Source of the DNA: Candidatus Methylacidiphilales bacterium
GTDB lineage: Bacteria > Verrucomicrobiota > Verrucomicrobiia > Methylacidiphilales > JAAUTS01
Assembly (NCBI GenBank): GCA_028713655.1
Contig: JAQTNW010000016.1
Span: 1-64,000, forward strand
DNA: 64,000 bases
Direction of reading: 5' to 3'
Shown: positions 1 to 64,000 of the stretch, piece by piece
Position numbering within the stretch: position 1 is the first letter of the stretch
Layout of the letters: the number at the start of each line of letters is the position of its first letter
Program-made: the position numbers and the translations under genes
The notes under the pieces: model-generated
The model's input: the letters and a program-made list of their open reading frames with translations, nothing else
Database searches by the model: none
What the model was told of the DNA's origin: nothing

Positions 1-2
1 TC

Positions 3-2036
3 GAAGCATCCAACTCCAAGCTCATTGAGATGGACCGCGCCAAATCCGATTTCTTCGCCAATATCAGCCATGAACTGCGCACCCCGCTCACCCTCCTGAT
101 CGGGCCCCTTGATAAATTGCGAAACCCTGCCGCCCCCTTCCGCGTCAGCGAGCAAATGGAATTGCTCGATATCATGTACAACAACGCCATGCGCCTGCTC
201 CGGCTGATCAATGACCTGTTGAACCTCGTCCGCCTGGATTCCGGTGGACTGACACTTCACAAGGAGAAAATAGAGCTCAAGGCACTCATGGAAGGAATCG
301 CCCGTTCCGTCAGCTCCATGGCGGAACAGCGCCGCTTGAAATTTGAAACGAAAATCCTGGAAATTAGCCCGGACCCCATTTATCTGGACCATGATAAAGT
401 TGAAAAAATCATTCTCAACCTGCTGTTCAACGCATTCAAATTCACCCCTGCAGGGGGCCATGTATTTTTTCAGGCGGAACATACGGGCGACAAACTTGAA
501 ATCCTTGTGCGTGACACCGGGAAAGGCATCTCAAAGGAGGAACTTCCAAAAATTTTCGACCGCTTCTGGCAGGCGGAAGGAGCCGCCACCCGGCGCTATC
601 AGGGCGTTGGAATCGGACTGGCCCTTGTCAAGGAACTGGCTCAAATCCACGGAGGCGGGGTTTCTGCGGAAAGCGAACCGGATCACGGCACAACCATGCG
701 CATCCACCTGGATGTTTCTCAACTGCCCGAAGCTCCGTCCAATGAAGGTTCCCCGTCCGAAATGCCGGTCCAGGAGGAAACCTCGGAATGGCTTGCCCAG
801 TTGTATCGCAGGGCCGAACTGTTCCCCGCCCACGTCCTGACCCAGCCGGACGATTCCCAGGAACAGGCATCTCCAAACTCCGGTTTGCCTGACGTTTTGG
901 TGGCGGATGATGAACCCGAAATGCGCCGCTTTCTCAAATCCCAATTGCAAAATTTTTATTCGGTTCATGAAGCCCATAACGGCGCCGAAGCCTTGCGCTT
1001 GGCAAAGGCAACCGACTTCAGCCTGATTTTCCTGGATTATATGATGCCCGAAATCGACGGCATCGAAGCCACCAGCCGCCTGAGAAACGACCCTCGGACC
1101 CGCCCCGTTCCGATCATTGTCCTCACAGCGAGGGTGGACGAAGCTTCGAAAATGAAAGCCCTGGAAGCCGGAGCGACCGATTTTCTGACAAAGCCCTTCG
1201 CATCCACCGAACTGATTGTGCGCTCCCGCAACCTGGTCTCCGCTTATCAATTACAAAAGCAGTTGGCCGATAAAACCCGGCAACTGGAGCTGGCTTTGGA
1301 ACAAATCAAACAAACGGAAAGCCAACTGGTACAACACGCCAAAATGGCTTCGCTTGGACAACTCAGTGCCGGCCTGATGCATGAAATTAATAACCCCTTA
1401 AACTACGCCAATACCGCCCTGCATTTGTTCAAAAAGCGCATCACCCGCCTGGCATCAGAAGAACAGGAATCGCTGGCCAAACCCCTGGCCGACCTGCAGG
1501 ACGGCATCCAAAGGGTGGCCGGCATTGTTTCAAGCCTGAGAAGTTTCACGCATCCGGACAATGCAACGTTCCATGAGGTCAACCTGCTCGACGCAATTGC
1601 AACTTCCGCCCGTTTTGTACAGATTGACCCGGCGGAGATTTTGCTGCAGATTCAGGTGGAACCCACGATAAGCTTTTGGGGGAATAAAAATCAATTGATT
1701 CACCTTTTTATCAATCTGCTTCAGAATTCAGTGGACAGCCTGCGTGAAAAGGCAAGCCAAACCAAAAAAATCGAAATCCAAGCCACAATCCAAAATGACG
1801 AGGTTCAAGTGATTTTTTACGACAACGGAATGGGCATCTCTGCCGAAGACCAGAGCCGCATCTTTGACGCCTTTTTTACAACAAAAAAAGTGGGAGCCGG
1901 CGTCGGCCTGGGACTCAATATTTGCCACCGTATCATCCAACAGCACAAGGCGCGCATTCGGGTAGAAAGCGTCAAAGATGAATTTTGCCGCTTTATTCTC
2001 GGCTTCCCACGGTTAAAATCACCAACACCCCTATGA
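3..2036 (+). CDS. Hybrid sensor histidine kinase with two kinase modules around a receiver (5' partial)
   Basis: The reading frame is open at the left edge, so the N-terminus, probably with sensor domains, lies outside. The visible order is: HisKA with H-box ANISHELRTPL (His codon at 69-71), HATPase with N-box, G1 DTGKGIS and G2 GVGIGLAL, a receiver domain from about 885 with acceptor Asp at 1035-1037 (FLDYMMPE), then a second kinase core with H-box GLMHEINNPL (His at 1380-1382) and a second HATPase (DNGMGIS, GVGLGLNI). Both kinase cores keep their ATP-binding boxes. Such proteins autophosphorylate on His and pass phosphate to Asp; here both can happen in one chain. The stop codon overlaps the next ATG (ATGA), so the three genes here are probably one phosphorelay operon. 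The stimulus cannot be inferred without the N-terminus. Confidence 0.9.
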   Translation, partial: EASNSKLIEMDRAKSDFFANISHELRTPLTLLIGPLDKLRNPAAPFRVSEQMELLDIMYNNAMRLLRLINDLLNLVRLDSGGLTLHKEKIELKALMEGIARSVSSMAEQRRLKFETKILEISPDPIYLDHDKVEKIILNLLFNAFKFTPAGGHVFFQAEHTGDKLEILVRDTGKGISKEELPKIFDRFWQAEGAATRRYQGVGIGLALVKELAQIHGGGVSAESEPDHGTTMRIHLDVSQLPEAPSNEGSPSEMPVQEETSEWLAQLYRRAELFPAHVLTQPDDSQEQASPNSGLPDVLVADDEPEMRRFLKSQLQNFYSVHEAHNGAEALRLAKATDFSLIFLDYMMPEIDGIEATSRLRNDPRTRPVPIIVLTARVDEASKMKALEAGATDFLTKPFASTELIVRSRNLVSAYQLQKQLADKTRQLELALEQIKQTESQLVQHAKMASLGQLSAGLMHEINNPLNYANTALHLFKKRITRLASEEQESLAKPLADLQDGIQRVAGIVSSLRSFTHPDNATFHEVNLLDAIATSARFVQIDPAEILLQIQVEPTISFWGNKNQLIHLFINLLQNSVDSLREKASQTKKIEIQATIQNDEVQVIFYDNGMGISAEDQSRIFDAFFTTKKVGAGVGLGLNICHRIIQQHKARIRVESVKDEFCRFILGFPRLKSPTPL

Positions 2037-3295
2037 GTTCAAATTACGACTACAAACATTTCTTCGTCCTCTACGTTGATGACGAAGCCCAGGCCGGCTC
2101 CAATTTCAAGGAATACCTTTCGGACGTCTTTGATGTAAAAATCGCAACGAGCGGCGAGGAGGGATGGCGCATGTTCTCGGAAAATCCCGACCGCTTTGCC
2201 GTTGTCATGACAGACCAGCGGATGCCGGGCTCCTCCGGCGTCGAGCTCCTGGAAAAAGTCAAGGCAGCCCGCCCCCGTGTGATACGCATCCTGGCCACCG
2301 CCTACTCCGACCTGGACGCGGCCATTCAGGCGGTGAATTCAGGCGCCATTTACAAATACATCACCAAACCCTGGGACCCGCCAACCCTCGAAATCACACT
2401 GAAACGCGGCATGGAATTTTTCCTCGTCCAACGCGAGCGCGATTTTCTGATGAAGGAAAAAATGTCCGCATTGCAGCGCCTCATGATGACCGACCGGCTC
2501 ATGAGTCTGGGGATTTTCGCGGCGGGATTGAACCACCACCTTCGCAATTCGCTCACCGCCGTAAAAACATTTCTGGACCTCGCCCCGTTCAAACTCCAGA
2601 GCGAGAACCTGGATCTCAACCATCTCCGCAATCCGGATTACTGGCGCGACTTCTACAATACCGTGCAAGGCCAGATTTCGAAGATCAACGGGCTTCTGCT
2701 GGAAATCCAGGATATTCCCGAAACCCCGCGCCTCCCGCTCACCGATACTGTCAAAATCAACGACCTTTTGAAAACCGTTTTCGCGGCAAAACAACCGGCT
2801 TTCAAAGAAAAAAACATAGAGTCTTCATTCAACCCGGGATCTCCCGTTCCTGACATCCAGGGAAACCAGCAAATGCTCCAGCGAGCCCTGGATTTCCTTC
2901 TGCACGACGAGGTCATCAACGTAAACCGGGGAGGCCACGTCACCGTATCAACCGAATCGCACAAGGACACTCTGGGAACCGCCGGTGTCCTGATCACCAT
3001 CTCGGACAATGGACCGGATATTTCCGCGGCCCATCTGACCTGCATCTTCGATCCTTTCTTTGTCCGCAGAAACCTGCCCGAGGAATACGGCCTGAATCTT
3101 CTGGCTTCTTTCTTCCTCATTTACCATCACTCCGGCTCCATTACCGTCAAGCCCAACCCACAGGGCGGCGTCGTATTCGAAATATTTATCCCGGAAGATC
3201 CGGCCAAACTCCCGGTCCGGTCCGATGAGCATGAATTTCTCGAACGGGTTTTCAACACCGAAAAAGCCTGGGAAAAGATCTTGCTCGAAGCCTGA
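2033..3295 (+). CDS. Receiver-histidine kinase fusion (REC-HisKA/HATPase)
   Basis: The start is the ATG that overlaps the upstream stop, giving 420 residues beginning MSSNYDYKHF. The N-terminal receiver has VDDE near residue 15, acceptor Asp61 (VMTDQRMPG), a conserved T/A switch (LATAYS) and Lys in YITKPWD. A helical stretch leads into a kinase core with an atypical H-box (GLNHHLRNSL) and a C-terminal ATPase with DNGPDIS as G1. The G2 box is degenerate (EYGLNLLA), so ATP binding may be weaker than in the neighbour. REC-kinase fusions of this order usually receive phosphate from an upstream kinase. Tight coupling to the hybrid kinase upstream and the receiver downstream supports a dedicated relay. 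Confidence 0.87.
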   Translation: MSSNYDYKHFFVLYVDDEAQAGSNFKEYLSDVFDVKIATSGEEGWRMFSENPDRFAVVMTDQRMPGSSGVELLEKVKAARPRVIRILATAYSDLDAAIQAVNSGAIYKYITKPWDPPTLEITLKRGMEFFLVQRERDFLMKEKMSALQRLMMTDRLMSLGIFAAGLNHHLRNSLTAVKTFLDLAPFKLQSENLDLNHLRNPDYWRDFYNTVQGQISKINGLLLEIQDIPETPRLPLTDTVKINDLLKTVFAAKQPAFKEKNIESSFNPGSPVPDIQGNQQMLQRALDFLLHDEVINVNRGGHVTVSTESHKDTLGTAGVLITISDNGPDISAAHLTCIFDPFFVRRNLPEEYGLNLLASFFLIYHHSGSITVKPNPQGGVVFEIFIPEDPAKLPVRSDEHEFLERVFNTEKAWEKILLEA

Positions 3296-3303
3296 TCTTT
3301 TTA

Positions 3304-3711
3304 ATGACAACCCCGTCCAAAACGCAACCATCCAAACCTCTAGCCTTGGTCGTGGACGACGACCCGTCTGTCCGGACCGCCGTCCAATACATGGTCTCTT
3401 CGTTGGGCTGGGAAACCCAAACCGTTCCCAGCGCAGCCGAAGCCCTGAAGCAGTTAAAAATCCGGCATTTTAACGCCGTGATTGCGGATGTCGCCATGGA
3501 GGGGGTCGATGGAATCGAGCTTTGCCGGCTGATTCATCAGGAATGTGGTCAGGCCGCCCCTTTGGTTTTTATGCTGTCCGGCTATATGGATTCGGCAACC
3601 CGCAATGCGGCCGCGAAAGCCGGGGCAAAGGCCTTCCTGCGAAAGCCGATCGGGACCCTGGAATTTGCCGAAGCCTTTCGCAATCATGGACTGCCCTGCA
3701 CCCACCCATAA
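3304..3711 (+). CDS. Stand-alone receiver-domain response regulator
   Basis: A 135-residue protein consisting of one receiver domain: acidic pocket VDDD (residues 17-20), acceptor Asp62 in VIADVAMEG, switch Ser in MLSGYMDS and the conserved Lys in FLRKPIG. There is no output domain, so it acts by protein contact or as a phosphate shuttle (CheY/Spo0F-like). It starts 8 bases after the REC-kinase gene and is the last gene of the operon. The natural inference is that it is the final or intermediate acceptor of that relay. Confidence 0.88.
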   Translation: MTTPSKTQPSKPLALVVDDDPSVRTAVQYMVSSLGWETQTVPSAAEALKQLKIRHFNAVIADVAMEGVDGIELCRLIHQECGQAAPLVFMLSGYMDSATRNAAAKAGAKAFLRKPIGTLEFAEAFRNHGLPCTHP

Positions 3712-3790
3712 GCTGCAAGAATTCAAATCCACAATCGCATTCTTATTTATTTAGAATTTGCTTTTTACTCCCTGCTGCTATCGAAAACAT

Positions 3791-4171
3791 ATGCCTCAAC
3801 CCGACAAATTCGAAGAAATCTTCCGCCTGCAATCCGTTTTGAATAAACGCATCGGCGTCAATCTCGACCACCTTTCCGAAGAAGAAAAGGCCAGGTGGGT
3901 GCTCAACTACACGCGGGCCATGTCCCAGGAAATAGCCGAGTTGATCGACAGCGTCCCGTGGAAATGGTGGGCCAAATACCAAAAATTCGACGACCAGAAC
4001 GCGCGCGTCGAGGTCATCGACCTGTTTCATTTTCTTATTTCCATTGCCCAGGCGCTGGGCATGACGGCCGACGATGTTTTCCAGGCCTACGTCAAAAAGA
4101 ATGAAGTCAACCACCAACGCCAGGAGAGCGGCTACGTTAAAAAAGACGAAGCCGATTCCAGGCACATTTAA
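3791..4171 (+). CDS. All-alpha dimeric dUTPase (dUTPase_2-type)
   Basis: The start at MPQPDKFEE gives 126 residues. The protein carries the family signature of the all-alpha NTP pyrophosphatases: E47-x2-E50 with D53 in QEIAELIDSVPWKWW, E74-x2-D77 in ARVEVIDLFHF, and a late K-N-x2-N-x2-RQ segment (residues 103-111) as in the dimeric dUTPases of trypanosomes, Campylobacter and some phages. These enzymes hydrolyse dUTP (often dUDP too) to dUMP using Mg2+ held by the acidic pairs, limiting uracil in DNA. They are unrelated to trimeric Dut. A further upstream in-frame ATG at 3758 would add 11 Cys/Arg-rich residues and is less likely. It stands alone between the phosphorelay operon and a convergent gene. 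Confidence 0.85.
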   Translation: MPQPDKFEEIFRLQSVLNKRIGVNLDHLSEEEKARWVLNYTRAMSQEIAELIDSVPWKWWAKYQKFDDQNARVEVIDLFHFLISIAQALGMTADDVFQAYVKKNEVNHQRQESGYVKKDEADSRHI

Positions 4172-4230
4172 CCTGTTGGCTTTATTGAGCAACAACGGAC
4201 AGACACACGCTGGGCATATGCAGGCTATTG
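4170..4230 (+). repeat. Dispersed 61-bp repeat, copy 1
   Basis: Begins inside the dUTPase stop codon with aacctgttggc and ends with tatgcaggctattg. A second copy of the same length and orientation lies at 50011-50071. Both share the left block aacctgttggc, a middle gacac block and the right block gctgggc/actgggc plus tatgcagg. It is non-coding and sits directly behind a gene. Confidence 0.6.
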
Positions 4231-4354
4231 TCCCGGTTTTTTACAGGCGCGACAAAGAATTCGCCTCGCGCTTTGCAACACTTGCCCACGAAGCTTCCCC
4301 CGGCTCCTTGAACACCGGAGGAAGGCTTGGGTCAGATTGAGTTCTGAACGATTG

Positions 4355-5155
4355 TCAGGCGACAACGGCCACGGTCTTCGGTTTTGCGGAAGCGGACTTC
4401 GCACTCTCCATGGCCTTTGACCACGAGCCGTAGAACCGGGGTTTGCAGGCGGCGGCAAAAAGAGCGGGCGCCTGTTTGCGCACCACCCCGCTCTGCAGCC
4501 GCACCCCTTCGGCCTGCAATTTCAAAATGCCTTCCACTATCATCTCACGCGTCCAGCGGCGGCGGCGGCGGATCGATGTGTAATCAATACCCGCTTTTTC
4601 AACCGCAGCGCCCCAGTTTCCAAAGCGGCGGCGTGCCGTGGCAATAAGAGGATTGGACATTTCATCCATGGTTTTCGAGCTGAGATCGGCGCCCATTTCC
4701 TTGAGCTTTTGGATTTCCTCGATGATCGTTTTTTCATCCCAGGAGCGGTACCGGTAGATTTCAGCAGGCGCCAGGCCGGCTGCTGTCAGGGCTTCCTTCC
4801 AGGATCCGAAATGATTCGGGCGGATGGCCGCGTAAACCATGGAGTTGTATTTGCTCAACATCATGGCGCGGAATGAAAGATCGCAGCCTTCCTTGTAGAG
4901 TTTCTGGATCTGATCAACGATGAGATCCTTGGTCCAATGCTGGTACTTGCGAACATGATCATACGCAATGCCGGAGGCTTCAACCGCAGCCTGCCAACTG
5001 CCGAAGTAACGGATGCCGGCTGCCAAAAGTTCCTGGAAATTCTTCCGGACATGATGGGAATAGAGGGCTTCGCCCCTGCTATTCCACTGCTTGATCTCGT
5101 CCGTAACCACTTGGGCGGACCACTTCCTGTTTCTTTTATGTGAACGAACCTTCAT
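4355..5155 (-). CDS. Protein of four tandem homing-endonuclease-associated (HNH) repeats
   Basis: 266 residues made of four repeats of about 60 residues, starting near residues 11, 73, 136 and 199. Each has the pattern W-(S/T)-x-(E/D)-x-I-(I/V) at the start, a small G-x-x-L motif in the middle, and (F/Y)-G-(S/N)-W-x-x-A-(V/L/M) followed by an AG-type turn near the end. This matches the repeat found beside HNH and other homing endonucleases, where it is thought to bind DNA. No nuclease motif is present, and the tail after repeat 4 is a short Ala/Lys segment. The AT-rich 170 bp upstream (5156-5324) contains the inverted pair aatact/agtatt at 5191-5214, a possible operator. I infer a DNA-binding protein, perhaps a regulator or remnant of a homing system. 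Confidence 0.65.
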   Translation of the reverse strand: MKVRSHKRNRKWSAQVVTDEIKQWNSRGEALYSHHVRKNFQELLAAGIRYFGSWQAAVEASGIAYDHVRKYQHWTKDLIVDQIQKLYKEGCDLSFRAMMLSKYNSMVYAAIRPNHFGSWKEALTAAGLAPAEIYRYRSWDEKTIIEEIQKLKEMGADLSSKTMDEMSNPLIATARRRFGNWGAAVEKAGIDYTSIRRRRRWTREMIVEGILKLQAEGVRLQSGVVRKQAPALFAAACKPRFYGSWSKAMESAKSASAKPKTVAVVA

Positions 5156-5324
5156 AATGTGTCTTTCTGTTGTGTATTTTGCTTATCACAAATACTATTT
5201 ATGGTACCAGTATTAGGAAGATATGCAAGAATGATGCCATTCTAATTTTAATCCACACAAGCGTATCGGCATGACGCACTTACACTTATTATTAACGAAA
5301 TAGCTAATAATAATTTAGCCCAAT

Positions 5325-6314
5325 TCAACCTGCGTGTTGGCTGTTTTCGCGCATTTTGGCCACTTCCATCCAAGCCTCGGCCACTTGCTCAGGTTTAACT
5401 CCCCGCATGCAGGCCATGCGCTCATCATACTCGCATTTCCTTGAAAGACAGGGACGGCAAGGCACGCTCGCAGTCAAAATTCGACTGGCCCTGCCCTTTG
5501 GACCTGTTTTTCGCGGATCCGACGCTCCATACACCGCCACAACCGGCGTTTCAAACGCATCCGCCAGGTGAAGAGGCCCCGAATCTGTACTAACAACCGC
5601 GCGGGCCTGCCCCAAGAGTCCTAGCAAAACAGCAAGGGATGTCTTGTTCCGCAAATCCACCACGTTAGGCGCCAGAACCGGGAAAAAGGGTCCCTGTCCG
5701 ACCAAAACAAATGTCTCCTGCGGAAGCAATTGAATGAGTGTTTCATAATTTTGCCAACCCCAAAGCTTCGTGCTCCACTGGCTGTAAGGATGGATCACCG
5801 TAAATTTCCCGGCGGACAGTCCGCGCGGCAAATCTCCGCAGGGGACCCGCAACGCAGGCTGGTTGGGCTGCTGCTCAGTCCCGGCGAGGATCCGGGCGGC
5901 CTCCCGGTAGCGGTCCACGGCATGAATGGAGTGGTCGTCCGCCATTTCCGTGTACGCCAGCAAAGCCAGTTCCCTGCTGGATCTGAGCCCGATGCGACGC
6001 GGCGCGCCCGCGGCCAGTGTCATCAATGCACTGCGCGCCAATCCCTGCAAGTCCAGGACAATGTCAAATCGCTCGCGCCTTAATTGGCCGAACCAGGCGG
6101 CGGTTTCCGCGCGGAGCCAGTTCTTGCGCCATTTCCGGCGCGGGAAAAGAATCAGGCGGTCAATGCTCGGACACAGTTCGAGAACGGGGGCATATTCTTC
6201 ATCCACAAGCCAGACAAGCTCCCGGCATCCCGGCGCTTGTTTGAGCAGAGGCGCCACACGAAGCGCCTGCGCCACATCACCCAATGCCGTGGGCTTGACG
6301 ACGAGGATTTTCAT
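5325..6314 (-). CDS. Glycosyltransferase family 9 (lipopolysaccharide heptosyltransferase-like)
   Basis: 329 residues with the GT9 layout. The N-terminus MKILVVKPTALGDV is the heptosyltransferase Rossmann start (xxRxxxLGDV in WaaC/WaaF, with Lys here). The acceptor half has the FDIVLDLQGLARSA motif and the C-terminal half has VSTDSGPLHLADAF, the ADP-heptose binding signature, followed by VAVYGASDP and a Cys-rich CRPCLSRKCEYD stretch common in this family. It probably adds heptose, or a related sugar, to lipid A core on the inner face of the inner membrane. It is 30 bases downstream of the phosphoesterase gene on the same strand, so the two may be co-transcribed. Confidence 0.86.
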   Translation of the reverse strand: MKILVVKPTALGDVAQALRVAPLLKQAPGCRELVWLVDEEYAPVLELCPSIDRLILFPRRKWRKNWLRAETAAWFGQLRRERFDIVLDLQGLARSALMTLAAGAPRRIGLRSSRELALLAYTEMADDHSIHAVDRYREAARILAGTEQQPNQPALRVPCGDLPRGLSAGKFTVIHPYSQWSTKLWGWQNYETLIQLLPQETFVLVGQGPFFPVLAPNVVDLRNKTSLAVLLGLLGQARAVVSTDSGPLHLADAFETPVVAVYGASDPRKTGPKGRASRILTASVPCRPCLSRKCEYDERMACMRGVKPEQVAEAWMEVAKMRENSQHAG

Positions 6315-6344
6315 GCGGCTGCTTCGTCTGCAGGCGAATCCATC

Positions 6345-7067
6345 TCAAACCGCATTGGCAAGCCGTTCCGCCAGGCGGTCCGGCAGCCCTGCCCTGAGAA
6401 TTTTTTCCTGGGCCTTGGCCAGATCATAAGGCACCCGCCGCAGCTCAACCACCCGTTCTTCCGGATCATAAACCACATAAGCCGAACGCCAATCCCCGTC
6501 ACGGGGCTGCCCGACCGAGCCGACATTGACAAAATAATGCTTGTCCGGTTGAAGCACCACGCGCTTGTAAAAGAATTCATGCACCTTGGTGTCCTTGACA
6601 AACAGATGCGGCACATGGGTATGGCCGAAAAAACAAACCTGGGTCCGCTGATACGTGAAACTTTTTTCGGCATCCTCGGCCGTAAAGACGTAATGCCAGC
6701 GCGCGGGGCCGTCCAGCGTGCTGTGCACCACCGTAAAATCCGAGATGCTCTTTTGCATCGGGAGGCTGCGAAGGAATTTTTTTTGCTCGTCGGAAAGCTG
6801 GTCCCGGGAATATTTCATCGACTGGAAGGCCAGCGGATTAAAATGCTCAATATCCCGATCCTCGGAAGCCTCCTCATCGTGGTTCCCCTTCACAATCGGA
6901 CACCCCAGCGCCCGGACCAAATCCAGACAATCCGCCGGATTGGCATTGTAGCCCACAATGTCACCCAGGCAAACGGCATGGGTGACCTTTTGTTTTTGCA
7001 TATCCTCCAGAACCGCCTCAAGACCTTCCTGATTGCTGTGGATGTCGCCAAAAATTCCAAATTTCAC
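6345..7067 (-). CDS. Calcineurin-like metallophosphoesterase
   Basis: 240 residues with the full set of metal-binding motifs in order: GDIHSN (Asp8, His10), GDIVGYN (Asp36), GNHDE (Asn62, His63), a later VVHSTLD and FFGHTHVP. This is the prokaryotic phosphodiesterase/phosphatase family that includes YfcE- and ApaH-like enzymes. The family cleaves phosphomono- or diesters with two divalent metals; sequence alone does not give the substrate. No signal peptide is seen, so it is cytosolic. It lies between the ABC-transporter operon and the GT9 gene on the minus strand. Confidence 0.85.
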   Translation of the reverse strand: MKFGIFGDIHSNQEGLEAVLEDMQKQKVTHAVCLGDIVGYNANPADCLDLVRALGCPIVKGNHDEEASEDRDIEHFNPLAFQSMKYSRDQLSDEQKKFLRSLPMQKSISDFTVVHSTLDGPARWHYVFTAEDAEKSFTYQRTQVCFFGHTHVPHLFVKDTKVHEFFYKRVVLQPDKHYFVNVGSVGQPRDGDWRSAYVVYDPEERVVELRRVPYDLAKAQEKILRAGLPDRLAERLANAV

Positions 7068-7089
7068 ATTGAGTCCTAAAGGGTAAATC

Positions 7090-7857
7090 CTAGCCGGGGG
7101 AAACTTTCTTTTCTAGGGGAATATTCAAATCCTTTTCAAGTTTTCGCATGTGCTCCCACACCATTTCCCATCGATGCGGCCCCGGACCGTGCTCACGGCT
7201 GCCAAGCCAGAGTTTTTTCCAGTACTCATAGGCCTCCCGCTTTTTTCCCGCATTTTCAAGCATAAACCCCGGAAATCGCTCCAGATAGACCGGCGCTCCG
7301 GGCCGCTGCGAGGCCAGTTCGTAATAATGGGCGGCCTGCACATAGTCCTTGCAACGGTCCTGATACAACATGGCCAGCGCGCGGTATAATTCGTATCTTT
7401 CAGGAATCGTCTCAATACCCCGCTCCAGCATTCGCCGGCCCGCCTCAATCCACATGCGGGAATCCCTGTTCCCGCTTTCAATGCCGCCCGTCCTACCTGA
7501 CTGTTCGGCATCAATGCTGGCATTCCATGCCAGTTGCCATGCCCCCATTTCCCAGAAAAAAACAACCCGCGGCTGCATGAGGACCGCCAATTCCGCCAGG
7601 GTTCGCACCCGTGTCCATTGCTTTTCCTCCCAGGCGCCGGTCAATGAAATCCAGAGAAAGTTGGCGGCCAGGCCGCGGAATCCGCCCAATGCCGCAACGC
7701 TCAGCCCCTGGCCCAGGCTGTCACGAAGCTGGAAGTTCATCGCCAGATCGGAACCTCCCATGGTCACACGCCTCTCTGCTGCCATCCTTTGTTCCCAGGG
7801 AGTCTTGGCAGCGCCCCAGGCCGCCAGCAACAGCACCGCCAGAATCCGGCACTTCAC
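7090..7857 (-). CDS. Exported TPR-like protein coupled to ABC permease
   Basis: 255 residues starting at a GTG whose GTGA overlaps the stop of the upstream permease gene. The N-terminus (KCRILAVLLLAAWGAA) is a short signal peptide or membrane anchor. The rest is helical with alternating aromatic and Ala residues and reads like degenerate TPR units (YELYRALAMLYQDRCKDYVQAAHYYELA). A conserved-looking GGFRGLAANFLW segment follows the signal. I do not recognise a catalytic motif. Coupling to the permease suggests an accessory or periplasmic subunit of that transporter. Confidence 0.6.
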   Translation of the reverse strand: MKCRILAVLLLAAWGAAKTPWEQRMAAERRVTMGGSDLAMNFQLRDSLGQGLSVAALGGFRGLAANFLWISLTGAWEEKQWTRVRTLAELAVLMQPRVVFFWEMGAWQLAWNASIDAEQSGRTGGIESGNRDSRMWIEAGRRMLERGIETIPERYELYRALAMLYQDRCKDYVQAAHYYELASQRPGAPVYLERFPGFMLENAGKKREAYEYWKKLWLGSREHGPGPHRWEMVWEHMRKLEKDLNIPLEKKVSPG

Positions 7858-8723
7858 AGCTCGCGTTCCTCAAAAATCAGCGCCGACAACGCCATGACCA
7901 CGGCGATGTAAACGCCTGAATAAGCCAGAATCTCGGCCGTCTTGTGCCAGGACACCGCATTCCCCGCAATCATCTCATCAATCAGGCTGTAGGCCTGAAA
8001 ATCAGGAACTAACAATGAAATAATAGCTAGAAACGCCGACTTGGGCCAGTCCAGATGCGCGCCCCCGTTCAACCAGGATTCGCGGGCAATCGACTGCAGG
8101 TGTCCGGCAAAATAAACAAGCAGCGTCATGCAGGCAATGAAAACGGTCGATGTCGCCACGGTGGAAAACAAGACCGCCAGCGCGATCACAATGCACAACT
8201 TCGCCCACAACAGGCAAAACGCCTGCAGCATCGCGGGGTCCTGGACCTGATGGCGGATCATGTTGATTTGCTCCGCCTGCAGTTCACCGGGGGCATTGCC
8301 TCCTCCCCCACCCAGGCCGGCCATCATCAAGACCCCTTTGAAACGCAGCACCAAAAAAAATATCAGCGCCATCATCAGCATGTTGAGGGTCAGCACCGCC
8401 ACCAACCCAAGGTATTTGCCCAGAATAAATTCATGACGCTGCACCGGCTTGCTGAGCAGGGTGTAAATCGTCCGCCGCTCAATCTCGGATGGGATCAACT
8501 GCGACGTGGAAACCAACGCCACCACCAGCCCGATCATGCTGATCGCCGCATAAGCCGAGTCCTTCATGAACTTGAACTCGTCCCCCAGGGAAAAATCCGT
8601 GCCAAAAGTTCCAAGGGCCAGCAAAACAACCCCGAAAACAATAAGAACATATAGAATCCTTTGCCTCAGAGCCTCTGTCAGGGTGTTGCCTGCGATCGCC
8701 AGGATGTGATTCAAACCTTTCAT
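7854..8723 (-). CDS. ABC transporter permease (ABC-2 type)
   Basis: The start is the ATG overlapping the ATPase stop (ATGA), giving 289 residues beginning MKGLNHILAI. Six hydrophobic segments are visible, with an N-terminal helix LYVLIVFGVVLLAL, a cytosolic stretch (SEIERRTIYTLLSKPV, the typical coupling region of NosY/ABC-2 permeases) and a glycine-rich external loop around residues 140-150. Paired with the ATPase upstream it would form a heteromeric exporter or a membrane-remodelling transporter. Substrate unknown. The gene is flanked on both sides by 4-base overlaps. Confidence 0.83.
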   Translation of the reverse strand: MKGLNHILAIAGNTLTEALRQRILYVLIVFGVVLLALGTFGTDFSLGDEFKFMKDSAYAAISMIGLVVALVSTSQLIPSEIERRTIYTLLSKPVQRHEFILGKYLGLVAVLTLNMLMMALIFFLVLRFKGVLMMAGLGGGGGNAPGELQAEQINMIRHQVQDPAMLQAFCLLWAKLCIVIALAVLFSTVATSTVFIACMTLLVYFAGHLQSIARESWLNGGAHLDWPKSAFLAIISLLVPDFQAYSLIDEMIAGNAVSWHKTAEILAYSGVYIAVVMALSALIFEEREL

Positions 8724-9613
8724 TTGGAGTCCTCCTCGCCAATTGCACGGATGAACCAATCCTCCAGCCGCATTTTTGGATGCCCGATTGCCACGCCGCG
8801 TCCGCCCTGTTCCACAAGCCATCGCTTTAATTTTGCCTTTGATTCCTTCCCAAGCCCCTTCACCCGTATCTCCAATTCATCTTCCACCGACAAAAGATCT
8901 TCCAGCTTTCCTTCGCGCAGTTTTTCGCCGCGATGCAAAATCACCACACGGTCGGAAACTTCCTGCACCTGCTCCAGAAGGTGCGACGAAAAGATCACCG
9001 TCTTGCCGCGCTGTTTCAGGTTCAAAATCAGATCGCGAATCTGCCGGGACCCCGCCGGATCCACACCCGCCGTGGGTTCGTCCAGCAGGAGCAAATCAGG
9101 GTCATGCAGAAGCGCCTGAGCCAGCCCGATACGCTGCAGCATTCCCTTGGAATAAGTCTTCAAGGGACGCGCCGCCGCCGAACCGGACAATTCCACCTGC
9201 TCCAGCAATGCGTCAATCCTACCCTCCAACGCCCTCCCGCTCAAATCCACCAGCCGCCCATAATAACGCAGCACCTCACGACCCGACAAAAAATCGGGGA
9301 AATATGGATTTTCCGGCAAAAAACCGCAGCACCGGCGGGCCTCCAGGGAACCGGCCGCATGCCCAAAGATCTCCGCGCGGCCCGCGCTGGGACGCAAAAG
9401 CCCCAGCAAAAGCTTCAGGGTGGTGCTCTTGCCCGAACCGTTCGGGCCTAACAATCCAAAAACCTCGCCTCTTGCGACCTCCAAATCCAGGCCCGACAAC
9501 GCCAGCAGGCTTTTCAATTTCCAATGCAGCCGGAAATGTTTGGCCAGGCCGCTGATCCGCACTGCGGGAACTTCGAAGCCGGAGGATGAGGCGGGTGCAG
9601 TTTTAGGTTTCAT
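8720..9613 (-). CDS. ABC transporter ATP-binding protein
   Basis: About 297 residues from ATG 9613; a TTG at 9622 that overlaps the acylphosphatase stop is an alternative start. The motifs are complete: Walker A GPNGSGKST, signature YSKGMLQR, Walker B LLLLDEPTAGVDP, D-loop, and switch His in SSHLLEQV. The order and spacing match the CcmA/NatA group that pairs with ABC-2 permeases, and the C-terminal extension (EDELEIRVKGLG) is typical of that group. It energises the permease encoded next. Genes acyP, ATPase, permease and TPR-like protein form one tightly packed minus-strand operon. Confidence 0.88.
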   Translation of the reverse strand: MKPKTAPASSSGFEVPAVRISGLAKHFRLHWKLKSLLALSGLDLEVARGEVFGLLGPNGSGKSTTLKLLLGLLRPSAGRAEIFGHAAGSLEARRCCGFLPENPYFPDFLSGREVLRYYGRLVDLSGRALEGRIDALLEQVELSGSAAARPLKTYSKGMLQRIGLAQALLHDPDLLLLDEPTAGVDPAGSRQIRDLILNLKQRGKTVIFSSHLLEQVQEVSDRVVILHRGEKLREGKLEDLLSVEDELEIRVKGLGKESKAKLKRWLVEQGGRGVAIGHPKMRLEDWFIRAIGEEDSK

Positions 9614-9618
9614 GACAA

Positions 9619-9891
9619 TCAAAACGCGATGCTAAAGCCTCGCAGGCCATTTTCAACCCCCGCGTCATAACTTTCAACCGTTTTGATAAGCCCCTTCAAA
9701 TGGCTCTTTAATATATCCTGTTCCATGGCCCCGATTTCACTTTCCGCCCCCTGGATAAACAACTCCACCCGTCCGTCCGGCAAATTCCGCACCAAACCGG
9801 TCACATCATAGCCCGCGGCAATTTGCTTCACCGAATAGCGGAACCCCACTCCCTGTACATGCCCGGAATAAAATAACTTTCGCGCTTTCAT
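9619..9891 (-). CDS. acyP: Acylphosphatase
   Basis: 90 residues, the normal size. The catalytic motifs are both present: GHVQGVGFRYS with the phosphate-binding Arg, and GLVRNLPDGRVE with the catalytic Asn. Acylphosphatases hydrolyse acyl phosphates such as acetyl or carbamoyl phosphate in the cytosol. The gene heads the ABC operon, with its stop reaching the possible TTG start of the ATPase. Confidence 0.92.
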   Translation of the reverse strand: MKARKLFYSGHVQGVGFRYSVKQIAAGYDVTGLVRNLPDGRVELFIQGAESEIGAMEQDILKSHLKGLIKTVESYDAGVENGLRGFSIAF

Positions 9892-9918
9892 GGAACTTAC
9901 ACAGGTTTGAACGTTCCT

Positions 9919-9967
9919 AATCCGTGTTTATCTGCGTCCATCCGTGGTTCAAACTGGGTTTTAAGTG
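9919..9967 (+). repeat. Modular intergenic repeat (tccgtg-type)
   Basis: Short degenerate module tccgtgtttatctgcgtcca followed by tccgtggttcaaa and gttttaagt. The same words recur at 19095-19135, 32715-32750, 36025-36070 and, in reverse complement, at 46088-46120. It lies in the divergent region upstream of the cNMP-binding gene. Confidence 0.6.
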
Positions 9968-10047
9968 GTTCTCGGTCTTACTTCTGAATTCCTCATTTTC
10001 TTTTGCCATCCCATTCCAGAAATGCAGTATCACAAAACAGAGCTCCT

Positions 10048-10548
10048 ATGGAAATCACTTTTGCAGACGTCAGCAGAATGACCCTTTTCCGGGGGTTCGA
10101 TAAGGATTTTGTCAGCCTGCTGGACCTTTTTTTCGTCGAAAACAACTACCCCGCCGACACGCATCTTGTCGAACAAAACGTCCTCCAGGACCGCTTTTAT
10201 CTTGTCATTGCCGGCTCGGTCGCCGTCTATCAGTCCGTCGAAAACCGCCGGGTCCCCCTGGCCACCCTTGATGCCGGCCAGTTCTTCGGGGAAATAAACC
10301 TCTTCGACCCGGGCCTCGCCACCGCAAGCGTGGTGGCGCTGACTCCTGTCAAAACACTTGAAATCTCCAACGAACAATTCCGGTTTTTCATCGAAAACAA
10401 ACCCGCTATTGCGGCCGACTTCACCTTCCAGTTGGCCGAAACCATCGTGCGCCGCTTCCGCGGTTCAAACACCGCCTTGATCGAAGAACTGAACCGGCCT
10501 GAAGCCATTCAAAAGGCCGAAAACATCAGCCGCGGGATGCCGGCCTGA
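10048..10548 (+). CDS. Cyclic nucleotide-binding domain protein
   Basis: The start MEITFADVSR gives 166 residues, essentially one cNMP-binding domain: a first helix, then a beta-roll with FYLVIAGSVAVYQ and the phosphate-binding cassette FFGEINLFDPGLATASVVALT, in which the usual R-S/T-A is ATASV, so the Arg that contacts the cyclic phosphate is missing. There is no HTH output domain, only a C-terminal helix with VRRFRGSN. Such single-domain proteins act through partners. Because the Arg is absent the ligand may not be a standard cyclic nucleotide. It stands alone between the acyP operon and tRNA-Pro. Confidence 0.75.
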   Translation: MEITFADVSRMTLFRGFDKDFVSLLDLFFVENNYPADTHLVEQNVLQDRFYLVIAGSVAVYQSVENRRVPLATLDAGQFFGEINLFDPGLATASVVALTPVKTLEISNEQFRFFIENKPAIAADFTFQLAETIVRRFRGSNTALIEELNRPEAIQKAENISRGMPA

Positions 10549-10603
10549 AACATCGCGCTTGAAACACAGTTCGATTTCGCACATCCTTTACCCCTTCTTT
10601 AAC

Positions 10604-10672
10604 CGGCTGTAGCGCAGCCTGCTCGCGACGAATGTCGGAGTTTGGTAGCGCGGTCGCCACGGCGACAGGTCC
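10604..10672 (+). pseudogene. Broken tRNA-Pro copy split by a palindromic element
   Basis: Bases 10604-10617 and 10641-10652 together reproduce the first 27 bases of the intact tRNA-Pro 100 bases downstream (cgggctgtagcgcag / tttggtagcgcg) with one G missing. Between them are 23 extra bases (10618-10640) forming the hairpin ctcgcgacgaatgtcggag. The anticodon arm is replaced by another hairpin (gtcgcc/ggcgac, 10653-10666), after which aggtcc again matches the tRNA variable region. It cannot fold as a working tRNA. The inserted palindrome recurs at 31713-31734 and 46281-46303. Confidence 0.65.
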
Positions 10673-10703
10673 ATTGGGACTGGCAACGGAATGAAAGTTT
10701 TTA

Positions 10704-10777
10704 CGGGCTGTAGCGCAGTTTGGTAGCGCGCTTGTTTCGGGTACAAGAGGTCCCGGGTTCAAATCCCGGCAGCCCGA
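10704..10777 (+). tRNA. tRNA-Pro (CGG anticodon)
   Basis: 74 bases with a complete cloverleaf: acceptor cgggctg/cagcccg with discriminator A, D-arm gcgc...gcgc, anticodon stem cttgt/acaag around loop ttcgggt (anticodon CGG, reading CCG), variable aggtc, and T-arm ccggg-ttcaaat-cccgg. No CCA is encoded. It is followed after 23 bases by the convergent Lgt-like gene. Confidence 0.93.
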
Positions 10778-10800
10778 TGTCTGCCACGGCGGACATTCTA

Positions 10801-11517
10801 TCATCGATTTGAACCCTTGGGCTCGCGTGCGCGCCTCACAAACCCGATAATCCCCAGCAAGGCGACCGCCAGCGCGCCAATCTGGTACCCCGACCAGCCA
10901 CCGATGATGCGCGGCGTGTCGCGCATGAATTCATTGGCAAAGCGGAACAGGCCGTAGCCGATGAGGTACAGATGGAAATGCTGGCCCGGCAACACACGGC
11001 ATTTTCTTAATATTAAAAATACAAGCAATGCCAGCACATTAAAAATCATCTCCAGCGGCACGGCAGGCCAGCGCGTAAAACCGTCGTTATCCCGCAGCGT
11101 GTACCACGCCGGCTCGCAGAGCGCTCCGAGACAGCAGCCCTGGAACAAACATCCCACGCGCCCAATCAGCACGCCCGCCGGCACGACCAGCGCAAACCAA
11201 TCGCCTGTTGAGGCGCGATAACCCACAAACCGTTTCGCCAGTTCCACCGCCAGATAGCCGCCCATCAGCGCGCCAAGAATGGATTTGCCCGTCATGAGCT
11301 GCAACCACATGTCCCGCGCGCCGAAGTGCAGCCAGCCTTCTGCCAGAAGATACATGAGTTTTGCGCCAAGAAACGCGCCCGCCAGGCCCGCGGCATAAAT
11401 CCCCAGCAATTTTTCATCATGCTTCGCAAGCCGCGACCAGAAAATAAAGCTGGCCACAATGCCCAAAAGCATCAGCAAGCTGTAAACGGATCCTGGATGC
11501 ACTGAATTTAGATTCAT
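10801..11517 (-). CDS. Lgt-superfamily membrane protein, non-canonical (GCC subclass)
   Basis: 238 residues with about seven hydrophobic segments and the fold signature of prolipoprotein diacylglyceryl transferases: GKSILGALMGGYLAVE in the place of the Lgt GGLSFHGGL segment, GRVGCLFQGCCLG in the place of GRxGNFxNxE, and a late FRFANEFMRD. The essential Lgt His in the first motif is missing and the Asn/Glu of the second are replaced by Gly-Cys-Cys, so it is probably not the housekeeping enzyme. It may transfer or modify a glycerophospholipid in another reaction. Its ATG overlaps the stop of a Fic relic, and the lipid-type radical SAM gene is the next intact gene upstream on the same strand. 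Confidence 0.7.
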   Translation of the reverse strand: MNLNSVHPGSVYSLLMLLGIVASFIFWSRLAKHDEKLLGIYAAGLAGAFLGAKLMYLLAEGWLHFGARDMWLQLMTGKSILGALMGGYLAVELAKRFVGYRASTGDWFALVVPAGVLIGRVGCLFQGCCLGALCEPAWYTLRDNDGFTRWPAVPLEMIFNVLALLVFLILRKCRVLPGQHFHLYLIGYGLFRFANEFMRDTPRIIGGWSGYQIGALAVALLGIIGFVRRAREPKGSNR

Positions 11518-11678
11518 AGCGTCGTATGTTTAGCCTGCATATATCCAGGTTGGAGATTTAATTCATACCGCGTGCTGCGCCCGCCGCCGGTCGGGATCAA
11601 AACGCCGGTTTCGACAAGCTCCTGCAGATCACGGGTGGCCGTGGCCTTGGATACCTTCGTTATCGCTCCGTATTCGGC
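11514..11678 (-). pseudogene. C-terminal winged-helix relic of a Fic-family protein
   Basis: In-frame from a stop at 11679-11681 this reads 54 residues containing ITKVSKATATRDLQELVE, then GVLIPTGGGRSTRYEL, which is the C-terminal winged helix of bacterial Fic proteins. The catalytic Fic domain (HPFxxGNGR) is absent anywhere nearby. The stop TGA overlaps the ATG of the Lgt-like gene, so translation of the stub could still couple to it. There is no usable start in the fragment, hence pseudogene. Confidence 0.6.
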
Positions 11679-11726
11679 TCAAAAGATAGCCATTTCATGA
11701 GCCGAATAGAAGATTTATTCGGCTCA
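11672..11726. repeat. Three alternating 10-bp boxes (attcggctca)
   Basis: The box attcggctca occurs at 11672-11681 and 11717-11726, with its exact reverse complement tgagccgaat at 11698-11707 between them. The spacings (16 and 9 bases) allow hairpins either way. It sits just upstream of the Fic relic and could be the operator of its winged helix; that is an inference. Confidence 0.55.
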
Positions 11727-11762
11727 CAGTCCGCTCGGCCCTTCCGCATCCAAGTATATTTG

Positions 11763-13121
11763 TCAGACGCCCGAAAACCCGGAGTAATACCGGCAAAACG
11801 AATCCAGCTTTCCGTCCGGACGAATGACATGCGTGCAGCAGCGGTCAATCCGGTCCTCGTCCCAGGACCACGCGTCCATGAACGGCTTGACGAAAAGACG
11901 AAACGTGTTCGTTTCATCCATCTCGAATTTCTTCAGCAAGTCACCCAACGGCTCGTTCTCGCAGCCGCATTGCGCAAGGTCGTCGAGCGAGTACCGCACT
12001 TTATCGCGCAGAAATCCCTGCACCTGCGCGAAATCAATGAAGTCGCTGATCGACCGCACACCGAGCGGCGTCTTGAGCAAATAACCAATGGTCGCGCAGT
12101 TCGGGTCTCCGCATGGCAGCGGCGTAAAATCCTCATACTTAAGCCGATTCGCGGACTGCCCGACCGCGGCGAGAATAATGTCCGCCGTGTTGAGCCGCTC
12201 CTGCTTTTCGGCCGGCACACGTCCGCTGCCAAACATCGGCTGGAAAGCCACGCCTCGTACATGCCGGTAGCGCAAACCAAATTCAACGGCCTCCCATAAG
12301 TGGGGAAGATTGTCCGGCGTGACCGTCATCGCGAGTGTGACCGGCAGATTCATGGCCTCGCAACGCGAGAGGACCCGGCGCCGCATTTCCCGCAAATCAC
12401 CCCCGCGCAGGAAGGCCTGCCCTTCCGATTGCACGCCGTCGAATTGCAAATAAAGTTGCATCCCGCCGTAGCGGAATGTTTTTCCCAGCTTTTCGGCAAA
12501 TGCGTCATCCGTCGCGATGCGCACCCCGTTCGTATTCAACAGGACATAATCGATTTTCTCGTGCGCAAGCGCCCACTCAAGCAATTCAAAAAATTGCGGA
12601 TGCAAAGTCGGTTCTCCGCCGGAAAGTTGCAGGATCTCGATGCCGCCCTTGCGCTCGATCACGCCTTCGATGCGCCGTTTTAAATCATCCAGCGGAACCG
12701 CATCCACCTTGCCGCCGCTGCCAACAGGCGAATCCGCATAACAGGTCGGGCAGGAAAGATTGCAGGAATTGACGATTTCGATGAGCGCCAGGCAGGTGGC
12801 GAGCTTTTCAAACGGCGCATCGCCTTTGGGTGCGACAGCATTGCGCCCCAGCGTTCCGGTTCCCTCTCCGTCTGCGGCACAGCAGGAACTGCCGCCGCAA
12901 CAGGCATTCTCAGGGTCTCCCTGGGCCAGCCAGTAAAACCGGGCATCGGAACTGATGCAATTCGAGGTTTCGCCATGATCCGGGCAGTTGCGTTTGAGAA
13001 AAATCCGGCTCCCGGCGCCGTCATCCACTTTCAAAACCTCGGTGGGGCACGCCGCATGGCAGGTCGGGCAACGTCCGGTCGTCCGCTTGAGAAGTTCTTC
13101 CGCGGCGAAAGCGGCCTTCAT
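11763..13121 (-). CDS. Radical SAM protein resembling tetraether lipid synthase (Tes-like)
   Basis: 452 residues. The N-terminus has a zinc-ribbon/rubredoxin-like cysteine set (C18-x2-C21-x3-C25 and NCPDHG), then a Cys-rich insert (CCGGSSCC at about 79-86). The radical SAM core has C120-x3-C124-x2-C127 (CNLSCPTCY), the SAM-binding LSGGEPTLHP and QFDGVQ. Later cysteines (LPCGDPNC, QCGCENEP, DRCCTHVIRPDG...FCRYYSGF) suit auxiliary clusters. This order is that of the archaeal tetraether synthase family (MJ0619-type Tes) and its bacterial relatives, which join lipid chains by C-C bonds. It is translationally coupled (ATGA) to the membrane protein upstream. The specific lipid reaction is inferred, not shown; radical SAM membership is certain. 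Confidence 0.72.
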   Translation of the reverse strand: MKAAFAAEELLKRTTGRCPTCHAACPTEVLKVDDGAGSRIFLKRNCPDHGETSNCISSDARFYWLAQGDPENACCGGSSCCAADGEGTGTLGRNAVAPKGDAPFEKLATCLALIEIVNSCNLSCPTCYADSPVGSGGKVDAVPLDDLKRRIEGVIERKGGIEILQLSGGEPTLHPQFFELLEWALAHEKIDYVLLNTNGVRIATDDAFAEKLGKTFRYGGMQLYLQFDGVQSEGQAFLRGGDLREMRRRVLSRCEAMNLPVTLAMTVTPDNLPHLWEAVEFGLRYRHVRGVAFQPMFGSGRVPAEKQERLNTADIILAAVGQSANRLKYEDFTPLPCGDPNCATIGYLLKTPLGVRSISDFIDFAQVQGFLRDKVRYSLDDLAQCGCENEPLGDLLKKFEMDETNTFRLFVKPFMDAWSWDEDRIDRCCTHVIRPDGKLDSFCRYYSGFSGV

Positions 13122-13429
13122 TTAATATCCAAATGCGGCTCCATCATGGCGCAACCGCCCAAGGCAATGGCAAAGTTCACAATCACCAATGCGGTGAGAA
13201 AAATAATGGAAAACCCGATCTTCTTCCCCGGGCTGTCCGCGCCGCTCGCGAGGAGAACTGCAATAATGACACAAAGAATAAACGCCACCGGCAATCCCAG
13301 AATGCTGGGTACGATTTCGTCATTCCGGGAAAGCGCCAGTTTCCCAAACGCCGTCATGGCAAGACTGGCCGCGCCCGGGCTCAACAAAGCAAGCCATTGC
13401 CAGATGTTTTTCGGTTTGTTCCAGTTCAT
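13118..13429 (-). CDS. Small membrane protein coupled to the radical SAM gene
   Basis: 103 residues with three hydrophobic helices (around 12-32, 43-62 and 70-92) and short loops; the last residues MMEPHLDIK face one side. I do not recognise the family. Its stop overlaps the ATG of the radical SAM gene (ATGA), so the two are made together. It may dock the soluble radical SAM enzyme to the membrane; that is inference from context only. Confidence 0.6.
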   Translation of the reverse strand: MNWNKPKNIWQWLALLSPGAASLAMTAFGKLALSRNDEIVPSILGLPVAFILCVIIAVLLASGADSPGKKIGFSIIFLTALVIVNFAIALGGCAMMEPHLDIK

Positions 13430-13534
13430 GGTTTCATCCTTTCAACCACGCCACGATAGCAGCAGGACACCTTCACCATGCAATACGAAATCCAGAAGAA
13501 TACGCGCACACCCCGAAGCGTTCGCCAAGCTCAC

Positions 13535-13560
13535 TTTCTGCCCCTCTTGATAGAGGGGAC
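13535..13560. repeat. Palindromic repeat B, copy 1
   Basis: Hairpin cccctcttgatagagggg preceded by tttctg. The reverse complement with the same cagaaa flank occurs at 22182-22206. Both copies are intergenic. Confidence 0.5.
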
Positions 13561-14054
13561 TGGGCCTCCTAATGAACAGATGTGACAAGATGTTGAGATA
13601 TATGATGTTAGCTAAAACGCCAACGGCGTTTCGTCCTTCAGCCCAGGGTTGCGAGGAACGAGCTACCCTGGGTAAAATCAAAAAATACCCCGAACCCTGA
13701 ATGGGTTCCGTCCTCCTCTCGCCCATGCCGCCCCGCTGCAACTCCGATAGGCATCGCGAGTGAACTCCTTCAGAGTTGGGAACATTTTTGACAGATACCC
13801 AGGGTAGGCTCTCGCTGACTCGCGCCAACCCTGGGCTGAAAGATGCAACCGCGTTGCGGTAAGCTACAGCTCACGTTCATTCCTGCTCAAAACACCTTTT
13901 TGAAAGGTTTGGTTTCTCGCGATGACGCAGTCCGCGGTCATTCATCCTGCATCCCAAAAACATTTCCCCTTCATAAAGCCCCGAAGGGGCGAGCCAACGC
14001 CAGCCCTGAAAATGCTTGTTACCGGTCACACCGCCTGATATCGAGAGAACAACC
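13561..14054. repeat. Gene-free stretch with a large imperfect inverted repeat
   Basis: No gene is supported between 13430 and 14054. Within it, the word order at 13617-13700 (aacgccaacggcgtttcgtcc, cagcccagggttg, ctaccctgggta, then ccgaaccctgaatgggttcc) is repeated in reverse complement at 13760-13865 (gttgggaac side, tacccagggtag, caaccctgggctg, then gcaaccgcgttgc). Each arm contains its own smaller palindromes. Farther right is ccccgaaggggcgagccaac (13979-13998). The arrangement suggests a folded RNA or a non-autonomous mobile element. Bases 14000-14054 hold the start region of dctA. Confidence 0.5.
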
Positions 14055-15356
14055 ATGTCCGACTTCCCCGATAAAAAACCGTGGTACCGGATTCTGTACA
14101 TCCAGGTTCTGATCGCGGTGTTTGCGGGAATCCTGCTCGGCTTCTTTTTCCCGGACCTGGGCAAGTCACTGAAACCGCTCGGCGACGGGTTCATCCGGCT
14201 CATCCGGATGATTATCGCTCCGATCATTTTTTGCACCGTTGTACACGGCATCGCCTCGATGGGGGATTTACGGAGGCTGGGTCGGATCGGCATCAAGACC
14301 CTGGTTTATTTTGAGGTCCTCTCGACGGTTGCCCTGATCATTGGGCTGATCGTGGTCAATACCCTCAAGCCCGGCGCCGGGCTTCACATCGACTCCTCCA
14401 AGCTGGACCCGGGCCTCGCAGGCGCCTACGCCGAGAAGGCGCATGCGCAAACCGTTGTCGATTTTGTATTAAACATTGTTCCAAGATCCTTCTTCGATGC
14501 CTTCGCGACGGGTGACATCCTGCAGGTCCTTCTGGTCTCCATTCTGGCTGCTTTCGCCATTGTCCCGATGGGCGCGCCGGGCCGTCATGTTCTGCATGTC
14601 ATCGAGCAGGGCGGAAAAGTATTTTTCGGAATCATGCGGATCATCGTACAGGCGGCGCCTCTGGCGGCCCTTGGCGCCATGAGTTTCACGGTGGGAAGTT
14701 ACGGGCTGGGCGCGCTCCGCCAGTTGCTGGCCCTGATGGCCGGATTTTATCTGACGGCCGGACTTTTTGTAGTCGTTGTTCTGGGAATGGTTTCATGGTT
14801 CGCCGGTTTCTCCATTTTCCGTTTGATCAGCTACATGCGGGAGGAGATTTTTCTGACGCTCGGCACCAGTTCCTCGGAACCCGCGCTGCCGGGCATGCTC
14901 GAAAAAATGCGCCGGCTCGGCTGTGCGGAATCGACCGTCGGCTTCGTGATCCCGACCGGATACAGTTTCAACCTCGACGGAACCAATATTTACATCGCGA
15001 TGGCGGCGATTTTTCTCGCGCAGGCAACTGACACCCCGCTGGGGCTGGGACAACAAATCACGCTGCTTCTTGTCGCAATGATCTCATCGAAAGGCGCCAG
15101 CGGAGTGACCGGGGCCGGATTCATCACCCTGGCCGCAACGCTGGCTTCCGTACCCTCCATTCCAATCCAATCGCTCGCCCTCCTGGTCGGAATCGACAAG
15201 TTTATGAGCGAATGCCGTGCGCTGACCAACCTCATTGGAAATGGCGTGGCGACCCTGGTCATCAGCCGCTGGGAAAACGAGGTCGAGGCTGGCGCATTAA
15301 GAGAGTCGCTTGCAAAACCGGGCAGCATTGTCGATCTTTCCGTGGAAACAGTATGA
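14055..15356 (+). CDS. dctA: Dicarboxylate/amino acid:cation symporter (DAACS, DctA/GltP-type)
   Basis: The start MSDFPDKKPW gives 433 residues, normal for the family. Eight transmembrane segments plus the two re-entrant loops are readable: the Ser-rich motif GTSSSEPALPGML in hairpin 1, the NLDGTNIYIAMAAIF motif in TM7, SKGASGVTGAGF in hairpin 2 and the TM8 region DKFMSECRALTNLIGNGVATLV. The family imports C4-dicarboxylates or acidic amino acids with Na+ or H+. The Arg in TM8 (ECRALTNLIGN) favours acidic substrates; dicarboxylate and glutamate cannot be told apart here. The gene precedes the hydrolase gene by 17 bases on the same strand. Confidence 0.85.
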   Translation: MSDFPDKKPWYRILYIQVLIAVFAGILLGFFFPDLGKSLKPLGDGFIRLIRMIIAPIIFCTVVHGIASMGDLRRLGRIGIKTLVYFEVLSTVALIIGLIVVNTLKPGAGLHIDSSKLDPGLAGAYAEKAHAQTVVDFVLNIVPRSFFDAFATGDILQVLLVSILAAFAIVPMGAPGRHVLHVIEQGGKVFFGIMRIIVQAAPLAALGAMSFTVGSYGLGALRQLLALMAGFYLTAGLFVVVVLGMVSWFAGFSIFRLISYMREEIFLTLGTSSSEPALPGMLEKMRRLGCAESTVGFVIPTGYSFNLDGTNIYIAMAAIFLAQATDTPLGLGQQITLLLVAMISSKGASGVTGAGFITLAATLASVPSIPIQSLALLVGIDKFMSECRALTNLIGNGVATLVISRWENEVEAGALRESLAKPGSIVDLSVETV

Positions 15357-15373
15357 ACCATTAGGAAGCACCC

Positions 15374-17551
15374 TTGATTCTTTATAAATTTTTGTCCCGT
15401 CCTTCCTGCGGCAACGCGTGTGCCACACGATGCGCCCTCATTATTGCGATCTGGGCGCTATTGTGGGCCTCTCACTCCGCTTTCGCTTCCGATCTGTTCC
15501 CATTCGTTCTGCCGTGGGATGATGCGGGACCCAGCGTTGCAAACGTGAGCGATTGGTCGGACAAACCCGCGGGCGCGCATGGATTTGTTGAGGCGCGCGG
15601 CGGTCATCTCTTTGCGGGGGAAAAGCGGATCCGGTTTTTCGGGGTAAATGTCGCATTCGGCGGAAACTTTCCCACACATCCGGACGCTGAAAAAATCGCG
15701 GCGCGCATGGCGAAGTTTGGAATCAACTGCGTGCGGTTTCATCACATGGACACCGGCATCACGCCAAACGGGCTCCTGCAGAAGGACAAGCGTACGCTCG
15801 ATCCCGAAATGCTGGATCGTCTGGATTACTTCATCGCCCAACTCAAGAAAAACGGAATCTACACAGACCTGAACCTGCATGTGGGACGCGAATATCCGGG
15901 GTTCAAAAAATGGGAAGGCGCACCGGGTTATTTCAAGGGCGTTGACAATTTTTTTCCGCCCATGATCGCGCTGCAACACGAGTACGCGCAGGCGCTGCTC
16001 ACGCATCTTAACCCCTACACCGGCATGGCCTACACGGATGAACCCGCCGTCGCTTTCGTCGAAATCAACAACGAGAACGGACTCATGAACGAGTGGAACA
16101 ATAAAGCGCTTGATGCAATGCCCGACCCCTATGCCGCGGATCTCCGCCGCCAGTGGAACGAATGGCTTTCAAAAAAGTACGGCTCGGACCAAAAGCTCGC
16201 AGCAAGCTGGAACCAGGACGCCAACGCCGGCTCCGCAGATATTTCACCCCGCCTTGGAGAAATTAATATTTTTCAACGAAAAGAAATCACCTCGCGCCCG
16301 CCCGCCGCGCAACGCGACTGGCATCGCTTTCTTTTCGACACCGAGATGGGTTATTGGACTGGCATGCGGCAGTTTATCCGGGACGAACTTCATGCCCATA
16401 GCCTCGTGGTCGGCTCGGCGGCTGGATACAGTCCGTGGCCCATCCAGGCGATGCTCGACGTTGTGGATGCGCACGCCTACTGGCAGCATCCTCATTTTCC
16501 GCACCGGCCCTGGGACCCAAACGATTGGACCGTCAATAACATTCCGATGGCCGGCGAACCCAATGGCGGTACTCTGCCCGGCCTGGCCATGATGCGGGTG
16601 GCCGACAAACCGTTCATCGTGACCGAGTACAATCACCCGGCGCCTAACACCTATTCGAGCGAGGCATTCCTCGAACTCTGCGCGGTGGCGGCCCTGCAGG
16701 ACTGGGACGGCGTCTTCGCGTTCGCCTATTCGCATCGCATGGATCAGTGGGATGCAGAGCGCATTCCGAACTTTTTCGACATCGATCAGCATCCTACAAA
16801 AATGACCACTCTTCCCGCCGCTGTGGCGTTGTTTTTGCGCGGCGATATCCAAGCGCCGGAACCGCACATCGCAGAAACGACACTCGACGACGCCGTTGAG
16901 TTGGTTGACAAAAGCAACTCATGGTCGAATGCCAGTGCTTACGGAATCCGGCGCGGGGAAACATTTCAACATCCGGTGGCGATGCGAATCGGGAATGCAA
17001 CAACACCCGTTTCCCTGGTCGCCAAAAGCGAAACGTCCGGCATAGCCAGCGACAACGGCGAACTCACATGGGATCCAACTTCACGCAGGATGCTCATCAA
17101 AAGTCCAAAATCCGTGTGCGTGGTGGGGACATTGCACTCCGGGGAAACGATAGACCTCGGCGGCGTGAGCATCATCCCCGGCGCAACCCTTCAGAATTGG
17201 GCGGCATTGACGGTCACAGTGATGGAAGGAGCGGATTTCAAAACGGCCACACGATTGCTGGTCACCGCCACCGGCAGTGTGGAAAACACGGACATGCACT
17301 GGAAGGACGCGTCGAGAAACAGCGTTGGCAGCGATTACGGGAAAGCCCCGTCTAGGCTGGAAGGCATACCGGCCACAATCACGCTGTCCCTGTCTGGGAA
17401 ATACAAGGCATGGGCCCTGGATGAGCGGGGCGCGAGAAAAAGCGAAGTGCCATTGAAAAGCGGAAACGGCACGCTGAGCATCGAACTTTCACCGGAACAA
17501 AAAACGCTCTGGTGGGAAATCGCGGCTGAAGGATTGGACGCAAAGAAATAA
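15374..17551 (+). CDS. Secreted glycoside hydrolase, clan GH-A (cellulase-like)
   Basis: 725 residues starting at a TTG with a good ribosome site (aggaag, 6 bases upstream). The N-terminus has a long signal peptide ending SAFA near residue 38. Residues about 80-430 form a TIM barrel: RFFGVNVAF, NCVRFHHMD, DLNLHV, the acid/base NNE motif (Glu234 in VEINNENGL) and the nucleophile Glu418 in FIVTEYNHP. This pair at strands 4 and 7 defines clan GH-A. The C-terminal 300 residues look like beta-sandwich accessory domains. It probably attacks plant- or algal-type polysaccharide outside the cytoplasm; the exact GH family is not clear to me. Confidence 0.8.
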   Translation: MILYKFLSRPSCGNACATRCALIIAIWALLWASHSAFASDLFPFVLPWDDAGPSVANVSDWSDKPAGAHGFVEARGGHLFAGEKRIRFFGVNVAFGGNFPTHPDAEKIAARMAKFGINCVRFHHMDTGITPNGLLQKDKRTLDPEMLDRLDYFIAQLKKNGIYTDLNLHVGREYPGFKKWEGAPGYFKGVDNFFPPMIALQHEYAQALLTHLNPYTGMAYTDEPAVAFVEINNENGLMNEWNNKALDAMPDPYAADLRRQWNEWLSKKYGSDQKLAASWNQDANAGSADISPRLGEINIFQRKEITSRPPAAQRDWHRFLFDTEMGYWTGMRQFIRDELHAHSLVVGSAAGYSPWPIQAMLDVVDAHAYWQHPHFPHRPWDPNDWTVNNIPMAGEPNGGTLPGLAMMRVADKPFIVTEYNHPAPNTYSSEAFLELCAVAALQDWDGVFAFAYSHRMDQWDAERIPNFFDIDQHPTKMTTLPAAVALFLRGDIQAPEPHIAETTLDDAVELVDKSNSWSNASAYGIRRGETFQHPVAMRIGNATTPVSLVAKSETSGIASDNGELTWDPTSRRMLIKSPKSVCVVGTLHSGETIDLGGVSIIPGATLQNWAALTVTVMEGADFKTATRLLVTATGSVENTDMHWKDASRNSVGSDYGKAPSRLEGIPATITLSLSGKYKAWALDERGARKSEVPLKSGNGTLSIELSPEQKTLWWEIAAEGLDAKK

Positions 17552-17604
17552 GATTTCTCACAAAGATTGATTGGCATTTTTATAATTTATACTAACGTGG
17601 CGGC

Positions 17605-18243
17605 ATGCCCCAAGAGCAGGAACTTGAGATTTCAAAGGCCAGAAAGATCATCCACGATCTCAACAACAATCTCATGGCCATTCGCGGCCACATTTACCTG
17701 GCCCTCCTGGAAGCGCCGAAAGAATCCAAGCTGCGCCTCCACCTGGAACAAATCCATGAGGCGGTCCAAAGCGCCATTTCCATCAGCGCCGAAATGGAAG
17801 GCACTCCCTCGTCCTCACACGAACCGATTCCCGACCCTCCCGAAACTCCTCCGGCAAAAGCCAAAGGCACCATCCTGATCGCGGAGGATGATGCAATGAT
17901 GCGCGACATGTTGAAGTTCACGCTGGAAAAAACAGGATACACGGTCCTGACAGCCTCGGATGGCGAAGTTGCGGTGAATCTCTACCGGCAATCTGCCGCT
18001 GACATTCAGCTGGTTTTGCTGGATCTGACCATGCCAAAACTCAACGGGATCGAAGCGTTTACCGAGATGAAAAGGATCAATCCGAAGGCGACCGGGCTCC
18101 TGATCAGCGGTTTCCCGGAGCGGGAAATCAATCAACAGGCCCGCGATAACGGTTTCGCGGGTTACATTCACAAACCCTGCAGCCTTGGAGACATGCTGGC
18201 GGTGATCCACGGCGCCATCCCCGATTCACCTTCAGCAACCTAA
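17605..18243 (+). CDS. Receiver-domain protein with an N-terminal orphan H-box helix
   Basis: 212 residues. Residues 1-65 form a helical hairpin with IIHDLNNNLMAIRGHI (His17), which looks like the H-box of a histidine-kinase dimerisation domain, but no ATPase domain follows. After a Pro-rich linker (72-86) comes a receiver with E94-D95-D96, acceptor Asp140 in VLLDLTMPKLNG and a C-terminal IHKPCS Lys. It could act as a combined phosphotransfer/receiver protein fed by a kinase elsewhere. It stands between the GH-A hydrolase and the SDR, not next to a kinase gene. Confidence 0.8.
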   Translation: MPQEQELEISKARKIIHDLNNNLMAIRGHIYLALLEAPKESKLRLHLEQIHEAVQSAISISAEMEGTPSSSHEPIPDPPETPPAKAKGTILIAEDDAMMRDMLKFTLEKTGYTVLTASDGEVAVNLYRQSAADIQLVLLDLTMPKLNGIEAFTEMKRINPKATGLLISGFPEREINQQARDNGFAGYIHKPCSLGDMLAVIHGAIPDSPSAT

Positions 18244-18272
18244 AATTCATCCGGCACACAAGTTTTCTGCTT

Positions 18273-18965
18273 ATGTCCAAACTCATCGTCATTACCGGAG
18301 CCACCCGCGGACTGGGCCTGGCGCTCACCCGCTATTTCGCGAGCGAAGGGCACACCGTCATCGGCTGCGGACGGTCCCAGGACAAAATCGACGCCTTGAA
18401 TGCCGAGCTGGCCGAGCCTCACTTGTTCCAAAAAGTTGATATCGCCAACGACTCTGAAGTCAGGAATTGGGCCCGGCACGTACTCGAATCCTACGGCCCT
18501 CCGGATTTCCTGCTGAACAATGCGGCGCTAATGAACCCGACCAGGCCGCTCTGGGAAATTGAGGCCGTGGAATTTGATCCGGTCATCGACGTGAACATCA
18601 AGGGAACGGCAAATGTCATCCGGCATTTTGTGCCCGCCATGGCGGCGCGGAAACGCGGGGTCGTTGTGAATTTCAGTTCCGGCTGGGGCCGCTCCACATC
18701 GCCGGAGGTCGCACCCTACTGCGCCACCAAATGGGCAATCGAAGGCCTGACCCAGGCCCTTGCCCAGGAGCTGCCGCAAGGCATGGCTGCAGTGGCCCTC
18801 AATCCCGGAATTATCGATACCGACATGCTAAGATCCTGCTGGGCGGATGGGGCATCCGCCTATCCGGCGCCGGAACTCTGGATCAAAAAGGCCGGGCCTT
18901 ATATCCAGAAGCTTGGCTCCAAAAACAATGGGAATTCCCTCAGCGTACCCGGAGCGACAGATTAA
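18273..18965 (+). CDS. Short-chain dehydrogenase/reductase
   Basis: 230 residues, classical SDR. The motifs are TGATRGLG (residues 8-15) for the cofactor, NNAA (82-85), catalytic Ser135/136, Tyr149 and Lys153 (YCATK), and the PGIIDTDM segment after the catalytic core. The Arg in GCGRS after strand 2 favours NADP(H). The substrate is unknown. It ends just before a repeat-rich gap with a terminator-like hairpin. Confidence 0.87.
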   Translation: MSKLIVITGATRGLGLALTRYFASEGHTVIGCGRSQDKIDALNAELAEPHLFQKVDIANDSEVRNWARHVLESYGPPDFLLNNAALMNPTRPLWEIEAVEFDPVIDVNIKGTANVIRHFVPAMAARKRGVVVNFSSGWGRSTSPEVAPYCATKWAIEGLTQALAQELPQGMAAVALNPGIIDTDMLRSCWADGASAYPAPELWIKKAGPYIQKLGSKNNGNSLSVPGATD

Positions 18966-18971
18966 GCTGGT

Positions 18972-19140
18972 TGAACCACGAAGTCACCAAGACACGAAGA
19001 ACGTCTGAACTGTATTTAACAAGCAACAAAAATGGGTTCTCGGGCAAAGACACAAAAGCGCAAAGGAAAACTTAAATCCCAAACTCTAAAATCTGCGCCT
19101 ATCTGTGTAAATCCGTGTTTATCCGTGGTTCAAATTCAAC
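18972..19140 (+). repeat. Modular intergenic repeats
   Basis: Two degenerate modules: accacgaagtcaccaagaca with acacgaagaa, then aaagacacaaaagcgcaaag; these are followed by the tccgtgtttatccgtggttc module at 19110-19132. The same words recur, in either orientation, at the other repeat clusters of this window. Confidence 0.6.
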
Positions 19141-19156
19141 TCTTTGTTTTTTCTTC

Positions 19157-19182
19157 GCACCTTCGAGTGAGAAGGTGCTTTT
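19157..19182 (+). terminator. Rho-independent terminator-like hairpin
   Basis: Stem gcaccttc/gaaggtgc (8 bp, loop gagtga) followed by tttt. It would end transcription from the SDR side, facing the convergent ACT-domain gene. Confidence 0.6.
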
Positions 19183-19193
19183 GAAATCCAAGT

Positions 19194-19661
19194 TCAGCGC
19201 GAGATATCCCCCTGCACCAGCACCCGGAACCCCTGCCGCATCAGCACCTGGGTTCCAATCTCGGTGTCTTCCAAATGCATCGCCAAAGCCGATTTGCTTT
19301 TCGGCCGGACAAGAAACGAATAGGTGTAATGAATATTGATCTCGGCCTGCAGCAAAGCAGCCAGGATCTTTTGCAAATCCGTTGCGGCATCAAACTCAAC
19401 GACCAACAGGTCAGTCTCGACAAAGACAATGCCCTGCTCGCGCAACACCTGGCGGGCACCGTCGGGATCATCCACGACCATGCGCAAAATCGAGCTGTCG
19501 GTCGTATCCAGGACCGTCAACGCCACCACATGAATTTCGCGGTCGGCAAAGAGTTTGATGATTTCGATAAGGCGTCCGACCTTGTTTTCCGTGAAAATGG
19601 AAAACTGTTTCACAGGCTCGGGCTGGGCTGATTTTAGGGTTTCCTTCGCCACACCGTCCAT
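19194..19661 (-). CDS. Tandem ACT-domain protein
   Basis: 155 residues with two ACT-type beta-alpha units: QFSIFTENKVGRLIEIIKLF at the start and DLLVVEFDAATDLQKILAAL in the second half. ACT domains bind amino acids and regulate enzymes or transport. There is no catalytic domain. Genes for TerC, an aminotransferase and an AsnC/Lrp regulator follow upstream on the same strand, so a role in amino acid sensing is plausible. Confidence 0.78.
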   Translation of the reverse strand: MDGVAKETLKSAQPEPVKQFSIFTENKVGRLIEIIKLFADREIHVVALTVLDTTDSSILRMVVDDPDGARQVLREQGIVFVETDLLVVEFDAATDLQKILAALLQAEINIHYTYSFLVRPKSKSALAMHLEDTEIGTQVLMRQGFRVLVQGDISR

Positions 19662-19702
19662 TTAACCACTTCCGGCGGAAAAAGCAATCCGCAGTGATGC
19701 GG

Positions 19703-20383
19703 TTAAATACTCCGTTTGCCATGATGCCACGCCCGCAGCCCGTGAACCAGCGCCGCCAACATGATCAATCCCATGACAAACCAGAATTGTTCCGTGGAAA
19801 AGTGCAACGCGCTGTTCCAAAGCCGTCCCGCACAACCTTGGAAAACCAGCTTCAATCCGATCCACGCCACCAACACATAGGCATAGACAACCAGCGCGGG
19901 GAACCGCTTGAGAAGGCCCAAAATCACAACAGCCGCAAACCGCATGGCTATCAGGCCCGACATGGCTCCGATGTAGATCACCCAAAGCTTGGTGGACATG
20001 CCCACAGCCGCCAGGACCGAATCGGCCGCAAAGGCCATGTCTGTCAATTCGATGGCAACAACAACGCCCCAAAATCCAAAATTTCCGGCCTTGGGTTCGC
20101 CTTTTTTTTTCGCTGGCCCCATGATATGGGCCGCCGCCAGCCAGATCAGGTAAGCCCCGCCTGCTACCTGCAAAAACCAGAATTGGATGATCCATTTCGC
20201 GCAAAGGATTGCAAGAAACCGGAGTATAAAAGCCCCCAGAAGGCCGTAAAACAGCGCCCGCTTCTGGAGGTCCGGCCGCAACGTTTGGGCCAGGGCGGCG
20301 AGCACCACCGCATTGTCAGCCGACAAAACAACCTCCAGCCCCGCCAGGGTCAGGATCGTCGGCAGGTCAACCCAAAGGATCAT
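19703..20383 (-). CDS. TerC-family membrane protein
   Basis: 226 residues, about seven transmembrane helices. It has the family signature LEVVLSADNAVVLA in helix 1 and the second acidic motif VVAIELTDMAFAADSVLAA in the middle, which hold the metal-binding acidic residues. The family includes Mn2+ exporters (MeeF/MeeY, Alx) and tellurite-resistance proteins. Only 43 bases separate it from the aminotransferase gene, which leaves no room for the yybP-ykoY riboswitch often found in front of this family. Confidence 0.85.
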   Translation of the reverse strand: MILWVDLPTILTLAGLEVVLSADNAVVLAALAQTLRPDLQKRALFYGLLGAFILRFLAILCAKWIIQFWFLQVAGGAYLIWLAAAHIMGPAKKKGEPKAGNFGFWGVVVAIELTDMAFAADSVLAAVGMSTKLWVIYIGAMSGLIAMRFAAVVILGLLKRFPALVVYAYVLVAWIGLKLVFQGCAGRLWNSALHFSTEQFWFVMGLIMLAALVHGLRAWHHGKRSI

Positions 20384-20426
20384 CGGGGGGCGTCCTCAAA
20401 CTTTTTGAAAATCGGAACGCTCCCGG

Positions 20427-21605
20427 TCATTTCCGGCCCTTGACAAAATCCGCGATCCTTTCGACGGCTGTCTCCAACTGGTCCATGGCCGTGGCGTAGC
20501 TGCAGCGCACAAAACCTTCACCGCAGGGGCCGAATGCATCGCCCGGCACCACAGCCACCTTTTTTTCCTCCAGCAAGCGGATGGCAAATTCCCTGCTTCC
20601 CAGGCCGGTGGAACGGATGTCCGGAAACAGATAAAACGCCCCTTTGGGCTCATGGCAGGGCAAGCCCATGTTCTTGAAATGATGCACCAGAAAATTCCGG
20701 CGCCTGCGGTATTCCTCGCGCATGGACTGCATGGCTGCATCTCCGTTTCGCAGGGCTTCCACAGCCGCTTCCTGGCTGATAATAGACGCGCAGAGCATCG
20801 AATATTGGTGGACCCGCATCATGGCCTCGGTCAACTCGGCCGGTGCGCAGGCATACCCGATCCGGAACCCGGTCATCGCATACGCCTTGCTGAAGCCGTT
20901 GAGGAACACCGTCCTTTCGCGCATGCCCGGCACGCTGGCAATTGAGGGCAATTCCCCCTCATAACTCAAGTCTGAATAAATCTCATCCGTCAACACGACA
21001 AGATCATGCTCGATGCAAAGCTCCGCGATTTTTTCCTGTTCGCTGCGTGGCAGGATCGCCCCCGTGGGATTGGTCGGGAAATTCAACATGAGCGCGCGGC
21101 TTTTGGGCGTCAATACACGGCGGATATCTTCCGCCTTCAAGACAAACCCGTCTTCCGCGCGGGTGGGTACCGCCACCGGACGGCCATGCGCCAGCACAAC
21201 GCTGGGATTATAGGAAACATAACAGGGCTCGTGGTAAAGAATCTCGTCGCCGGGGTTGATAATGGCGCGCAACGCGATATCCAACGCCTCGGAAACGCCA
21301 ACCGAAACAAGCACCTCGCTCTTCCAGTCGTATTCAACGCCATACCGCTTTCCCACAAAGGCGGAGATTTCCCGCCTCAATGCGGGGGTTCCCAGGTTCG
21401 AGGTGTAGCCGGTCTTGCCGCGTTCGAGCGCGTAAATCGCGGCCTCACGGATATGCCAGGGCGTGACAAAATCCGGCTCCCCGATGCCGAGCGAAATGAC
21501 GTCGGACATCGACTGCACAATTTCAAAAAAATCGCGGATGCCGCTGCGCGGAATTTTTTGGACATGCCGCGCCACATGCGATGTGGAATGGTTCTCTGTT
21601 TTCAT
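20427..21605 (-). CDS. Aminotransferase class I (aspartate aminotransferase-like, PLP)
   Basis: 392 residues, fold type I. Visible motifs are SLGIGEPDF near the N-terminus, the PLP phosphate site SVGVSEALD, NFPTNPTGAIL with the conserved Asn, DEIYSDL with the ring-binding Asp/Tyr, the Schiff-base Lys in NGFSKAYAMTGFRIGY and the C-terminal carboxylate-binding RCSYA Arg. It transfers amino groups between an amino acid and 2-oxo acid. The group is that of broad-range or aromatic/aspartate enzymes; the exact substrate is open. An AsnC/Lrp gene lies 44 bases upstream in the same direction. Confidence 0.87.
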   Translation of the reverse strand: MKTENHSTSHVARHVQKIPRSGIRDFFEIVQSMSDVISLGIGEPDFVTPWHIREAAIYALERGKTGYTSNLGTPALRREISAFVGKRYGVEYDWKSEVLVSVGVSEALDIALRAIINPGDEILYHEPCYVSYNPSVVLAHGRPVAVPTRAEDGFVLKAEDIRRVLTPKSRALMLNFPTNPTGAILPRSEQEKIAELCIEHDLVVLTDEIYSDLSYEGELPSIASVPGMRERTVFLNGFSKAYAMTGFRIGYACAPAELTEAMMRVHQYSMLCASIISQEAAVEALRNGDAAMQSMREEYRRRRNFLVHHFKNMGLPCHEPKGAFYLFPDIRSTGLGSREFAIRLLEEKKVAVVPGDAFGPCGEGFVRCSYATAMDQLETAVERIADFVKGRK

Positions 21606-21649
21606 ACCGGTAATGAAGCTATTGCCTGTTTGGCAAGGCTGTTCCTGCT

Positions 21650-22129
21650 TTACGGTGAAACTTTAAGGCGTTCCTCGAATGTTTCCTCGGCAAAAAGCGC
21701 GCCCTGCTCCTTGTAGGTCTTCAGCATGAAATGCGTGGCGGTGGAAAGAACCCCATGTATGGTGGCGAGCTTTTCCGAGACAAAGGTGGCGACTTTTTTC
21801 AAGTCCGCCCCTTCGACAATAACCAGCAAATCGTAGCCTCCGCTCATGAGATAGCAGGTCTTTACTTCCTCATATTTGGCAATGCGCGCGGCCAGCCGAT
21901 TGAATCCGCCCTCGCGTTCTGGCGTGATTTTGACTTCAATGACGGCCCGGACCATGTTGCGGTTGGCTTTTTCATCGTCCACAAGGGCCTTGTAGCCCAG
22001 AATGACCCGGTCCTCCTCCATCTGTTTGATCTGGCGGCGCACCTCTTCCACCGGGCGTTTCAGCATCTGGCCGATTTTTTCCGGTGACGTCAGGGCGTCA
22101 TTTTCCAATATATTCAGAATCTCGTGCAT
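21650..22129 (-). CDS. AsnC/Lrp-family transcription regulator
   Basis: The start MHEILNILEN gives 159 residues. An N-terminal winged HTH (SPEKIGQMLKRPVEEVRRQIKQ, then GYKALVDDEK) precedes a C-terminal RAM/ACT-like ligand domain (VIEVKITPERE, CYLMSGGYDLLVIVEG). The size and order are those of Lrp/AsnC proteins, which form octamers and respond to amino acids. Given the position it probably controls the aminotransferase gene downstream. Confidence 0.87.
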   Translation of the reverse strand: MHEILNILENDALTSPEKIGQMLKRPVEEVRRQIKQMEEDRVILGYKALVDDEKANRNMVRAVIEVKITPEREGGFNRLAARIAKYEEVKTCYLMSGGYDLLVIVEGADLKKVATFVSEKLATIHGVLSTATHFMLKTYKEQGALFAEETFEERLKVSP

Positions 22130-22181
22130 GGAAGCAGTATAGGAGATTGCAGGCCACTTGGCCAGAGCGGGTTTTTGGAAA

Positions 22182-22206
22182 TCCCCTCTATCAAGAGGGA
22201 CAGAAA
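22182..22206. repeat. Palindromic repeat B, copy 2
   Basis: Hairpin tcccctctatcaagaggga followed by cagaaa; the reverse complement is at 13535-13560. It lies in the 80-base gap between the lipoprotein and AsnC/Lrp genes. Confidence 0.5.
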
Positions 22207-22209
22207 CGC

Positions 22210-22647
22210 TCAGGGCACGATGAATATCTTGCCGGTATAGGGGCAACGCACCTGGGTGCCGGGAGCGATTCCGCGCACGTCCACATCGCCGGCATACTGC
22301 GCATAGGGACTGCGTACGATTCCCGGCTTGCCTGAAACTTTGGTTGCGAGCGGGTATTTGGCCTGTTGGGCCGTGGACGGACTGGCGGCATTGGCGGGAG
22401 TTGCGGATGAATTGGACCACGGTTTCGGTTCGCTGGATGCTGGTTTCTGTTGGTTATAAACAGGCGTCGAATTGCTGGTTTGGGCAGTGGTTCCAGTGGC
22501 CGGTTGTTGGCCGGGCGGAACAGTTCCATCCGCCACGGGCTGGCCATTGGCATCCGTGGTGTACTGCGGGGAAGCATAATAATCAGGGCTGCTCGACGCA
22601 CAGCCCGCAATGACGGCACAAAATAAGATGACGAACGGGAATCTCAT
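22210..22647 (-). CDS. Small lipoprotein, low-complexity
   Basis: 145 residues with a lipobox: signal MRFPFVILFCAVIAGC, cleaved before Cys16. The middle is Ser/Thr/Pro/Gln/Ala-rich and unstructured. The C-terminal 40 residues are ordered (DVDVRGIAPGTQVRCPYTG), with a CPYTGK motif reminiscent of a small cysteine/aromatic hairpin. It is probably anchored in a membrane facing the periplasm. Function unknown. Confidence 0.75.
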   Translation of the reverse strand: MRFPFVILFCAVIAGCASSSPDYYASPQYTTDANGQPVADGTVPPGQQPATGTTAQTSNSTPVYNQQKPASSEPKPWSNSSATPANAASPSTAQQAKYPLATKVSGKPGIVRSPYAQYAGDVDVRGIAPGTQVRCPYTGKIFIVP

Positions 22648-22679
22648 AGCTTGAACTTAGCCTGCTTATCTCACACGCG

Positions 22680-24773
22680 TCACGAAAATTCCCCTCGGAT
22701 ATTTTCAAACTTTTTCTCAGCCAATTGCGTGAGCTCAAATTTCAACTCGTAGGAAGCTTCTTCTTCGGGTTTTAAATCAAGCTGCCAGCCGCACAACCAG
22801 GCATTGCCCTGGCGCACCAGCGGACTTCCCATGTCGGCCTCGCTCTTGCCTAAGACCGGATAAGACCAGAGCACAACAGGTTGGTCCGCGCGGACGGAAA
22901 GCGCAAAACCCGAGCTGCCGCCTTGGATTTCAAGGGTTTGCGACTGGCCTTCATACCAGGATTCGTCCAACAAATGGATTTTCCCGGGCAAAACCACACG
23001 GTCCAGCCCGGTATCGTTCAAGGGGACAAAAAAATTCATTTCCGTTGAAAAACACGATTCCACCCGCAATTGGCCTTCGTTCCTGATCTTGTAACGCAGG
23101 CTGAAGCTGGATCCATCCGCTTCCCAACGGTAGGTTTTCCCCACCCTCAGAGCCTGCCTGGCACCACTTTGAAAAAACCCGCCCAACCGCTCCAATTCCA
23201 CCTCAACACCGCCTCCTGCTTTTTCCGCCCGGACCAGCCTGTAGCTCCCGTTTGCAAAATCGCCCAACTCCCGGAACCGGCCCTGGTTGAGCTCCTCGGT
23301 TGTGGTATGCCTGTTGAAAAATCGATCCAGGAAACAGCGACGCTCAACCGTATCGAAGAAATGGGCGGGATCTGAAACATCGGGCCGGGCGGAATCCCCT
23401 TTGTTCAAATCCGACTCCGGGCGGCGCGTCAGCGTGTTCGCCAGATTATGCCGCGGAGGCAGAAGTGAAAATTCAAAGACACTGCCGCCGCGCTCGGGCG
23501 CCAGGCCCATGGAAATCCTGGAGTTGGAAACCTGCACCTCCTCGCGCCCATCCGCATCAAAATCGGTTATCTCAAGTAAAAAGTCAGTCAGATTGCGCCA
23601 AATCCGGGTTTGCGCCTCCAGCAGGCGCCGCCAGATGGCCTGTCGCAGGCCGGGCAGATAAATGCCGCCGGACGTGCCGTGCCAGTAGGCCGTGTTGCAC
23701 TGACATTGCCAGAGCAAATCACGGACCGCCTCCCGGTCCGCGGCGGGCGCCTCATCCAGATGCGACTTCAGCCAGAGCCCCTTTTTTTCCATCAGGTTCG
23801 ATTCGAAATAACGGCCCCGGAACCCGCCCCAGGAACCCGCCCGGAAAAACGGCAGGAAACGCCCGGCATCGTGCCTCTGCTCCAGGTTCTGCCGGGCACT
23901 GACAAATTGCTTGCGGCTTTCATCCGGCAATGACCACATGCCCAGTTCCGTGCCCGGACCGGCGGGAATATAACAGCGCCCGCGCGGAGGCTCCCCGGCC
24001 AGCACCTCCGTAAACGTCTTGAGCCTCAACCAGTCCCCGGCCTCGCTCAAAACGGCAAATAACCGGTCCATGCAGCCGGATTGCTGCACCTTTTCATGAC
24101 TGCCGGGCCAAACCCCCCAGCGTTCCGCATGGTCATAGAATGTCAGGCTCAGGCCAAGCCCGCGATTGGCCATGCGCCGAAGGTACGCGATCAATTCTTC
24201 AACGGCGCCGTAGGGAATCAGGCGGTGCAAATTCGAATCCCGGGGAAACAACCGCAAGACCCGTCCGAAATGTTCGGTCACATGGTATCCGTGCAAATCG
24301 GCTTCGGGGACGCCCGCCTGGATGAAATGTTCGCCTCCGATGAGCGTATAATCCAGGCCCGCCCGGTGAAAGGTGGCGGCCAATGAATTTTCCCAGACGC
24401 CTTCGGCCAGCCAGATTCCCTTCGGCGTTATGCCGAGTCGCGAATCCATCCATTCATGCATGAGCCGGATCTGGTCCCGCCGGTCATCCTCCCCAATTTC
24501 AGCAAAAATCGGTTCGTAAAATCCGTCCGATAAAACCTCAACCTGACGCGCCGCTATAAGCCATTTCAGCTTTTCGAGGTATTCCGGGTGGTTTTTCTCA
24601 AAAAAAAGCAGGAGCGGCCCCGAATAGGAAAGATTGAACTTCAGCCGGGGATGGCGCTCTATCGCATCGAGAATCGGCCCATAACACTTGCGGAAACAGT
24701 CCTCCAGGACACCGGGCGGGTTCCCAACCGGCTGGTGATGATGCAGCGCAATCTGCAGGTTGACATACTTCAT
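22680..24773 (-). CDS. GH57 4-alpha-glucanotransferase/amylase
   Basis: The ATG at 24773 (with gaggg 8 bases upstream) gives 697 residues. The GH57 motifs are in order: HHHQPVG (residues 11-17), nucleophile Glu124 in GIWLAEGVWE and acid/base Asp214 in TFYDHAERWG. Those two positions agree almost exactly with the characterised 4-alpha-glucanotransferase of Thermococcus (Glu123, Asp214). The C-terminal half (about 390-690) is the beta-rich domain typical of that enzyme type (DUF1925/1926). It rearranges alpha-1,4-glucan chains in the cytoplasm. It is the last gene of the glycogen operon, after a second GH57 gene. Confidence 0.9.
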   Translation of the reverse strand: MKYVNLQIALHHHQPVGNPPGVLEDCFRKCYGPILDAIERHPRLKFNLSYSGPLLLFFEKNHPEYLEKLKWLIAARQVEVLSDGFYEPIFAEIGEDDRRDQIRLMHEWMDSRLGITPKGIWLAEGVWENSLAATFHRAGLDYTLIGGEHFIQAGVPEADLHGYHVTEHFGRVLRLFPRDSNLHRLIPYGAVEELIAYLRRMANRGLGLSLTFYDHAERWGVWPGSHEKVQQSGCMDRLFAVLSEAGDWLRLKTFTEVLAGEPPRGRCYIPAGPGTELGMWSLPDESRKQFVSARQNLEQRHDAGRFLPFFRAGSWGGFRGRYFESNLMEKKGLWLKSHLDEAPAADREAVRDLLWQCQCNTAYWHGTSGGIYLPGLRQAIWRRLLEAQTRIWRNLTDFLLEITDFDADGREEVQVSNSRISMGLAPERGGSVFEFSLLPPRHNLANTLTRRPESDLNKGDSARPDVSDPAHFFDTVERRCFLDRFFNRHTTTEELNQGRFRELGDFANGSYRLVRAEKAGGGVEVELERLGGFFQSGARQALRVGKTYRWEADGSSFSLRYKIRNEGQLRVESCFSTEMNFFVPLNDTGLDRVVLPGKIHLLDESWYEGQSQTLEIQGGSSGFALSVRADQPVVLWSYPVLGKSEADMGSPLVRQGNAWLCGWQLDLKPEEEASYELKFELTQLAEKKFENIRGEFS

Positions 24774-24784
24774 GAAAGAGACCC

Positions 24785-26947
24785 TCAAATAAACCAATTA
24801 TGCAAACCAAACTGGGGCGAAGGGCCTTTGAACTCAATCAATCCCCGTTCCGGATAACGCTCCAGTTCCACCCCGTCCTTTAAAACCCGCACCTGAAACG
24901 CCACCGGCACATCCGCCGCAACCACTCCCAGGGCCGCCAGCGGCATCGACATCTCAATCCTCGCCCCGTGCCGCACCTTGACCGCTGTCGCAACCGGATT
25001 GAACCGCACACCGTCATCGCTGGCTTCCACCCGGGCTTGATAATCGCGGTCCTTGCGCTCGATCACAACGCGATTGTGCGCGGGCTTGCAAAAGACCAGC
25101 ACCAGGCCATCCGGCGGTGTTTCCTCGTAATCAAAGCGGAAAAAGAAATCGGTTTCGTTGAAACCAAAATAGATCGCTTTCCCCGCACGCCCGGACTGGA
25201 ACATGGCCGTCTGCTGCTGGCGGACATCCAAATAGCCGGAACCCAGCCAGTCATAATAACCCCCGTCGCGCCCGTTCAACACCGGATGGATATAGCTCGC
25301 GGGCTTGACATACGCGGACTGCACTCCGCGCTGCCGGATCGGCACTTCCAGATGCTGCGGCACCGGGACCCCGGCCAGGCGGTACACATTTTGCAAATGT
25401 TTCCGGAAAAGCCCGTCAAACAAAAGATCGCTGTCGTTCTGAAAATCGGGGCCATACCACCAAAACCAGTCGCTGCCTTCGGCGGCATAAATTTCAAGCC
25501 ACGCTTCCGCGCGCTTTTTCTCGTCCAATCCCTGACTGATTGCCTGCACTAAAAATTCGCGTGTCTTTGCCAGCCATTCCCATGCCCGGTTCTCCTCCGG
25601 GTCGCCAATCCAGATGTCAAAGTCGCCATGGATCCACGAACCCGTGTGCAGCGCGGACGCCTTGGGACAATCCCCCGCTTCGTCAAAATAATCCCCCAGC
25701 CGTCGCACGGCCAGTTTTCCGCTGCGCAAAATACCCTCGTAGAAGGTTGACAGGAACTGTTCCCCGCCGTCGGCGAACGCTTCCCACGCATTCTCGCCGT
25801 CCAGGGCCAGCAAAACCGCCCCGCTTTTTTCGGGAACCACGTCTGCGAGATGTTCAAGGTGATGAACCAGGTAATCAGCGGAATCGCGGGCTGAGTTCCG
25901 CGCCGAGTTGAATCCGATAAAATCCGAGAGTGGCCGCTCGCGGAACATGCCCTTGACCCGCGCTCCCATGCACTCAAATTCCCAGCCTTGAAACAACTCG
26001 AGATGATTGACCTTCCGGCTGTTGTGGACCGGATCCAGCGCCAGGCTCCGGAACAGAACCTCCTCGTCCGTGCAAAAATATTCAATCCCCGCCTCGGCGA
26101 ACAAGGGCAACAACTCGGGAGCCACGGATCCCTCGGACGGCCACAACCCGCGGGCCCGGCGTCCGAATGTTTTTTCATGCAACTCCTGCGCCAGCCGCAG
26201 TTGGGCCCTGACATCCTCCGGGGCTGAAAAACGGGGAGGCAATTCACGCCCTGGCATGCAGCGCGTCGCAAAATCTGTGTCATACACCAACGGCATGATC
26301 GGGTGGAAAAACGGCGTGGTGGTGATTTCCACGCGGTGTTCTTCCTGCGCCTCGCGGTAAAGTCCGAGCACCTGGCTGATGATTTCGCGGTGGATGTCCA
26401 GTACCCGCAATTTTTCCGCCTCGGTGAAATCACGCCCCTTTCTTTTCAATTCGGCCAGTTCCGGGTATCGTTTGCACGCGCTGAAACCGCACCAGACCAG
26501 ATTGTACCAAACCTGCAGGTCGCGATAATCCTGTTCTGTAAAAAGGGCGGCGCTTTCCGCCAGGGACGCGGGGTTGTATTGCCTTCCGCGCAATTCCAGG
26601 AGCTGGAGATAGCGGGGATGCGGCTCGATGCAGGTGGCGCAGTTGATTTTGAAAAAATTGACCAGGATGTTTTTTTTGTCTTCCGTTTCGAGGGCGGAGG
26701 CGGGTTTCCGGCTCCAATCCTCCCACAAATCGGACACCTCGCGGCCGGCAAGCTCCTGTAATTGCCGTACCAGGACAGGCGTGAAATTAAAATTCAGGCG
26801 TAGTTCGGGATAGCGGCCTGCCAGATCGATCATGTCGAGGTACCCCTTCGCCGCGTGCAGGCGCACCCAGGGCATCAGCGCGGTCCGGGTCAGCGGGTCC
26901 ACGTAATACGGCTGGTGCATGTGCCAGAGGAAAAGCACATTAATCAT
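24785..26947 (-). CDS. GH57 alpha-amylase/amylopullulanase-like
   Basis: 720 residues with HMHQPYYVD at the start, nucleophile Glu272 in GLWPSEGSVAPE and acid/base Asp383 in ALDGENAWE, the pattern of the long-chain GH57 alpha-amylases and amylopullulanases. A C-terminal region (about 480-720) is beta-rich. No signal peptide is seen, so it acts on intracellular alpha-glucan. Its start overlaps the galT stop by 8 bases. It differs enough from the downstream GH57 enzyme that they are not recent duplicates. Confidence 0.88.
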   Translation of the reverse strand: MINVLFLWHMHQPYYVDPLTRTALMPWVRLHAAKGYLDMIDLAGRYPELRLNFNFTPVLVRQLQELAGREVSDLWEDWSRKPASALETEDKKNILVNFFKINCATCIEPHPRYLQLLELRGRQYNPASLAESAALFTEQDYRDLQVWYNLVWCGFSACKRYPELAELKRKGRDFTEAEKLRVLDIHREIISQVLGLYREAQEEHRVEITTTPFFHPIMPLVYDTDFATRCMPGRELPPRFSAPEDVRAQLRLAQELHEKTFGRRARGLWPSEGSVAPELLPLFAEAGIEYFCTDEEVLFRSLALDPVHNSRKVNHLELFQGWEFECMGARVKGMFRERPLSDFIGFNSARNSARDSADYLVHHLEHLADVVPEKSGAVLLALDGENAWEAFADGGEQFLSTFYEGILRSGKLAVRRLGDYFDEAGDCPKASALHTGSWIHGDFDIWIGDPEENRAWEWLAKTREFLVQAISQGLDEKKRAEAWLEIYAAEGSDWFWWYGPDFQNDSDLLFDGLFRKHLQNVYRLAGVPVPQHLEVPIRQRGVQSAYVKPASYIHPVLNGRDGGYYDWLGSGYLDVRQQQTAMFQSGRAGKAIYFGFNETDFFFRFDYEETPPDGLVLVFCKPAHNRVVIERKDRDYQARVEASDDGVRFNPVATAVKVRHGARIEMSMPLAALGVVAADVPVAFQVRVLKDGVELERYPERGLIEFKGPSPQFGLHNWFI

Positions 26948-27968
26948 CGGTCTTCACCTCCTTCAGGAAGCGCGCCGCCACTTCCGGAAACACCGGGTTG
27001 ATATAGAAACCGGTTCCAAATTCAAACCCGGCAATGCCGGACAAACGCGGCAGGATTTCAATGTGCCAGCGGAAATCAAACTCGGTCGCCGCCCCGTCTT
27101 CGCTTCCGCCCCGCCGGATCGGCGCGGTGTGCAGGATCAGGTTGTAACTGGGCCGCTCCAGGCCGATGCGATAGGCCATCAGGATTTTTTTCAGAATGTC
27201 CGCCAGCAGGACAAGCTCATGGTCGGTGCAAAGATGAAAATCCGCGCGCTGCTGCTTGGGCATGATGCAAACCTCAAACGGAAAACGGCAGGCAAAGGGG
27301 CAGAACACCGCGTAGCCCGCATTCTCAAAAACCAGCCTTTCGCCCGATTTGATTTCCGCCCGCAGGATATCTTCAAATAGATTCCGGTCTTTCTGGGCAA
27401 AATACAGGCTGCTGGCATCGACCTTGTCCTTCATATTCACCGGCACAACCGGCAGGGCAATAATCTGGGAGTGCGGATGCCGGATCGATGCGCCGGCAAA
27501 AACCCCGACATTTTTAAACGGCAGGAGATAGCGAAAGCGCAGGTCCCGCATCAAATCCACGATCCGCGCGCGGTAGGCCTTCAACACAAGAACGACGTTT
27601 TCCAACGGCTGCTGCTCCAGCTCCAAATCGGGCTTCGGAGTTTCAATCACCACCTCATGCGCCCCGATGGCGTTCATTTTATCGTAAAATCCGACGGCTT
27701 CCTTGTTCAACTCGCCCTCCACACGCAACGCGGGGAAACGGTTCGGCACCACCCGCACCTTCCAGCCCGGCCCGTTTGGCGCGGAACCGGGATCACGGAT
27801 CGCAAAAACCTCCGGCGGCGTGAAGGCCTCGCGGCCTTCGATAAAGGGATCTTCCACTTCCTTGCCGTCATCCGCCGGATGGAAATTGTACTGGATGGGG
27901 CGGCGCAGCCGCTCCGGGCTGAACACCACCCATCTTCCGGTCACTGGATCTTTGCGGATTTCAGACAT
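26940..27968 (-). CDS. galT: Galactose-1-phosphate uridylyltransferase family
   Basis: 342 residues. The active-site motif is HPHSQ (His164-Pro-His166-Ser-Gln168), where His166 forms the UMP intermediate. The N-terminal part has RWVVFSPERLRRP and VVPNRFPAL, as in GalT and the archaeal/thermophile hexose-1-phosphate uridylyl/adenylyltransferases. The C-terminus has a second HIT-like motif (WHIEILPR). It swaps UDP (or possibly ADP) between glucose and galactose phosphates. Its place between glgA and the GH57 genes suggests nucleotide-sugar supply or sugar-phosphate handling for glycogen, rather than galactose use alone. Confidence 0.87.
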   Translation of the reverse strand: MSEIRKDPVTGRWVVFSPERLRRPIQYNFHPADDGKEVEDPFIEGREAFTPPEVFAIRDPGSAPNGPGWKVRVVPNRFPALRVEGELNKEAVGFYDKMNAIGAHEVVIETPKPDLELEQQPLENVVLVLKAYRARIVDLMRDLRFRYLLPFKNVGVFAGASIRHPHSQIIALPVVPVNMKDKVDASSLYFAQKDRNLFEDILRAEIKSGERLVFENAGYAVFCPFACRFPFEVCIMPKQQRADFHLCTDHELVLLADILKKILMAYRIGLERPSYNLILHTAPIRRGGSEDGAATEFDFRWHIEILPRLSGIAGFEFGTGFYINPVFPEVAARFLKEVKTDD

Positions 27969-27973
27969 GAATA

Positions 27974-29389
27974 TTATCCGATCAGTTGATGATACACTTT
28001 TTCATAAAACGGCACACGCGAATCCCACGAGTCGTTCCGCGACATCCCGTTCTTTTGCAATTGCTCCCAAACCTTCTTTTTTTCAAACGCGGCCAGTGCG
28101 CGCCGGATTGCAGCGAGAAAGCTTTCCGGCGTATAGGCCTGGAATTTGAATCCGTCGGCCCCGGTCCCGCCGTCCTGGACCGAATCGCTCAACCCGCCCA
28201 CATCATGCACCACCGGCACCGTGCCGTAGCGCATGCTGTAAAACTGGTTCAACCCACAGGGCTCAAACCGCGACGGCATGAGAAACAAGTCGCAGCCCGC
28301 CTCGATCCGGTGCGCCAGTTTTTCATCAAACCCGATCCGCGCCGCCACCCGGCCCGGGCGTTCGACGGCCAGTTGACGGAACCGGTCCTCCAGCGCCGGG
28401 TCTCCCGATCCTAACAAAATAAAACGCGCGCCTTCGTCCAGCAGGGCGGGCAGCACCGACAATATCAGGTCAAACCCCTTTTGCTCCGCGAGCCGTGAGA
28501 CGCAGCCGAACAGGGGTTTGCCTGCGTCTTCCAGCCCAAATTCCGCCAGCAGGGCTTCCTTGCACTTCCGTTTTCCGCCGGGATTTTCCGCGGAATAATT
28601 CGCCTCAATCCAGGAATCGCTTTCCGGGTTCCATAAATCGGCATCGATCCCGTTCAGGATTCCCGTCAGGTCACCGGTCCGCGCCGTCAGGGCGCCGTTC
28701 AACCCGCAGCCGAATTCCTCCTCCTGAATCTCGCGCGCATAGTTCGGACTCACAGTGGTGACAGAATCAGCAAGCAGAATGCCACCTTTGAGCAAATTCA
28801 GGCGCCCATAGTATTCATAGGAGTGCGGCTGGAAAAAATCATCCCCCAGCCCGGACGTCTCGAAACTTCTTGCTGGAAATATCCCCTGATAGGCCAGGTT
28901 GTGGACCGTCAAAACCGTCTTATACGGCAGTTGCCAGGCCCGCACCAGGCCGGGAATCAAGGCCGTCTGCCAGTCATTGGCATGCAGGATTTCCGGCAAC
29001 GGTTCCAGGCATTCCGCCAGGCCCGTCACCGCCTTGCAAAAAAATATAAACCGCGCCGCGTTGTCGAAATAATCCCCGCTGTCCGTGCCATACAACGACC
29101 CGCGGTCGAAAAACTCGTCCCGCTCCACCGCGAACAACGTGACCCCGTCCCGCGTCACCCCTTCCCAAATCCTCGCCGGCAACGGCCCCTCCTCCATCTC
29201 AACTTTCACCGAGAGTTCGGTTGGCGCCAATTCTTTGAGTGATTCCCTGAGTTCACGATACAGCGGCACGACAATCGACACGCTGTGCCCGCGCGCGCGA
29301 AGCACCGCGGGCAGCGCCGCCAGCACGTCCCCCAGCCCGCCGGTCTTGGCATGGGGCGTCACCTCGCTTGCTGCGAATAAGATATTCAT
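27974..29389 (-). CDS. glgA: Glycogen synthase (ADP-glucose)
   Basis: 471 residues, GT5. The start is MNILFAASEVTPHAKTGGLGDV with Lys15 in the K-T-G-G-L motif that binds ADP-glucose. Further motifs are HANDWQTAL, VHNLAYQG and, in the C-terminal domain, FGCVSRLAEQKGFDL and PSRFEPCGLNQFYSMRYG with the E-x7-E pattern. It extends alpha-1,4-glucan chains. It heads a minus-strand operon (glgA-galT-GH57-GH57) and is divergent from rnr across only 28 bases. Confidence 0.93.
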   Translation of the reverse strand: MNILFAASEVTPHAKTGGLGDVLAALPAVLRARGHSVSIVVPLYRELRESLKELAPTELSVKVEMEEGPLPARIWEGVTRDGVTLFAVERDEFFDRGSLYGTDSGDYFDNAARFIFFCKAVTGLAECLEPLPEILHANDWQTALIPGLVRAWQLPYKTVLTVHNLAYQGIFPARSFETSGLGDDFFQPHSYEYYGRLNLLKGGILLADSVTTVSPNYAREIQEEEFGCGLNGALTARTGDLTGILNGIDADLWNPESDSWIEANYSAENPGGKRKCKEALLAEFGLEDAGKPLFGCVSRLAEQKGFDLILSVLPALLDEGARFILLGSGDPALEDRFRQLAVERPGRVAARIGFDEKLAHRIEAGCDLFLMPSRFEPCGLNQFYSMRYGTVPVVHDVGGLSDSVQDGGTGADGFKFQAYTPESFLAAIRRALAAFEKKKVWEQLQKNGMSRNDSWDSRVPFYEKVYHQLIG

Positions 29390-29417
29390 CTGAAAAACTT
29401 TTGTTTATCCTCTGCTC

Positions 29418-31544
29418 ATGCCTTCCAAAACCGACCTGTCCGCCATCCTGCTCCGACTGATGGCACAACCCGGATATCAACCATTAAACGAAAATCAGTT
29501 GGAACGTAAACTTAAACTTTCCGAGCAGCGCCGGAAAGAACTCCCTTCTTTGCTCCAAAAACTCGAGCTCGACGGCCAAATCGCCCGCATCCGCAAGGAT
29601 TGCTGGGTGCTGCCCCAGGAGGCCGAACTGGTCACCGGCGTCATCAATTTTAACGAAAAGGGCTTCGCATTCCTCATCCGCGAGGACAAGGGCGAGGACC
29701 TCTACATCGCTGCGGAAGACACCGGAACCGCCATGCACCAGGATGTGGTCGTGGCGCGCATCCAACCCGCCGTCCGCGGAGGCCGCTTCGCCGATAAAAA
29801 ACAGGCCCGCGTCATTCGCATCCTCAAACGCCGCCGCACCACACTGGTCGGCACGCTTGAAAAATCCGGGCGTTTCTATTATGTGGTCCCTTCCGACAGG
29901 CGCTACATCCAGAACGTCTATGTCCCCCAGCCCTCGCCCCAAGATACGGTTCCTAACGTCCAAATAGATGATAAGGTTGTTGTCCGGCTGGAGGAATGGA
30001 CCTCCCGCCACCTCAATCCCGAGGGCGTCATTATCGAACGCCTTGGCCGCACGGGCGATCCCGGCCTCGATATTCTTTCCATCATCCGCAAACATGAGCT
30101 CCCGGACGAGTTTCCCTCCGCTGTGCTGGCCGAGCTGGCCTCGTTCCAGAAACCCGAAGGCGATGCCAAGGCAGACGATTTGGCCGAACGGCTCGATCTC
30201 CGCCACGATTTCATCATCACCATCGACCCCGATACGGCCAAGGATTTCGACGACGCCATTTCCGTGCGCCGCATGGGACGAGACCTGTGGGAGGTCGGCA
30301 TCCACATCGCCGACGTTTCGCATTATGTCAGGCCGGGCAGCGAACTCGACAAGGAGGCCGCCAAACGCGGCAACAGCGTTTATCTCGTCAATCAGGTGAT
30401 TCCCATGCTGCCGGAGGAACTTTCCAACGGCCTCTGCTCACTCAACCCGCATGTGGACCGGTTGACATATTCCGTCATGGCCACCCTCGACCAGACCGGC
30501 CACCCGCGCAATTGGAAGATCACCCGCTCCATCATCCATTCCAAACACCGTCTCAGCTACCAGCAGGCCTTCACGCGCCTGCAGCGCAAGCCCCAGGACG
30601 CTCTCGACACGTTCCTGCACGACGCCTGGAAAATCGCGTCCGTCCTGCGCTCGCGCCGTTTTGCGGGAGGCGCGCTCGACCTCGAAATGCCCGAGGTCAA
30701 GGTGTATTGCGACGAGCAGGGCCGCCCCACGTCCATCCAAAAGGTCGAGAACGACATCTCGCACCAGTTGATCGAGGAGTTCATGCTGCTGGCGAACGAG
30801 ATTGTCGCCACCGATTTGAAGAGGTCCTCCAAGCCCGCCATTTACCGCATTCACGAGTCTCCCGACCCGGAGAAGCTGCTGGAGTTGCGTGAGATTTTAA
30901 AAATCCACGGTGTCAAGGTGGGCGATATGACCCAGAAGCGCGAAGTGCAGAAGGCGCTCAAACTCATCGAAGGCCTGCCCGAACAACACGCGCTGAAGGT
31001 TGCCGTCCTGCGCTCATTCAAGCGCGCGATCTACGACACCCGCCCCATCGGCCATTACGGCCTGGCGAAATCCAATTACACCCACTTCACCTCGCCCATT
31101 CGCCGCTACTCCGACCTGATCGTGCATCGCGCCCTGGCCTTGAAAAAGAAAGGCCTGGGCTATCCCTCGATGGACGAACTGACAAAACTGGCCAAATACA
31201 TCAGCCAGACCGAACGCAGCGCCGCCGAGGCCGAGGAAGAATCGATCCGGTTGAAAAAGTTCGAATTCTTCGCCGCCCAGTTGAATGCCGCGAAGCCGCA
31301 AAGCTTCCCCGCCATCATCATGGACGTGCAGAATTTCGGCATGTTCGTCGAACTGCCCGATTTTCTGCTCAGCGGGCTGGTGCATGTCTCGGCCATGAAG
31401 GACGACTTTTATTATTACGACGAACGCAGCCGCGGATTTGTCGGCAAAAAAACCAGGCGCAAATACACCATCGGCCAGACCGTCAAGGTCCGCGTCGAAC
31501 GGATCGACCCGCTCAAACAGCAGATCGACTTCCGGCTGGGCTAA
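29418..31544 (+). CDS. rnr: Ribonuclease R
   Basis: 708 residues in the usual order: N-terminal helical/HTH part, cold-shock domains around VTGVINFNEKGFAFL, the RNB catalytic domain with DPDTAKDFDDAI (metal Asp residues) and the TSPIRRYSDLIVHR motif, then a C-terminal S1 domain (SFPAIIMDVQNFGMFVEL). It degrades structured RNA 3' to 5'. It lacks the long Lys-rich tail of the E. coli enzyme. The divergent glgA start is 28 bases away, so promoters must overlap one or both coding regions. Confidence 0.93.
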   Translation: MPSKTDLSAILLRLMAQPGYQPLNENQLERKLKLSEQRRKELPSLLQKLELDGQIARIRKDCWVLPQEAELVTGVINFNEKGFAFLIREDKGEDLYIAAEDTGTAMHQDVVVARIQPAVRGGRFADKKQARVIRILKRRRTTLVGTLEKSGRFYYVVPSDRRYIQNVYVPQPSPQDTVPNVQIDDKVVVRLEEWTSRHLNPEGVIIERLGRTGDPGLDILSIIRKHELPDEFPSAVLAELASFQKPEGDAKADDLAERLDLRHDFIITIDPDTAKDFDDAISVRRMGRDLWEVGIHIADVSHYVRPGSELDKEAAKRGNSVYLVNQVIPMLPEELSNGLCSLNPHVDRLTYSVMATLDQTGHPRNWKITRSIIHSKHRLSYQQAFTRLQRKPQDALDTFLHDAWKIASVLRSRRFAGGALDLEMPEVKVYCDEQGRPTSIQKVENDISHQLIEEFMLLANEIVATDLKRSSKPAIYRIHESPDPEKLLELREILKIHGVKVGDMTQKREVQKALKLIEGLPEQHALKVAVLRSFKRAIYDTRPIGHYGLAKSNYTHFTSPIRRYSDLIVHRALALKKKGLGYPSMDELTKLAKYISQTERSAAEAEEESIRLKKFEFFAAQLNAAKPQSFPAIIMDVQNFGMFVELPDFLLSGLVHVSAMKDDFYYYDERSRGFVGKKTRRKYTIGQTVKVRVERIDPLKQQIDFRLG

Positions 31545-31559
31545 AGGCAAAGACAAACG

Positions 31560-31815
31560 ATTCACCTCAGAGGCGCAGAGAACGCGGAGTGGGAATACAA
31601 TTTTAGGTTGGCGCCATCTGCCTCTATTCCCCTGAAAAGGAGGAAGACAAGGGGGTTGGTGTTATCTCCGAAAAATACAAAGAATGCTGTTTCGGCCCAA
31701 GGACGCTTTCGCGCTCGCGACGCATGTCGGAGTTCGCGGCCAAACGTGTTTCAGCTTTCAGACCTTCCCGTTCTTTGCGGTCTTCCTGTAAAATTGTCTC
31801 TCTTTGTGGTTTAAT
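31560..31815. repeat. Modular repeat cluster (left flank of the toxin-antitoxin pair)
   Basis: No gene is supported from 31545 to 31828. It contains a gaggcgcagagaacgcgg word, a segment (31608-31670) inverted relative to 35857-35916, the palindrome gctcgcgacgcatgtcggag (31713-31732), and a 42-base word at 31749-31790 ending ttctttgcggtcttcctgta. That word recurs in the same orientation at 32659-32700 and 35974-36014. Short reading frames here are repeat-derived. Confidence 0.65.
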
Positions 31816-31828
31816 CCAACTCACCGCC

Positions 31829-32341
31829 TCATGGCTGTGATGCCAACGCCTCTTGGATCGTTTTTACCGGCAGAAATAATTCAAGTTCGTTGGACGGCAA
31901 AGGAACAAAGCCAAACTGCTCATAGTAGCGTTTGGCTTCCGCGTCTTTGGCATCGACAAACAGGCCAATCCCGCCCGCCATGTTGAAAATCCCAATAAAC
32001 TTCCCCATTGCCGCAACCAGAAGTGCTTTCCCGATGCCTTGCCGTTGATATTCTTTGGCAACCGCCAATCGCCCAAGCCTGACAGCCGACACATCACGCG
32101 GCAGTTTCCGGGCTTCTTCCGCCGAAAGCGATTCCGATTTTATCTGGCAGAGATTGAGGGAGAAAAATCCCACGATAGGCTTCGGCACGGATGCTCCCTC
32201 ATCCACCAAAACAAATGTCCGTGAAATTCCGCGCTCCGCATGTTGGCGCGCCGTTTGTTTCAAAAACAGATTGAGCGGTTCATTCCCGCAGTCGAACCCG
32301 TCCCTGTCATGAGACTTCGACAGCAGTTCAATTTTACGCAC
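31829..32341 (-). CDS. GNAT acetyltransferase toxin (TacT-like)
   Basis: 170 residues. It starts MRKIELLSKSHDRDGFDCGN, the typical opening of the toxin group (FDCGxxxLNxFL). The acetyl-CoA site is VRLGRLAVAKEYQRQGIGKALL, and the C-terminal GLFVDAKDAEAKRYYEQFGF carries the catalytic-type Tyr. This family acetylates charged aminoacyl-tRNA and stops translation when not neutralised. It overlaps its antitoxin gene by 8 bases. Flanking repeats suggest the pair arrived or moved as a cassette. Confidence 0.87.
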   Translation of the reverse strand: MRKIELLSKSHDRDGFDCGNEPLNLFLKQTARQHAERGISRTFVLVDEGASVPKPIVGFFSLNLCQIKSESLSAEEARKLPRDVSAVRLGRLAVAKEYQRQGIGKALLVAAMGKFIGIFNMAGGIGLFVDAKDAEAKRYYEQFGFVPLPSNELELFLPVKTIQEALASQP

Positions 32342-32618
32342 GTACCGTGCCTTTGAACGCTTTTACCGCGTCCTTGAGACGCTTGTTGGGTTTCGGCGGA
32401 TTGTCGAGCAGTGAAAAAACTTTCCACGCGTCCTTCTGCGAAAGGCGAATGAGCGATTCCCGTTCAATCACCCGCTGCGCCTCCTGATATGCCGTTTGCA
32501 CAACGAACTGGTTGACGGTCGCCCCCAAAAGCTCCGCCGCCTGTTCCAGAGTTCCGCGCACACTGTCCGAAACGCGGGCCGTGATCCTCTTGCGAGGTTC
32601 TTCAATTGCATGCCCCAT
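32334..32618 (-). CDS. DUF1778 antitoxin (TacA-like)
   Basis: The ATG at 32618 gives 94 residues beginning MGHAIEEPRKRITARV; a GTG at 32642 would add eight. It has the ribbon-helix-helix opening (RITARVSDSVRGTLEQAAELLG) and a C-terminal tail that wraps the GNAT toxin (WKVFSLLDNPPKPNKRL). It represses its own operon by binding near the start. The order antitoxin then toxin with overlap is standard for this family. Confidence 0.87.
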   Translation of the reverse strand: MGHAIEEPRKRITARVSDSVRGTLEQAAELLGATVNQFVVQTAYQEAQRVIERESLIRLSQKDAWKVFSLLDNPPKPNKRLKDAVKAFKGTVRA

Positions 32619-32658
32619 GAACAGATGGTGCCACTTTGTCACCGGCTTGTCAACCCTG

Positions 32659-32800
32659 TTCCAGTTTTCAAACCTTCCTGTTCTTTGCGCTCTTCCTGTA
32701 TAAATATACTTTCTTATCCGTATTCATCCGTGGTTATCCGTGGTTTAAAATGTTTTCTTGCGTCTTTGCGCCTCATGCCCTTTACGTTAAATGTTGTTCC
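32659..32800 (+). repeat. Modular repeat cluster (right flank of the toxin-antitoxin pair)
   Basis: Contains the 42-base word (32659-32700), the tccgtggttatccgtggttt module (about 32730-32750) and the word ttcttgcgtctttgcgcctc with tttacgttaaa (32756-32790). It ends 36 bases before the sigma-factor start, so it forms that gene's upstream region. Confidence 0.6.
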
Positions 32801-32835
32801 CTTTTTTATAGACAAAACAAGCGGCCTGATGCGTC

Positions 32836-33351
32836 ATGGCTGTGATGGTACCCAACCCGCTGGAACAGGTTTACGACCGGCATGCCGGGGCTTTGTTTGC
32901 TTTTTTGCTGAACCTGACCTGCTCCGAACCTGACACCCGCGATTTGTTGCAGGAGCTTTTTCTCAAGCTGGCCCGGAAACCCGGATTACTGGCAAAAGCC
33001 CAAAACGAACGCTCCTTTCTTTATCGCACAGCCCATAATCTGTTCATCGACCACTACCGGCGCAAGCGAAGCCGGGAAGATCGCCACGAGACCGCTTCGG
33101 AAGAGATTACTTTGTTGTTTGAAACCCCGGTTGAAAACGCTCTGGACCCGGTGGAAATAGAATCCGCACTCAGTCAATTGCCGGAAGATCAACGCGCCGT
33201 ACTCCATTTGAAAATCTGGGAAAACTACACGTTTCAACAAATTTCCGAAGTATTGGAGATCTCGCTCAACACGGCGGCCAGCAGGTATCGTTATGCTTTA
33301 GACAAATTGAGAGAACATCTGCGTCCTGTTTATGAGCAACGAAATGACTGA
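32836..33351 (+). CDS. ECF-type RNA polymerase sigma factor
   Basis: 171 residues. Region 2 is visible as LEQVYDRHAGALFAFLL through RDLLQELFLKLARKP and RSFLYRTAHNLFIDHYRR; region 4 as ALSQLPEDQRAVLHLKIWEN, then FQQISEVLEISLNTAASRYRYAL. This is the two-domain ECF layout. A second possible ATG is three codons in. The next gene overlaps its 3' end and looks like its anti-sigma. The target regulon is unknown; the two genes after the pair may belong to it. Confidence 0.87.
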   Translation: MAVMVPNPLEQVYDRHAGALFAFLLNLTCSEPDTRDLLQELFLKLARKPGLLAKAQNERSFLYRTAHNLFIDHYRRKRSREDRHETASEEITLLFETPVENALDPVEIESALSQLPEDQRAVLHLKIWENYTFQQISEVLEISLNTAASRYRYALDKLREHLRPVYEQRND

Positions 33352-33703
33352 CGACCTCGAACAACAGTTGCAACGCCTGCGCTTTCGCCCGCTGCCAACG
33401 GCCTGGCGGCGCGAAATCCTGGCTGCTGCGATTCCGGAAAAGTCACAAAGTCCAAGCTCCTTTTTAAGTTTTTTCTACCCTGGGCACTATGCAACGGCTG
33501 CACTGGCCGCTCTCTGGCTTTTGATCTTTGCCTTTCACTTCACGACACCTGACGTGCCCAGGCCATCCGGTCCGGGCATTACAATCGCCCAATTCAAAGC
33601 CATCCAGTTTGAACGCGAATGGGCCATCGCCCAACTGCAGGAACCTGAACTCCGCATCGAAGGGAATCGAATTTCCGCCCCGCTGCACCGACCCAGATCC
33701 TAA
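33332..33703 (+). CDS. Probable membrane-bound anti-sigma factor
   Basis: 123 residues, overlapping the sigma gene by 20 bases. The N-terminal 40 residues are charged and probably cytosolic (DDLEQQLQRLRFRPLPTAWR). One transmembrane helix follows (YATAALAALWLLIFAFHF, about 49-66), then a short periplasmic tail. No zinc-binding HxxxCxxC is present. The role rests on position, topology and size. An alternative start is the second ATG at 33344. Confidence 0.65.
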   Translation: MSNEMTDDLEQQLQRLRFRPLPTAWRREILAAAIPEKSQSPSSFLSFFYPGHYATAALAALWLLIFAFHFTTPDVPRPSGPGITIAQFKAIQFEREWAIAQLQEPELRIEGNRISAPLHRPRS

Positions 33704-33741
33704 ACATCCAAACCCAGCTAAGCCTAACCCTATATTCGTTT

Positions 33742-35202
33742 ATGAAACTTAAAAAATGGTTGCGCCGACTTCTCATCGGCTTTTTATTCTTCGCCACGTT
33801 CATCGCTCTCTTTTGCGCCGAGGAAGACTGGCGCGGTGCCCGGGATTGGACGCGTGTGGAAAAGGAACTGCGTGCCCGTGGAGAGCCGCTGACCCTGGAT
33901 GAAATCCTGCCCGCCTCCATTCCCGACGACGAAAACGTGGCTGCCGCGCCGATTTTCAAGGAACTCTGGGCCGACGAAAAAAAAGCCCGCTTATCCCAGT
34001 TGAAACTACCAAACCCATCGGAAGGACGTCCTCCGATTCTCGGCGACAGCATGACCGGCGCACGCGTGGATCTGGTCGGTTGGCAAAAACTTTTGACCGG
34101 AAAAAATGATCCCAAAACAGCAGGCGCAGATATCCTTGCCACTTTGTCCAAATACGACCCGATTTTGCAGGATTTGGATCAGGCCCTGCAGCGCCCCAAG
34201 GTTTTGTGGCCCATGAATCGTGACAGGCCTTTCGAGACACGAATACCCTATTTGAACAGCACTGTTGCCACCAGCCAACTCTTGATTTTAAAAAGTGACG
34301 CTGCCTTGTCCGTCGGCAAATCGGACCTTGCCTTATTGAATCTAAAACGGATTTATCGTTTAAACCGAGCGGTGGACAACGGTGTCCTGATAAGCCATCT
34401 GGTCGCTCTAATCGGGAATAATATCAGCCTACTAGTTGTCCAAGAAGGGATTACCACCCATTGTTGGTCGGAAATGCAACTTGTGGAAATTCAAGGAATG
34501 TTGCTGTCGGAAGATTTTCTCTTCTCGTACAAAGAAGCCCATCGCCTGGAACGGGCTTCTTTTAACCGCATGATCCTGATTGTTGACAGTAATATAATAT
34601 ATCTGCTGACTGCACTGGGAACCAATGAAACAAACCATACCGATTCCAAATATGCTGACTTTTGTTTGAAAATACTACCTAAGGGTTGGCGCGATCAGGA
34701 CCGGGCATTTTTCAACCAAACCATACAAACATATTATCTCGATCCTGTTGATCCAAAATTACAGCGCGTCGATTCGTTGAAAATCCAACCCGGTGAAGTC
34801 TATATAAGTAATGAGTTTAGATTCTGGCCTCGATTGCTTGGCTATCGCCTACTTAGCTCGCTTGCTTTGCCAAGCTTGAATGGTGTTATTCGAAAGACCG
34901 CTCAGATCCAAACCCAAATCAACTTGGCGGCTGTCGCCTGCGGCCTGGAACGCTACCGCCTTGCTCATGGCAAGTTGCCGGATTCTTTGCAGGCGTTGGT
35001 TCCGAATTACATCCCCCAACTACCTCACGATTTGATCACGGGCGCAGCTCTGCACTACAACCGCGTCAGCGACCAGGACTACATCCTCTATTCCACCGGC
35101 TGGGACGGCAAAGACGATGGCGGCGTTTTTTACAAAAAGCACAAAGAACAAGGAGATTGGGTCTGGGCTTCCAGGCCGGATTTGTATAAAATCAAAGAAT
35201 AA
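33742..35202 (+). CDS. Membrane-anchored hypothetical with pseudopilin-like C-terminus
   Basis: 486 residues. The N-terminus is a signal anchor (WLRRLLIGFLFFATFIALF). The long middle is helical without known motifs. The last 100 residues (QINLAAVACGLERYRLAHG, then LPDSLQALVPNYIPQLPHD and YILYSTGWDGKDDGG) look like the C-terminal part of type II secretion pseudopilins (GspG-like), including the final DGxDDGG calcium-type loop. I infer an exported structural or carrier protein; no function can be named. It lies 38 bases after the anti-sigma gene and 5 before the next gene. Confidence 0.6.
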   Translation: MKLKKWLRRLLIGFLFFATFIALFCAEEDWRGARDWTRVEKELRARGEPLTLDEILPASIPDDENVAAAPIFKELWADEKKARLSQLKLPNPSEGRPPILGDSMTGARVDLVGWQKLLTGKNDPKTAGADILATLSKYDPILQDLDQALQRPKVLWPMNRDRPFETRIPYLNSTVATSQLLILKSDAALSVGKSDLALLNLKRIYRLNRAVDNGVLISHLVALIGNNISLLVVQEGITTHCWSEMQLVEIQGMLLSEDFLFSYKEAHRLERASFNRMILIVDSNIIYLLTALGTNETNHTDSKYADFCLKILPKGWRDQDRAFFNQTIQTYYLDPVDPKLQRVDSLKIQPGEVYISNEFRFWPRLLGYRLLSSLALPSLNGVIRKTAQIQTQINLAAVACGLERYRLAHGKLPDSLQALVPNYIPQLPHDLITGAALHYNRVSDQDYILYSTGWDGKDDGGVFYKKHKEQGDWVWASRPDLYKIKE

Positions 35203-35207
35203 CGGTC

Positions 35208-35729
35208 ATGACCTTCGTCGATCTCCTGATCAAACTCGCCAAGCGATCCCCAATTTTCATCCCGCTGTTCTTGGCGGCTGGCTTCCTTTTGGCAAAAGGC
35301 GCCATCCTCTTTGTTTTTCTGGCTTTCGCACTGGGCATTCCAGCGGCCATTCTCATTGCCCATCCCATTGCCGAATATTTAGGGGAGTTCGCGGGCAGGC
35401 TTTACATGCCCATTACCAAAGTCACCCCTCAGCCACTTTGGTATCTGGTCGAATACCTCCTCGAAAAGGAGCGCTATGAAGATGCGTTGGAGGAATACAA
35501 CAAGATCCTCCATTACCATCCGCAGGAACTCAGGGCTCATCTCGGACGCCTCGAACTTTTAATCGTTCATTATCGCGATTTCGATGCCGCGCAAAAAGCC
35601 TTTCGCAACAGCCTGAAAAAACTCAAGGAGCCCAAAGACCGGGATGCCCTGACCGCTTCTTACAATTCATGGATGGAACAAAGCCAAATGCATCTTTACA
35701 GGAAGGACGCGAAGGACATAAAGGGTTGA
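35208..35729 (+). CDS. Membrane protein with TPR-like C-terminus
   Basis: 173 residues. Two hydrophobic helices (FIPLFLAAGFLLAKGAILFV and the following FLAFALGIPAAILI) lead to a soluble C-terminal part with a TPR-like unit (YEDALEEYNKILHYHPQEL, then DFDAAQKAFRNSLKKL). It starts 5 bases after the preceding gene, so the two are co-translated. Likely a scaffold at the inner membrane; partner unknown. Confidence 0.65.
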   Translation: MTFVDLLIKLAKRSPIFIPLFLAAGFLLAKGAILFVFLAFALGIPAAILIAHPIAEYLGEFAGRLYMPITKVTPQPLWYLVEYLLEKERYEDALEEYNKILHYHPQELRAHLGRLELLIVHYRDFDAAQKAFRNSLKKLKEPKDRDALTASYNSWMEQSQMHLYRKDAKDIKG

Positions 35730-36234
35730 AAAAGTAAAAGGCTAAACACATTTTTGACAGGATTTACAGGATGGACAGGATAAATACCCGCAATCACTTT
35801 TTTGCGTGTTTTGTTCGCACACGGGACGAATCCGTCCTCTGGCGGACGCCTTCTCGCGGACAACAAAACCCCCGTGTCTTCCCCCTTTTCAGGGGGATAG
35901 ATACAGCAGGTGCTAATCCAATAATGGTTTCGTCTTCCTTTGCGCCGCGTCTTCGCGTGAGAACTGTTTTTATTTCAACTTTCAAGACCTTCCCGTTCTT
36001 TGCGGTCTTCCTGTAAAACTGTGTTTTCTTATCCGTATCCATCCGTTTTATCCGTGGTTCCATTCAAGTTTTAAGTTTATAAGTCTTAAGTTTTAAGCTT
36101 CCGTTTTCCCATCTCGCATATCTGTGTAATCTGCGGATAGAAATGCCTTCTGCGTCTTGGCGTCTTATGCCCTCCGCGTTAAACCTTGTTTTTCCAGCAT
36201 CGACAAAGCCCTAGGCCGGGTTATTTTTGCGCCC
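35730..36234. repeat. Gene-free stretch with modular repeats
   Basis: Contains the period-8/9 word gacaggatttacaggatgga (35756-35775) continuing into acaggataaat, the segment inverted to 31608-31670 (35857-35916), the 42-base word at 35974-36014, the tccgtatccatccgttttat module (about 36032), and ttctgcgtcttggcgtctta with ccgcgttaaacc (36148-36186). No gene is supported, and short open frames in it are repeat-derived. It ends at the start of the next gene. Confidence 0.65.
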
Positions 36235-37077
36235 ATGAACGAAAGCCTCCGTTTCATCGCCCTCCTGCTTCTGACAACCGCCCTGTCCGTGCTTGCCATA
36301 TCCGGCTCGCAAGCAGCCACCATGGAATATGAAAACCGTCCGGCCACCGGCGGTGACAAAAAGGAAGCCGGCTGCATCTTCTTCGGCTCCGACGCCGTCC
36401 GGGTCGATAACAACGACAGTGACACTCCGAGCTCGGTCATTTACCAGGCAGAAACCGATGTGCTGTTAATGCTGGACCACAAAAACAAAACCTACACCCA
36501 AACCACCAAGGCCGAACTTGACAAGCTCGCACAAAAAACATCCGAGGCGCTCAGCGCTATCGACAAACAAATGGCCTCGCTTCCTCCCGAACAGCGCGCC
36601 GCGGTGCAAAGCATGATGGGCTCGCAACTCTCGGCCCTCAAACAGCCGCAGCCCACAGCGAAACTCACCTGGAAAAAAGCGGCCTCGGGAGAGAAAATCT
36701 CCGACTGGACCTGCGACCGCTATGAAGGCCGGAAAGGCGAATCGCTGGAGGAGGAAGTCTGGACAACCCCAGTCGCATCCCTGGGAATTCCAACAACCGA
36801 GATGCAGACGTTCCAGAATTTTACGGCTTTTTTCTCGGACGTGTTTTCAAAATTTCTCCAGGGAGTCGGCAGCCATTTCCCTGCCTTCTCCAATTTAAAA
36901 CTCGAGAAGGACGACGGCTTTGACGGTTTCCCTGTCAAGTCCGTCAGCTACAAGGACGGCAAGGCTTCTGAAATCTGGCAGGTGACACGGCTCGACAACA
37001 AACCGGTTGCGGTCACAAAATTCGCATTGCCGGACGGATATAAAAAGGAAGTTCTCGCAGTGCCAGGGCAATGGTAA
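36235..37077 (+). CDS. Exported DUF4412-like protein
   Basis: The start MNESLRFIAL gives 280 residues with a signal peptide (LLLLTTALSVLAISGSQA) cleaved near residue 24. The following part has the pattern of DUF4412: a strand with MEYEN, later DAVRVDNNDS, VIYQAETDVLLMLDHKNKTY and a long Gln/Ala helix (LSAIDKQMASLPPEQRAAV). The C-terminal half is beta-rich (WTCDRYEGRKGES). Periplasmic or outer-membrane-associated; function unknown. A second secreted or sugar-active gene follows. Confidence 0.6.
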   Translation: MNESLRFIALLLLTTALSVLAISGSQAATMEYENRPATGGDKKEAGCIFFGSDAVRVDNNDSDTPSSVIYQAETDVLLMLDHKNKTYTQTTKAELDKLAQKTSEALSAIDKQMASLPPEQRAAVQSMMGSQLSALKQPQPTAKLTWKKAASGEKISDWTCDRYEGRKGESLEEEVWTTPVASLGIPTTEMQTFQNFTAFFSDVFSKFLQGVGSHFPAFSNLKLEKDDGFDGFPVKSVSYKDGKASEIWQVTRLDNKPVAVTKFALPDGYKKEVLAVPGQW

Positions 37078-37150
37078 AATTCAAACGTCGCTCCCCATTT
37101 CCCCGGCTGCGCATGATTGGTTCCACAGCACTTCCATCCCGCCGCTTTCC

Positions 37151-38752
37151 ATGAATCACACGAAACGCATCAATATCGGCGCCAACTGGAGCCCGGCTTA
37201 CGATCCCGAGATCCGGAAATATTATCAAAAGATCGGGGCCACAACCACCGAGAGTTATGTCAAATGGATCGATCTGGAGCCTGAGCGGAACCAAATCAGC
37301 TTCAAGCGTTACGACCGCGAATTGGAACGCCTCGGGCGTTATGGCGTCAAGTGGCAGCCGTTCCTGATCTGTGGTCCGTGGTATTCGGTGCCCTACTGGT
37401 ACAAGGAAGGAAGGGACAGTCATTTCTTCAAGTGCCTCGAACATGGGAAGGATTCCGGCATCCAGTCCATCTGGAACGAAAAGTTCAAGGCGCCGACCCG
37501 CCGCTTCCTCCGGATGTTTCACGATCATTATCAGGACAGGGATGATCGTCTCGACTCGATCCTGCTAGGCATCAGCGGCGATTACGGCGAAGCGATTTAT
37601 CCGTGCATCGGCAATTTTGACGGCCAGTATCACACCCATCGCGGCTTCTGGTGTGCGGACGAGCATGCCATCCGCGATTTTCAAAAGCATTTCCGCAAAA
37701 AATTCAGGACAATCCGAAGACTGAATGCGCGCTGGGGCAGCTCGTATGCGAATTTTCGCGCGATGCGGCCGTTCCTGCGCAAGGACGCCCCCTCCCGCCG
37801 CGCCATGGTCGATATGGTCTATTGGTACCGCGAAGCCATGCTCAAGCATGCCGAGTTCTGGATCCAGGAGGCCCGCAAGCTCTGGAAGACGAAGGACATT
37901 TACCTCTGCATGGGCGGCGACGGCTCCGCCGAGGAGGGCCAGCATTATACCGCCGCGGCCAGGCTCTGCGCCAAATACAAGGTGGGCATCCGTGACACCA
38001 ACTCACGGGACAATTTCCGGTTCCTGAATACATACCAATGCCCCACTGCGGTCGCCACGAACTATTACAAAACCTATTGCGGTTTCGAATCATCGCACGG
38101 ATCGACCCCCAAATTCATCGTGGCGCGGATATTTGCCTTTATCATTAGTGGCGCCAAAGAGTTTCATGAATACAGTTTCCAGAACAAGAAGGATGTTGTG
38201 AAATATTTTCGCCGCTTCCGCAAATGGATGGACCTCCGCTTCCGCCGCAAAGTCGATGTGGCGGTATTTTCATCCGAAGCCTATGTCAACTGGGTGCATG
38301 AACACGCAACCGCCTGGGACATCAAGGAATTCCCCTGGGGGCTGCCCAAAAGGCCCCATGCCCTTTTCGACAAGCTGCGCTACCATTTTGATTTTGATCT
38401 GGTGAACGACTCGTTGATCCGCGACGGCATTCTGGACCGCTACAAGGCCCTGATCGTGCCGGGTTTTACCATCATCGAAGATGATATACTCAAGCTCATT
38501 CGCAGGCGAGCCAAGGCCGGGCACAAAACCATCATCTACGGGCCCAATCAACTGGAAACTGTCGCCGGAAAAGACATCCAGATCGCCCATGCGGAACCGG
38601 TTGCGGCCCCGGGCAAGCTGCTGGCTTCACTGCGGCAGCTTAACATCCCTGTAAAAGCTAAAAGAGACGGTATCTTCGAAGTGCCCGACCGTTGCGGCCG
38701 TACCCTTTGCTATGACGAAAGAAAGGACCGGATTTACTGGAAGAGGCCCTAA
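37151..38752 (+). CDS. Glycoside hydrolase, GH42/GH14-like barrel
   Basis: The start MNHTKRINIGANWSPAYDP gives 533 residues with no signal peptide. A TIM barrel is visible: TTTESYVKWIDLEPERNQIS, then WQPFLICGPWYS, and the acid/base motif ILLGISGDYGEAIYP near residues 140-155, which resembles the GDYGE signature of beta-amylase (GH14) and GH42-like enzymes. The rest includes a Rossmann-like segment (DRYKALIVPGFTIIED), as in the C-terminal domain of GH42. It is probably a beta-galactosidase-like or amylase-like enzyme; the substrate is unclear. Confidence 0.6.
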   Translation: MNHTKRINIGANWSPAYDPEIRKYYQKIGATTTESYVKWIDLEPERNQISFKRYDRELERLGRYGVKWQPFLICGPWYSVPYWYKEGRDSHFFKCLEHGKDSGIQSIWNEKFKAPTRRFLRMFHDHYQDRDDRLDSILLGISGDYGEAIYPCIGNFDGQYHTHRGFWCADEHAIRDFQKHFRKKFRTIRRLNARWGSSYANFRAMRPFLRKDAPSRRAMVDMVYWYREAMLKHAEFWIQEARKLWKTKDIYLCMGGDGSAEEGQHYTAAARLCAKYKVGIRDTNSRDNFRFLNTYQCPTAVATNYYKTYCGFESSHGSTPKFIVARIFAFIISGAKEFHEYSFQNKKDVVKYFRRFRKWMDLRFRRKVDVAVFSSEAYVNWVHEHATAWDIKEFPWGLPKRPHALFDKLRYHFDFDLVNDSLIRDGILDRYKALIVPGFTIIEDDILKLIRRRAKAGHKTIIYGPNQLETVAGKDIQIAHAEPVAAPGKLLASLRQLNIPVKAKRDGIFEVPDRCGRTLCYDERKDRIYWKRP

Positions 38753-38759
38753 CCTTCTA

Positions 38760-39371
38760 TTAAAGTTCTGAGTCCAGGGCCTCTGTCGCTTCCTCGGCGT
38801 TCCCCGTCGCCTCTTCCGGATTGATGCCAAAATCCCTCATGACCTGATTGTAAAGTACTGTGAAATCATATTGCGCCAGCAATTGCACCCTGCTGATGGG
38901 CACCCCTGCGGCATTAAGAACCGAATCCACAAATTCATCATGCTCCGCATTGCCTGCTTGTTCGGGACCGGCATCATCAAGTTCGATAACGCCAAGCGTG
39001 GTCAGATCATCGATTCGCAGACAGACAAAATCCAGGCGCTTCCGGGTAAGCCGGTTGAAGGTGTTCTGCCATTCGCTTTTATTGCGCAGGGTCTGCGGTC
39101 GGACAACATCCGCAAGCCGTACCTTTGGACAGATGATTGCCGCCTGATCGAACAATTGTACAAGATGCACATAAAGATAGGCTTCCTCCGGCGTCATGAG
39201 CGCTGGAGCCGGTTCATAGCCGGGACGGCCGGCTCCGTCTGGAAACATCTGCCCGGAATCGGCAAGAGCGTTGCGCGCTTTATTTGATGCGTTCACGGCA
39301 ATCACGATGATGCCGGCCAAAACCAGCAGTCCTATAACCGCCGCCACAAAAATTGTAATCGGATCCGTCAT
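38760..39371 (-). CDS. Membrane-anchored DUF2726 protein
   Basis: 203 residues. One N-terminal transmembrane helix (FVAAVIGLLVLAGIIVIAV) is followed by a DUF2726 domain: ALMTPEEAYLYVHLVQLF, PKVRLADVVRP, FNRLTRKRLDFVCLRIDDL, then GVIELDDAG with the acidic Glu/Asp and a late GVPISRVQLL. This fold belongs to the restriction-endonuclease-like superfamily, and the spaced D...ExD residues could still hold a metal. Membrane anchoring of such a domain is notable. It is convergent with the GH gene (7-base gap). Confidence 0.7.
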   Translation of the reverse strand: MTDPITIFVAAVIGLLVLAGIIVIAVNASNKARNALADSGQMFPDGAGRPGYEPAPALMTPEEAYLYVHLVQLFDQAAIICPKVRLADVVRPQTLRNKSEWQNTFNRLTRKRLDFVCLRIDDLTTLGVIELDDAGPEQAGNAEHDEFVDSVLNAAGVPISRVQLLAQYDFTVLYNQVMRDFGINPEEATGNAEEATEALDSEL

Positions 39372-39548
39372 TTTATTTGCTCCTCAAATCCCACAACGGC
39401 CAACTGAACCCCTTAACACTTAATATATATGAAATTTCGCGCCAAGCGCAAGTCCACCAGGACTTCAGATTGTTACAATAGCCGTTTATTTTCGGATTCG
39501 CGATATGAACCGGATTGCCCTTTGTTAATCCGACTGCTACAGTAGCCT

Positions 39549-39998
39549 ATGAATCTTTCCAAACGCGGCGAATACGCCCTCCGGGCGCTTATTGCCTTGG
39601 GTATTGCACAAAGTACAGGCCGCGAGCTGGTTCCGCTTCGTGAACTTGCAAAAAACGAGAACATTCCGGGCAAATTTCTCGAACAAATCCTCATTCAGCT
39701 TCGTGAGAATGGCTATGTGCAAACGAAGAGGGGCAAGCTGGGTGGTTATTTTTTGGCCAGGCCCATGGACAACATCTCCATTGGCCAGGTGGTACGTCTG
39801 ATCGACGGACCACTGGCCCCCATAAGTTGCGTCAGTCAAACAGCTTATAAAAAATGCTCCTGCCCGGATGAAGCCAACTGCGGCCTTCGGATATTGATGT
39901 TGGATGTTCGAAACGCGATTGCCAATATTTTGGATCGTTACACCTTGGCCGACTCGGTATCGGCGACACTTTCGAAAAAAGCGAGCCCGGCGAAATAA
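39549..39998 (+). CDS. Rrf2-family transcriptional regulator
   Basis: 149 residues beginning MNLSKRGEYALRAL, the standard Rrf2 start. The winged HTH follows (PLRELAKNENIPGKFLEQIL, then KRGKLGGYFLARP). A cysteine cluster in the middle (C-x8-C-x-C-x5-C from about residue 95, ending CPDEANCGL) resembles the [Fe-S]-binding loop of IscR/NsrR-type members. Its place before a sulfate/cysteine locus suggests it reads sulfur or Fe-S status, like CymR or IscR. An inverted repeat downstream at 40017-40040 is a candidate site. Confidence 0.85.
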   Translation: MNLSKRGEYALRALIALGIAQSTGRELVPLRELAKNENIPGKFLEQILIQLRENGYVQTKRGKLGGYFLARPMDNISIGQVVRLIDGPLAPISCVSQTAYKKCSCPDEANCGLRILMLDVRNAIANILDRYTLADSVSATLSKKASPAK

Positions 39999-40016
39999 AA
40001 TACTAGACAAAGTCCA

Positions 40017-40040
40017 TAGATTTAATGTAGTTTTAATCTA
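40017..40040. promoter_or_regulatory. Inverted repeat, candidate Rrf2 operator
   Basis: tagattta and ttaatcta form a near-perfect inverted pair in an AT-rich 70-base gap between the Rrf2 gene and yezD. Position and symmetry suit a dimer-binding site for the neighbouring regulator. Binding is inference. Confidence 0.45.
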
Positions 40041-40068
40041 TATCAATTTAATAGTATTTTAAATCGCC

Positions 40069-40248
40069 ATGAATGACCTTGCAAACGAACAAAAAAACGG
40101 CCTTTCCGCGCAGGAAGCAGAGATCCTGCGCGCGGTCCGCGGCCTCCATTACGGCAGCGTGATCGTCACGGTCCACGAACACCGGATCGTTGAAGTCAGC
40201 CGACAGGAAAAAATCCGTTTTCAGCCCACACCCGGAAAAAAAATTTAG
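40069..40248 (+). CDS. yezD: YezD-family small protein (DUF2292)
   Basis: 59 residues. The core is QEAEILRAVRGLHYGSVIV, then VHEHRIVEVSRQEKIRF, which matches the short DUF2292/YezD proteins. These are commonly encoded beside sulfate-assimilation genes in bacteria; their biochemical role is not established. Here it is the first gene after the Rrf2 regulator. Confidence 0.8.
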   Translation: MNDLANEQKNGLSAQEAEILRAVRGLHYGSVIVTVHEHRIVEVSRQEKIRFQPTPGKKI

Positions 40249-40259
40249 GCAGGCTTACC

Positions 40260-40329
40260 CCACCAGACCACTGGAGCACGAACCAAGAAAATTGAAATTC
40301 CACCGGACCACCGGCGAGCAAACCAAAAG
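40260..40329 (+). repeat. Two-copy 40-bp tandem repeat in the porin leader
   Basis: ccaccagaccactgg at 40260 and ccaccggaccaccgg at 40300 start two repeat units exactly 40 bases apart, each followed by an aaccaa word. Roughly 22 of the first 29 bases match. The ccgg words can pair in a transcript. The unit pair lies between yezD and the porin ribosome site. Confidence 0.5.
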
Positions 40330-40362
40330 ACAATAAAGTCGATTACAAGGAGGAATATTCAA

Positions 40363-41823
40363 ATGAAACAACAATTGATTAAATGGAGTCTGGCCGCCGG
40401 TCTTGCGCTGATAAGCGCTACATCGAACGTACGGGCTGATGGCGGCGATGTCGGCCCTCTCGTGGACCTGCTCGTTGAAAAAGGCGTTCTCACTTCCCAG
40501 GAAGGATTGAATGCGCGCGATGAATTGCTCAAAGACTACAAATCCACCGGAGGCGGCATTTTGTCCGTAGGCTCACCGGCAGTCAAAGGACTGAAGCTCT
40601 ACGGGGACGTGCGCCTGCGCTATCAATGGGACAAAACCGCCATCAACACCGGCTACACAGGTTCCAAAGCGGGCGGTATCGTCAACGATATTCAGGAGCG
40701 CAACCGCAATTTGTACCGGGTGCGTTTGGGCGCCGAGTATCTGTTCACTGACAACTTCAAGGCGGGCGTACGCCTGGCCACCAACGCGGGCGGCAACCAC
40801 AACAGCGCCAACGCCGACTTTGGTACAGGCGCCAAATCCTGGCCTGCCAACAACTCGGTGTTTGTGGACCTGGCTTATCTGACCTGGGACAAAGCCTTCG
40901 GGCAGGACTGGTTGAGCCTGACAGCGGGACGCCAGTTGCAGCCGCACAACATCCTCAACGGCTGGACCTGGGACAGCGACATCAATCCCGACGGCGGACT
41001 GATCAAACTCGGCAACTTCCATCCCTTCAGCAAGGATTTCACCGTTGGTTCCACCCACGGCATTTATGTCTGGGGCGATCAGGCCACGGCCGACAATACA
41101 TTTACGTCCAGCACGTTCAGCAGTGGGCAAAACACCTCCAGCGATCCCTTCCTGTTTGTCAATCAGGTAGATCTCGCTTACAAGTTCAGCGACAGTTGGA
41201 ACCTTCGCGTGTCTCCAGCCTTCGTGAACGGAGCCGGTGACAGCTCGACCAAGACCAACAACAACGTCAATCCCGGCTGGAGCGATGCCGCTGCGTTTGA
41301 CATCAACTACCTGAACGTGTTTCTGGTCGATGCGGCTCTGGACACGCCATTCTTCCTGAACAACAGCAAAGGCAAGTTTTACGGGGAATATGGCGTGAAC
41401 CTCACGGCTTCAGAATTTGCCGCTCACTATAACAACAATAACAATAGCGGCAATACCCTGGGCCAGGATGGACGCAATCAGTTCTTCCTTGCCGGCTACC
41501 AAGTCAGCGGTGGCGGACAAAAGGGCAAAGGCAAAGGCGGCTGGGCCTTGGACGGCACCTATGCCTACTATGAAGCCTATTCGTGGACCGGCGCTCTGAT
41601 TGACTCGGACTTCAACAGCAATTCGCTGAACGGACAGGGCTTCGGCATCAAAGCCAGCTACAACTTCACCGAGAACATCACCGGTTCCCTGAACTGGCGC
41701 CACAGCGAACAGATCGACAACAACATTGTCAACGTCAGCCAGGTTCTGCCGACCGGCGGCACCACAAAAGGCGGCTTCTCCAACACGGACCTGGTCCAGG
41801 TTGACCTGGTCTGGAAGTTCTAA
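40363..41823 (+). CDS. Putative outer-membrane porin
   Basis: 486 residues with a strong ribosome site (aaggagg) and a signal peptide ([19 protein letters not shown]). After a short helix ([15 protein letters not shown], the SLH-like opening seen in PVC-group porins) the rest is alternating hydrophobic beta-strands with Asn/Gly/Ser-rich loops and a final aromatic strand VQVDLVWKF ending in Phe. That is an outer-membrane barrel of the Porin_5/OprO type. Directly upstream of the sulfate binding protein, it probably lets sulfate or other small anions in. Confidence 0.83.
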
Positions 41824-41882
41824 ATTCCCAATTTAATGCTAGACTTCAAACCATAACCAAAAACCAAAATGGAACCCTACAT

Positions 41883-42899
41883 ATGAAATTATCAAACCTG
41901 ACAAAAATCAGCCTCCTGCTCGGAGCCGCCCTTCTGGGCGGCTTAGCCGGGAGCCAGCTCCAAGCAAAAGAAATCAAACTCCTCAACGTCTCGTACGACC
42001 CCACACGCGAACTCTACGTCGATATCAACAAAGCATTCGCCGAATCCTGGAAAGCCAGGACCGGAGACACTGTCACCATCGACCAGTCGCATGGCGGCTC
42101 GGGCAAGCAGGCCCGCGCGGTCATTGACGGCCTCGAAGCCGACGTGGTCACGCTGGCTTTGGCCTATGACATCGACATCATCGGGAAGAAAAAAAATCTG
42201 CTGTATGCCGATTGGCAGAAAAAATTCCCGGAAAACAGCTCGCCCTACACCTCAACCATCGTGTTTCTGGTTCGCAAGGGCAACCCGAAGGGCATCAAGG
42301 ATTGGGATGACGTGGTCAAGCCCGGAATCTCGGTCATCACACCCAATCCCAAGACTTCCGGCGGCGCGCGCTGGAACTTCCTGGCGGCTTGGGCTTATGC
42401 GAGGCACAAATACGGCGATGACATCAAAGCCCAGGAGTTCATCACCAAGCTCTACAAAAATGTGCCGGTGTTGGATTCCGGCGCCCGAGGCTCAACGACC
42501 ACATTTGTCCAACGCGGAGTCGGCGACGTGCTGCTGGCTTGGGAAAACGAGGCCTTCCTTTCCATCAAGGAGTTTGGCGCTGACAAGTTTGAAATTGTGA
42601 CGCCGTCCCTCAGCATTTTGGCGGAGCCTCCGGTGGCAATCGTCGATAAAATCGCCGAAAAACACGGAACCACCGAAGTGGCCAAAGCCTACCTCAACTT
42701 CCTTTATACGGAACAGGCCCAGGACCTCATCGGCAAGAATTTCTACCGTCCGCGTTCCGCGCAAGCCGCAGCCAAATACGGAAAACAATTCCCCCAACTG
42801 AAACTTGTGACCGTGGATGGCGAGTTTGGCGGCTGGCAGAAGGCTCAAAGCGGTTACTTTAACGACGGCGGAGTCTTTGACAAAATCTACCAACCCTAA
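41883..42899 (+). CDS. sbp: Sulfate/thiosulfate ABC transporter substrate-binding protein
   Basis: 338 residues, signal peptide ending near residue 28 (QLQAKE). The Sbp/CysP signature is present: [59 protein letters not shown] and VLLAWENEA. It binds sulfate in the periplasm and hands it to CysT/CysW. The permease and ATPase genes lie 3.5 kb downstream on the same strand, with cysK and unknown genes between. A perfect hairpin follows the stop. Confidence 0.92.
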
Positions 42900-42921
42900 C
42901 ATCTAACTTGTTCCACTGGCG

Positions 42922-42947
42922 GCGGGGCATGCGCCTGCATGCCCCGC
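42922..42947 (+). other. Perfect 11-bp hairpin between sbp and cysK
   Basis: gcggggcatgc and gcatgccccgc are perfect complements around the loop gcct. There is no T-run, so it is more likely an mRNA-stabilising or processing element that sets Sbp in excess than a terminator. Confidence 0.55.
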
Positions 42948-42986
42948 TTCACGGGAAAAATCAACTAAACCAACCCAAAAGGATTT

Positions 42987-43949
42987 ATGCCCATACAAAC
43001 TGACGTTCTGGCAACCATCGGACGCACCCCTCTCATCAAACTCAACCGCATCGCAAGGGACGTGGACGCCACCATCGCGCTCAAGGCGGAATTTTTCAAC
43101 CCGCTCGGCAGTGTCAAGGACCGCATCGGCGCCGCAATGATCCAGGCCGCCGAAAAAAGCGGCCAACTAACACCAGGCACCACAATCATCGAACCCACCT
43201 CCGGCAACACCGGAATCGCACTGGCCTTCGTGGCTGCGGCACGCGGCTACAAACTGATCCTCACCATGCCGGAAAGCATGAGCCTGGAACGGCGCACCCT
43301 GCTCGCCCTGCTTGGAGCGCAACTGGTGTTGACTCCCGCAGGCGAAGGCATGAAAGGCGCAATCACCCGCGCGCAACAATTGCAAAAAGAAACCGCGAAT
43401 TCCTGGATTCCGCAACAGTTTGAAAATCCGGCCAATCCGGAAATCCATCGCACCACCACGGCCGAGGAAATCTGGGCCGACAGCAACGGCAAGGTCGATG
43501 TTTTGATTTCAGCCGTCGGCACCGGCGGGACTATTACCGGCGTCAGCGAGGTGATTAAATCCCGCAAACCCTCGTTCAAGGCGATTGCCGTCGAACCCAA
43601 GGACTCGCCGGTCATCACGCAAACCCGCGCCGGCGAACCCGTCAAACCCGGCCCTCACAAAATCCAGGGCACTGGCGCAGGCTTTGTGCCAAAAAATCTG
43701 AATCTGGATGTTGTGGACAGCGTGATCACCGTCAGCAACGAAGATGCGATCTCCACCGCGCAGCGTCTGGCGAAGGAAGAAGGCCTGCTCGTCGGCATTT
43801 CCACCGGCGCGAATGTATGGGCCGCCCTGCAAGCCGCCGCAAAGCCGGAAAACAAGGGCAAGCTGATCGTAACCATCGGATGCAGCACCGGCGAACGCTA
43901 TCTCAGCACCGCGCTGGCCGAAGAAGCCCGCAAGGCTGTTACGACTTGA
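42987..43949 (+). CDS. cysK: Cysteine synthase (O-acetylserine sulfhydrylase)
   Basis: 320 residues, fold type II PLP enzyme. The N-terminus has [11 protein letters not shown], the PLP Lys is Lys44 in GSVKDRIG, the substrate loop is [12 protein letters not shown] and the phosphate loop [11 protein letters not shown], with SGxGxG-type [10 protein letters not shown] near the C-terminus. It makes cysteine from O-acetylserine and sulfide in the cytoplasm. It stands inside the sulfate uptake locus. Confidence 0.92.
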
Positions 43950-43956
43950 TCCGTAT

Positions 43957-44862
43957 ATGATCCGAATCCTCAACAAACGCAAACGGATTTTGGCTCAACC
44001 CATCCCGCGCCTCGCGATGAAAAAAAAGAATCAGACCCCTGGCGGCAACACGAGCCGCCAGGGATTGCTGTCCGGCCTGAAGGACCGCCGTTCCGTGCAG
44101 GATTTGATCGCTCCTCTGGCAAAAGCCTGCCAGAGATCCGGCTGCCTGTTCCATGCGCCGTTGGAACCCTTTGAACTGGGCAATCTGGTTTATCGCATGC
44201 CGCGTTTTGCGTTTATCGGGCCGGGCTCTGGCGGAAGCTACTACAAGCGGCTCGGCCTCTTCGCCGGCCTGCATGGCGATGAAATTGCGGGCCCGCATGC
44301 CATAGTGGAATTTTTGCGCCAGCTTGAAGCCTCCCCCCTTCTCGGCAAAGGATGGGAAATCTTCGCCTACCCGGTATGCAACCCCAGCGGCTTTGAAGAC
44401 AACACGCGCTTCTCCCGCCGTGGCGTGGATTTAAACCGCTTGTTTTGGAAAAAATCGCGCGAGGCCGAAGTGCAGATTCTCGAGGATCAGATCGGAGGAA
44501 TGCAGTTTGACGGCATCATTTCCCTGCATGCCGACGATTCGAGCGACGGAATTTACGGCTTTGCCCGCGGCGCGGAGATTACGCGCGATGTTCTGGAACC
44601 CGCCCTCGAAGCCGCCAGCGCCATTATCCCCCGAAACAACAACAGGCGCATCGACGGATTTGACGCTGAAAACGGAATCATCAGCAAATGCTACAGTGGC
44701 GTGTTAGGCGCGTCGCCATCCGCGCAGCCCCGACCCTTTGAAATCGTTCTCGAAACGCCCCAACTGGCCCCGCTCAAAACACAGGTCGAGGCCCACGTCA
44801 CCGCCTTGCTCACGTTGATCGCCGAATACCCGAAATTCATTTCCTACGGGCAGGATTTATAA
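43957..44862 (+). CDS. M14/aspartoacylase-type zinc amidohydrolase
   Basis: 301 residues (an internal ATG at 44017 is an alternative start). The zinc motif is GLHGDE (His106, Glu109); then come the substrate-site NPSGFEDNTRFSRRGVDLNR, the third ligand His in GIISLHADDSSDG and a late Glu in FEIVLETPQ, in the order of the M14/succinylglutamate desuccinylase-aspartoacylase superfamily. It should hydrolyse an N-acyl amino acid or peptide-like bond. It begins 7 bases after cysK, so it is part of the sulfate/cysteine operon; an N-acyl-cysteine or related substrate is a guess. Confidence 0.8.
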   Translation: MIRILNKRKRILAQPIPRLAMKKKNQTPGGNTSRQGLLSGLKDRRSVQDLIAPLAKACQRSGCLFHAPLEPFELGNLVYRMPRFAFIGPGSGGSYYKRLGLFAGLHGDEIAGPHAIVEFLRQLEASPLLGKGWEIFAYPVCNPSGFEDNTRFSRRGVDLNRLFWKKSREAEVQILEDQIGGMQFDGIISLHADDSSDGIYGFARGAEITRDVLEPALEAASAIIPRNNNRRIDGFDAENGIISKCYSGVLGASPSAQPRPFEIVLETPQLAPLKTQVEAHVTALLTLIAEYPKFISYGQDL

Positions 44863-44986
44863 CCACACGGCCATGCCCGCTTTTTCACAGCTTTCTTCAC
44901 CGCTACCGGAAAACTGGTGTTCAACCCAACCCATCCGCAGGCTGAATCGGTCAGGCCGTACCCGCCCGCAAAATCAAGGAACACCC

Positions 44987-45796
44987 ATGAACTCCAAAAC
45001 ATTGAACATCCTCCAACACCTGCCGGTCCCGGCAGCGCAGGCCCCGTACACGCAGGAAGTCGATCAATTGCTCCATCCCCTGCGCAAATTCACCCTGCTC
45101 GAAAATGGCGTGCAGGACAGCCCCATCACCACCGTTTCCGACGGCAAACGTTTCCATATCGAACGATTTGTCTTTATCGGCCCGGATTCCGGCCATCAGC
45201 CCATTCGTCTTGGGATATTTGCCGGAATTCGCGGTCAGGACCGGCACAGCCCCGCTGCGGCCGTCCGCTTCCTGCACGACCTGGTGGCATCGCCCGAACT
45301 GGCCACCGGCTTCCATATCTATTTTTATCCCGTTGCCTATCCACATGGATTCAACAACCACCAGCCGGGTCTTGGCGCCGGCAAGGATCTTTTCCAGCTC
45401 CTCTGGAAAGATTCGCCCCTGCCCGAACCCTATCTGCTGGAACGCGAGCTGGCTGTCATCCAGTTTCATGGCATTCTCTCGCTCCTGGGCTTAAGCAACT
45501 TGTCAGGCGTTTCATTGCAACTGCACGGAGTCTGGAGCAGCCTGCAAACCACCGTGGTCCAGCCGGCTGTCCATGCCGCTTCCAGGTTCCTTCCGCTTGC
45601 CCAGTCGGGCGACTGGACGGCATCCCAGAAAATCTCGCTGACAACGGGAGGCGATCTCAACCCGAGGCCCTTTGAAATTTCAATCAAGGTACCCCGCGAA
45701 ACCGCGCCCCGGACGCAAATCAACGCGTACCGCGCCGCACTGCACGCCATCCTGCAACATTACCGCGCCGTCATCTCGCATGCGCAGCATATCTGA
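44987..45796 (+). CDS. Catalytically dead paralogue of the M14 amidohydrolase
   Basis: The ATG at 44987 (aagga 7-8 bases upstream) gives 269 residues. It aligns end to end with the preceding protein: FVFIGPDSG for FAFIGPGSG, GIFAGIRGQD for GLFAGLHGDE, YPVAYPHGF for YPVCNPSGF, FHGILSLLG for FDGIISLHA and PRPFEISIK for PRPFEIVLE. All zinc ligands are lost (His to Arg82, Glu to Asp85, third His to Leu), and the catalytic Glu is Lys. It is an intact gene, so probably a pseudoenzyme that binds or regulates rather than hydrolyses. Confidence 0.8.
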   Translation: MNSKTLNILQHLPVPAAQAPYTQEVDQLLHPLRKFTLLENGVQDSPITTVSDGKRFHIERFVFIGPDSGHQPIRLGIFAGIRGQDRHSPAAAVRFLHDLVASPELATGFHIYFYPVAYPHGFNNHQPGLGAGKDLFQLLWKDSPLPEPYLLERELAVIQFHGILSLLGLSNLSGVSLQLHGVWSSLQTTVVQPAVHAASRFLPLAQSGDWTASQKISLTTGGDLNPRPFEISIKVPRETAPRTQINAYRAALHAILQHYRAVISHAQHI

Positions 45797-45809
45797 AAAA
45801 CAATCTACG

Positions 45810-46007
45810 ATGAGTCTGCAAATACTTCCAAAAAACAATTCCCGGGCCGGTACCCGGAAAAGCGCGGCAAAATTAATCCGAAGTGCGTCACACACCCCGC
45901 TCGGCGAGGTTCGCTACCATGTGGAAAGCGGCATCTGCCGCGGCGTCTGGATCGATGGCGTGTACGTCCGCGTCCACCGCGATGGACGAATGACGCTTGA
46001 AAGTTGA
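45810..46007 (+). CDS. Small hypothetical protein
   Basis: 65 residues. The N-terminal half is basic (SRAGTRKSAAKLIRSASH); the C-terminal half has a beta-hairpin-like pattern (VRYHVESGICRGVWIDGVYV, then VHRDGR). It follows the pseudoenzyme gene by 13 bases and is the last gene before a 390-base repeat-rich gap. I do not recognise it. Confidence 0.5.
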   Translation: MSLQILPKNNSRAGTRKSAAKLIRSASHTPLGEVRYHVESGICRGVWIDGVYVRVHRDGRMTLES

Positions 46008-46398
46008 ATAACAACGAATACGCCAGGGAAACCAGAAACACGATTTCGCCACAAAAGAACACAAGGGAAACAAAGGGGAATATCCACTTGAACCACGGAT
46101 GGACGCGGATCAACACAGATGAAAACACAAGCAGGTTCTCACGCAGAGACGCAAAGGCGCAGAGGAAAACTAAAATAAACCCGAAACTTCAATACAAGCC
46201 GCATCGTTCCATCTGCCTCAATTTGCGTAATCCGCAGATGCGGATGCGTTTCTTTGCGTCTTCGCGCCTTGCGCCCTCTTGCTCGCGACGGATTGTCGGG
46301 GTTGCGTTAAAAAATCCTGTACCCGTTGAAATATCTTTAAAATCCGACCTGTTTGAAATTGTGTCCGCATTCACTTGCTCACAATATGCCTAAGAACC
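46008..46398. repeat. Gene-free stretch with modular repeats
   Basis: Holds reverse-orientation modules (gaaccacggatggacgcgga, atcaacacagatg, then acgcagagacgcaaaggcgc), the forward module tttctttgcgtcttcgcgcc (46250-46269) and the palindrome gctcgcgacggattgtcggg (46281-46300). It splits the sulfate locus between the small hypothetical protein and cysT and forms the region upstream of cysT. Confidence 0.6.
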
Positions 46399-47328
46399 AT
46401 GACGTTGAAAAAATACAAACACCGCCGGGTGCTCCCCGGTTACGGCCTGACGATGGGGTTTACCCTTCTGTACCTGTCGCTGCTGATTCTCATTCCTCTG
46501 GCTGGGGTCTTTTTCAAGGCTTCGGAAGACGGATGGCTGCACCTGTGGGAGGCCGTCAGCAACCCCCGCGCCCTCGCGTCCTACCGCATCAGCTTTGGCG
46601 CTTCGCTGCTCGGAGCGGCTATCAATGCGGTCTTCGGCCTGCTGGTGGCCTGGGTGCTGGTCCGCTATCAGTTCCCCTTCAAGCGTCTTGTGGATTCGCT
46701 CGTGGATCTGCCCTTCGCCCTGCCCACCGCCGTGGCCGGTATTACGCTGACAGCTCTTTATGCTCCACACGGCTGGATCGGCGCCTGCTTCAGCAAGGAC
46801 GGTTTCATCGGGCACGCCTTTACGCCGGATGGATGGATCGGCGCCCTGTTCCCGCCTGAAACCTGGATCGGCAGCCACCTCCCGTCCAATGGCATTCAGA
46901 TCGCCTACACCTGGATCGGCGTGACTGTCGCCCTCACTTTTATCGGCCTGCCCTTTGTCGTGCGCACCGTACAACCCGTGTTGCAGGACCTCAGCATCGA
47001 TTTCGAGGAAGCCGCCGCGAGCCTGGGCGCCAACCGGTTCCAAACCTTCACCCGCGTTATTCTGCCCGAGCTTTTCCCGCCGATACTCACGGGGTTCTCC
47101 CTGGCCTTTGCGCGGGCGCTCGGAGAATACGGTTCCGTTATTTTTATTGCGGGAAATATGCCCATGCGCACGGAAATCACTCCGCTTTTGATTGTGATGA
47201 AGCTCGAACAATATGATTATTCCGGCGCAGCCGCGATTGCCGCAATGATGCTCGTGGCCTCCTTCCTTCTGCTCCTGCTCATCAACTTGACTCAATGGTG
47301 GAACTCACGATTTTACCAAGGGAACTGA
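46399..47328 (+). CDS. cysT: Sulfate ABC transporter permease CysT
   Basis: The start MTLKKYKHRR gives 309 residues with six membrane helices. The CysT/CysU core is clear (VDLPFALPTAVAGITLTALY, TWIGVTVALTFIGLPFVVR, EEAAASLGANRFQTFTRVIL with the EAA loop, FARALGEYGSVIFIAGN). Between the third and fourth helices it has about 35 extra residues compared with the E. coli protein, made of four 10-residue repeats. The ATG of cysW lies 2 bases after its stop. It pairs with CysW to move sulfate. Confidence 0.9.
   Translation: MTLKKYKHRRVLPGYGLTMGFTLLYLSLLILIPLAGVFFKASEDGWLHLWEAVSNPRALASYRISFGASLLGAAINAVFGLLVAWVLVRYQFPFKRLVDSLVDLPFALPTAVAGITLTALYAPHGWIGACFSKDGFIGHAFTPDGWIGALFPPETWIGSHLPSNGIQIAYTWIGVTVALTFIGLPFVVRTVQPVLQDLSIDFEEAAASLGANRFQTFTRVILPELFPPILTGFSLAFARALGEYGSVIFIAGNMPMRTEITPLLIVMKLEQYDYSGAAAIAAMMLVASFLLLLLINLTQWWNSRFYQGN
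46768..46887 (+). repeat. Four 30-bp in-frame repeats inside cysT
   Basis: Four consecutive 30-base units encode residues 124-163 of CysT, each with the pattern (H/D/E)-(G/T)-(W/F)-I-G-x-x-(F/L)-x-(K/P/S). The WIG triplet recurs at exact 10-residue spacing (FIG in unit 2). DNA identity between units 1 and 3 is high (ggctggatcggcgcc and ggatggatcggcgcc). The segment would lie in an external loop. Confidence 0.8.
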
Positions 47329-47330
47329 AC

Positions 47331-48224
47331 ATGCCCGGCCCCACGACCACGCTGATTGCACGCCACAAAACAGGCCCCGCCGCGTCTTCCCACGCCCACG
47401 GGCGGGAGGATCACGTCTGGGCGCGCCGCATCCTCATCGGCGCCGCGCTCATTTTCATGCTCCTTTTCCTGGTGGTGCCGCTCGTGGCGGTTTTCACGGA
47501 GGCCCTGCGCAAAGGCCTCGACGCTTATTTTCAAGCGTTTCAAGATCCCGCCGCCCAGAGCGCCATACGACTTACCCTGACGGTGGCGCTTATTGTTGTT
47601 CCTCTCAACACTCTCTTCGGCCTTTCCGCCGCCTGGGCCATTACCAAGTTCGACTTCAAGGGCAAAAATATCCTTCTGACGCTCATCGACCTGCCCTTCG
47701 CCGTCTCGCCCGTCATTGCCGGGCTCGTCTTTGTCCTGATCTTCAGTCACACATGGTGGGGAGTCTGGTTCTCCGAGAATGTATGCCATGTTATTTTCGA
47801 CACACCCGGCATTGTTCTCGCCACGATCTTTGTCACCTTCCCGTTTGTGGCCCGCGAAATCATCCCGCTCATGCAAGCCCAGGGAGCGGATGAGGAGCTG
47901 GCCGCAGTATCATTGGGAGCCAACGGCTGGCAAACATTCTGCCGCGTCACTTTGCCCAACATCAAATGGGGCCTCCTGAACGGCATCATTCTCTGCAATG
48001 CCCGCGCCATGGGCGAATTCGGCGCGGTTTCGGTTGTCTCAGGCCATATCCGGGGAAAAACCAACACCATCCCGTTGCACATAGAAATTCTTTACAACGA
48101 ATACCAGTTCTCCGCCTCTTTCGCCATAGCGTCCCTTCTGACGCTGCTGGGCATCGCCACACTGGTGATCAAAGCCATCATCGAAAACCGGCACGAACCC
48201 GGCAACGGAGGCGTTCAACATTGA
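47331..48224 (+). CDS. cysW: Sulfate ABC transporter permease CysW
   Basis: The start MPGPTTTLIA gives 297 residues with six membrane helices. The CysW features are FVVPLVAVFTEALRKGLDAY, TLIDLPFAVSPVIAGLVFVL, the EAA-type loop DEELAAVSLGANGWQTFCRV and MGEFGAVSVVSGHIRGKTNT. It forms the second half of the transport pore. It sits between cysT (2-base gap) and cysA (15-base gap). Confidence 0.92.
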   Translation: MPGPTTTLIARHKTGPAASSHAHGREDHVWARRILIGAALIFMLLFLVVPLVAVFTEALRKGLDAYFQAFQDPAAQSAIRLTLTVALIVVPLNTLFGLSAAWAITKFDFKGKNILLTLIDLPFAVSPVIAGLVFVLIFSHTWWGVWFSENVCHVIFDTPGIVLATIFVTFPFVAREIIPLMQAQGADEELAAVSLGANGWQTFCRVTLPNIKWGLLNGIILCNARAMGEFGAVSVVSGHIRGKTNTIPLHIEILYNEYQFSASFAIASLLTLLGIATLVIKAIIENRHEPGNGGVQH

Positions 48225-48239
48225 TCCCTTATTAGAACT

Positions 48240-49313
48240 ATGAACATCGAAGCCAATACCATCACAAAAACTTTCGGCGATTTCAAGGCGTTGAACGCCG
48301 TCGATTTGCAGGTCAACTCCGGCGAGTTGCTCGCACTCCTAGGCCCCAGCGGCTCGGGCAAAACCACCCTGCTTCGAATCATCGCCGGCTTGGAAAGCCC
48401 GGACGACGGCAGCGGCGGCGTGTTCTTCGGCGGCGAGGAAGTCACCAATCGCAGCGCGAAGGATCGCGGGATCGGATTTGTCTTTCAGCATTACGCCCTG
48501 TTCCGGCACATGAACGTTTTTGAAAACGTCGCCTTCGGTCTGCGCGTCCGCAGGTTCATGCACCGCCCCAGCAGGGGCGAAATCAAGGATCGCGTCCAAA
48601 GCCTTCTCAGGTTGGTGAAGCTGGATGGATTGCAAAAACGCTATCCCAGCCAGCTTTCCGGCGGACAGCGCCAGCGTGTCGCCCTGGCGCGCGCCCTGGC
48701 CGTGGAACCCAAGGTGCTGCTGTTGGACGAGCCGTTCGGAGCGCTCGACGCCAAGGTCCGCAAGGAACTCCGCCGCTGGCTCCGCGAGCTGCACGAAGAA
48801 ATCCATGTCACCAGCATCTTTGTAACGCACGATCAGGAGGAAGCACTGGAACTGGCCGACCGCGTGGTCATCATGAATGCCGGGCGTGTTGAACAAGTCG
48901 GGACTCCGGAAGAAGTTTATGATTCCCCCGCCAACTCCTTTGTCTTTCAATTCCTCGGTTCCGTGAACACCCTGGCCGCCTCGGTGGCGAACGGCTCCGC
49001 GCTCATCGGCGATGTCCGGTTCCCAACCGGGACCAGCGGTCTCAATGAGCCTAACGGGCTCGCCTTTATCCGACCGCACGAATTCGGCGTATCCAAGACG
49101 AGGGAAACAGAACCGGCCCTGGAAGCTTCCGTGCGCCACATTCAGCCCGTTGGCCCCATCATTCATCTTCAAGTCATTCGCACCGACAACGGCGACCTCC
49201 TGGAAGTAGAGCTGACCCGGGAACGCTATGGCGCCCTTGCGCTCAAACGGGGCGAAACGGTTTATCTGCACCCTCACCGTATGCAGGTCTTCCCTCCGGA
49301 TTATTCGATTTAA
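48240..49313 (+). CDS. cysA: Sulfate ABC transporter ATP-binding protein CysA
   Basis: 357 residues. Walker A is GPSGSGKTT, the signature QLSGGQRQR, Walker [13 protein letters not shown] and the switch [12 protein letters not shown]. The C-terminal TOBE-type domain ([24 protein letters not shown]) is that of the CysA branch. It powers CysT/CysW. A hairpin with TTTT begins in its stop codon. Confidence 0.93.
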
Positions 49314-49337
49314 CGCTCAGCCTTCGCGAAGCGTTTT
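49312..49337 (+). terminator. Probable terminator after cysA
   Basis: aacgct and agcgtt pair across 12 bases (which include cttcgcga), then tttt. The stem uses the last bases of the cysA stop codon. The pairing is short, so the call is moderate. Confidence 0.5.
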
Positions 49338-49639
49338 GGAGTGCGCAGACATGTCTGCGCTTTCAGGTAGGCGGCGTCATACCGCTGCAGTCCCAAAAAT
49401 TAAGAGTTGGAGATAGAGTAAGAGTATCTGCGGCTCAACCTTCCTTTCCCTTTTCGCGTGTTCCCGACCTCCATGGCCTCAGCGAAGGAGGTTCGCAGTC
49501 AAAACTTTGCGTCTTTTGCGCTTTTTTGCGGCCAATTCTGTTTCTGTGTTCGGCTTTAACCTCTCTGCGGTAAACCCGTTTTCTCATCCTTGCCAAACAC
49601 AGCGCAACTTTTTCGTTTCAATGTGGTTTAATCCGGGTC
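49338..49639. other. Intergenic region with perfect palindrome
   Basis: No gene is supported here. It contains the perfect 18-base palindrome gcgcagacatgtctgcgc (49343-49360), a tttgcgtcttttgcgc word of the modular repeat family (about 49507) and ctctgcggtaaaccc (49562-49576), and ends in the upstream region of the histidine-rich gene. Confidence 0.5.
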
Positions 49640-49882
49640 ATGAAACATCTATTCAAATTAGTAATGGCTGGCCTGCTCCTGGGTATCTTTACATGCCCGG
49701 TCTTGCAGGCGGGGACAACAATCGAAACCACCAAGGGCCCTCGCCTGACAGTTGCCGAGCAGGGTACTTGTTGCGCATGGCGCCATCATCACCGCTGCCA
49801 TCACAAGCACCATGGCAAATGCCATCACAAACATCACCACAGGCATCATCGCCATCACCACCACAAATGCTGCCAGCAGTAA
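49640..49882 (+). CDS. Small exported histidine-rich protein
   Basis: 80 residues: signal peptide KHLFKLVMAGLLLGIFTCPV, cleaved near residue 24, a short polar segment with CC at about 44-45, then a tail in which over half of the residues are His, with Lys, Arg and Cys (HHHRCHHKHHGKCHHKHHHR and on to KCCQQ). Such a tail should bind Ni2+, Zn2+ or Cu2+ outside the inner membrane. It has its own terminator. The tail's cat/cac-rich DNA could be a slippage product, but the signal peptide and terminator argue for a real gene. Confidence 0.7.
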   Translation: MKHLFKLVMAGLLLGIFTCPVLQAGTTIETTKGPRLTVAEQGTCCAWRHHHRCHHKHHGKCHHKHHHRHHRHHHHKCCQQ

Positions 49883-49915
49883 GCCAAATATACCTGCTGC
49901 AACTGCAGTACTGAA

Positions 49916-49955
49916 ACAAAACCGTGGGTGGGCCCGTCCATTCACGGTTTTTTGT
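49916..49955 (+). terminator. Rho-independent terminator after the His-rich gene
   Basis: aaaaccgtg (49918-49926) pairs with cacggtttttt (49943-49953) and runs into a T-tract. It lies 35 bases after the stop. Confidence 0.8.
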
Positions 49956-50010
49956 TCCATCGGGATTCTAGAAGCTCCAACCTGCATATTTCATACTCAT
50001 TTTAATGATC

Positions 50011-50071
50011 AACCTGTTGGCATTATGCCACAACACAGGAATGACACGCACTGGGCCTATGCAGGTTATTG
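50011..50071 (+). repeat. Dispersed 61-bp repeat, copy 2
   Basis: Same orientation and length as 4170-4230 (aacctgttggc ... tatgcaggttattg). Its tatgcaggtt end is also the reverse complement of aacctgcata at 49979-49988, so a larger stem can form. It is non-coding. Confidence 0.6.
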
Positions 50072-50135
50072 CAAAACCGCCGCAAAATAAGACGTTCCCA
50101 ATTCAAAAATAATCTCATTCAGGCGGTTTTGTTTC

Positions 50136-50227
50136 TAGCCCGGATGTGGGCACTCCCCTGTTTTTTCACGACCTTTTGACAGGACACTTTGCAGAGCTTT
50201 TCAGAAGCGGGTGAAACATCCGGGCTA
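50136..50227. repeat. Inverted-repeat element, 12-bp perfect ends
   Basis: tagcccggatgt and acatccgggcta are perfect complements bounding 92 bases. The interior is T-rich on the left and has gggtgaa just inside the right end. No reading frame is present. It sits right after the hipT stop in convergent position and may act as a bidirectional terminator or be a small mobile relic. Confidence 0.55.
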
Positions 50228-50237
50228 AAAGAGCGCT

Positions 50238-51182
50238 TTACTCTCCCGCTGCGAAGCCAAGCCGAGACTTCCGCTCCTTGAGCACACCCGCGTAAGAAAT
50301 CTTCTTGTTCGGAGAAAGAAAACTACCGGCGATCAGCTCGTCCCAGAGCGGAAAGGCCGCCTGAAAACGCTGGATTATTTCGCCCAGGATACGGTCGTTG
50401 ATCTGAAGGCGTTCTCCGGCAAAATAGCTAAACAGGTCGCTTCGTGTGAGACTGGATCGCTTCCCGTGAAGGGGCAGGGCCATCTCTTCCTTCGGTTTCG
50501 TTAGTGCGATGGTCGAATTCACCAGATCGTAGGCCGGCGCAAGATCAATGCGTCCGCGCCGGGTGATGAGCGAAAAGTTTTTCAAGTGCATGTCCTCGTT
50601 GCCGGTAAGGAAGCTGAAAAGTGTCCGCTCGAAAAGCTTCACACGCTCGATGGCGGGGAATGTGCAAAACCGTTCCACAATGGCCGCCACCTCTTCCATG
50701 GACGATTCGTATTTTGTCTCCCTGCTCGCGCCTGAAAGCTGCGAGAAATCTTCCAGCGGAATCCGCCCCTTCCGCGCCTCGCGATCGAAACGCCTTATGA
50801 AATACGTGAACGAACCGTCACTGGCGTAAACAAGTCCATGCAGTGGCGTCTCGATCCCAACCCCAGCAGCGAGACGCATCGTCAGGTCTTCATTCTCGGG
50901 CAGTTCCGGAAAATCCAGGCCCGGCGGCTTGAGGATGAACTTGCCGTTGCAATCCACCACCTCAAACCTGCCCTCCCTGCTCTTCAGCACGGCGCTCAAC
51001 TTTAACTGGACTCCCGGGATGGACATTTTCCCCGCGCGCTCAAGCGCCTCCTGCCGCTGCTCCACTGCTGTGTAAGCCAATGGAGCCAGGGAAAGGAGAT
51101 TCCGGTCCAGAAGCTTCAATCCGCCGGCCGAGTAATCCACCCAGGAACTGACCGGCTCGTAGGTGATCGGACAGCGTTTCAT
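50238..51182 (-). CDS. hipT: HipT-like serine/threonine kinase toxin
   Basis: 314 residues. The N-terminus (CPITYEPV) and the Gly-rich loop SIPGVQLKLS (residues 54-63) match HipT of HipBST systems; the second Ser of the usual SxS autophosphorylation pair is Pro56 here. Lys85 (FILKPP), catalytic Asp197 and Asn202 in LTGNEDMHLKNF and the metal Asp219 in LAPAYDL are intact. It lacks the HipA N-terminal subdomain, which is a separate gene. Related kinases phosphorylate aminoacyl-tRNA synthetases (GltX for HipA, TrpS for HipT) and halt growth. ATGA-coupled to hipS. Confidence 0.85.
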   Translation of the reverse strand: MKRCPITYEPVSSWVDYSAGGLKLLDRNLLSLAPLAYTAVEQRQEALERAGKMSIPGVQLKLSAVLKSREGRFEVVDCNGKFILKPPGLDFPELPENEDLTMRLAAGVGIETPLHGLVYASDGSFTYFIRRFDREARKGRIPLEDFSQLSGASRETKYESSMEEVAAIVERFCTFPAIERVKLFERTLFSFLTGNEDMHLKNFSLITRRGRIDLAPAYDLVNSTIALTKPKEEMALPLHGKRSSLTRSDLFSYFAGERLQINDRILGEIIQRFQAAFPLWDELIAGSFLSPNKKISYAGVLKERKSRLGFAAGE

Positions 51183-51487
51183 TCTATCTCCTTCACCGTG
51201 AGCGAGCCGACGAGATCCTGGCCGGTCAGCTTCAACTGCCCGAACAGGTCATTGCCATCCAGTTTGTGGCGGCGCAGCATCGCCTCCAGTTGCATCCCTT
51301 CCGGCAGCAGGCCTTCAAAGGCGGGCGGGAACCGGTCAAAATCATAGACACGCCGCGACACCGGCATGGTTAGCGACACCGATTCACCGGAATAACCGTC
51401 CGAATAGCTGAACCGCCATTTGTCGCCGCCAAGTTCTTCGAGAAAACCGGCGAGAACACCCTGCTGATAAATCCCGGCCATTCTCAT
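51179..51487 (-). CDS. hipS: HipS-like antitoxin (HipA N-terminal subdomain protein)
   Basis: 102 residues. It has the HipA N-subdomain pattern: AGIYQQGVLAGFLEE, then FSYSDGYSGESVSLTMPVSR and the end FEGLLPEGMQLEAMLRRHKL. In HipBST systems this separate piece is the antitoxin that blocks the kinase. Overlaps hipB upstream and hipT downstream, both by ATGA. Confidence 0.85.
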   Translation of the reverse strand: MRMAGIYQQGVLAGFLEELGGDKWRFSYSDGYSGESVSLTMPVSRRVYDFDRFPPAFEGLLPEGMQLEAMLRRHKLDGNDLFGQLKLTGQDLVGSLTVKEIE

Positions 51488-51735
51488 GTCGTTTGATCTT
51501 TTGATGAAGTGCCAACGCTGTCGGCCCGAAGGCGTTCCATCACCGGGCTCTGGAGGTTGATCGTGATATTGAGCGCCGAGAGGATCTTCGCCAGGGTGTC
51601 ATAGCGGACCGACAGCTTTCCATGTTCCAAATCAAAGATCACAGTCTTTCCAACGCCAGCCAGCTTTGCCAGTTCGGCCTGAGAAAGGCCGCTCACGCGC
51701 CGGTGCAGTTTGATGATTTCCTTAAGCATTTTCAT
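51484..51735 (-). CDS. hipB: HipB-like HTH regulator
   Basis: 83 residues. A helix-turn-helix of the Cro/CI (Xre) type covers most of it: LHRRVSGLSQAELAKLAGVG, then TVIFDLEHGKLSVRYDTLAK. It represses the operon through palindromes just upstream and usually augments neutralisation. It is the first gene of a three-gene operon. Confidence 0.88.
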   Translation of the reverse strand: MKMLKEIIKLHRRVSGLSQAELAKLAGVGKTVIFDLEHGKLSVRYDTLAKILSALNITINLQSPVMERLRADSVGTSSKDQTT

Positions 51736-51736
51736 T

Positions 51737-51900
51737 TTACCGCTACAATAGTAAATTAATATGTATTAGTCTGTATGCTATACCAAATTGTAAATAATGT
51801 CAATTATTTTACCGCTGTAACGGTAATATATAATTTATTAAACTATTTATGCTTACAATTTGGAAGCAATTGTATAAATAATGCCGTTATAGCAGTATAA
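51737..51900 (-). promoter_or_regulatory. hipBST promoter with three operator-like sites
   Basis: In an AT-rich 200-base gap: ttaccgctacaatagtaa (51737-51754, touching the hipB start), the near-perfect palindrome ttaccgctgtaacggtaa (51809-51826) and, in the opposite orientation, atgccgttatagcagtataa (51881-51900). All share the accgct/taacgg core. This fits repeated HipB dimer sites. Confidence 0.6.
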
Positions 51901-51932
51901 TTAATGAAAGGACTGTCTAAAACAAGGCTGAA

Positions 51933-53741
51933 TTATTTCACTATAGGATGATTGGTCAACACCACGCGCGTGCCGCTGGTGGAAAAGGGCTTCATTTGTC
52001 CGGGCGCGAGCGAGAGCCGCTTTTCCCATACCGCCGCCGCCGACTGCTCAATAATCAAAAAAACCTGGCGCGGCGAATCCCATGCGGCTTTCAAGGAATC
52101 ATCCTGCAAATACAATTCGCGGCCCAAGCCGAGGTTGCGGGTCGCATATTCGTAGTTGAGCGGGACGCCGTACCAATACACCTGCCGGTTCAGGTAAAAG
52201 AAGAGGCTGGAGGCGAGGTTGGGATAGCCATCGTACACCACCATGGCGTCCGGTTGCGCCACCGATTCGATTTTAACCGCCGAGTTCTCCATCGAGAAAA
52301 AATCCTGCTTCACCGCAAATCCGCGGACTGCCATGAAATACGGAACCAGCATCGACAGCATCAGGACCGCGAAGGCAGGCGCCAGTTTCCTGCGCCAAAC
52401 GAGCCAGAGACCGGCCACACCACCTAACAACAAGCTCAGCGATGTATTCCGGATCAGAGGCATGAAATCCAGCCAGGCGCCCATTGAAAATCCCTGCAAT
52501 GCCGTCAACAAATGATCCCGCTCGACCAGCGGCGTGACCGCAGCTGCGGTTTCCTGCGAACGCGTCACCAACCACAACACAAAGCCCGCGCCCGCAAGCC
52601 CCGCGGCGAGGAGACAAACAAAAGGCAGGAAATACCAAACCCGCGCCTGGGGCCGGGGCTCCACCACCGCGAACGCAAGCAACAAGGTCAGCACCGGCCA
52701 GCCCGCCATGGTGTAATAATCCTGCCGGGCCGAAGTCATGGATGTCAGCAGAATGACCAAAAAGGCACCCCCCAGAAACATACGGCTAAATTTCCAGAGC
52801 TCCGGATCTTTCGGTACATGCGACTTCAAAGAAACAAGCGCGGCCGGCAACAGCAACATGCCCGGCATAAGCATGAAAAAATGTTGCAAGACAAAGACCA
52901 ACAAACCGACCTGATTGCTGCTGGGGGGCCAGCGTTTGTCCACCGCATGGCCAAGTTGTTCGTTGATGAAATGGTCCTGGATGAATCCGGGACAACGCAA
53001 TTGCATCAGCCCATACCAGGGCAGCAAAATGACCGCAATAATCAACGGCCCTTCCACGCTCAAGAAGGCCTTCCAAAAAGGCCGCGAATTTTTGTCCCAC
53101 AGCGCGGACACCGCAACCGCCAGCAACGGCCACAGTGCGCCGTGTAATCCCTTGCACATGGAGCCCACCCCCATGAACACCCAGGCCAGCCGCGTCCAAA
53201 ACACCCTGTTTTCCGGCATTTGCCACGCGCGCAGCATGGCCCAGAAAGTCAGGGTGATAAAAAGCGCGAGAAACACTTCCGGCATGATCACATGGGTGAA
53301 AACAAAAAAACCGCAGGAAGAAGCCAGCAAGAGCGCGCCTGCCAGCCCGAAACGGCGCCCGCCCACGGCCCGGCCCAGCAGATAGACTGAAAAAACCCAG
53401 GCAACCGTGGCCAATGCCACCGGCAGGCGTACCCCAAATTCCGATTTTCCAAAAACGGACATGCCGGCCATGAGGCACCAATAAACCAGGGGAGGTTTTT
53501 GAAGGCGGGGGAGCTGGTTGTTGGTGGGCAGCAGCCAGTCGCCCCGAGCCAGCATTTCGCGGGCTGCGCCGCTGTACTGGCCCTCGGTTTCGTCATAAAC
53601 CACCGGTTCAAAGCTTCCGGCGATAAAAACAATAGACAGTAAGGCAAATATCAGCAGCACGTTCCAACGGCTGCCGAAAACAAATACGCCCCCTTTTCCC
53701 ATTTCCGGCAACTCAACCGGACTGGCGCGGAATTCATGCAT
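51933..53741 (-). CDS. ArnT/PMT-family membrane glycosyltransferase
   Basis: 602 residues with about 12 hydrophobic helices. The first periplasmic loop has PVVYDETEGQYSGAAREML, then GDWLLPTNNQLPRLQKPPLV, the acidic and substrate-site pattern of GT39/GT83 enzymes such as ArnT, which move a sugar from undecaprenyl phosphate to lipid A or protein. The C-terminal soluble part is short. The acceptor is unknown; surface glycan or lipid A modification is likely given the rest of the genome fragment. Confidence 0.8.
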   Translation of the reverse strand: MHEFRASPVELPEMGKGGVFVFGSRWNVLLIFALLSIVFIAGSFEPVVYDETEGQYSGAAREMLARGDWLLPTNNQLPRLQKPPLVYWCLMAGMSVFGKSEFGVRLPVALATVAWVFSVYLLGRAVGGRRFGLAGALLLASSCGFFVFTHVIMPEVFLALFITLTFWAMLRAWQMPENRVFWTRLAWVFMGVGSMCKGLHGALWPLLAVAVSALWDKNSRPFWKAFLSVEGPLIIAVILLPWYGLMQLRCPGFIQDHFINEQLGHAVDKRWPPSSNQVGLLVFVLQHFFMLMPGMLLLPAALVSLKSHVPKDPELWKFSRMFLGGAFLVILLTSMTSARQDYYTMAGWPVLTLLLAFAVVEPRPQARVWYFLPFVCLLAAGLAGAGFVLWLVTRSQETAAAVTPLVERDHLLTALQGFSMGAWLDFMPLIRNTSLSLLLGGVAGLWLVWRRKLAPAFAVLMLSMLVPYFMAVRGFAVKQDFFSMENSAVKIESVAQPDAMVVYDGYPNLASSLFFYLNRQVYWYGVPLNYEYATRNLGLGRELYLQDDSLKAAWDSPRQVFLIIEQSAAAVWEKRLSLAPGQMKPFSTSGTRVVLTNHPIVK

Positions 53742-53866
53742 GCGAAAATCATCCCTTATCTATTTATTCAAGCCGCCAAACGCTAACCGACCGGCAATTG
53801 TAGAAGCAAGCAAATTGAACACGATTGAGATTGCCGCGGGAAGATTCATCCCATAAATAACGTCCC

Positions 53867-54919
53867 ATGAAAGAACGTTTTCGCGCGCCGGTCCTTTTTG
53901 CGGCCATTCTATTTATACTCCCGGCAACCTGCCCCCTGGCTTCCGGGGAGGAATCCTGGCAGGCCGTCAAAAGCTATTCGTACATCGATCCCGCGACGCC
54001 CCAGGACCTGGCAGGCGGAGAAATCCGCGGCAACCATGTACCCATGGAAGGCCTGGCCCTGAACATGGATGTGGAGACCTGCTATGTCCTGGCCCTGCCT
54101 CCCGACAAAGTCATCGAACGCATCCGCGACTTGAAACGTCCCAAGAATGACACCGGCGACAAAACACTCGGCGCCAGCATTGACCACCGTGTTTCCAATC
54201 CGGCAACGCGGAGTGACCTTCAGGATTTCTCGGTTCAAAACATTGCCCAATGGAGTTTCTTCGGCGGCGGCGGCGGACTGGCCGACACCACCCAGCTCAA
54301 CCTGGACCAGGAAGAAAAACAAAAAGTGGCGGAGGCATCCACGGAAAAAAATGCGGACAAATCCGCCGTCAGCGCGGCTTGGAAAGAAATCCTGTTACAG
54401 CGGGCTCTTGCCTTCCAGAAAAAGGGGCTGATGGGCTCGGATCCGTACCAAACCGGCAACGACAAATTCGAGCCCGGTCCGGAACTGGTGGTCATGCTGA
54501 AAAAGCGCGGCCCTGTGCTGAACCGTTTTCTCGGCGTGCTGGACGGCGTCATGAGCGGGCGACAGGTTCCCAACAGCCTCGACCCGGTGTACTACTGGGA
54601 AAGCTCCAGCATCCAGGGGGACCAAACCATCGCGCTGGCCGCAAATTTTGTCCAAACCGGGGCAAGCTACAAGTCGGCTGAAATCACCTACTACGTTTCC
54701 TCCAAATACTACATTTCGCTTACCTTGTCCGAATTTTTTCCGGTGCAAATCAACGGCAAAACCCGGACTTTTGTGTGGAGAAGCGATTTTGTCATCACCC
54801 CGTCCATTGGATTTGCCAAAGGCATCGAACGGATGGCGGCTGAAAACATCATGTTGATCGAGGTGAAACGGTCGATCCGCAATTTCATGGAGGAATGCTC
54901 CAAGGCGGCGGGCAGTTGA
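53867..54919 (+). CDS. Exported hypothetical protein
   Basis: 350 residues with a signal peptide (APVLFAAILFILPATCPLASG, cleaved near residue 27). The rest shows no motif I recognise; a Gly stretch (FFGGGGGL) near the middle and an acidic/Lys helix (LDQEEKQKVAEASTEKNADK) are the main features. The C-terminal third is beta-like (SAEITYYVSSKYYISLTLSE). It is divergent from the ArnT-like gene across 125 bases. Function unknown. Confidence 0.6.
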   Translation: MKERFRAPVLFAAILFILPATCPLASGEESWQAVKSYSYIDPATPQDLAGGEIRGNHVPMEGLALNMDVETCYVLALPPDKVIERIRDLKRPKNDTGDKTLGASIDHRVSNPATRSDLQDFSVQNIAQWSFFGGGGGLADTTQLNLDQEEKQKVAEASTEKNADKSAVSAAWKEILLQRALAFQKKGLMGSDPYQTGNDKFEPGPELVVMLKKRGPVLNRFLGVLDGVMSGRQVPNSLDPVYYWESSSIQGDQTIALAANFVQTGASYKSAEITYYVSSKYYISLTLSEFFPVQINGKTRTFVWRSDFVITPSIGFAKGIERMAAENIMLIEVKRSIRNFMEECSKAAGS

Positions 54920-54965
54920 CCGGGATGCCGTGCGGTATGGAATACCGGCGCAAAATCCAACCGCC

Positions 54966-57248
54966 TTATTTCGCCTTCAACACTTTTTGCAGTACGGCCA
55001 GAAGCATGACAGGGCTGTAGGGTTTTGTTAAAATCTCCCTAACACCCTGTTTCTTCAGCTCATCCGCATTCAAATCCTCAACCTGCCCGCTGCAAACGAC
55101 GATTTTCACCTTGGAATCCGTTTTTTTCAGTTTCGCAATCAAATCCATTCCGTCCATCTGCGGCATGATCAAATCGGCAAACACAGCCTTGATTTTGGAT
55201 CGGCGGGACTTGAACAAGGAAAGCGCTTCAATACCATTCGCGGCCAGCAACACTTCATACCCGTATTTTCTCAACACGCGCCCGGTCACATCCCGAATGC
55301 CCGCTTCATCGTCCACCACAAGGACCAGTTCCCCTTTACCCCGCTGCGGAGGCTCGTTTGACATCTGATCGGATGGGATTGGCGCATTCAGCGCGGGGAA
55401 ATAAACCCTGAACTGGGTTCCCTGCCCCACCTTGCTGTCCACCAGAATCAAACCGTCGTGGTTGCGGACAATGCCGAGCACCGTCGATAGCCCCAACCCT
55501 GTGCCTTTGCTGGATTCCTTGGTGCTGAAAAAGGGGTCGAAAATACGATCCAAATCGCTGTGCGAAATGCCGGTGCCGGTGTCCGAAACCAGCCAGACCA
55601 GATGAGGCCCCGGTTTGGCGTTTGGAGTTGTGGCGGCAAAATTTTCATCCAGGACAACATTTTCAGCCGCCAGGGTAAGCACCCCGCCCTTCGGCATCGC
55701 GTCCCGGGCGTTGACGCAAAGATTCATCAACACCTGGTGGAGCTGCGTGATGTCTCCTTCCATGTTCCAGAGATCATTGGGGATGGAATGTTTCAACGTG
55801 ATGGACTTGGGGAATGTTTCGCGGATGATCTGGGCAATCTCCTGAAGGATATAGTTTGTTTGCAGGGGGACACGCTCGCTTGGGACGCCGCGGGAAAAAG
55901 TCAGGATTTGCTTGATGATCGCGGCCCCGCGTTTGGCGCTGTTCTCCATCGCGCTCATCAGGGTCTTCAACTCCTCGCTTTTCAGTTCCTCGCGCAGCAT
56001 GGGAATCCCCATCAGTATTGGCGCTAGTATATTGTTTAAATCATGGGCGATCCCGCCCGCCATCTGCCCGACGCTTTCCAGGCGCTGGGCCCGCAGAAAC
56101 CGGGCCTCCAGGCGCTTCTGATCCGTGATATCGGAAAAAACAGCCATGGAAGATGTGGCTTTGCCCTTGGCGTCATACAGGGGCGCGACGGAAATACGCA
56201 GGTTCAAGTCGGCCCCATCTTTGCGCTGGCGCACGATTTCCAGCCCCTGAATATGTTCGCCTGACATAACCCGCCTCAAAAGATTCTCGAACTCGGCGCG
56301 TTTTGCCTGATTCACAGTGGGTGGAGGCCCTCCAATCGCTTCTGAAGCCGTCCAGCCAAAAACACGCACGGCCGCGGGATTCCACAAAGTTACGAAACCC
56401 CGGCTGTCCAAAACAACCGACGCCAGGGGAGAGTCCTCGAATAGAGCCCTCAACTGTCCATTGAGCGCCCTGAGTTTTTCTTCACTCTGCTTGCGCTCCG
56501 TAATGTCCTGTTTGATGGAAATGAAGTGGGTAATATCGCCCCTGTCATTCAAAACCGGCGTGATGGTATTTTCCTCCGTATAGAGCGTCCCGTCCTTGCG
56601 CCGGTTCACCATCTCCGCATGCCAGACTTTCCCGGCAAGCACAGTCTCCCACAGTTCCTTGTAAAAAGCTTCGTCATGCACGCCGGATTTCAGGAGATTG
56701 GTCTTCTGATTTTTTGCCTCTTCAAGCGCGTACCCGGTCAGACGGGTAAACGCCGGATTTACCCAAATAACCCTGGCCTCGCGGTCCGTGATAACCACGG
56801 CGTTCGACGCATGCTGCAATGCCGCGCTTAACAACTTCAATCCCGACTCCACCTCGACGCGCTGCTGGCGTTCCTTGATTTCCCGCATGGCGCGCAAGAC
56901 GGCCGGCGCGAGGCGGTTCAAGCGTTGCTTCAACACGTAATCAGTCGCCCCATTGATGAGGGCGTCCACAACCAGCTCTTCGTTCATCGATCCCGAATAA
57001 AAAATAAAGGGGATTTCCGGCCGCAGGTTTTTTACCGCCTTCAGGGCGGACATGCCGTCGTAACCCCGCAGCGAATAATCGGCAAGAATCAAGTCGGGAT
57101 TGAATTTCCGGAGTTGCTCCAGGAAATCAGACTCTGTGAAAACCCACTTGTTATCAGCGTCAATTCCGGCCTCGCGCAGTTTCTGAATAACCAGTTCAGC
57201 GTCCGCCGCCTCGTCCTCCAGCATTAAAATGTGAAGTTTCGCGCTCAT
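54966..57248 (-). CDS. Hybrid sensor kinase REC-PAS-PAS-HisKA-HATPase-REC
   Basis: The ATG at 57248 gives 760 residues. The order is: receiver (MLEDEAADAELVI, acceptor in LILADYSLRGYDG), PAS with PAC (ALQHASNAVVITDREARVIW), second PAS (LFEDSPLASVVLDSRGF), kinase core with H-box GGIAHDLNNILAPI and boxes DTGTGIS and GTGLGLSTV, then a second receiver (LVLVVDDEAGIRD, acceptor in VFADLIMPQMDG). The PAS domains are the likely sensor; no membrane helix is present, so the signal is cytosolic. The tRNA-Tyr gene lies upstream. Confidence 0.9.
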   Translation of the reverse strand: MSAKLHILMLEDEAADAELVIQKLREAGIDADNKWVFTESDFLEQLRKFNPDLILADYSLRGYDGMSALKAVKNLRPEIPFIFYSGSMNEELVVDALINGATDYVLKQRLNRLAPAVLRAMREIKERQQRVEVESGLKLLSAALQHASNAVVITDREARVIWVNPAFTRLTGYALEEAKNQKTNLLKSGVHDEAFYKELWETVLAGKVWHAEMVNRRKDGTLYTEENTITPVLNDRGDITHFISIKQDITERKQSEEKLRALNGQLRALFEDSPLASVVLDSRGFVTLWNPAAVRVFGWTASEAIGGPPPTVNQAKRAEFENLLRRVMSGEHIQGLEIVRQRKDGADLNLRISVAPLYDAKGKATSSMAVFSDITDQKRLEARFLRAQRLESVGQMAGGIAHDLNNILAPILMGIPMLREELKSEELKTLMSAMENSAKRGAAIIKQILTFSRGVPSERVPLQTNYILQEIAQIIRETFPKSITLKHSIPNDLWNMEGDITQLHQVLMNLCVNARDAMPKGGVLTLAAENVVLDENFAATTPNAKPGPHLVWLVSDTGTGISHSDLDRIFDPFFSTKESSKGTGLGLSTVLGIVRNHDGLILVDSKVGQGTQFRVYFPALNAPIPSDQMSNEPPQRGKGELVLVVDDEAGIRDVTGRVLRKYGYEVLLAANGIEALSLFKSRRSKIKAVFADLIMPQMDGMDLIAKLKKTDSKVKIVVCSGQVEDLNADELKKQGVREILTKPYSPVMLLAVLQKVLKAK

Positions 57249-57305
57249 TTCATTGCACAGCAGCGCAAGCGTCCCGTTGAATGATAAAAACCGCCTGCGG
57301 CGGTC

Positions 57306-57388
57306 TGGGCGGAGATGGATTCGAACCATCGAAGGCGTGAGCCAGCAGATTTACAGTCTGCCCCGTTTGGCCACTTCGGTATCCGCCC
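57306..57388 (-). tRNA. tRNA-Tyr (GTA anticodon)
   Basis: 83 bases on the minus strand: acceptor gggcgga/tccgccc with discriminator A, anticodon stem-loop gcagactgtaaatctgc with anticodon GTA, a long class II variable arm, and T-arm gatgg-ttcgaat-ccatc. No CCA is encoded. It lies between pheS and the hybrid kinase on the same strand. Confidence 0.93.
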
Positions 57389-57499
57389 GAAGGAAATAAA
57401 ATATTAGAGACTTCGCGCATAGACGTCAACCCGTCAGCTCCCTTTGAAGAAAAAACCCTCAAATCCTATATCCCAGGCAGGGCAATTTGGCGATGAAAA

Positions 57500-58507
57500 T
57501 CAAAATTGCTTCAGAAACCGGATGTCGTTCTCGTAAAACAGGCGCAGGTCCGGGATGCCGTGCCGCAGCATGGCCATCCGCTCCACTCCCATGCCAAAAG
57601 CAAACCCGGTGTAACGCTCGGAATCAATCCCGACGCTTTGAAACACAGCCGGATCCACCATGCCGCAACCGCAAATCTCCAGCCATTCCCGGCCCTTCAC
57701 GCTCGAGCCGGCACGGGCCATGTCGATTTCAAAACTCGGTTCGGTGAACGGGAAAAAATGCGGCCGGAACCGCACTTTGGTGTCGGCGCCCATGAACTCC
57801 TTGAAAAAATATTCCATCGCGCCTTTCAGGTCGCGCAGGGTGATTCCCTCATCCACGACCAGGCTTTCAATCTGGTGGAAAAATACACCGTGTGTGGCGT
57901 CGATTTCATCCCGGCGATAACAACGTCCGGGCGCAATAATCCGGATCGGCGGCTTTTGGTTTTCCATCGTCCGTATCTGCACGGTGGAAGTCTGTGTGCG
58001 AAGCAGGTAGCGCCCGTATTTAGGGTCTGCGGGATGATCCACATAAAAAGTGTCCTGCTCGTTGCGGGCCGGATGGTCCGCCGGCGTGTTCAACGCGTCG
58101 AAATTGTAAAACTCCGTCTCCATCTCGGGCCCGTCCGCAAGCGCGAAACCCATGCGCCGAAAAATCGAAACGATCCGGTCAATCGTCTGATGCACAACAT
58201 GGGGCGTGGCGCAGGGCAACGGGCGGCCCGTCAGGCTGGTATCTTCCGGCTGGCCGTGGGAGACGCCGCCAAAGGACTGCTTTTTGAGATCAAAGGCGTC
58301 GTTGATCTGTTTTTTTACTAAGTTTGAACTCTTGCCGGCTTCAGGCCGTTGTTCCTTGGGGACGTCCTTGATTTTTTCAAGGACAGCCGGGAGCAATCCC
58401 TGTCGGCTGAGATATTTGACCCGCCAGGCCTCCAAAGCAGCCGCGTCCTGCACCCCCCCGATTTCGGCCAGGGCCTGCTCCTTCAACTGTTGCAGTTCCT
58501 CGATCAT
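57500..58507 (-). CDS. pheS: Phenylalanyl-tRNA synthetase alpha subunit
   Basis: 335 residues. The N-terminal coiled coil (LKEQALAEIGG...RVKYLSRQG) is followed by the class II catalytic core: motif 1 (GFALADGPEMETEFYNFDAL), motif 2 (GRCYRRDEIDATHGVFFHQ) and motif 3 (FAFGMGVERMAMLRHGI). It charges tRNA-Phe together with PheT, which is not next to it here. It follows rplT after a terminator-like hairpin. Confidence 0.95.
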   Translation of the reverse strand: MIEELQQLKEQALAEIGGVQDAAALEAWRVKYLSRQGLLPAVLEKIKDVPKEQRPEAGKSSNLVKKQINDAFDLKKQSFGGVSHGQPEDTSLTGRPLPCATPHVVHQTIDRIVSIFRRMGFALADGPEMETEFYNFDALNTPADHPARNEQDTFYVDHPADPKYGRYLLRTQTSTVQIRTMENQKPPIRIIAPGRCYRRDEIDATHGVFFHQIESLVVDEGITLRDLKGAMEYFFKEFMGADTKVRFRPHFFPFTEPSFEIDMARAGSSVKGREWLEICGCGMVDPAVFQSVGIDSERYTGFAFGMGVERMAMLRHGIPDLRLFYENDIRFLKQF

Positions 58508-58510
58508 GGA

Positions 58511-58547
58511 ATAAAAACGCCGCCGGACTGCGGAGTACGGCGGCGTT
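58511..58547 (-). terminator. Terminator/attenuator between rplT and pheS
   Basis: On the minus strand aacgccgccg and cggcggcgtt pair over 10 bases and are followed by TTTTT. The T-run ends 3 bases before the pheS ATG, and there is no Shine-Dalgarno sequence. It should reduce read-through into pheS. Confidence 0.75.
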
Positions 58548-58568
58548 GAAAAATCTAAAAGACCGGTC

Positions 58569-58916
58569 TCAGTTCTTGGCCAGTTTGACCACTTCCTGAA
58601 ATGCGCCCGGCTCGCTCACCGCCAGATCCGCCAGGATCTTGCGGTCGATTTCCACCTTGGCCGTCTTCAGTCCGGCAATGAACTTGCTGTAGGTCAGGCC
58701 GAATTCCCTGACAGCCAGACCGATGCGGGTGTTCCACAACATGCGGAAGTTGCGCTTGCGCGTCTTGCGGTCGCGGTAGGACCAATATTTGGCTTTTGTG
58801 GTGGCATCTTTGGCGTAACGAAACAGCTTGCTCCGGTTGCCGCGGAATCCTTTGGCCGAACTCACGACGCGTTTGCGTCGTTCACGTGAGGCGGCTGCAT
58901 TTGTTGCTCTGGGCAT
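58569..58916 (-). CDS. rplT: Ribosomal protein L20
   Basis: 115 residues, the normal size. It has the basic N-terminus and the L20 core YAKDATTKAKYWSYRDRKTR, then MLWNTRIGLAVREFGLTYSK and AGLKTAKVEIDRKILADLAV. It binds 23S rRNA early in assembly and often controls its own operon. Order infC-rpmI-rplT is the common bacterial one. Confidence 0.96.
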   Translation of the reverse strand: MPRATNAAASRERRKRVVSSAKGFRGNRSKLFRYAKDATTKAKYWSYRDRKTRKRNFRMLWNTRIGLAVREFGLTYSKFIAGLKTAKVEIDRKILADLAVSEPGAFQEVVKLAKN

Positions 58917-58962
58917 AATCTCTCCTTTAAATCGTGGAAAAGCGGAAAATTAAAGAGAAGAC

Positions 58963-59169
58963 TCAGCTAAATGGCAAGCACAGTTTCATCCGCGGCGTGT
59001 CGGCCGCGGATACCATCGCGCGCTTGGCCAAATGGCGTTTGCGTTTGCGATTCTTGCTGGCTGCCAGGTGGCGGCGTCCGGCCTTGCTCATTTTTAGTTT
59101 TCCGCTGGCCGTCAATTTGAACCGTTTGGCCACGGCTTTCTTTGTTTTTGCTGAACTTCCTTTGCGCAT
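58963..59169 (-). CDS. rpmI: Ribosomal protein L35
   Basis: 68 residues with the L35 pattern TKKAVAKRFKLTASGKLK, then AGRRHLAASKNRKRKRHL. Between infC and rplT, as usual. Confidence 0.95.
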   Translation of the reverse strand: MRKGSSAKTKKAVAKRFKLTASGKLKMSKAGRRHLAASKNRKRKRHLAKRAMVSAADTPRMKLCLPFS

Positions 59170-59189
59170 TGGATCCGTCTTTCTATTGA

Positions 59190-59789
59190 TTACTCTGTGG
59201 CGGAATCTGCTCCGCCTTCTTCTTCTTCGTCAAATTCCGTGTCACTTTCCTTCGTGAATTTCCTCGCCCTTTTATTAAGCGGGAGGGGAGTTAACATCAA
59301 ATTGATGTTCCTGCCAATTAATTTCGGCTCGGCATCGGCCAGCCCCACATGTTCCAGATCCTTCCGGATGCGGGCCACCAGCTCCTTTCCGAGGTCCTGA
59401 TGCTGCATTTCCCGGCCGCGGAACACCAACATGCATTTGGCCTTCATCCCCCGGAAAAGAAAGGTTTCCGCATGGCGCAGCTTGGTGTCGTAATCGTGCC
59501 CGTCTATATTGACGTGAAACTTCAGCTCCTTGACCTTGGCGGCCGCATTTTGTTTGCGCGCCTCCTTGTCCCGCTTGGAAAGTTCGTAGCGGTATTTGCC
59601 GTAATCCAGGATTTTGCAGACCGGCGGGCGCGCTTTGGGGCTTACCTCCACCAGATCCAGGTTATGCTTGCGCGCCTGGATCAGGGCGGTGCTGACTTCC
59701 ATCAGCCCCAGCGAATGGCCGTCCGGCCCGATGACCAGGACTTCCCTGGCGCGGATGCGGTTGTTGATTCTCAGTTGGAACGGGTGAAT
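59190..59789 (-). CDS. infC: Translation initiation factor IF-3 (AUU start)
   Basis: Read from an ATT at 59787-59789 with aggag seven bases upstream, giving 199 residues: the N-domain opens HPFQLRINNRIRAREVLVIG and continues into the linker and the C-domain (AKVKELKFHVNIDGHDYDTK, then FLFRGMKAKCMLVFRGREMQ). The first in-frame ATG (59702) would remove half of the N-domain, so ATT is the start. AUU is the classical infC start used for autoregulation, since IF-3 discriminates against it. It heads the infC-rpmI-rplT operon. The acidic C-terminal tail (DEEEEGG) is an extension. Confidence 0.93.
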   Translation of the reverse strand: MHPFQLRINNRIRAREVLVIGPDGHSLGLMEVSTALIQARKHNLDLVEVSPKARPPVCKILDYGKYRYELSKRDKEARKQNAAAKVKELKFHVNIDGHDYDTKLRHAETFLFRGMKAKCMLVFRGREMQHQDLGKELVARIRKDLEHVGLADAEPKLIGRNINLMLTPLPLNKRARKFTKESDTEFDEEEEGGADSATE

Positions 59790-60061
59790 AGCGGATCTCC
59801 TGTTTGATTTTATGAATTCAAAATGTCCTGCAAAACGGGCGGGGCATCTGAAAAGAAAAAGCCGGACACGGGCGGAAGGAGGGAAAACATAGACACAACT
59901 ACAGCAATCCGTTGGTAAACGGCCTGGCTGTTGGATCCCTGAAATTCATACTTGTCCATTGTTGAGATATTTCAGGGCATGACGCAAGACCAATTTTCCA
60001 TGCTTTCCGCATTTCGGGTGGCCCCACGGGCAAAATCGTGAAATAGTAGGCATCCGACACC

Positions 60062-60895
60062 ATGAATATTTCCCTCATTGGATACGGCATTATCGGCCAG
60101 GCTTGGGCCCAACACTACCAGGCCGACGGCCACACGCTCAAAATCTGGAACCGCAGTCCCAAAACCGTCCCCGGGTATGAGCCCAACCTGCCCAAGGCCG
60201 TCGCAGGCGCCGACGTCATCCATATTGTGGTGGCAGATCCGCCCGCCGTCCTGGAAATTTTCACTCAAATCCTTCCGGTTCTGACCCGTTCCATGTTGAT
60301 CCTGCAATCCAGCACGATTTCCCCGGAAAGTTCCGAATCCTTCAGGCGCATGGTGGAACAGTCCGGGGCCTCCTATGTCGAAGCCCCCTTCACCGGCAGC
60401 AAACCCGCCGCCGAAAAGCGGGAAAATGTGTTTTTTCTCGGAGGCAGCGCTGAAGCAAAGCAGCGCGCGCGCTCAGTCCTGCAACCCTTGAGCAAAGCCA
60501 TCTTTGATCTCGGCGACAACCGCCAGGCTTCCACCGTCAAGCTCGCCATGAACCTGCAGATCGCCGCCATCTGCCAGGCTCTCTCGGAAGGGCTCGAAAT
60601 GTCCCGCCGGGCCGGTATTCCAGATCCCGTTTTTTTTGATGTTCTGGCCCAAAATGTCGCCCGTTCCGGTGTCAGTGATCTAAAAAAAGACAAACTTTCA
60701 ACCGCTGAATTCAGCCCCCAGTTTTCCATCAAGCACATGCACAAGGACCTCAGGCTCGCGCTGGACTCCGCTCCCGCATCCACGCTGCCACTCACCCGGC
60801 GCGTCTGTGAAATTTATACACAGGGTATGGACCAAGGCTGGGGCGACCTCGATTTCTCGGCCTTGATCCGGCTGCTGGTGGTCCATACGCCATGA
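60062..60895 (+). CDS. NAD(P)-dependent beta-hydroxyacid dehydrogenase-type oxidoreductase
   Basis: 277 residues. The Rossmann motif is GYGIIG (residues 7-12), followed by strand VIHIVVADP; the substrate motif is VEAPFTGSKPAAEK and the catalytic Lys is Lys160 in STVKLAMN. This is the 3-hydroxyisobutyrate/glyoxylate/tartronate semialdehyde reductase family with its all-helical C-terminal domain. The Asn-Arg after strand 2 (IWNRSP) favours NADP(H). The gene stands alone; the substrate is unknown. Confidence 0.85.
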   Translation: MNISLIGYGIIGQAWAQHYQADGHTLKIWNRSPKTVPGYEPNLPKAVAGADVIHIVVADPPAVLEIFTQILPVLTRSMLILQSSTISPESSESFRRMVEQSGASYVEAPFTGSKPAAEKRENVFFLGGSAEAKQRARSVLQPLSKAIFDLGDNRQASTVKLAMNLQIAAICQALSEGLEMSRRAGIPDPVFFDVLAQNVARSGVSDLKKDKLSTAEFSPQFSIKHMHKDLRLALDSAPASTLPLTRRVCEIYTQGMDQGWGDLDFSALIRLLVVHTP

Positions 60896-60898
60896 GAT

Positions 60899-60929
60899 GA
60901 CGGGCTGGTTGTGTGCAAAACAGCCCGTC
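60899..60929 (+). other. Hairpin after the oxidoreductase gene
   Basis: gacgggctg and cagcccgtc pair perfectly over 9 bases with a 13-base loop, starting 4 bases after the stop. No T-run follows, so a terminator role is uncertain. Confidence 0.45.
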
Positions 60930-61064
60930 CCCGCGGCGCATAGACCCCCAAAAGGCTGAAGTTCCCCATTCCTGCGGATGTAGCATCCCATGTGCTTCGA
61001 CGCAAAAATTCAAAAAGGGATAAAAAGTGTTTTATGCAAACTCAATATTTGTAACATAATCGAC

Positions 61065-64000
61065 ATGGTAAAGCCTTTGTTGAAATTGAAATCCGCCATC
61101 CTGCTGACCGCCTGCCTGGCCCTCCTCTGTGTAAACCAAGTTCGGGGGGAAGACGCCACAAGCTCGGCCAAATCGGCGTTTGAATCCTTCCAGGCCGGTA
61201 AAATGGATGAAGCCGCACAAAAGCTCACCCAACTGATCCAGCAATATCCCACCAGCTTCGAAGTCCCCAATGCCCGCTATCTGTTGGGTGTAATTGATTG
61301 TTTGTTGGGAAAATACAGTGACGCCATTCCATATCTGTCCGACAGCAAGAACTTCGATAAAGCCACCATCCCCCAGGCGGCTTATTATCTCGGCATTGCC
61401 TATTACGGAGCCGGCGATTACAACAAGGCTTCCGAAGCCCTGGACAAGGCCTACACCGCCCTGACAGACCCAAAAACCGCCATCACCGCTGAATCCAAGG
61501 AATTGGCGCCGTATGCCTTGTTTTACTATGCGCAAGCCAAACTCGGATTCGCGGCGAAAAATTTCGCAACCCAGGAAGCCGCCGCCGTCAAAGCGGTGGA
61601 CGACGGCTCGGCCAAAATCAAGGAACTAACCGACAAATTCCCCGACAGCGACATTGTTACCGATGCGTTGATGGCCAAATCCAGCATGTTGGGCGTTATC
61701 GGCAAATACGCCGAAGCCGTCCAAATCCTGGAAGCACTCACCAAGCGCAAGGGCATCGAAGACATGGCCGAAGACATCGACTTCGCCCTCGGCCACATGC
61801 TAACACTCCAATATAACAAGCTGCGGGAGGATTTTAAATACGACGAGGCGGCGGAAATCATCGAACGCGCCCAGCAAACCTATGAGCACCTGAGCAAAAG
61901 CGAAAATCTAGTTCTGGCAAATCGCGCGGCTTTCGAGCTGGCCAATCTGAATTTTGACCTTGCCACCCTTGCCCCCGCGGAATCCCGGACGGACGCCTTC
62001 ATGAAGGCGATTGATTCCTACCGCCATCTGAGCAGCAAATCGGACATCGAAGCCAACCAAAAGCAGCGCATTGAGGAAATCCGCCAAAAAATCGGCGGGG
62101 CCGCCGGCAACAAAGCCCAGGTGAACACCCTCACACGGTCGTTGCAGCGCGAACAACAAAAATTGGCGGAGGTTCAACAAAATCCGGATCAAGCCACCGA
62201 CGCGCTGCTGCAAATCGGCCTTTGTTATATGCAGCTCAGGAAATACGACGAGGCACGGGTCGTTTTACGGCACGCGCAACAATTCGCCCGCAAGGACCAG
62301 CAAAAGCAGTTGACCGTACAATTGATCATCACCTACGCGCTGCAGGGCCAGAGCAGTGCCGCGGAAAAGCATTTCGCGGAGTTCAAACAAAAGTTTCCAA
62401 ATGATCCCGAGACAAAAAATGTTCCTTATTTTCTCGGCATCGCGTTGAAGCAGCAGGAAAAGTACGAGGATGCGCTGAAGCGGTTCGATGACTTTCTCAA
62501 AGATGCGCCTCCCAACAGCCCCTACGTGGTGCGGGTGCCCCAGGAAAAGGCCGGAATCCTAATCGCGCTCAAAAGGACCGACGAAGCGATCAAGGCCTTT
62601 GACGACTTTCTCAAGGACGCCGAAACCGGCAAAATAAAAATATCGCCGGAAGAAACGGAAAACGCCAGGCACCTGCGGGCAATCGCTCTTCTTCAGGGCA
62701 ACAAAATCCCCGAGGGACTGGCCGCCATGCAGGATTTGAGCAAAAACGCAAAGAACAGCCGCTTGCGCGAGGACGCCGCCTTCCAGGTCCCCAACATCCT
62801 GTTCAACGCCAAGAAACCGGACGAGGCTTTCGCGGAATATCAAAACTTCCTCAAGGCTTATCCGCAGTCGGACAACGCCCCGAAAGCCGCCTACTACATG
62901 GCCGCCTGCCTGAAAAGCCAGAAAAAAATCCCGGAAGCGCTGGAAGCCTACGCCGCCTTCATCAAAAACTACAACAACGACGACCTGAAGCTGAAGGCCC
63001 ATGAACAAATCTGGGGCATTTACCAGTCGTCCAACGAATATGAAAAAATGGTTGAGGCGCAAAACAAACAGATGGCCGCATTTCCAAATTCGGAACGCAA
63101 TCTGTACGCCTACTACCAAAGAGCCCGGTATCTGGAGGAAGTCTCGAAGAAACCGGACGAATCCGTGGAAGCCTACCTGAAAGTAGTGGAAGCGTTCAAT
63201 GCATTGCCCGCAAGCATGCGGGAAGGGGAAGCCGGCCGCAAAAATTCCATCTACCCAACCACTGCGCTGCTCCATTGTTTCGACATTTACCGCAAACAGG
63301 CTGTCCACCTTGGAAATCCTCTCATCCTCAAGGGCGCCGAACTCGAAGCCTGGAAAACGTCCATCGAGAAAGCCTACCGCTATTGCGACCGCCTGCTCCA
63401 GGAATACGGCATGGCCCTCTACACATCCGCTCAACCCGGCCAGGTTAATTCCCTCGGAACCACCCTGCAACGCATGACGGAACTCCAGCTTCTGCGCGTG
63501 AAAGGCAAACTCACCAGCGCCGGTGACGCCACCACCTATTTCAGCAAACTGGCCGGCTCTCTCAACGATGATGGCGCTGTGGCACTGGTCATGATCGCCC
63601 GCGCCGGATTTGTTTACCAAGCCGGCGATACCGAGCAGGCCCTGAGTTTCTACCGGGATATTTTTGGGAAATTCAGCGACCCGAAAAACGAAAATGCGAG
63701 CGACCCGAAAAAAATCGCCTGGCAGGAATATGACCGTTATGGCTCCCTGCTGCTGGACAACAAGGACTGGGACACGGCCCTGAAAATCTACCAGGTGCTG
63801 AAGGACGCCTTTCCCGACGTTCTACGGGCACAGGCTTCCGCCGTCTATGGATTGGGCGCCTCATATACCGGCAAGGGCGAGCTCGCAAAGGCCGAGGATC
63901 TGTTCAAGGAACTGGGTGAAAAATACAAATGGTCGGAAAAAATCCTCGATGCAAACTTCAACCGCGGACTGGCCCAGCGGGAAAAGGGCAACTACGCAGA
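61065..64000 (+). CDS. Large exported TPR-repeat protein (3' partial)
   Basis: An open frame of at least 978 codons from ATG 61065 to the right edge. The N-terminus is a signal peptide (KLKSAILLTACLALLCVNQV). The rest is tandem TPR units of about 34-38 residues, for example DEAAQKLTQLIQQYPTSFEV, KYEDALKRFDDFLKDAPPNS, KPDEAFAEYQNFLKAYPQSD and DTALKIYQVLKDAFPDVLRA. The pattern (Tol-Pal/YbgF-like with paired helices and Ala/Tyr/Leu positions) points to a periplasmic scaffold or polysaccharide-machine subunit. Long antisense frames in this region are shadows. The end is not in the window. Confidence 0.87.
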   Translation, partial: MVKPLLKLKSAILLTACLALLCVNQVRGEDATSSAKSAFESFQAGKMDEAAQKLTQLIQQYPTSFEVPNARYLLGVIDCLLGKYSDAIPYLSDSKNFDKATIPQAAYYLGIAYYGAGDYNKASEALDKAYTALTDPKTAITAESKELAPYALFYYAQAKLGFAAKNFATQEAAAVKAVDDGSAKIKELTDKFPDSDIVTDALMAKSSMLGVIGKYAEAVQILEALTKRKGIEDMAEDIDFALGHMLTLQYNKLREDFKYDEAAEIIERAQQTYEHLSKSENLVLANRAAFELANLNFDLATLAPAESRTDAFMKAIDSYRHLSSKSDIEANQKQRIEEIRQKIGGAAGNKAQVNTLTRSLQREQQKLAEVQQNPDQATDALLQIGLCYMQLRKYDEARVVLRHAQQFARKDQQKQLTVQLIITYALQGQSSAAEKHFAEFKQKFPNDPETKNVPYFLGIALKQQEKYEDALKRFDDFLKDAPPNSPYVVRVPQEKAGILIALKRTDEAIKAFDDFLKDAETGKIKISPEETENARHLRAIALLQGNKIPEGLAAMQDLSKNAKNSRLREDAAFQVPNILFNAKKPDEAFAEYQNFLKAYPQSDNAPKAAYYMAACLKSQKKIPEALEAYAAFIKNYNNDDLKLKAHEQIWGIYQSSNEYEKMVEAQNKQMAAFPNSERNLYAYYQRARYLEEVSKKPDESVEAYLKVVEAFNALPASMREGEAGRKNSIYPTTALLHCFDIYRKQAVHLGNPLILKGAELEAWKTSIEKAYRYCDRLLQEYGMALYTSAQPGQVNSLGTTLQRMTELQLLRVKGKLTSAGDATTYFSKLAGSLNDDGAVALVMIARAGFVYQAGDTEQALSFYRDIFGKFSDPKNENASDPKKIAWQEYDRYGSLLLDNKDWDTALKIYQVLKDAFPDVLRAQASAVYGLGASYTGKGELAKAEDLFKELGEKYKWSEKILDANFNRGLAQREKGNYA

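Follow-up and report, generated by a model that had tools for sequence, protein, structure and literature searches.

The 64,000-nucleotide stretch of DNA analysed here (hereafter the window) harbours a sulfate/cysteine locus that, according to its Pfam and NCBIfam signatures, successively encodes an Rrf2-family regulator, a DUF2292 protein, a porin, a sulfate-binding protein (SBP), CysK, two M14-type proteins called A and B below, a 65-residue protein, CysT, CysW and CysA (Table 1). The Rrf2 family, to which CymR belongs, is thus linked to cysK and the sulfate genes in the window, and an Rrf2 gene repeatedly adjoins A in many of the other A loci that we read. The small DUF2292 protein (40069-40248, + strand) also recurs upstream of the SBP gene at three other loci (L064, L065 and L191).

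Gene A starts 7 bases after the cysK stop codon, as the earlier note had it and as the ORF coordinates confirm. The 65-residue protein that the same note placed downstream of the pair corresponds to a real ORF, for which tblastn found no homologue in related loci and which has no Pfam match. In a relative of the same family (G003), cysT directly follows A with no intervening ORF. Because 602 bases (45797-46398) separate B from cysT, co-transcription of B with cysTWA is uncertain. This gap contains a 29-base stretch (46094-46122) that has the look of an intergenic repeat, yet is single-copy within the window.

Two other features were observed downstream of cysA. An 80-residue ORF (49640-49882, + strand) begins like a signal sequence, ends in a tail very rich in His and has no Pfam match. 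Further on, three overlapping genes on the - strand (50238-51735) code for an HTH protein, a HipA N-terminal domain (102 residues) and a HipA C-terminal domain (314 residues), a split arrangement that resembles the three-gene HipBST-type toxin-antitoxin modules.

Table 1. Coordinates of the main features of the sulfate/cysteine locus in the window.
Feature	Position	Strand	Basis
Rrf2-family regulator (CymR/IscR-like), head of the locus	39549..39998	+	Pfam PF02082, E=5e-37
Sulfate ABC transporter substrate-binding protein (SBP)	41883..42899	+	NCBIfam NF008022/TIGR00971, above cut-off
cysK, cysteine synthase A	42987..43949	+	TIGR01139, 447.9 bits, above cut-off
Gene A, predicted intact AstE/AspA-type M14 zinc amidohydrolase	43957..44862	+	PF24827, 48.6 bits (gathering cut-off 25 bits); active-site residues; structural model
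Gene B, putative conserved pseudoenzyme paralogue of A	44987..45796 (ORF annotated from 44873)	+	Homology, residue losses, dN/dS
65-residue ORF	45810..46007	+	Reading frame; no Pfam or tblastn match
cysT, cysW, cysA (sulfate permeases and ATPase)	46399..49313	+	TIGR02139, TIGR02140 and TIGR00968, above cut-off

Gene A and its linkage to sulfur genes

Gene A codes for a protein of 301 residues that passes the gathering cut-off of the AstE/AspA catalytic-domain model PF24827. All eight active-site residues, including those of the DLNR and TR motifs, are kept (H106, E109, R151, D158, N160, R161, H191 and E266); the H-x2-E motif, the third zinc His and the catalytic Glu that the first reading of the sequence had assigned to this gene are H106, E109, H191 and E266. 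The corresponding letters, HERDNRHE, are found in nearly all the tabulated relatives of A, the exceptions being one N-H, one final Q and one fragment at a contig end. The AlphaFold2 model of A (pLDDT 86) best matches Shewanella M14 proteins, and both profile and fold comparisons give the Shewanella entries 3ieh, 2qvp and 3b2y as the nearest solved structures. These entries and the SO_3749-type N-acetylornithine deacetylase of Shewanella have the same fold as A, with about 22% identity and a different gene setting. The match of A to NF052223, which describes this Shewanella deacetylase, is weak (E=1.6e-11, 43.9 bits for an equivalog cut-off of 400). Judging from its signature and residues, A is an intact AstE/AspA-type M14 amidohydrolase, predicted to cleave amides. 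It shares HxxE, the third His, the catalytic Glu, DLNR and PF24827 with the members of the AstE/AspA branch, namely succinylglutamate desuccinylase, aspartoacylase and aminoacylase-3. Unlike them, it belongs to no curated subfamily, as it scores far under every NCBIfam cut-off, and it is encoded in sulfate/cysteine loci.

With the A profile, a match at E<=1e-40 was obtained in 118 of the 384 genomes of this Verrucomicrobiota class, and in a sample of the phylum all 18 genomes with a match belong to the same class. We collected 116 A loci, as stretches of 4-20 kb that are not independent of each other; the SBP gene or cysT/cysW are found near A in 77 of these, and in 87 if cysK is also counted. 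The usual gene order is SBP-A-cysT-cysW-cysA. For a rough comparison, 12 kb correspond to about 0.3% of a genome of 4 Mb; A is thus linked to sulfur genes far more often than chance would give. At loci that lack the transporter, A adjoins genes for an O-acetylhomoserine sulfhydrylase and CysK (L151), or is found with genes for cystathionine gamma-synthase and cysteine desulfurase (L163), for CysK, a rhodanese and a TauE-family exporter (L226), or for an SsuA-type ABC system (L176). In one genus (g13), the neighbours of A are non-sulfur genes, and no sulfur genes were seen beside it. Gene A is a regular member of the sulfate/cysteine locus of the class. Also adjoining A at L163, next to the cystathionine gamma-synthase gene, is a gene (7369-8841, - strand) for a protein resembling BesB-type PLP enzymes (NF042918, 214 bits for a cut-off of 800).

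Gene B and other diverged homologues of A

Gene B aligns with A from end to end (31% identity, E=8e-34; profile-profile E=3.6e-39), which bears out the description of the two adjacent genes as similar throughout. The annotated start of its ORF (44873-45796) adds a non-homologous leader. The ATG at 44987, which yields a protein of 269 residues, is favoured because it gives the homologous protein and sits behind an AAGGA Shine-Dalgarno-like stretch; the numbering of Arg82 and Asp85 in the earlier note agrees with this start. DLNR has become DLFQ in B, and the residues of B at the eight positions of A listed above are, in order, R, D, P, D, F, Q, L and K. The catalytic and zinc residues are thus missing, with the same losses in four orthologues, and the frame is intact; the earlier note had reported the R, D, L and K replacements and the intact frame. 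No Pfam or NCBIfam family matched B. Its predicted structure nevertheless keeps the M14 fold (pLDDT 83.4, pTM 0.84; best PDB match 3b2y, E=7.1e-11, TM 0.63), with the N-terminus and one loop (126-132) poorly predicted; the input alignment included relatives of A, which may help this fold to appear.

The four orthologues, with intact frames and 49-51% identity over their full lengths, come from genomes of the same family as the window (G002, G004, G005 and G006). A search of 62 genomes of the order yielded no others, and a pattern scan of our genome collection returned only the four known loci. More than 100 positions are invariant across the five B proteins, which also have in common invariant motifs that are new to B (RGxDR, QLHGxWSSL and GDWxAS). 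The dN/dS ratio amounts to 0.086 between the two closest sequences and to 0.17-0.26 in more distant pairs, with dS saturating in the most distant. Total loss of the catalytic residues and a faster evolution than that of A are what one would expect of a decaying duplicate, a pseudogene in the making. However, the intact frames in five species, the level of identity, the invariant positions, the retained fold and the dN/dS values make this explanation highly improbable, and conservation and dN/dS rule out that B is a pseudogene. Decay in close relatives was the outcome that the earlier note had set against its own proposal; the four relatives instead hold an intact B under purifying selection. 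By these sequence criteria (an intact and conserved gene, catalytic losses and purifying selection), B qualifies as a maintained pseudoenzyme paralogue of A.

In the family of the window, A and B occur together or apart. The window genome is the only one in which they are in tandem. In G006, the sulfate operon includes A, and B is located on a different contig. G003 harbours A, directly before cysT, without B. Conversely, G002, G004 and G005 possess B and no A, cysK being followed by cysT at an otherwise intact junction. In G001 neither A nor cysT was found. A and B are therefore separable in loss. In four of the five species B is solitary and away from sulfate genes; translated sequences indicate a kdsB-like gene in its vicinity in G002 and G005, and an adjoining trpB-like gene in G006. 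With B solitary in these species, three of which lack A, and with G003 devoid of B, the view of B as an obligate partner of A fails, and an obligate pair as a general rule is ruled out.

Another diverged M14-like protein is present in nine genera of a second family (f20), and the same residues are missing in all nine. In eight of the nine genomes its gene is in the sulfate operon beside the SBP gene, and in seven of these it is located just ahead of A, either between the SBP gene and A (L165, L167, L169 and L194) or separated from A by a second SBP-like gene (L160, L193 and L196). In the eighth (G216), it lies between the SBP gene and cysT, and there is no A. The ninth genome (G074) has the gene elsewhere, away from the SBP gene, and no A at the 1e-40 level, such that A is absent from two of the nine genera. 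In this class, a live enzyme together with a dead homologue is thus encountered repeatedly in sulfur loci. The enzyme/pseudoenzyme pair in sulfur assimilation that the earlier note had proposed hence stands in part: a live and a dead copy are found in the operon, and dead-plus-live pairs exist in other families of Verrucomicrobiota, whereas within its family the A-B tandem is confined to this genome. Second M14-like copies, all very diverged, also adjoin A or the SBP gene at L185 (6828-7640, family f51), L187 (4368-5087, f46) and L188 (7025-7774, f43). Their catalytic residues are mostly gone, and they are too diverged for placement in a tree.

The f20 homologues and those of the B group (hereafter f1-type) harbour different residues at the same active-site places. 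In a tree built with A, f1-type and f20-type sequences, the dead homologues fall on one side with a support of 97/97. Nearly all members of both dead groups have an Asp at the position of E109 in A, and both groups end with QH[LI], found in 1 of roughly 100 A-type frames. A single origin of all dead homologues is possible on these grounds. Long branches are involved, however, and long-branch attraction may account for the grouping, since in profile comparisons each dead group is nearer to A (E=3.6e-39 for f1-type, E=2.2e-23 for f20-type) than to the other (E=8.5e-16). A proteins of another family (f9) score up to 133 bits with B, and the A encoded in the window 107 bits. These scores speak against a recent local duplication of the A gene of the window as the origin of B and indicate that the A/B duplication probably predates the family.

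Possible roles of A and B

The reading that we prefer, with a probability of about 0.5, is that A is an N-acyl-amino-acid hydrolase of the sulfur locus, and that B serves the same regulon through binding or regulation, is held by purifying selection and does not strictly need A. As a predicted cytosolic zinc amidohydrolase, A would deacylate a small amino acid that carries an N-acyl group. Several leads point to this type of substrate, namely the AstE/AspA-type site, the match with SO_3749, for which N-acetylornithine deacetylase activity has been reported (PMC3219624, PMC5764234), the deacetylation of mercapturic acids by the M14 enzyme aminoacylase-3 (PMC11511702), and the N-acetylcysteine deacetylases of Bacillus subtilis. 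Our guess is that it might prefer N-acetyl-cysteine or its S-conjugates, or else N-acetylserine arising from O-acetylserine; deacylation would bring the skeleton back into cysteine synthesis.

B appears no longer able to bind metal or substrate, and its catalytic base is gone. Because its fold and new motifs are kept nevertheless, and because it persists without A, we infer that it may bind either some small molecule or another regulon protein, such as the transporter, CysK, or A where present, and thereby tune sulfur uptake or cysteine synthesis. CysK and the repressor CymR form a known cysteine-control pair (PMC9239247), and by analogy regulation by B through CysK or the transporter is a concrete possibility. 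With B away from sulfate genes in most species that have it, the main indications of a link between B and sulfur come from the window and the f20 homologues. The retention of an intact dead look-alike in several lineages is suggestive of a function in sulfur nutrition other than catalysis, hitherto undescribed.

B might instead be an obligate subunit of A, with a regulatory or structural part in a mixed complex where the dead protein modulates the live one. The tandem in the window, the dead homologue directly or one gene upstream of A in seven f20 genomes and the fact that M14 aminoacylases form dimers (PMC11511702) fit with such a complex. We consider it unlikely, as B has remained without A despite an intact cysK-cysT junction in three species, the near-complete genomes G074 and G216 harbour f20-type dead homologues and no A, and most A loci are devoid of a dead partner. 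Somewhat less doubtful, albeit tentative, is that all dead homologues form one ancient branch that arose early in the class and persists as a stand-alone sensor or transporter-control protein of the sulfur regulon, sometimes paired with the live enzyme; the gene order SBP-dead homologue-cysT in G216 and the B-only species of the family of the window would exemplify this.

Two further explanations appear improbable to a similar degree. The invariant motifs specific to the five B proteins could denote a new enzyme, in which the old fold supports a different chemistry, with RGDD and Lys replacing HGDE and Glu. The f20 homologues have other residues at these places, however, which argues against a common new site across the two groups. 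Alternatively, B could be unrelated to sulfur metabolism and next to A by chance, consistent with its solitary location elsewhere, for instance near kdsB- or trpB-like genes. This is at odds with the position of the f20 homologues beside the SBP gene in all but one genome, including G216, where A is missing from between the SBP gene and cysT, and with the similarity between the two dead groups in profile comparisons.

A and B point to a step or control point of sulfate/cysteine metabolism that is still unstudied and that much of one bacterial class has in common. They also represent a rare bacterial test case for pseudoenzymes, with natural genomes that harbour the enzyme only, the dead homologue only, both or neither, and these combinations make the role of a dead enzyme without its live partner directly testable.

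Our literature search, for which subscription papers were mostly out of reach, yielded no account of this A/B pair. The B. subtilis deacetylases ScmP, YhaA and YtnL act on N-acetyl amino acids, as predicted for A, but they belong to family M20 rather than M14. The accessible part of a study on Bacillus places scmP, yhaA and ytnL in clusters predicted to recover damaged cysteine and makes no mention of dead paralogues of their products (PMC12757645). In other M14 proteins, including AEBP1, CPXM1, CPXM2, domain III of CPD and yeast Ecm14, zinc ligands, residues for substrate binding or the catalytic Glu have been lost while the fold is kept, and these proteins have non-catalytic roles (PMC11266112). 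These pseudopeptidases are eukaryotic and of the carboxypeptidase type, whereas B is bacterial, of the AstE/AspA type and encoded in a sulfur locus.
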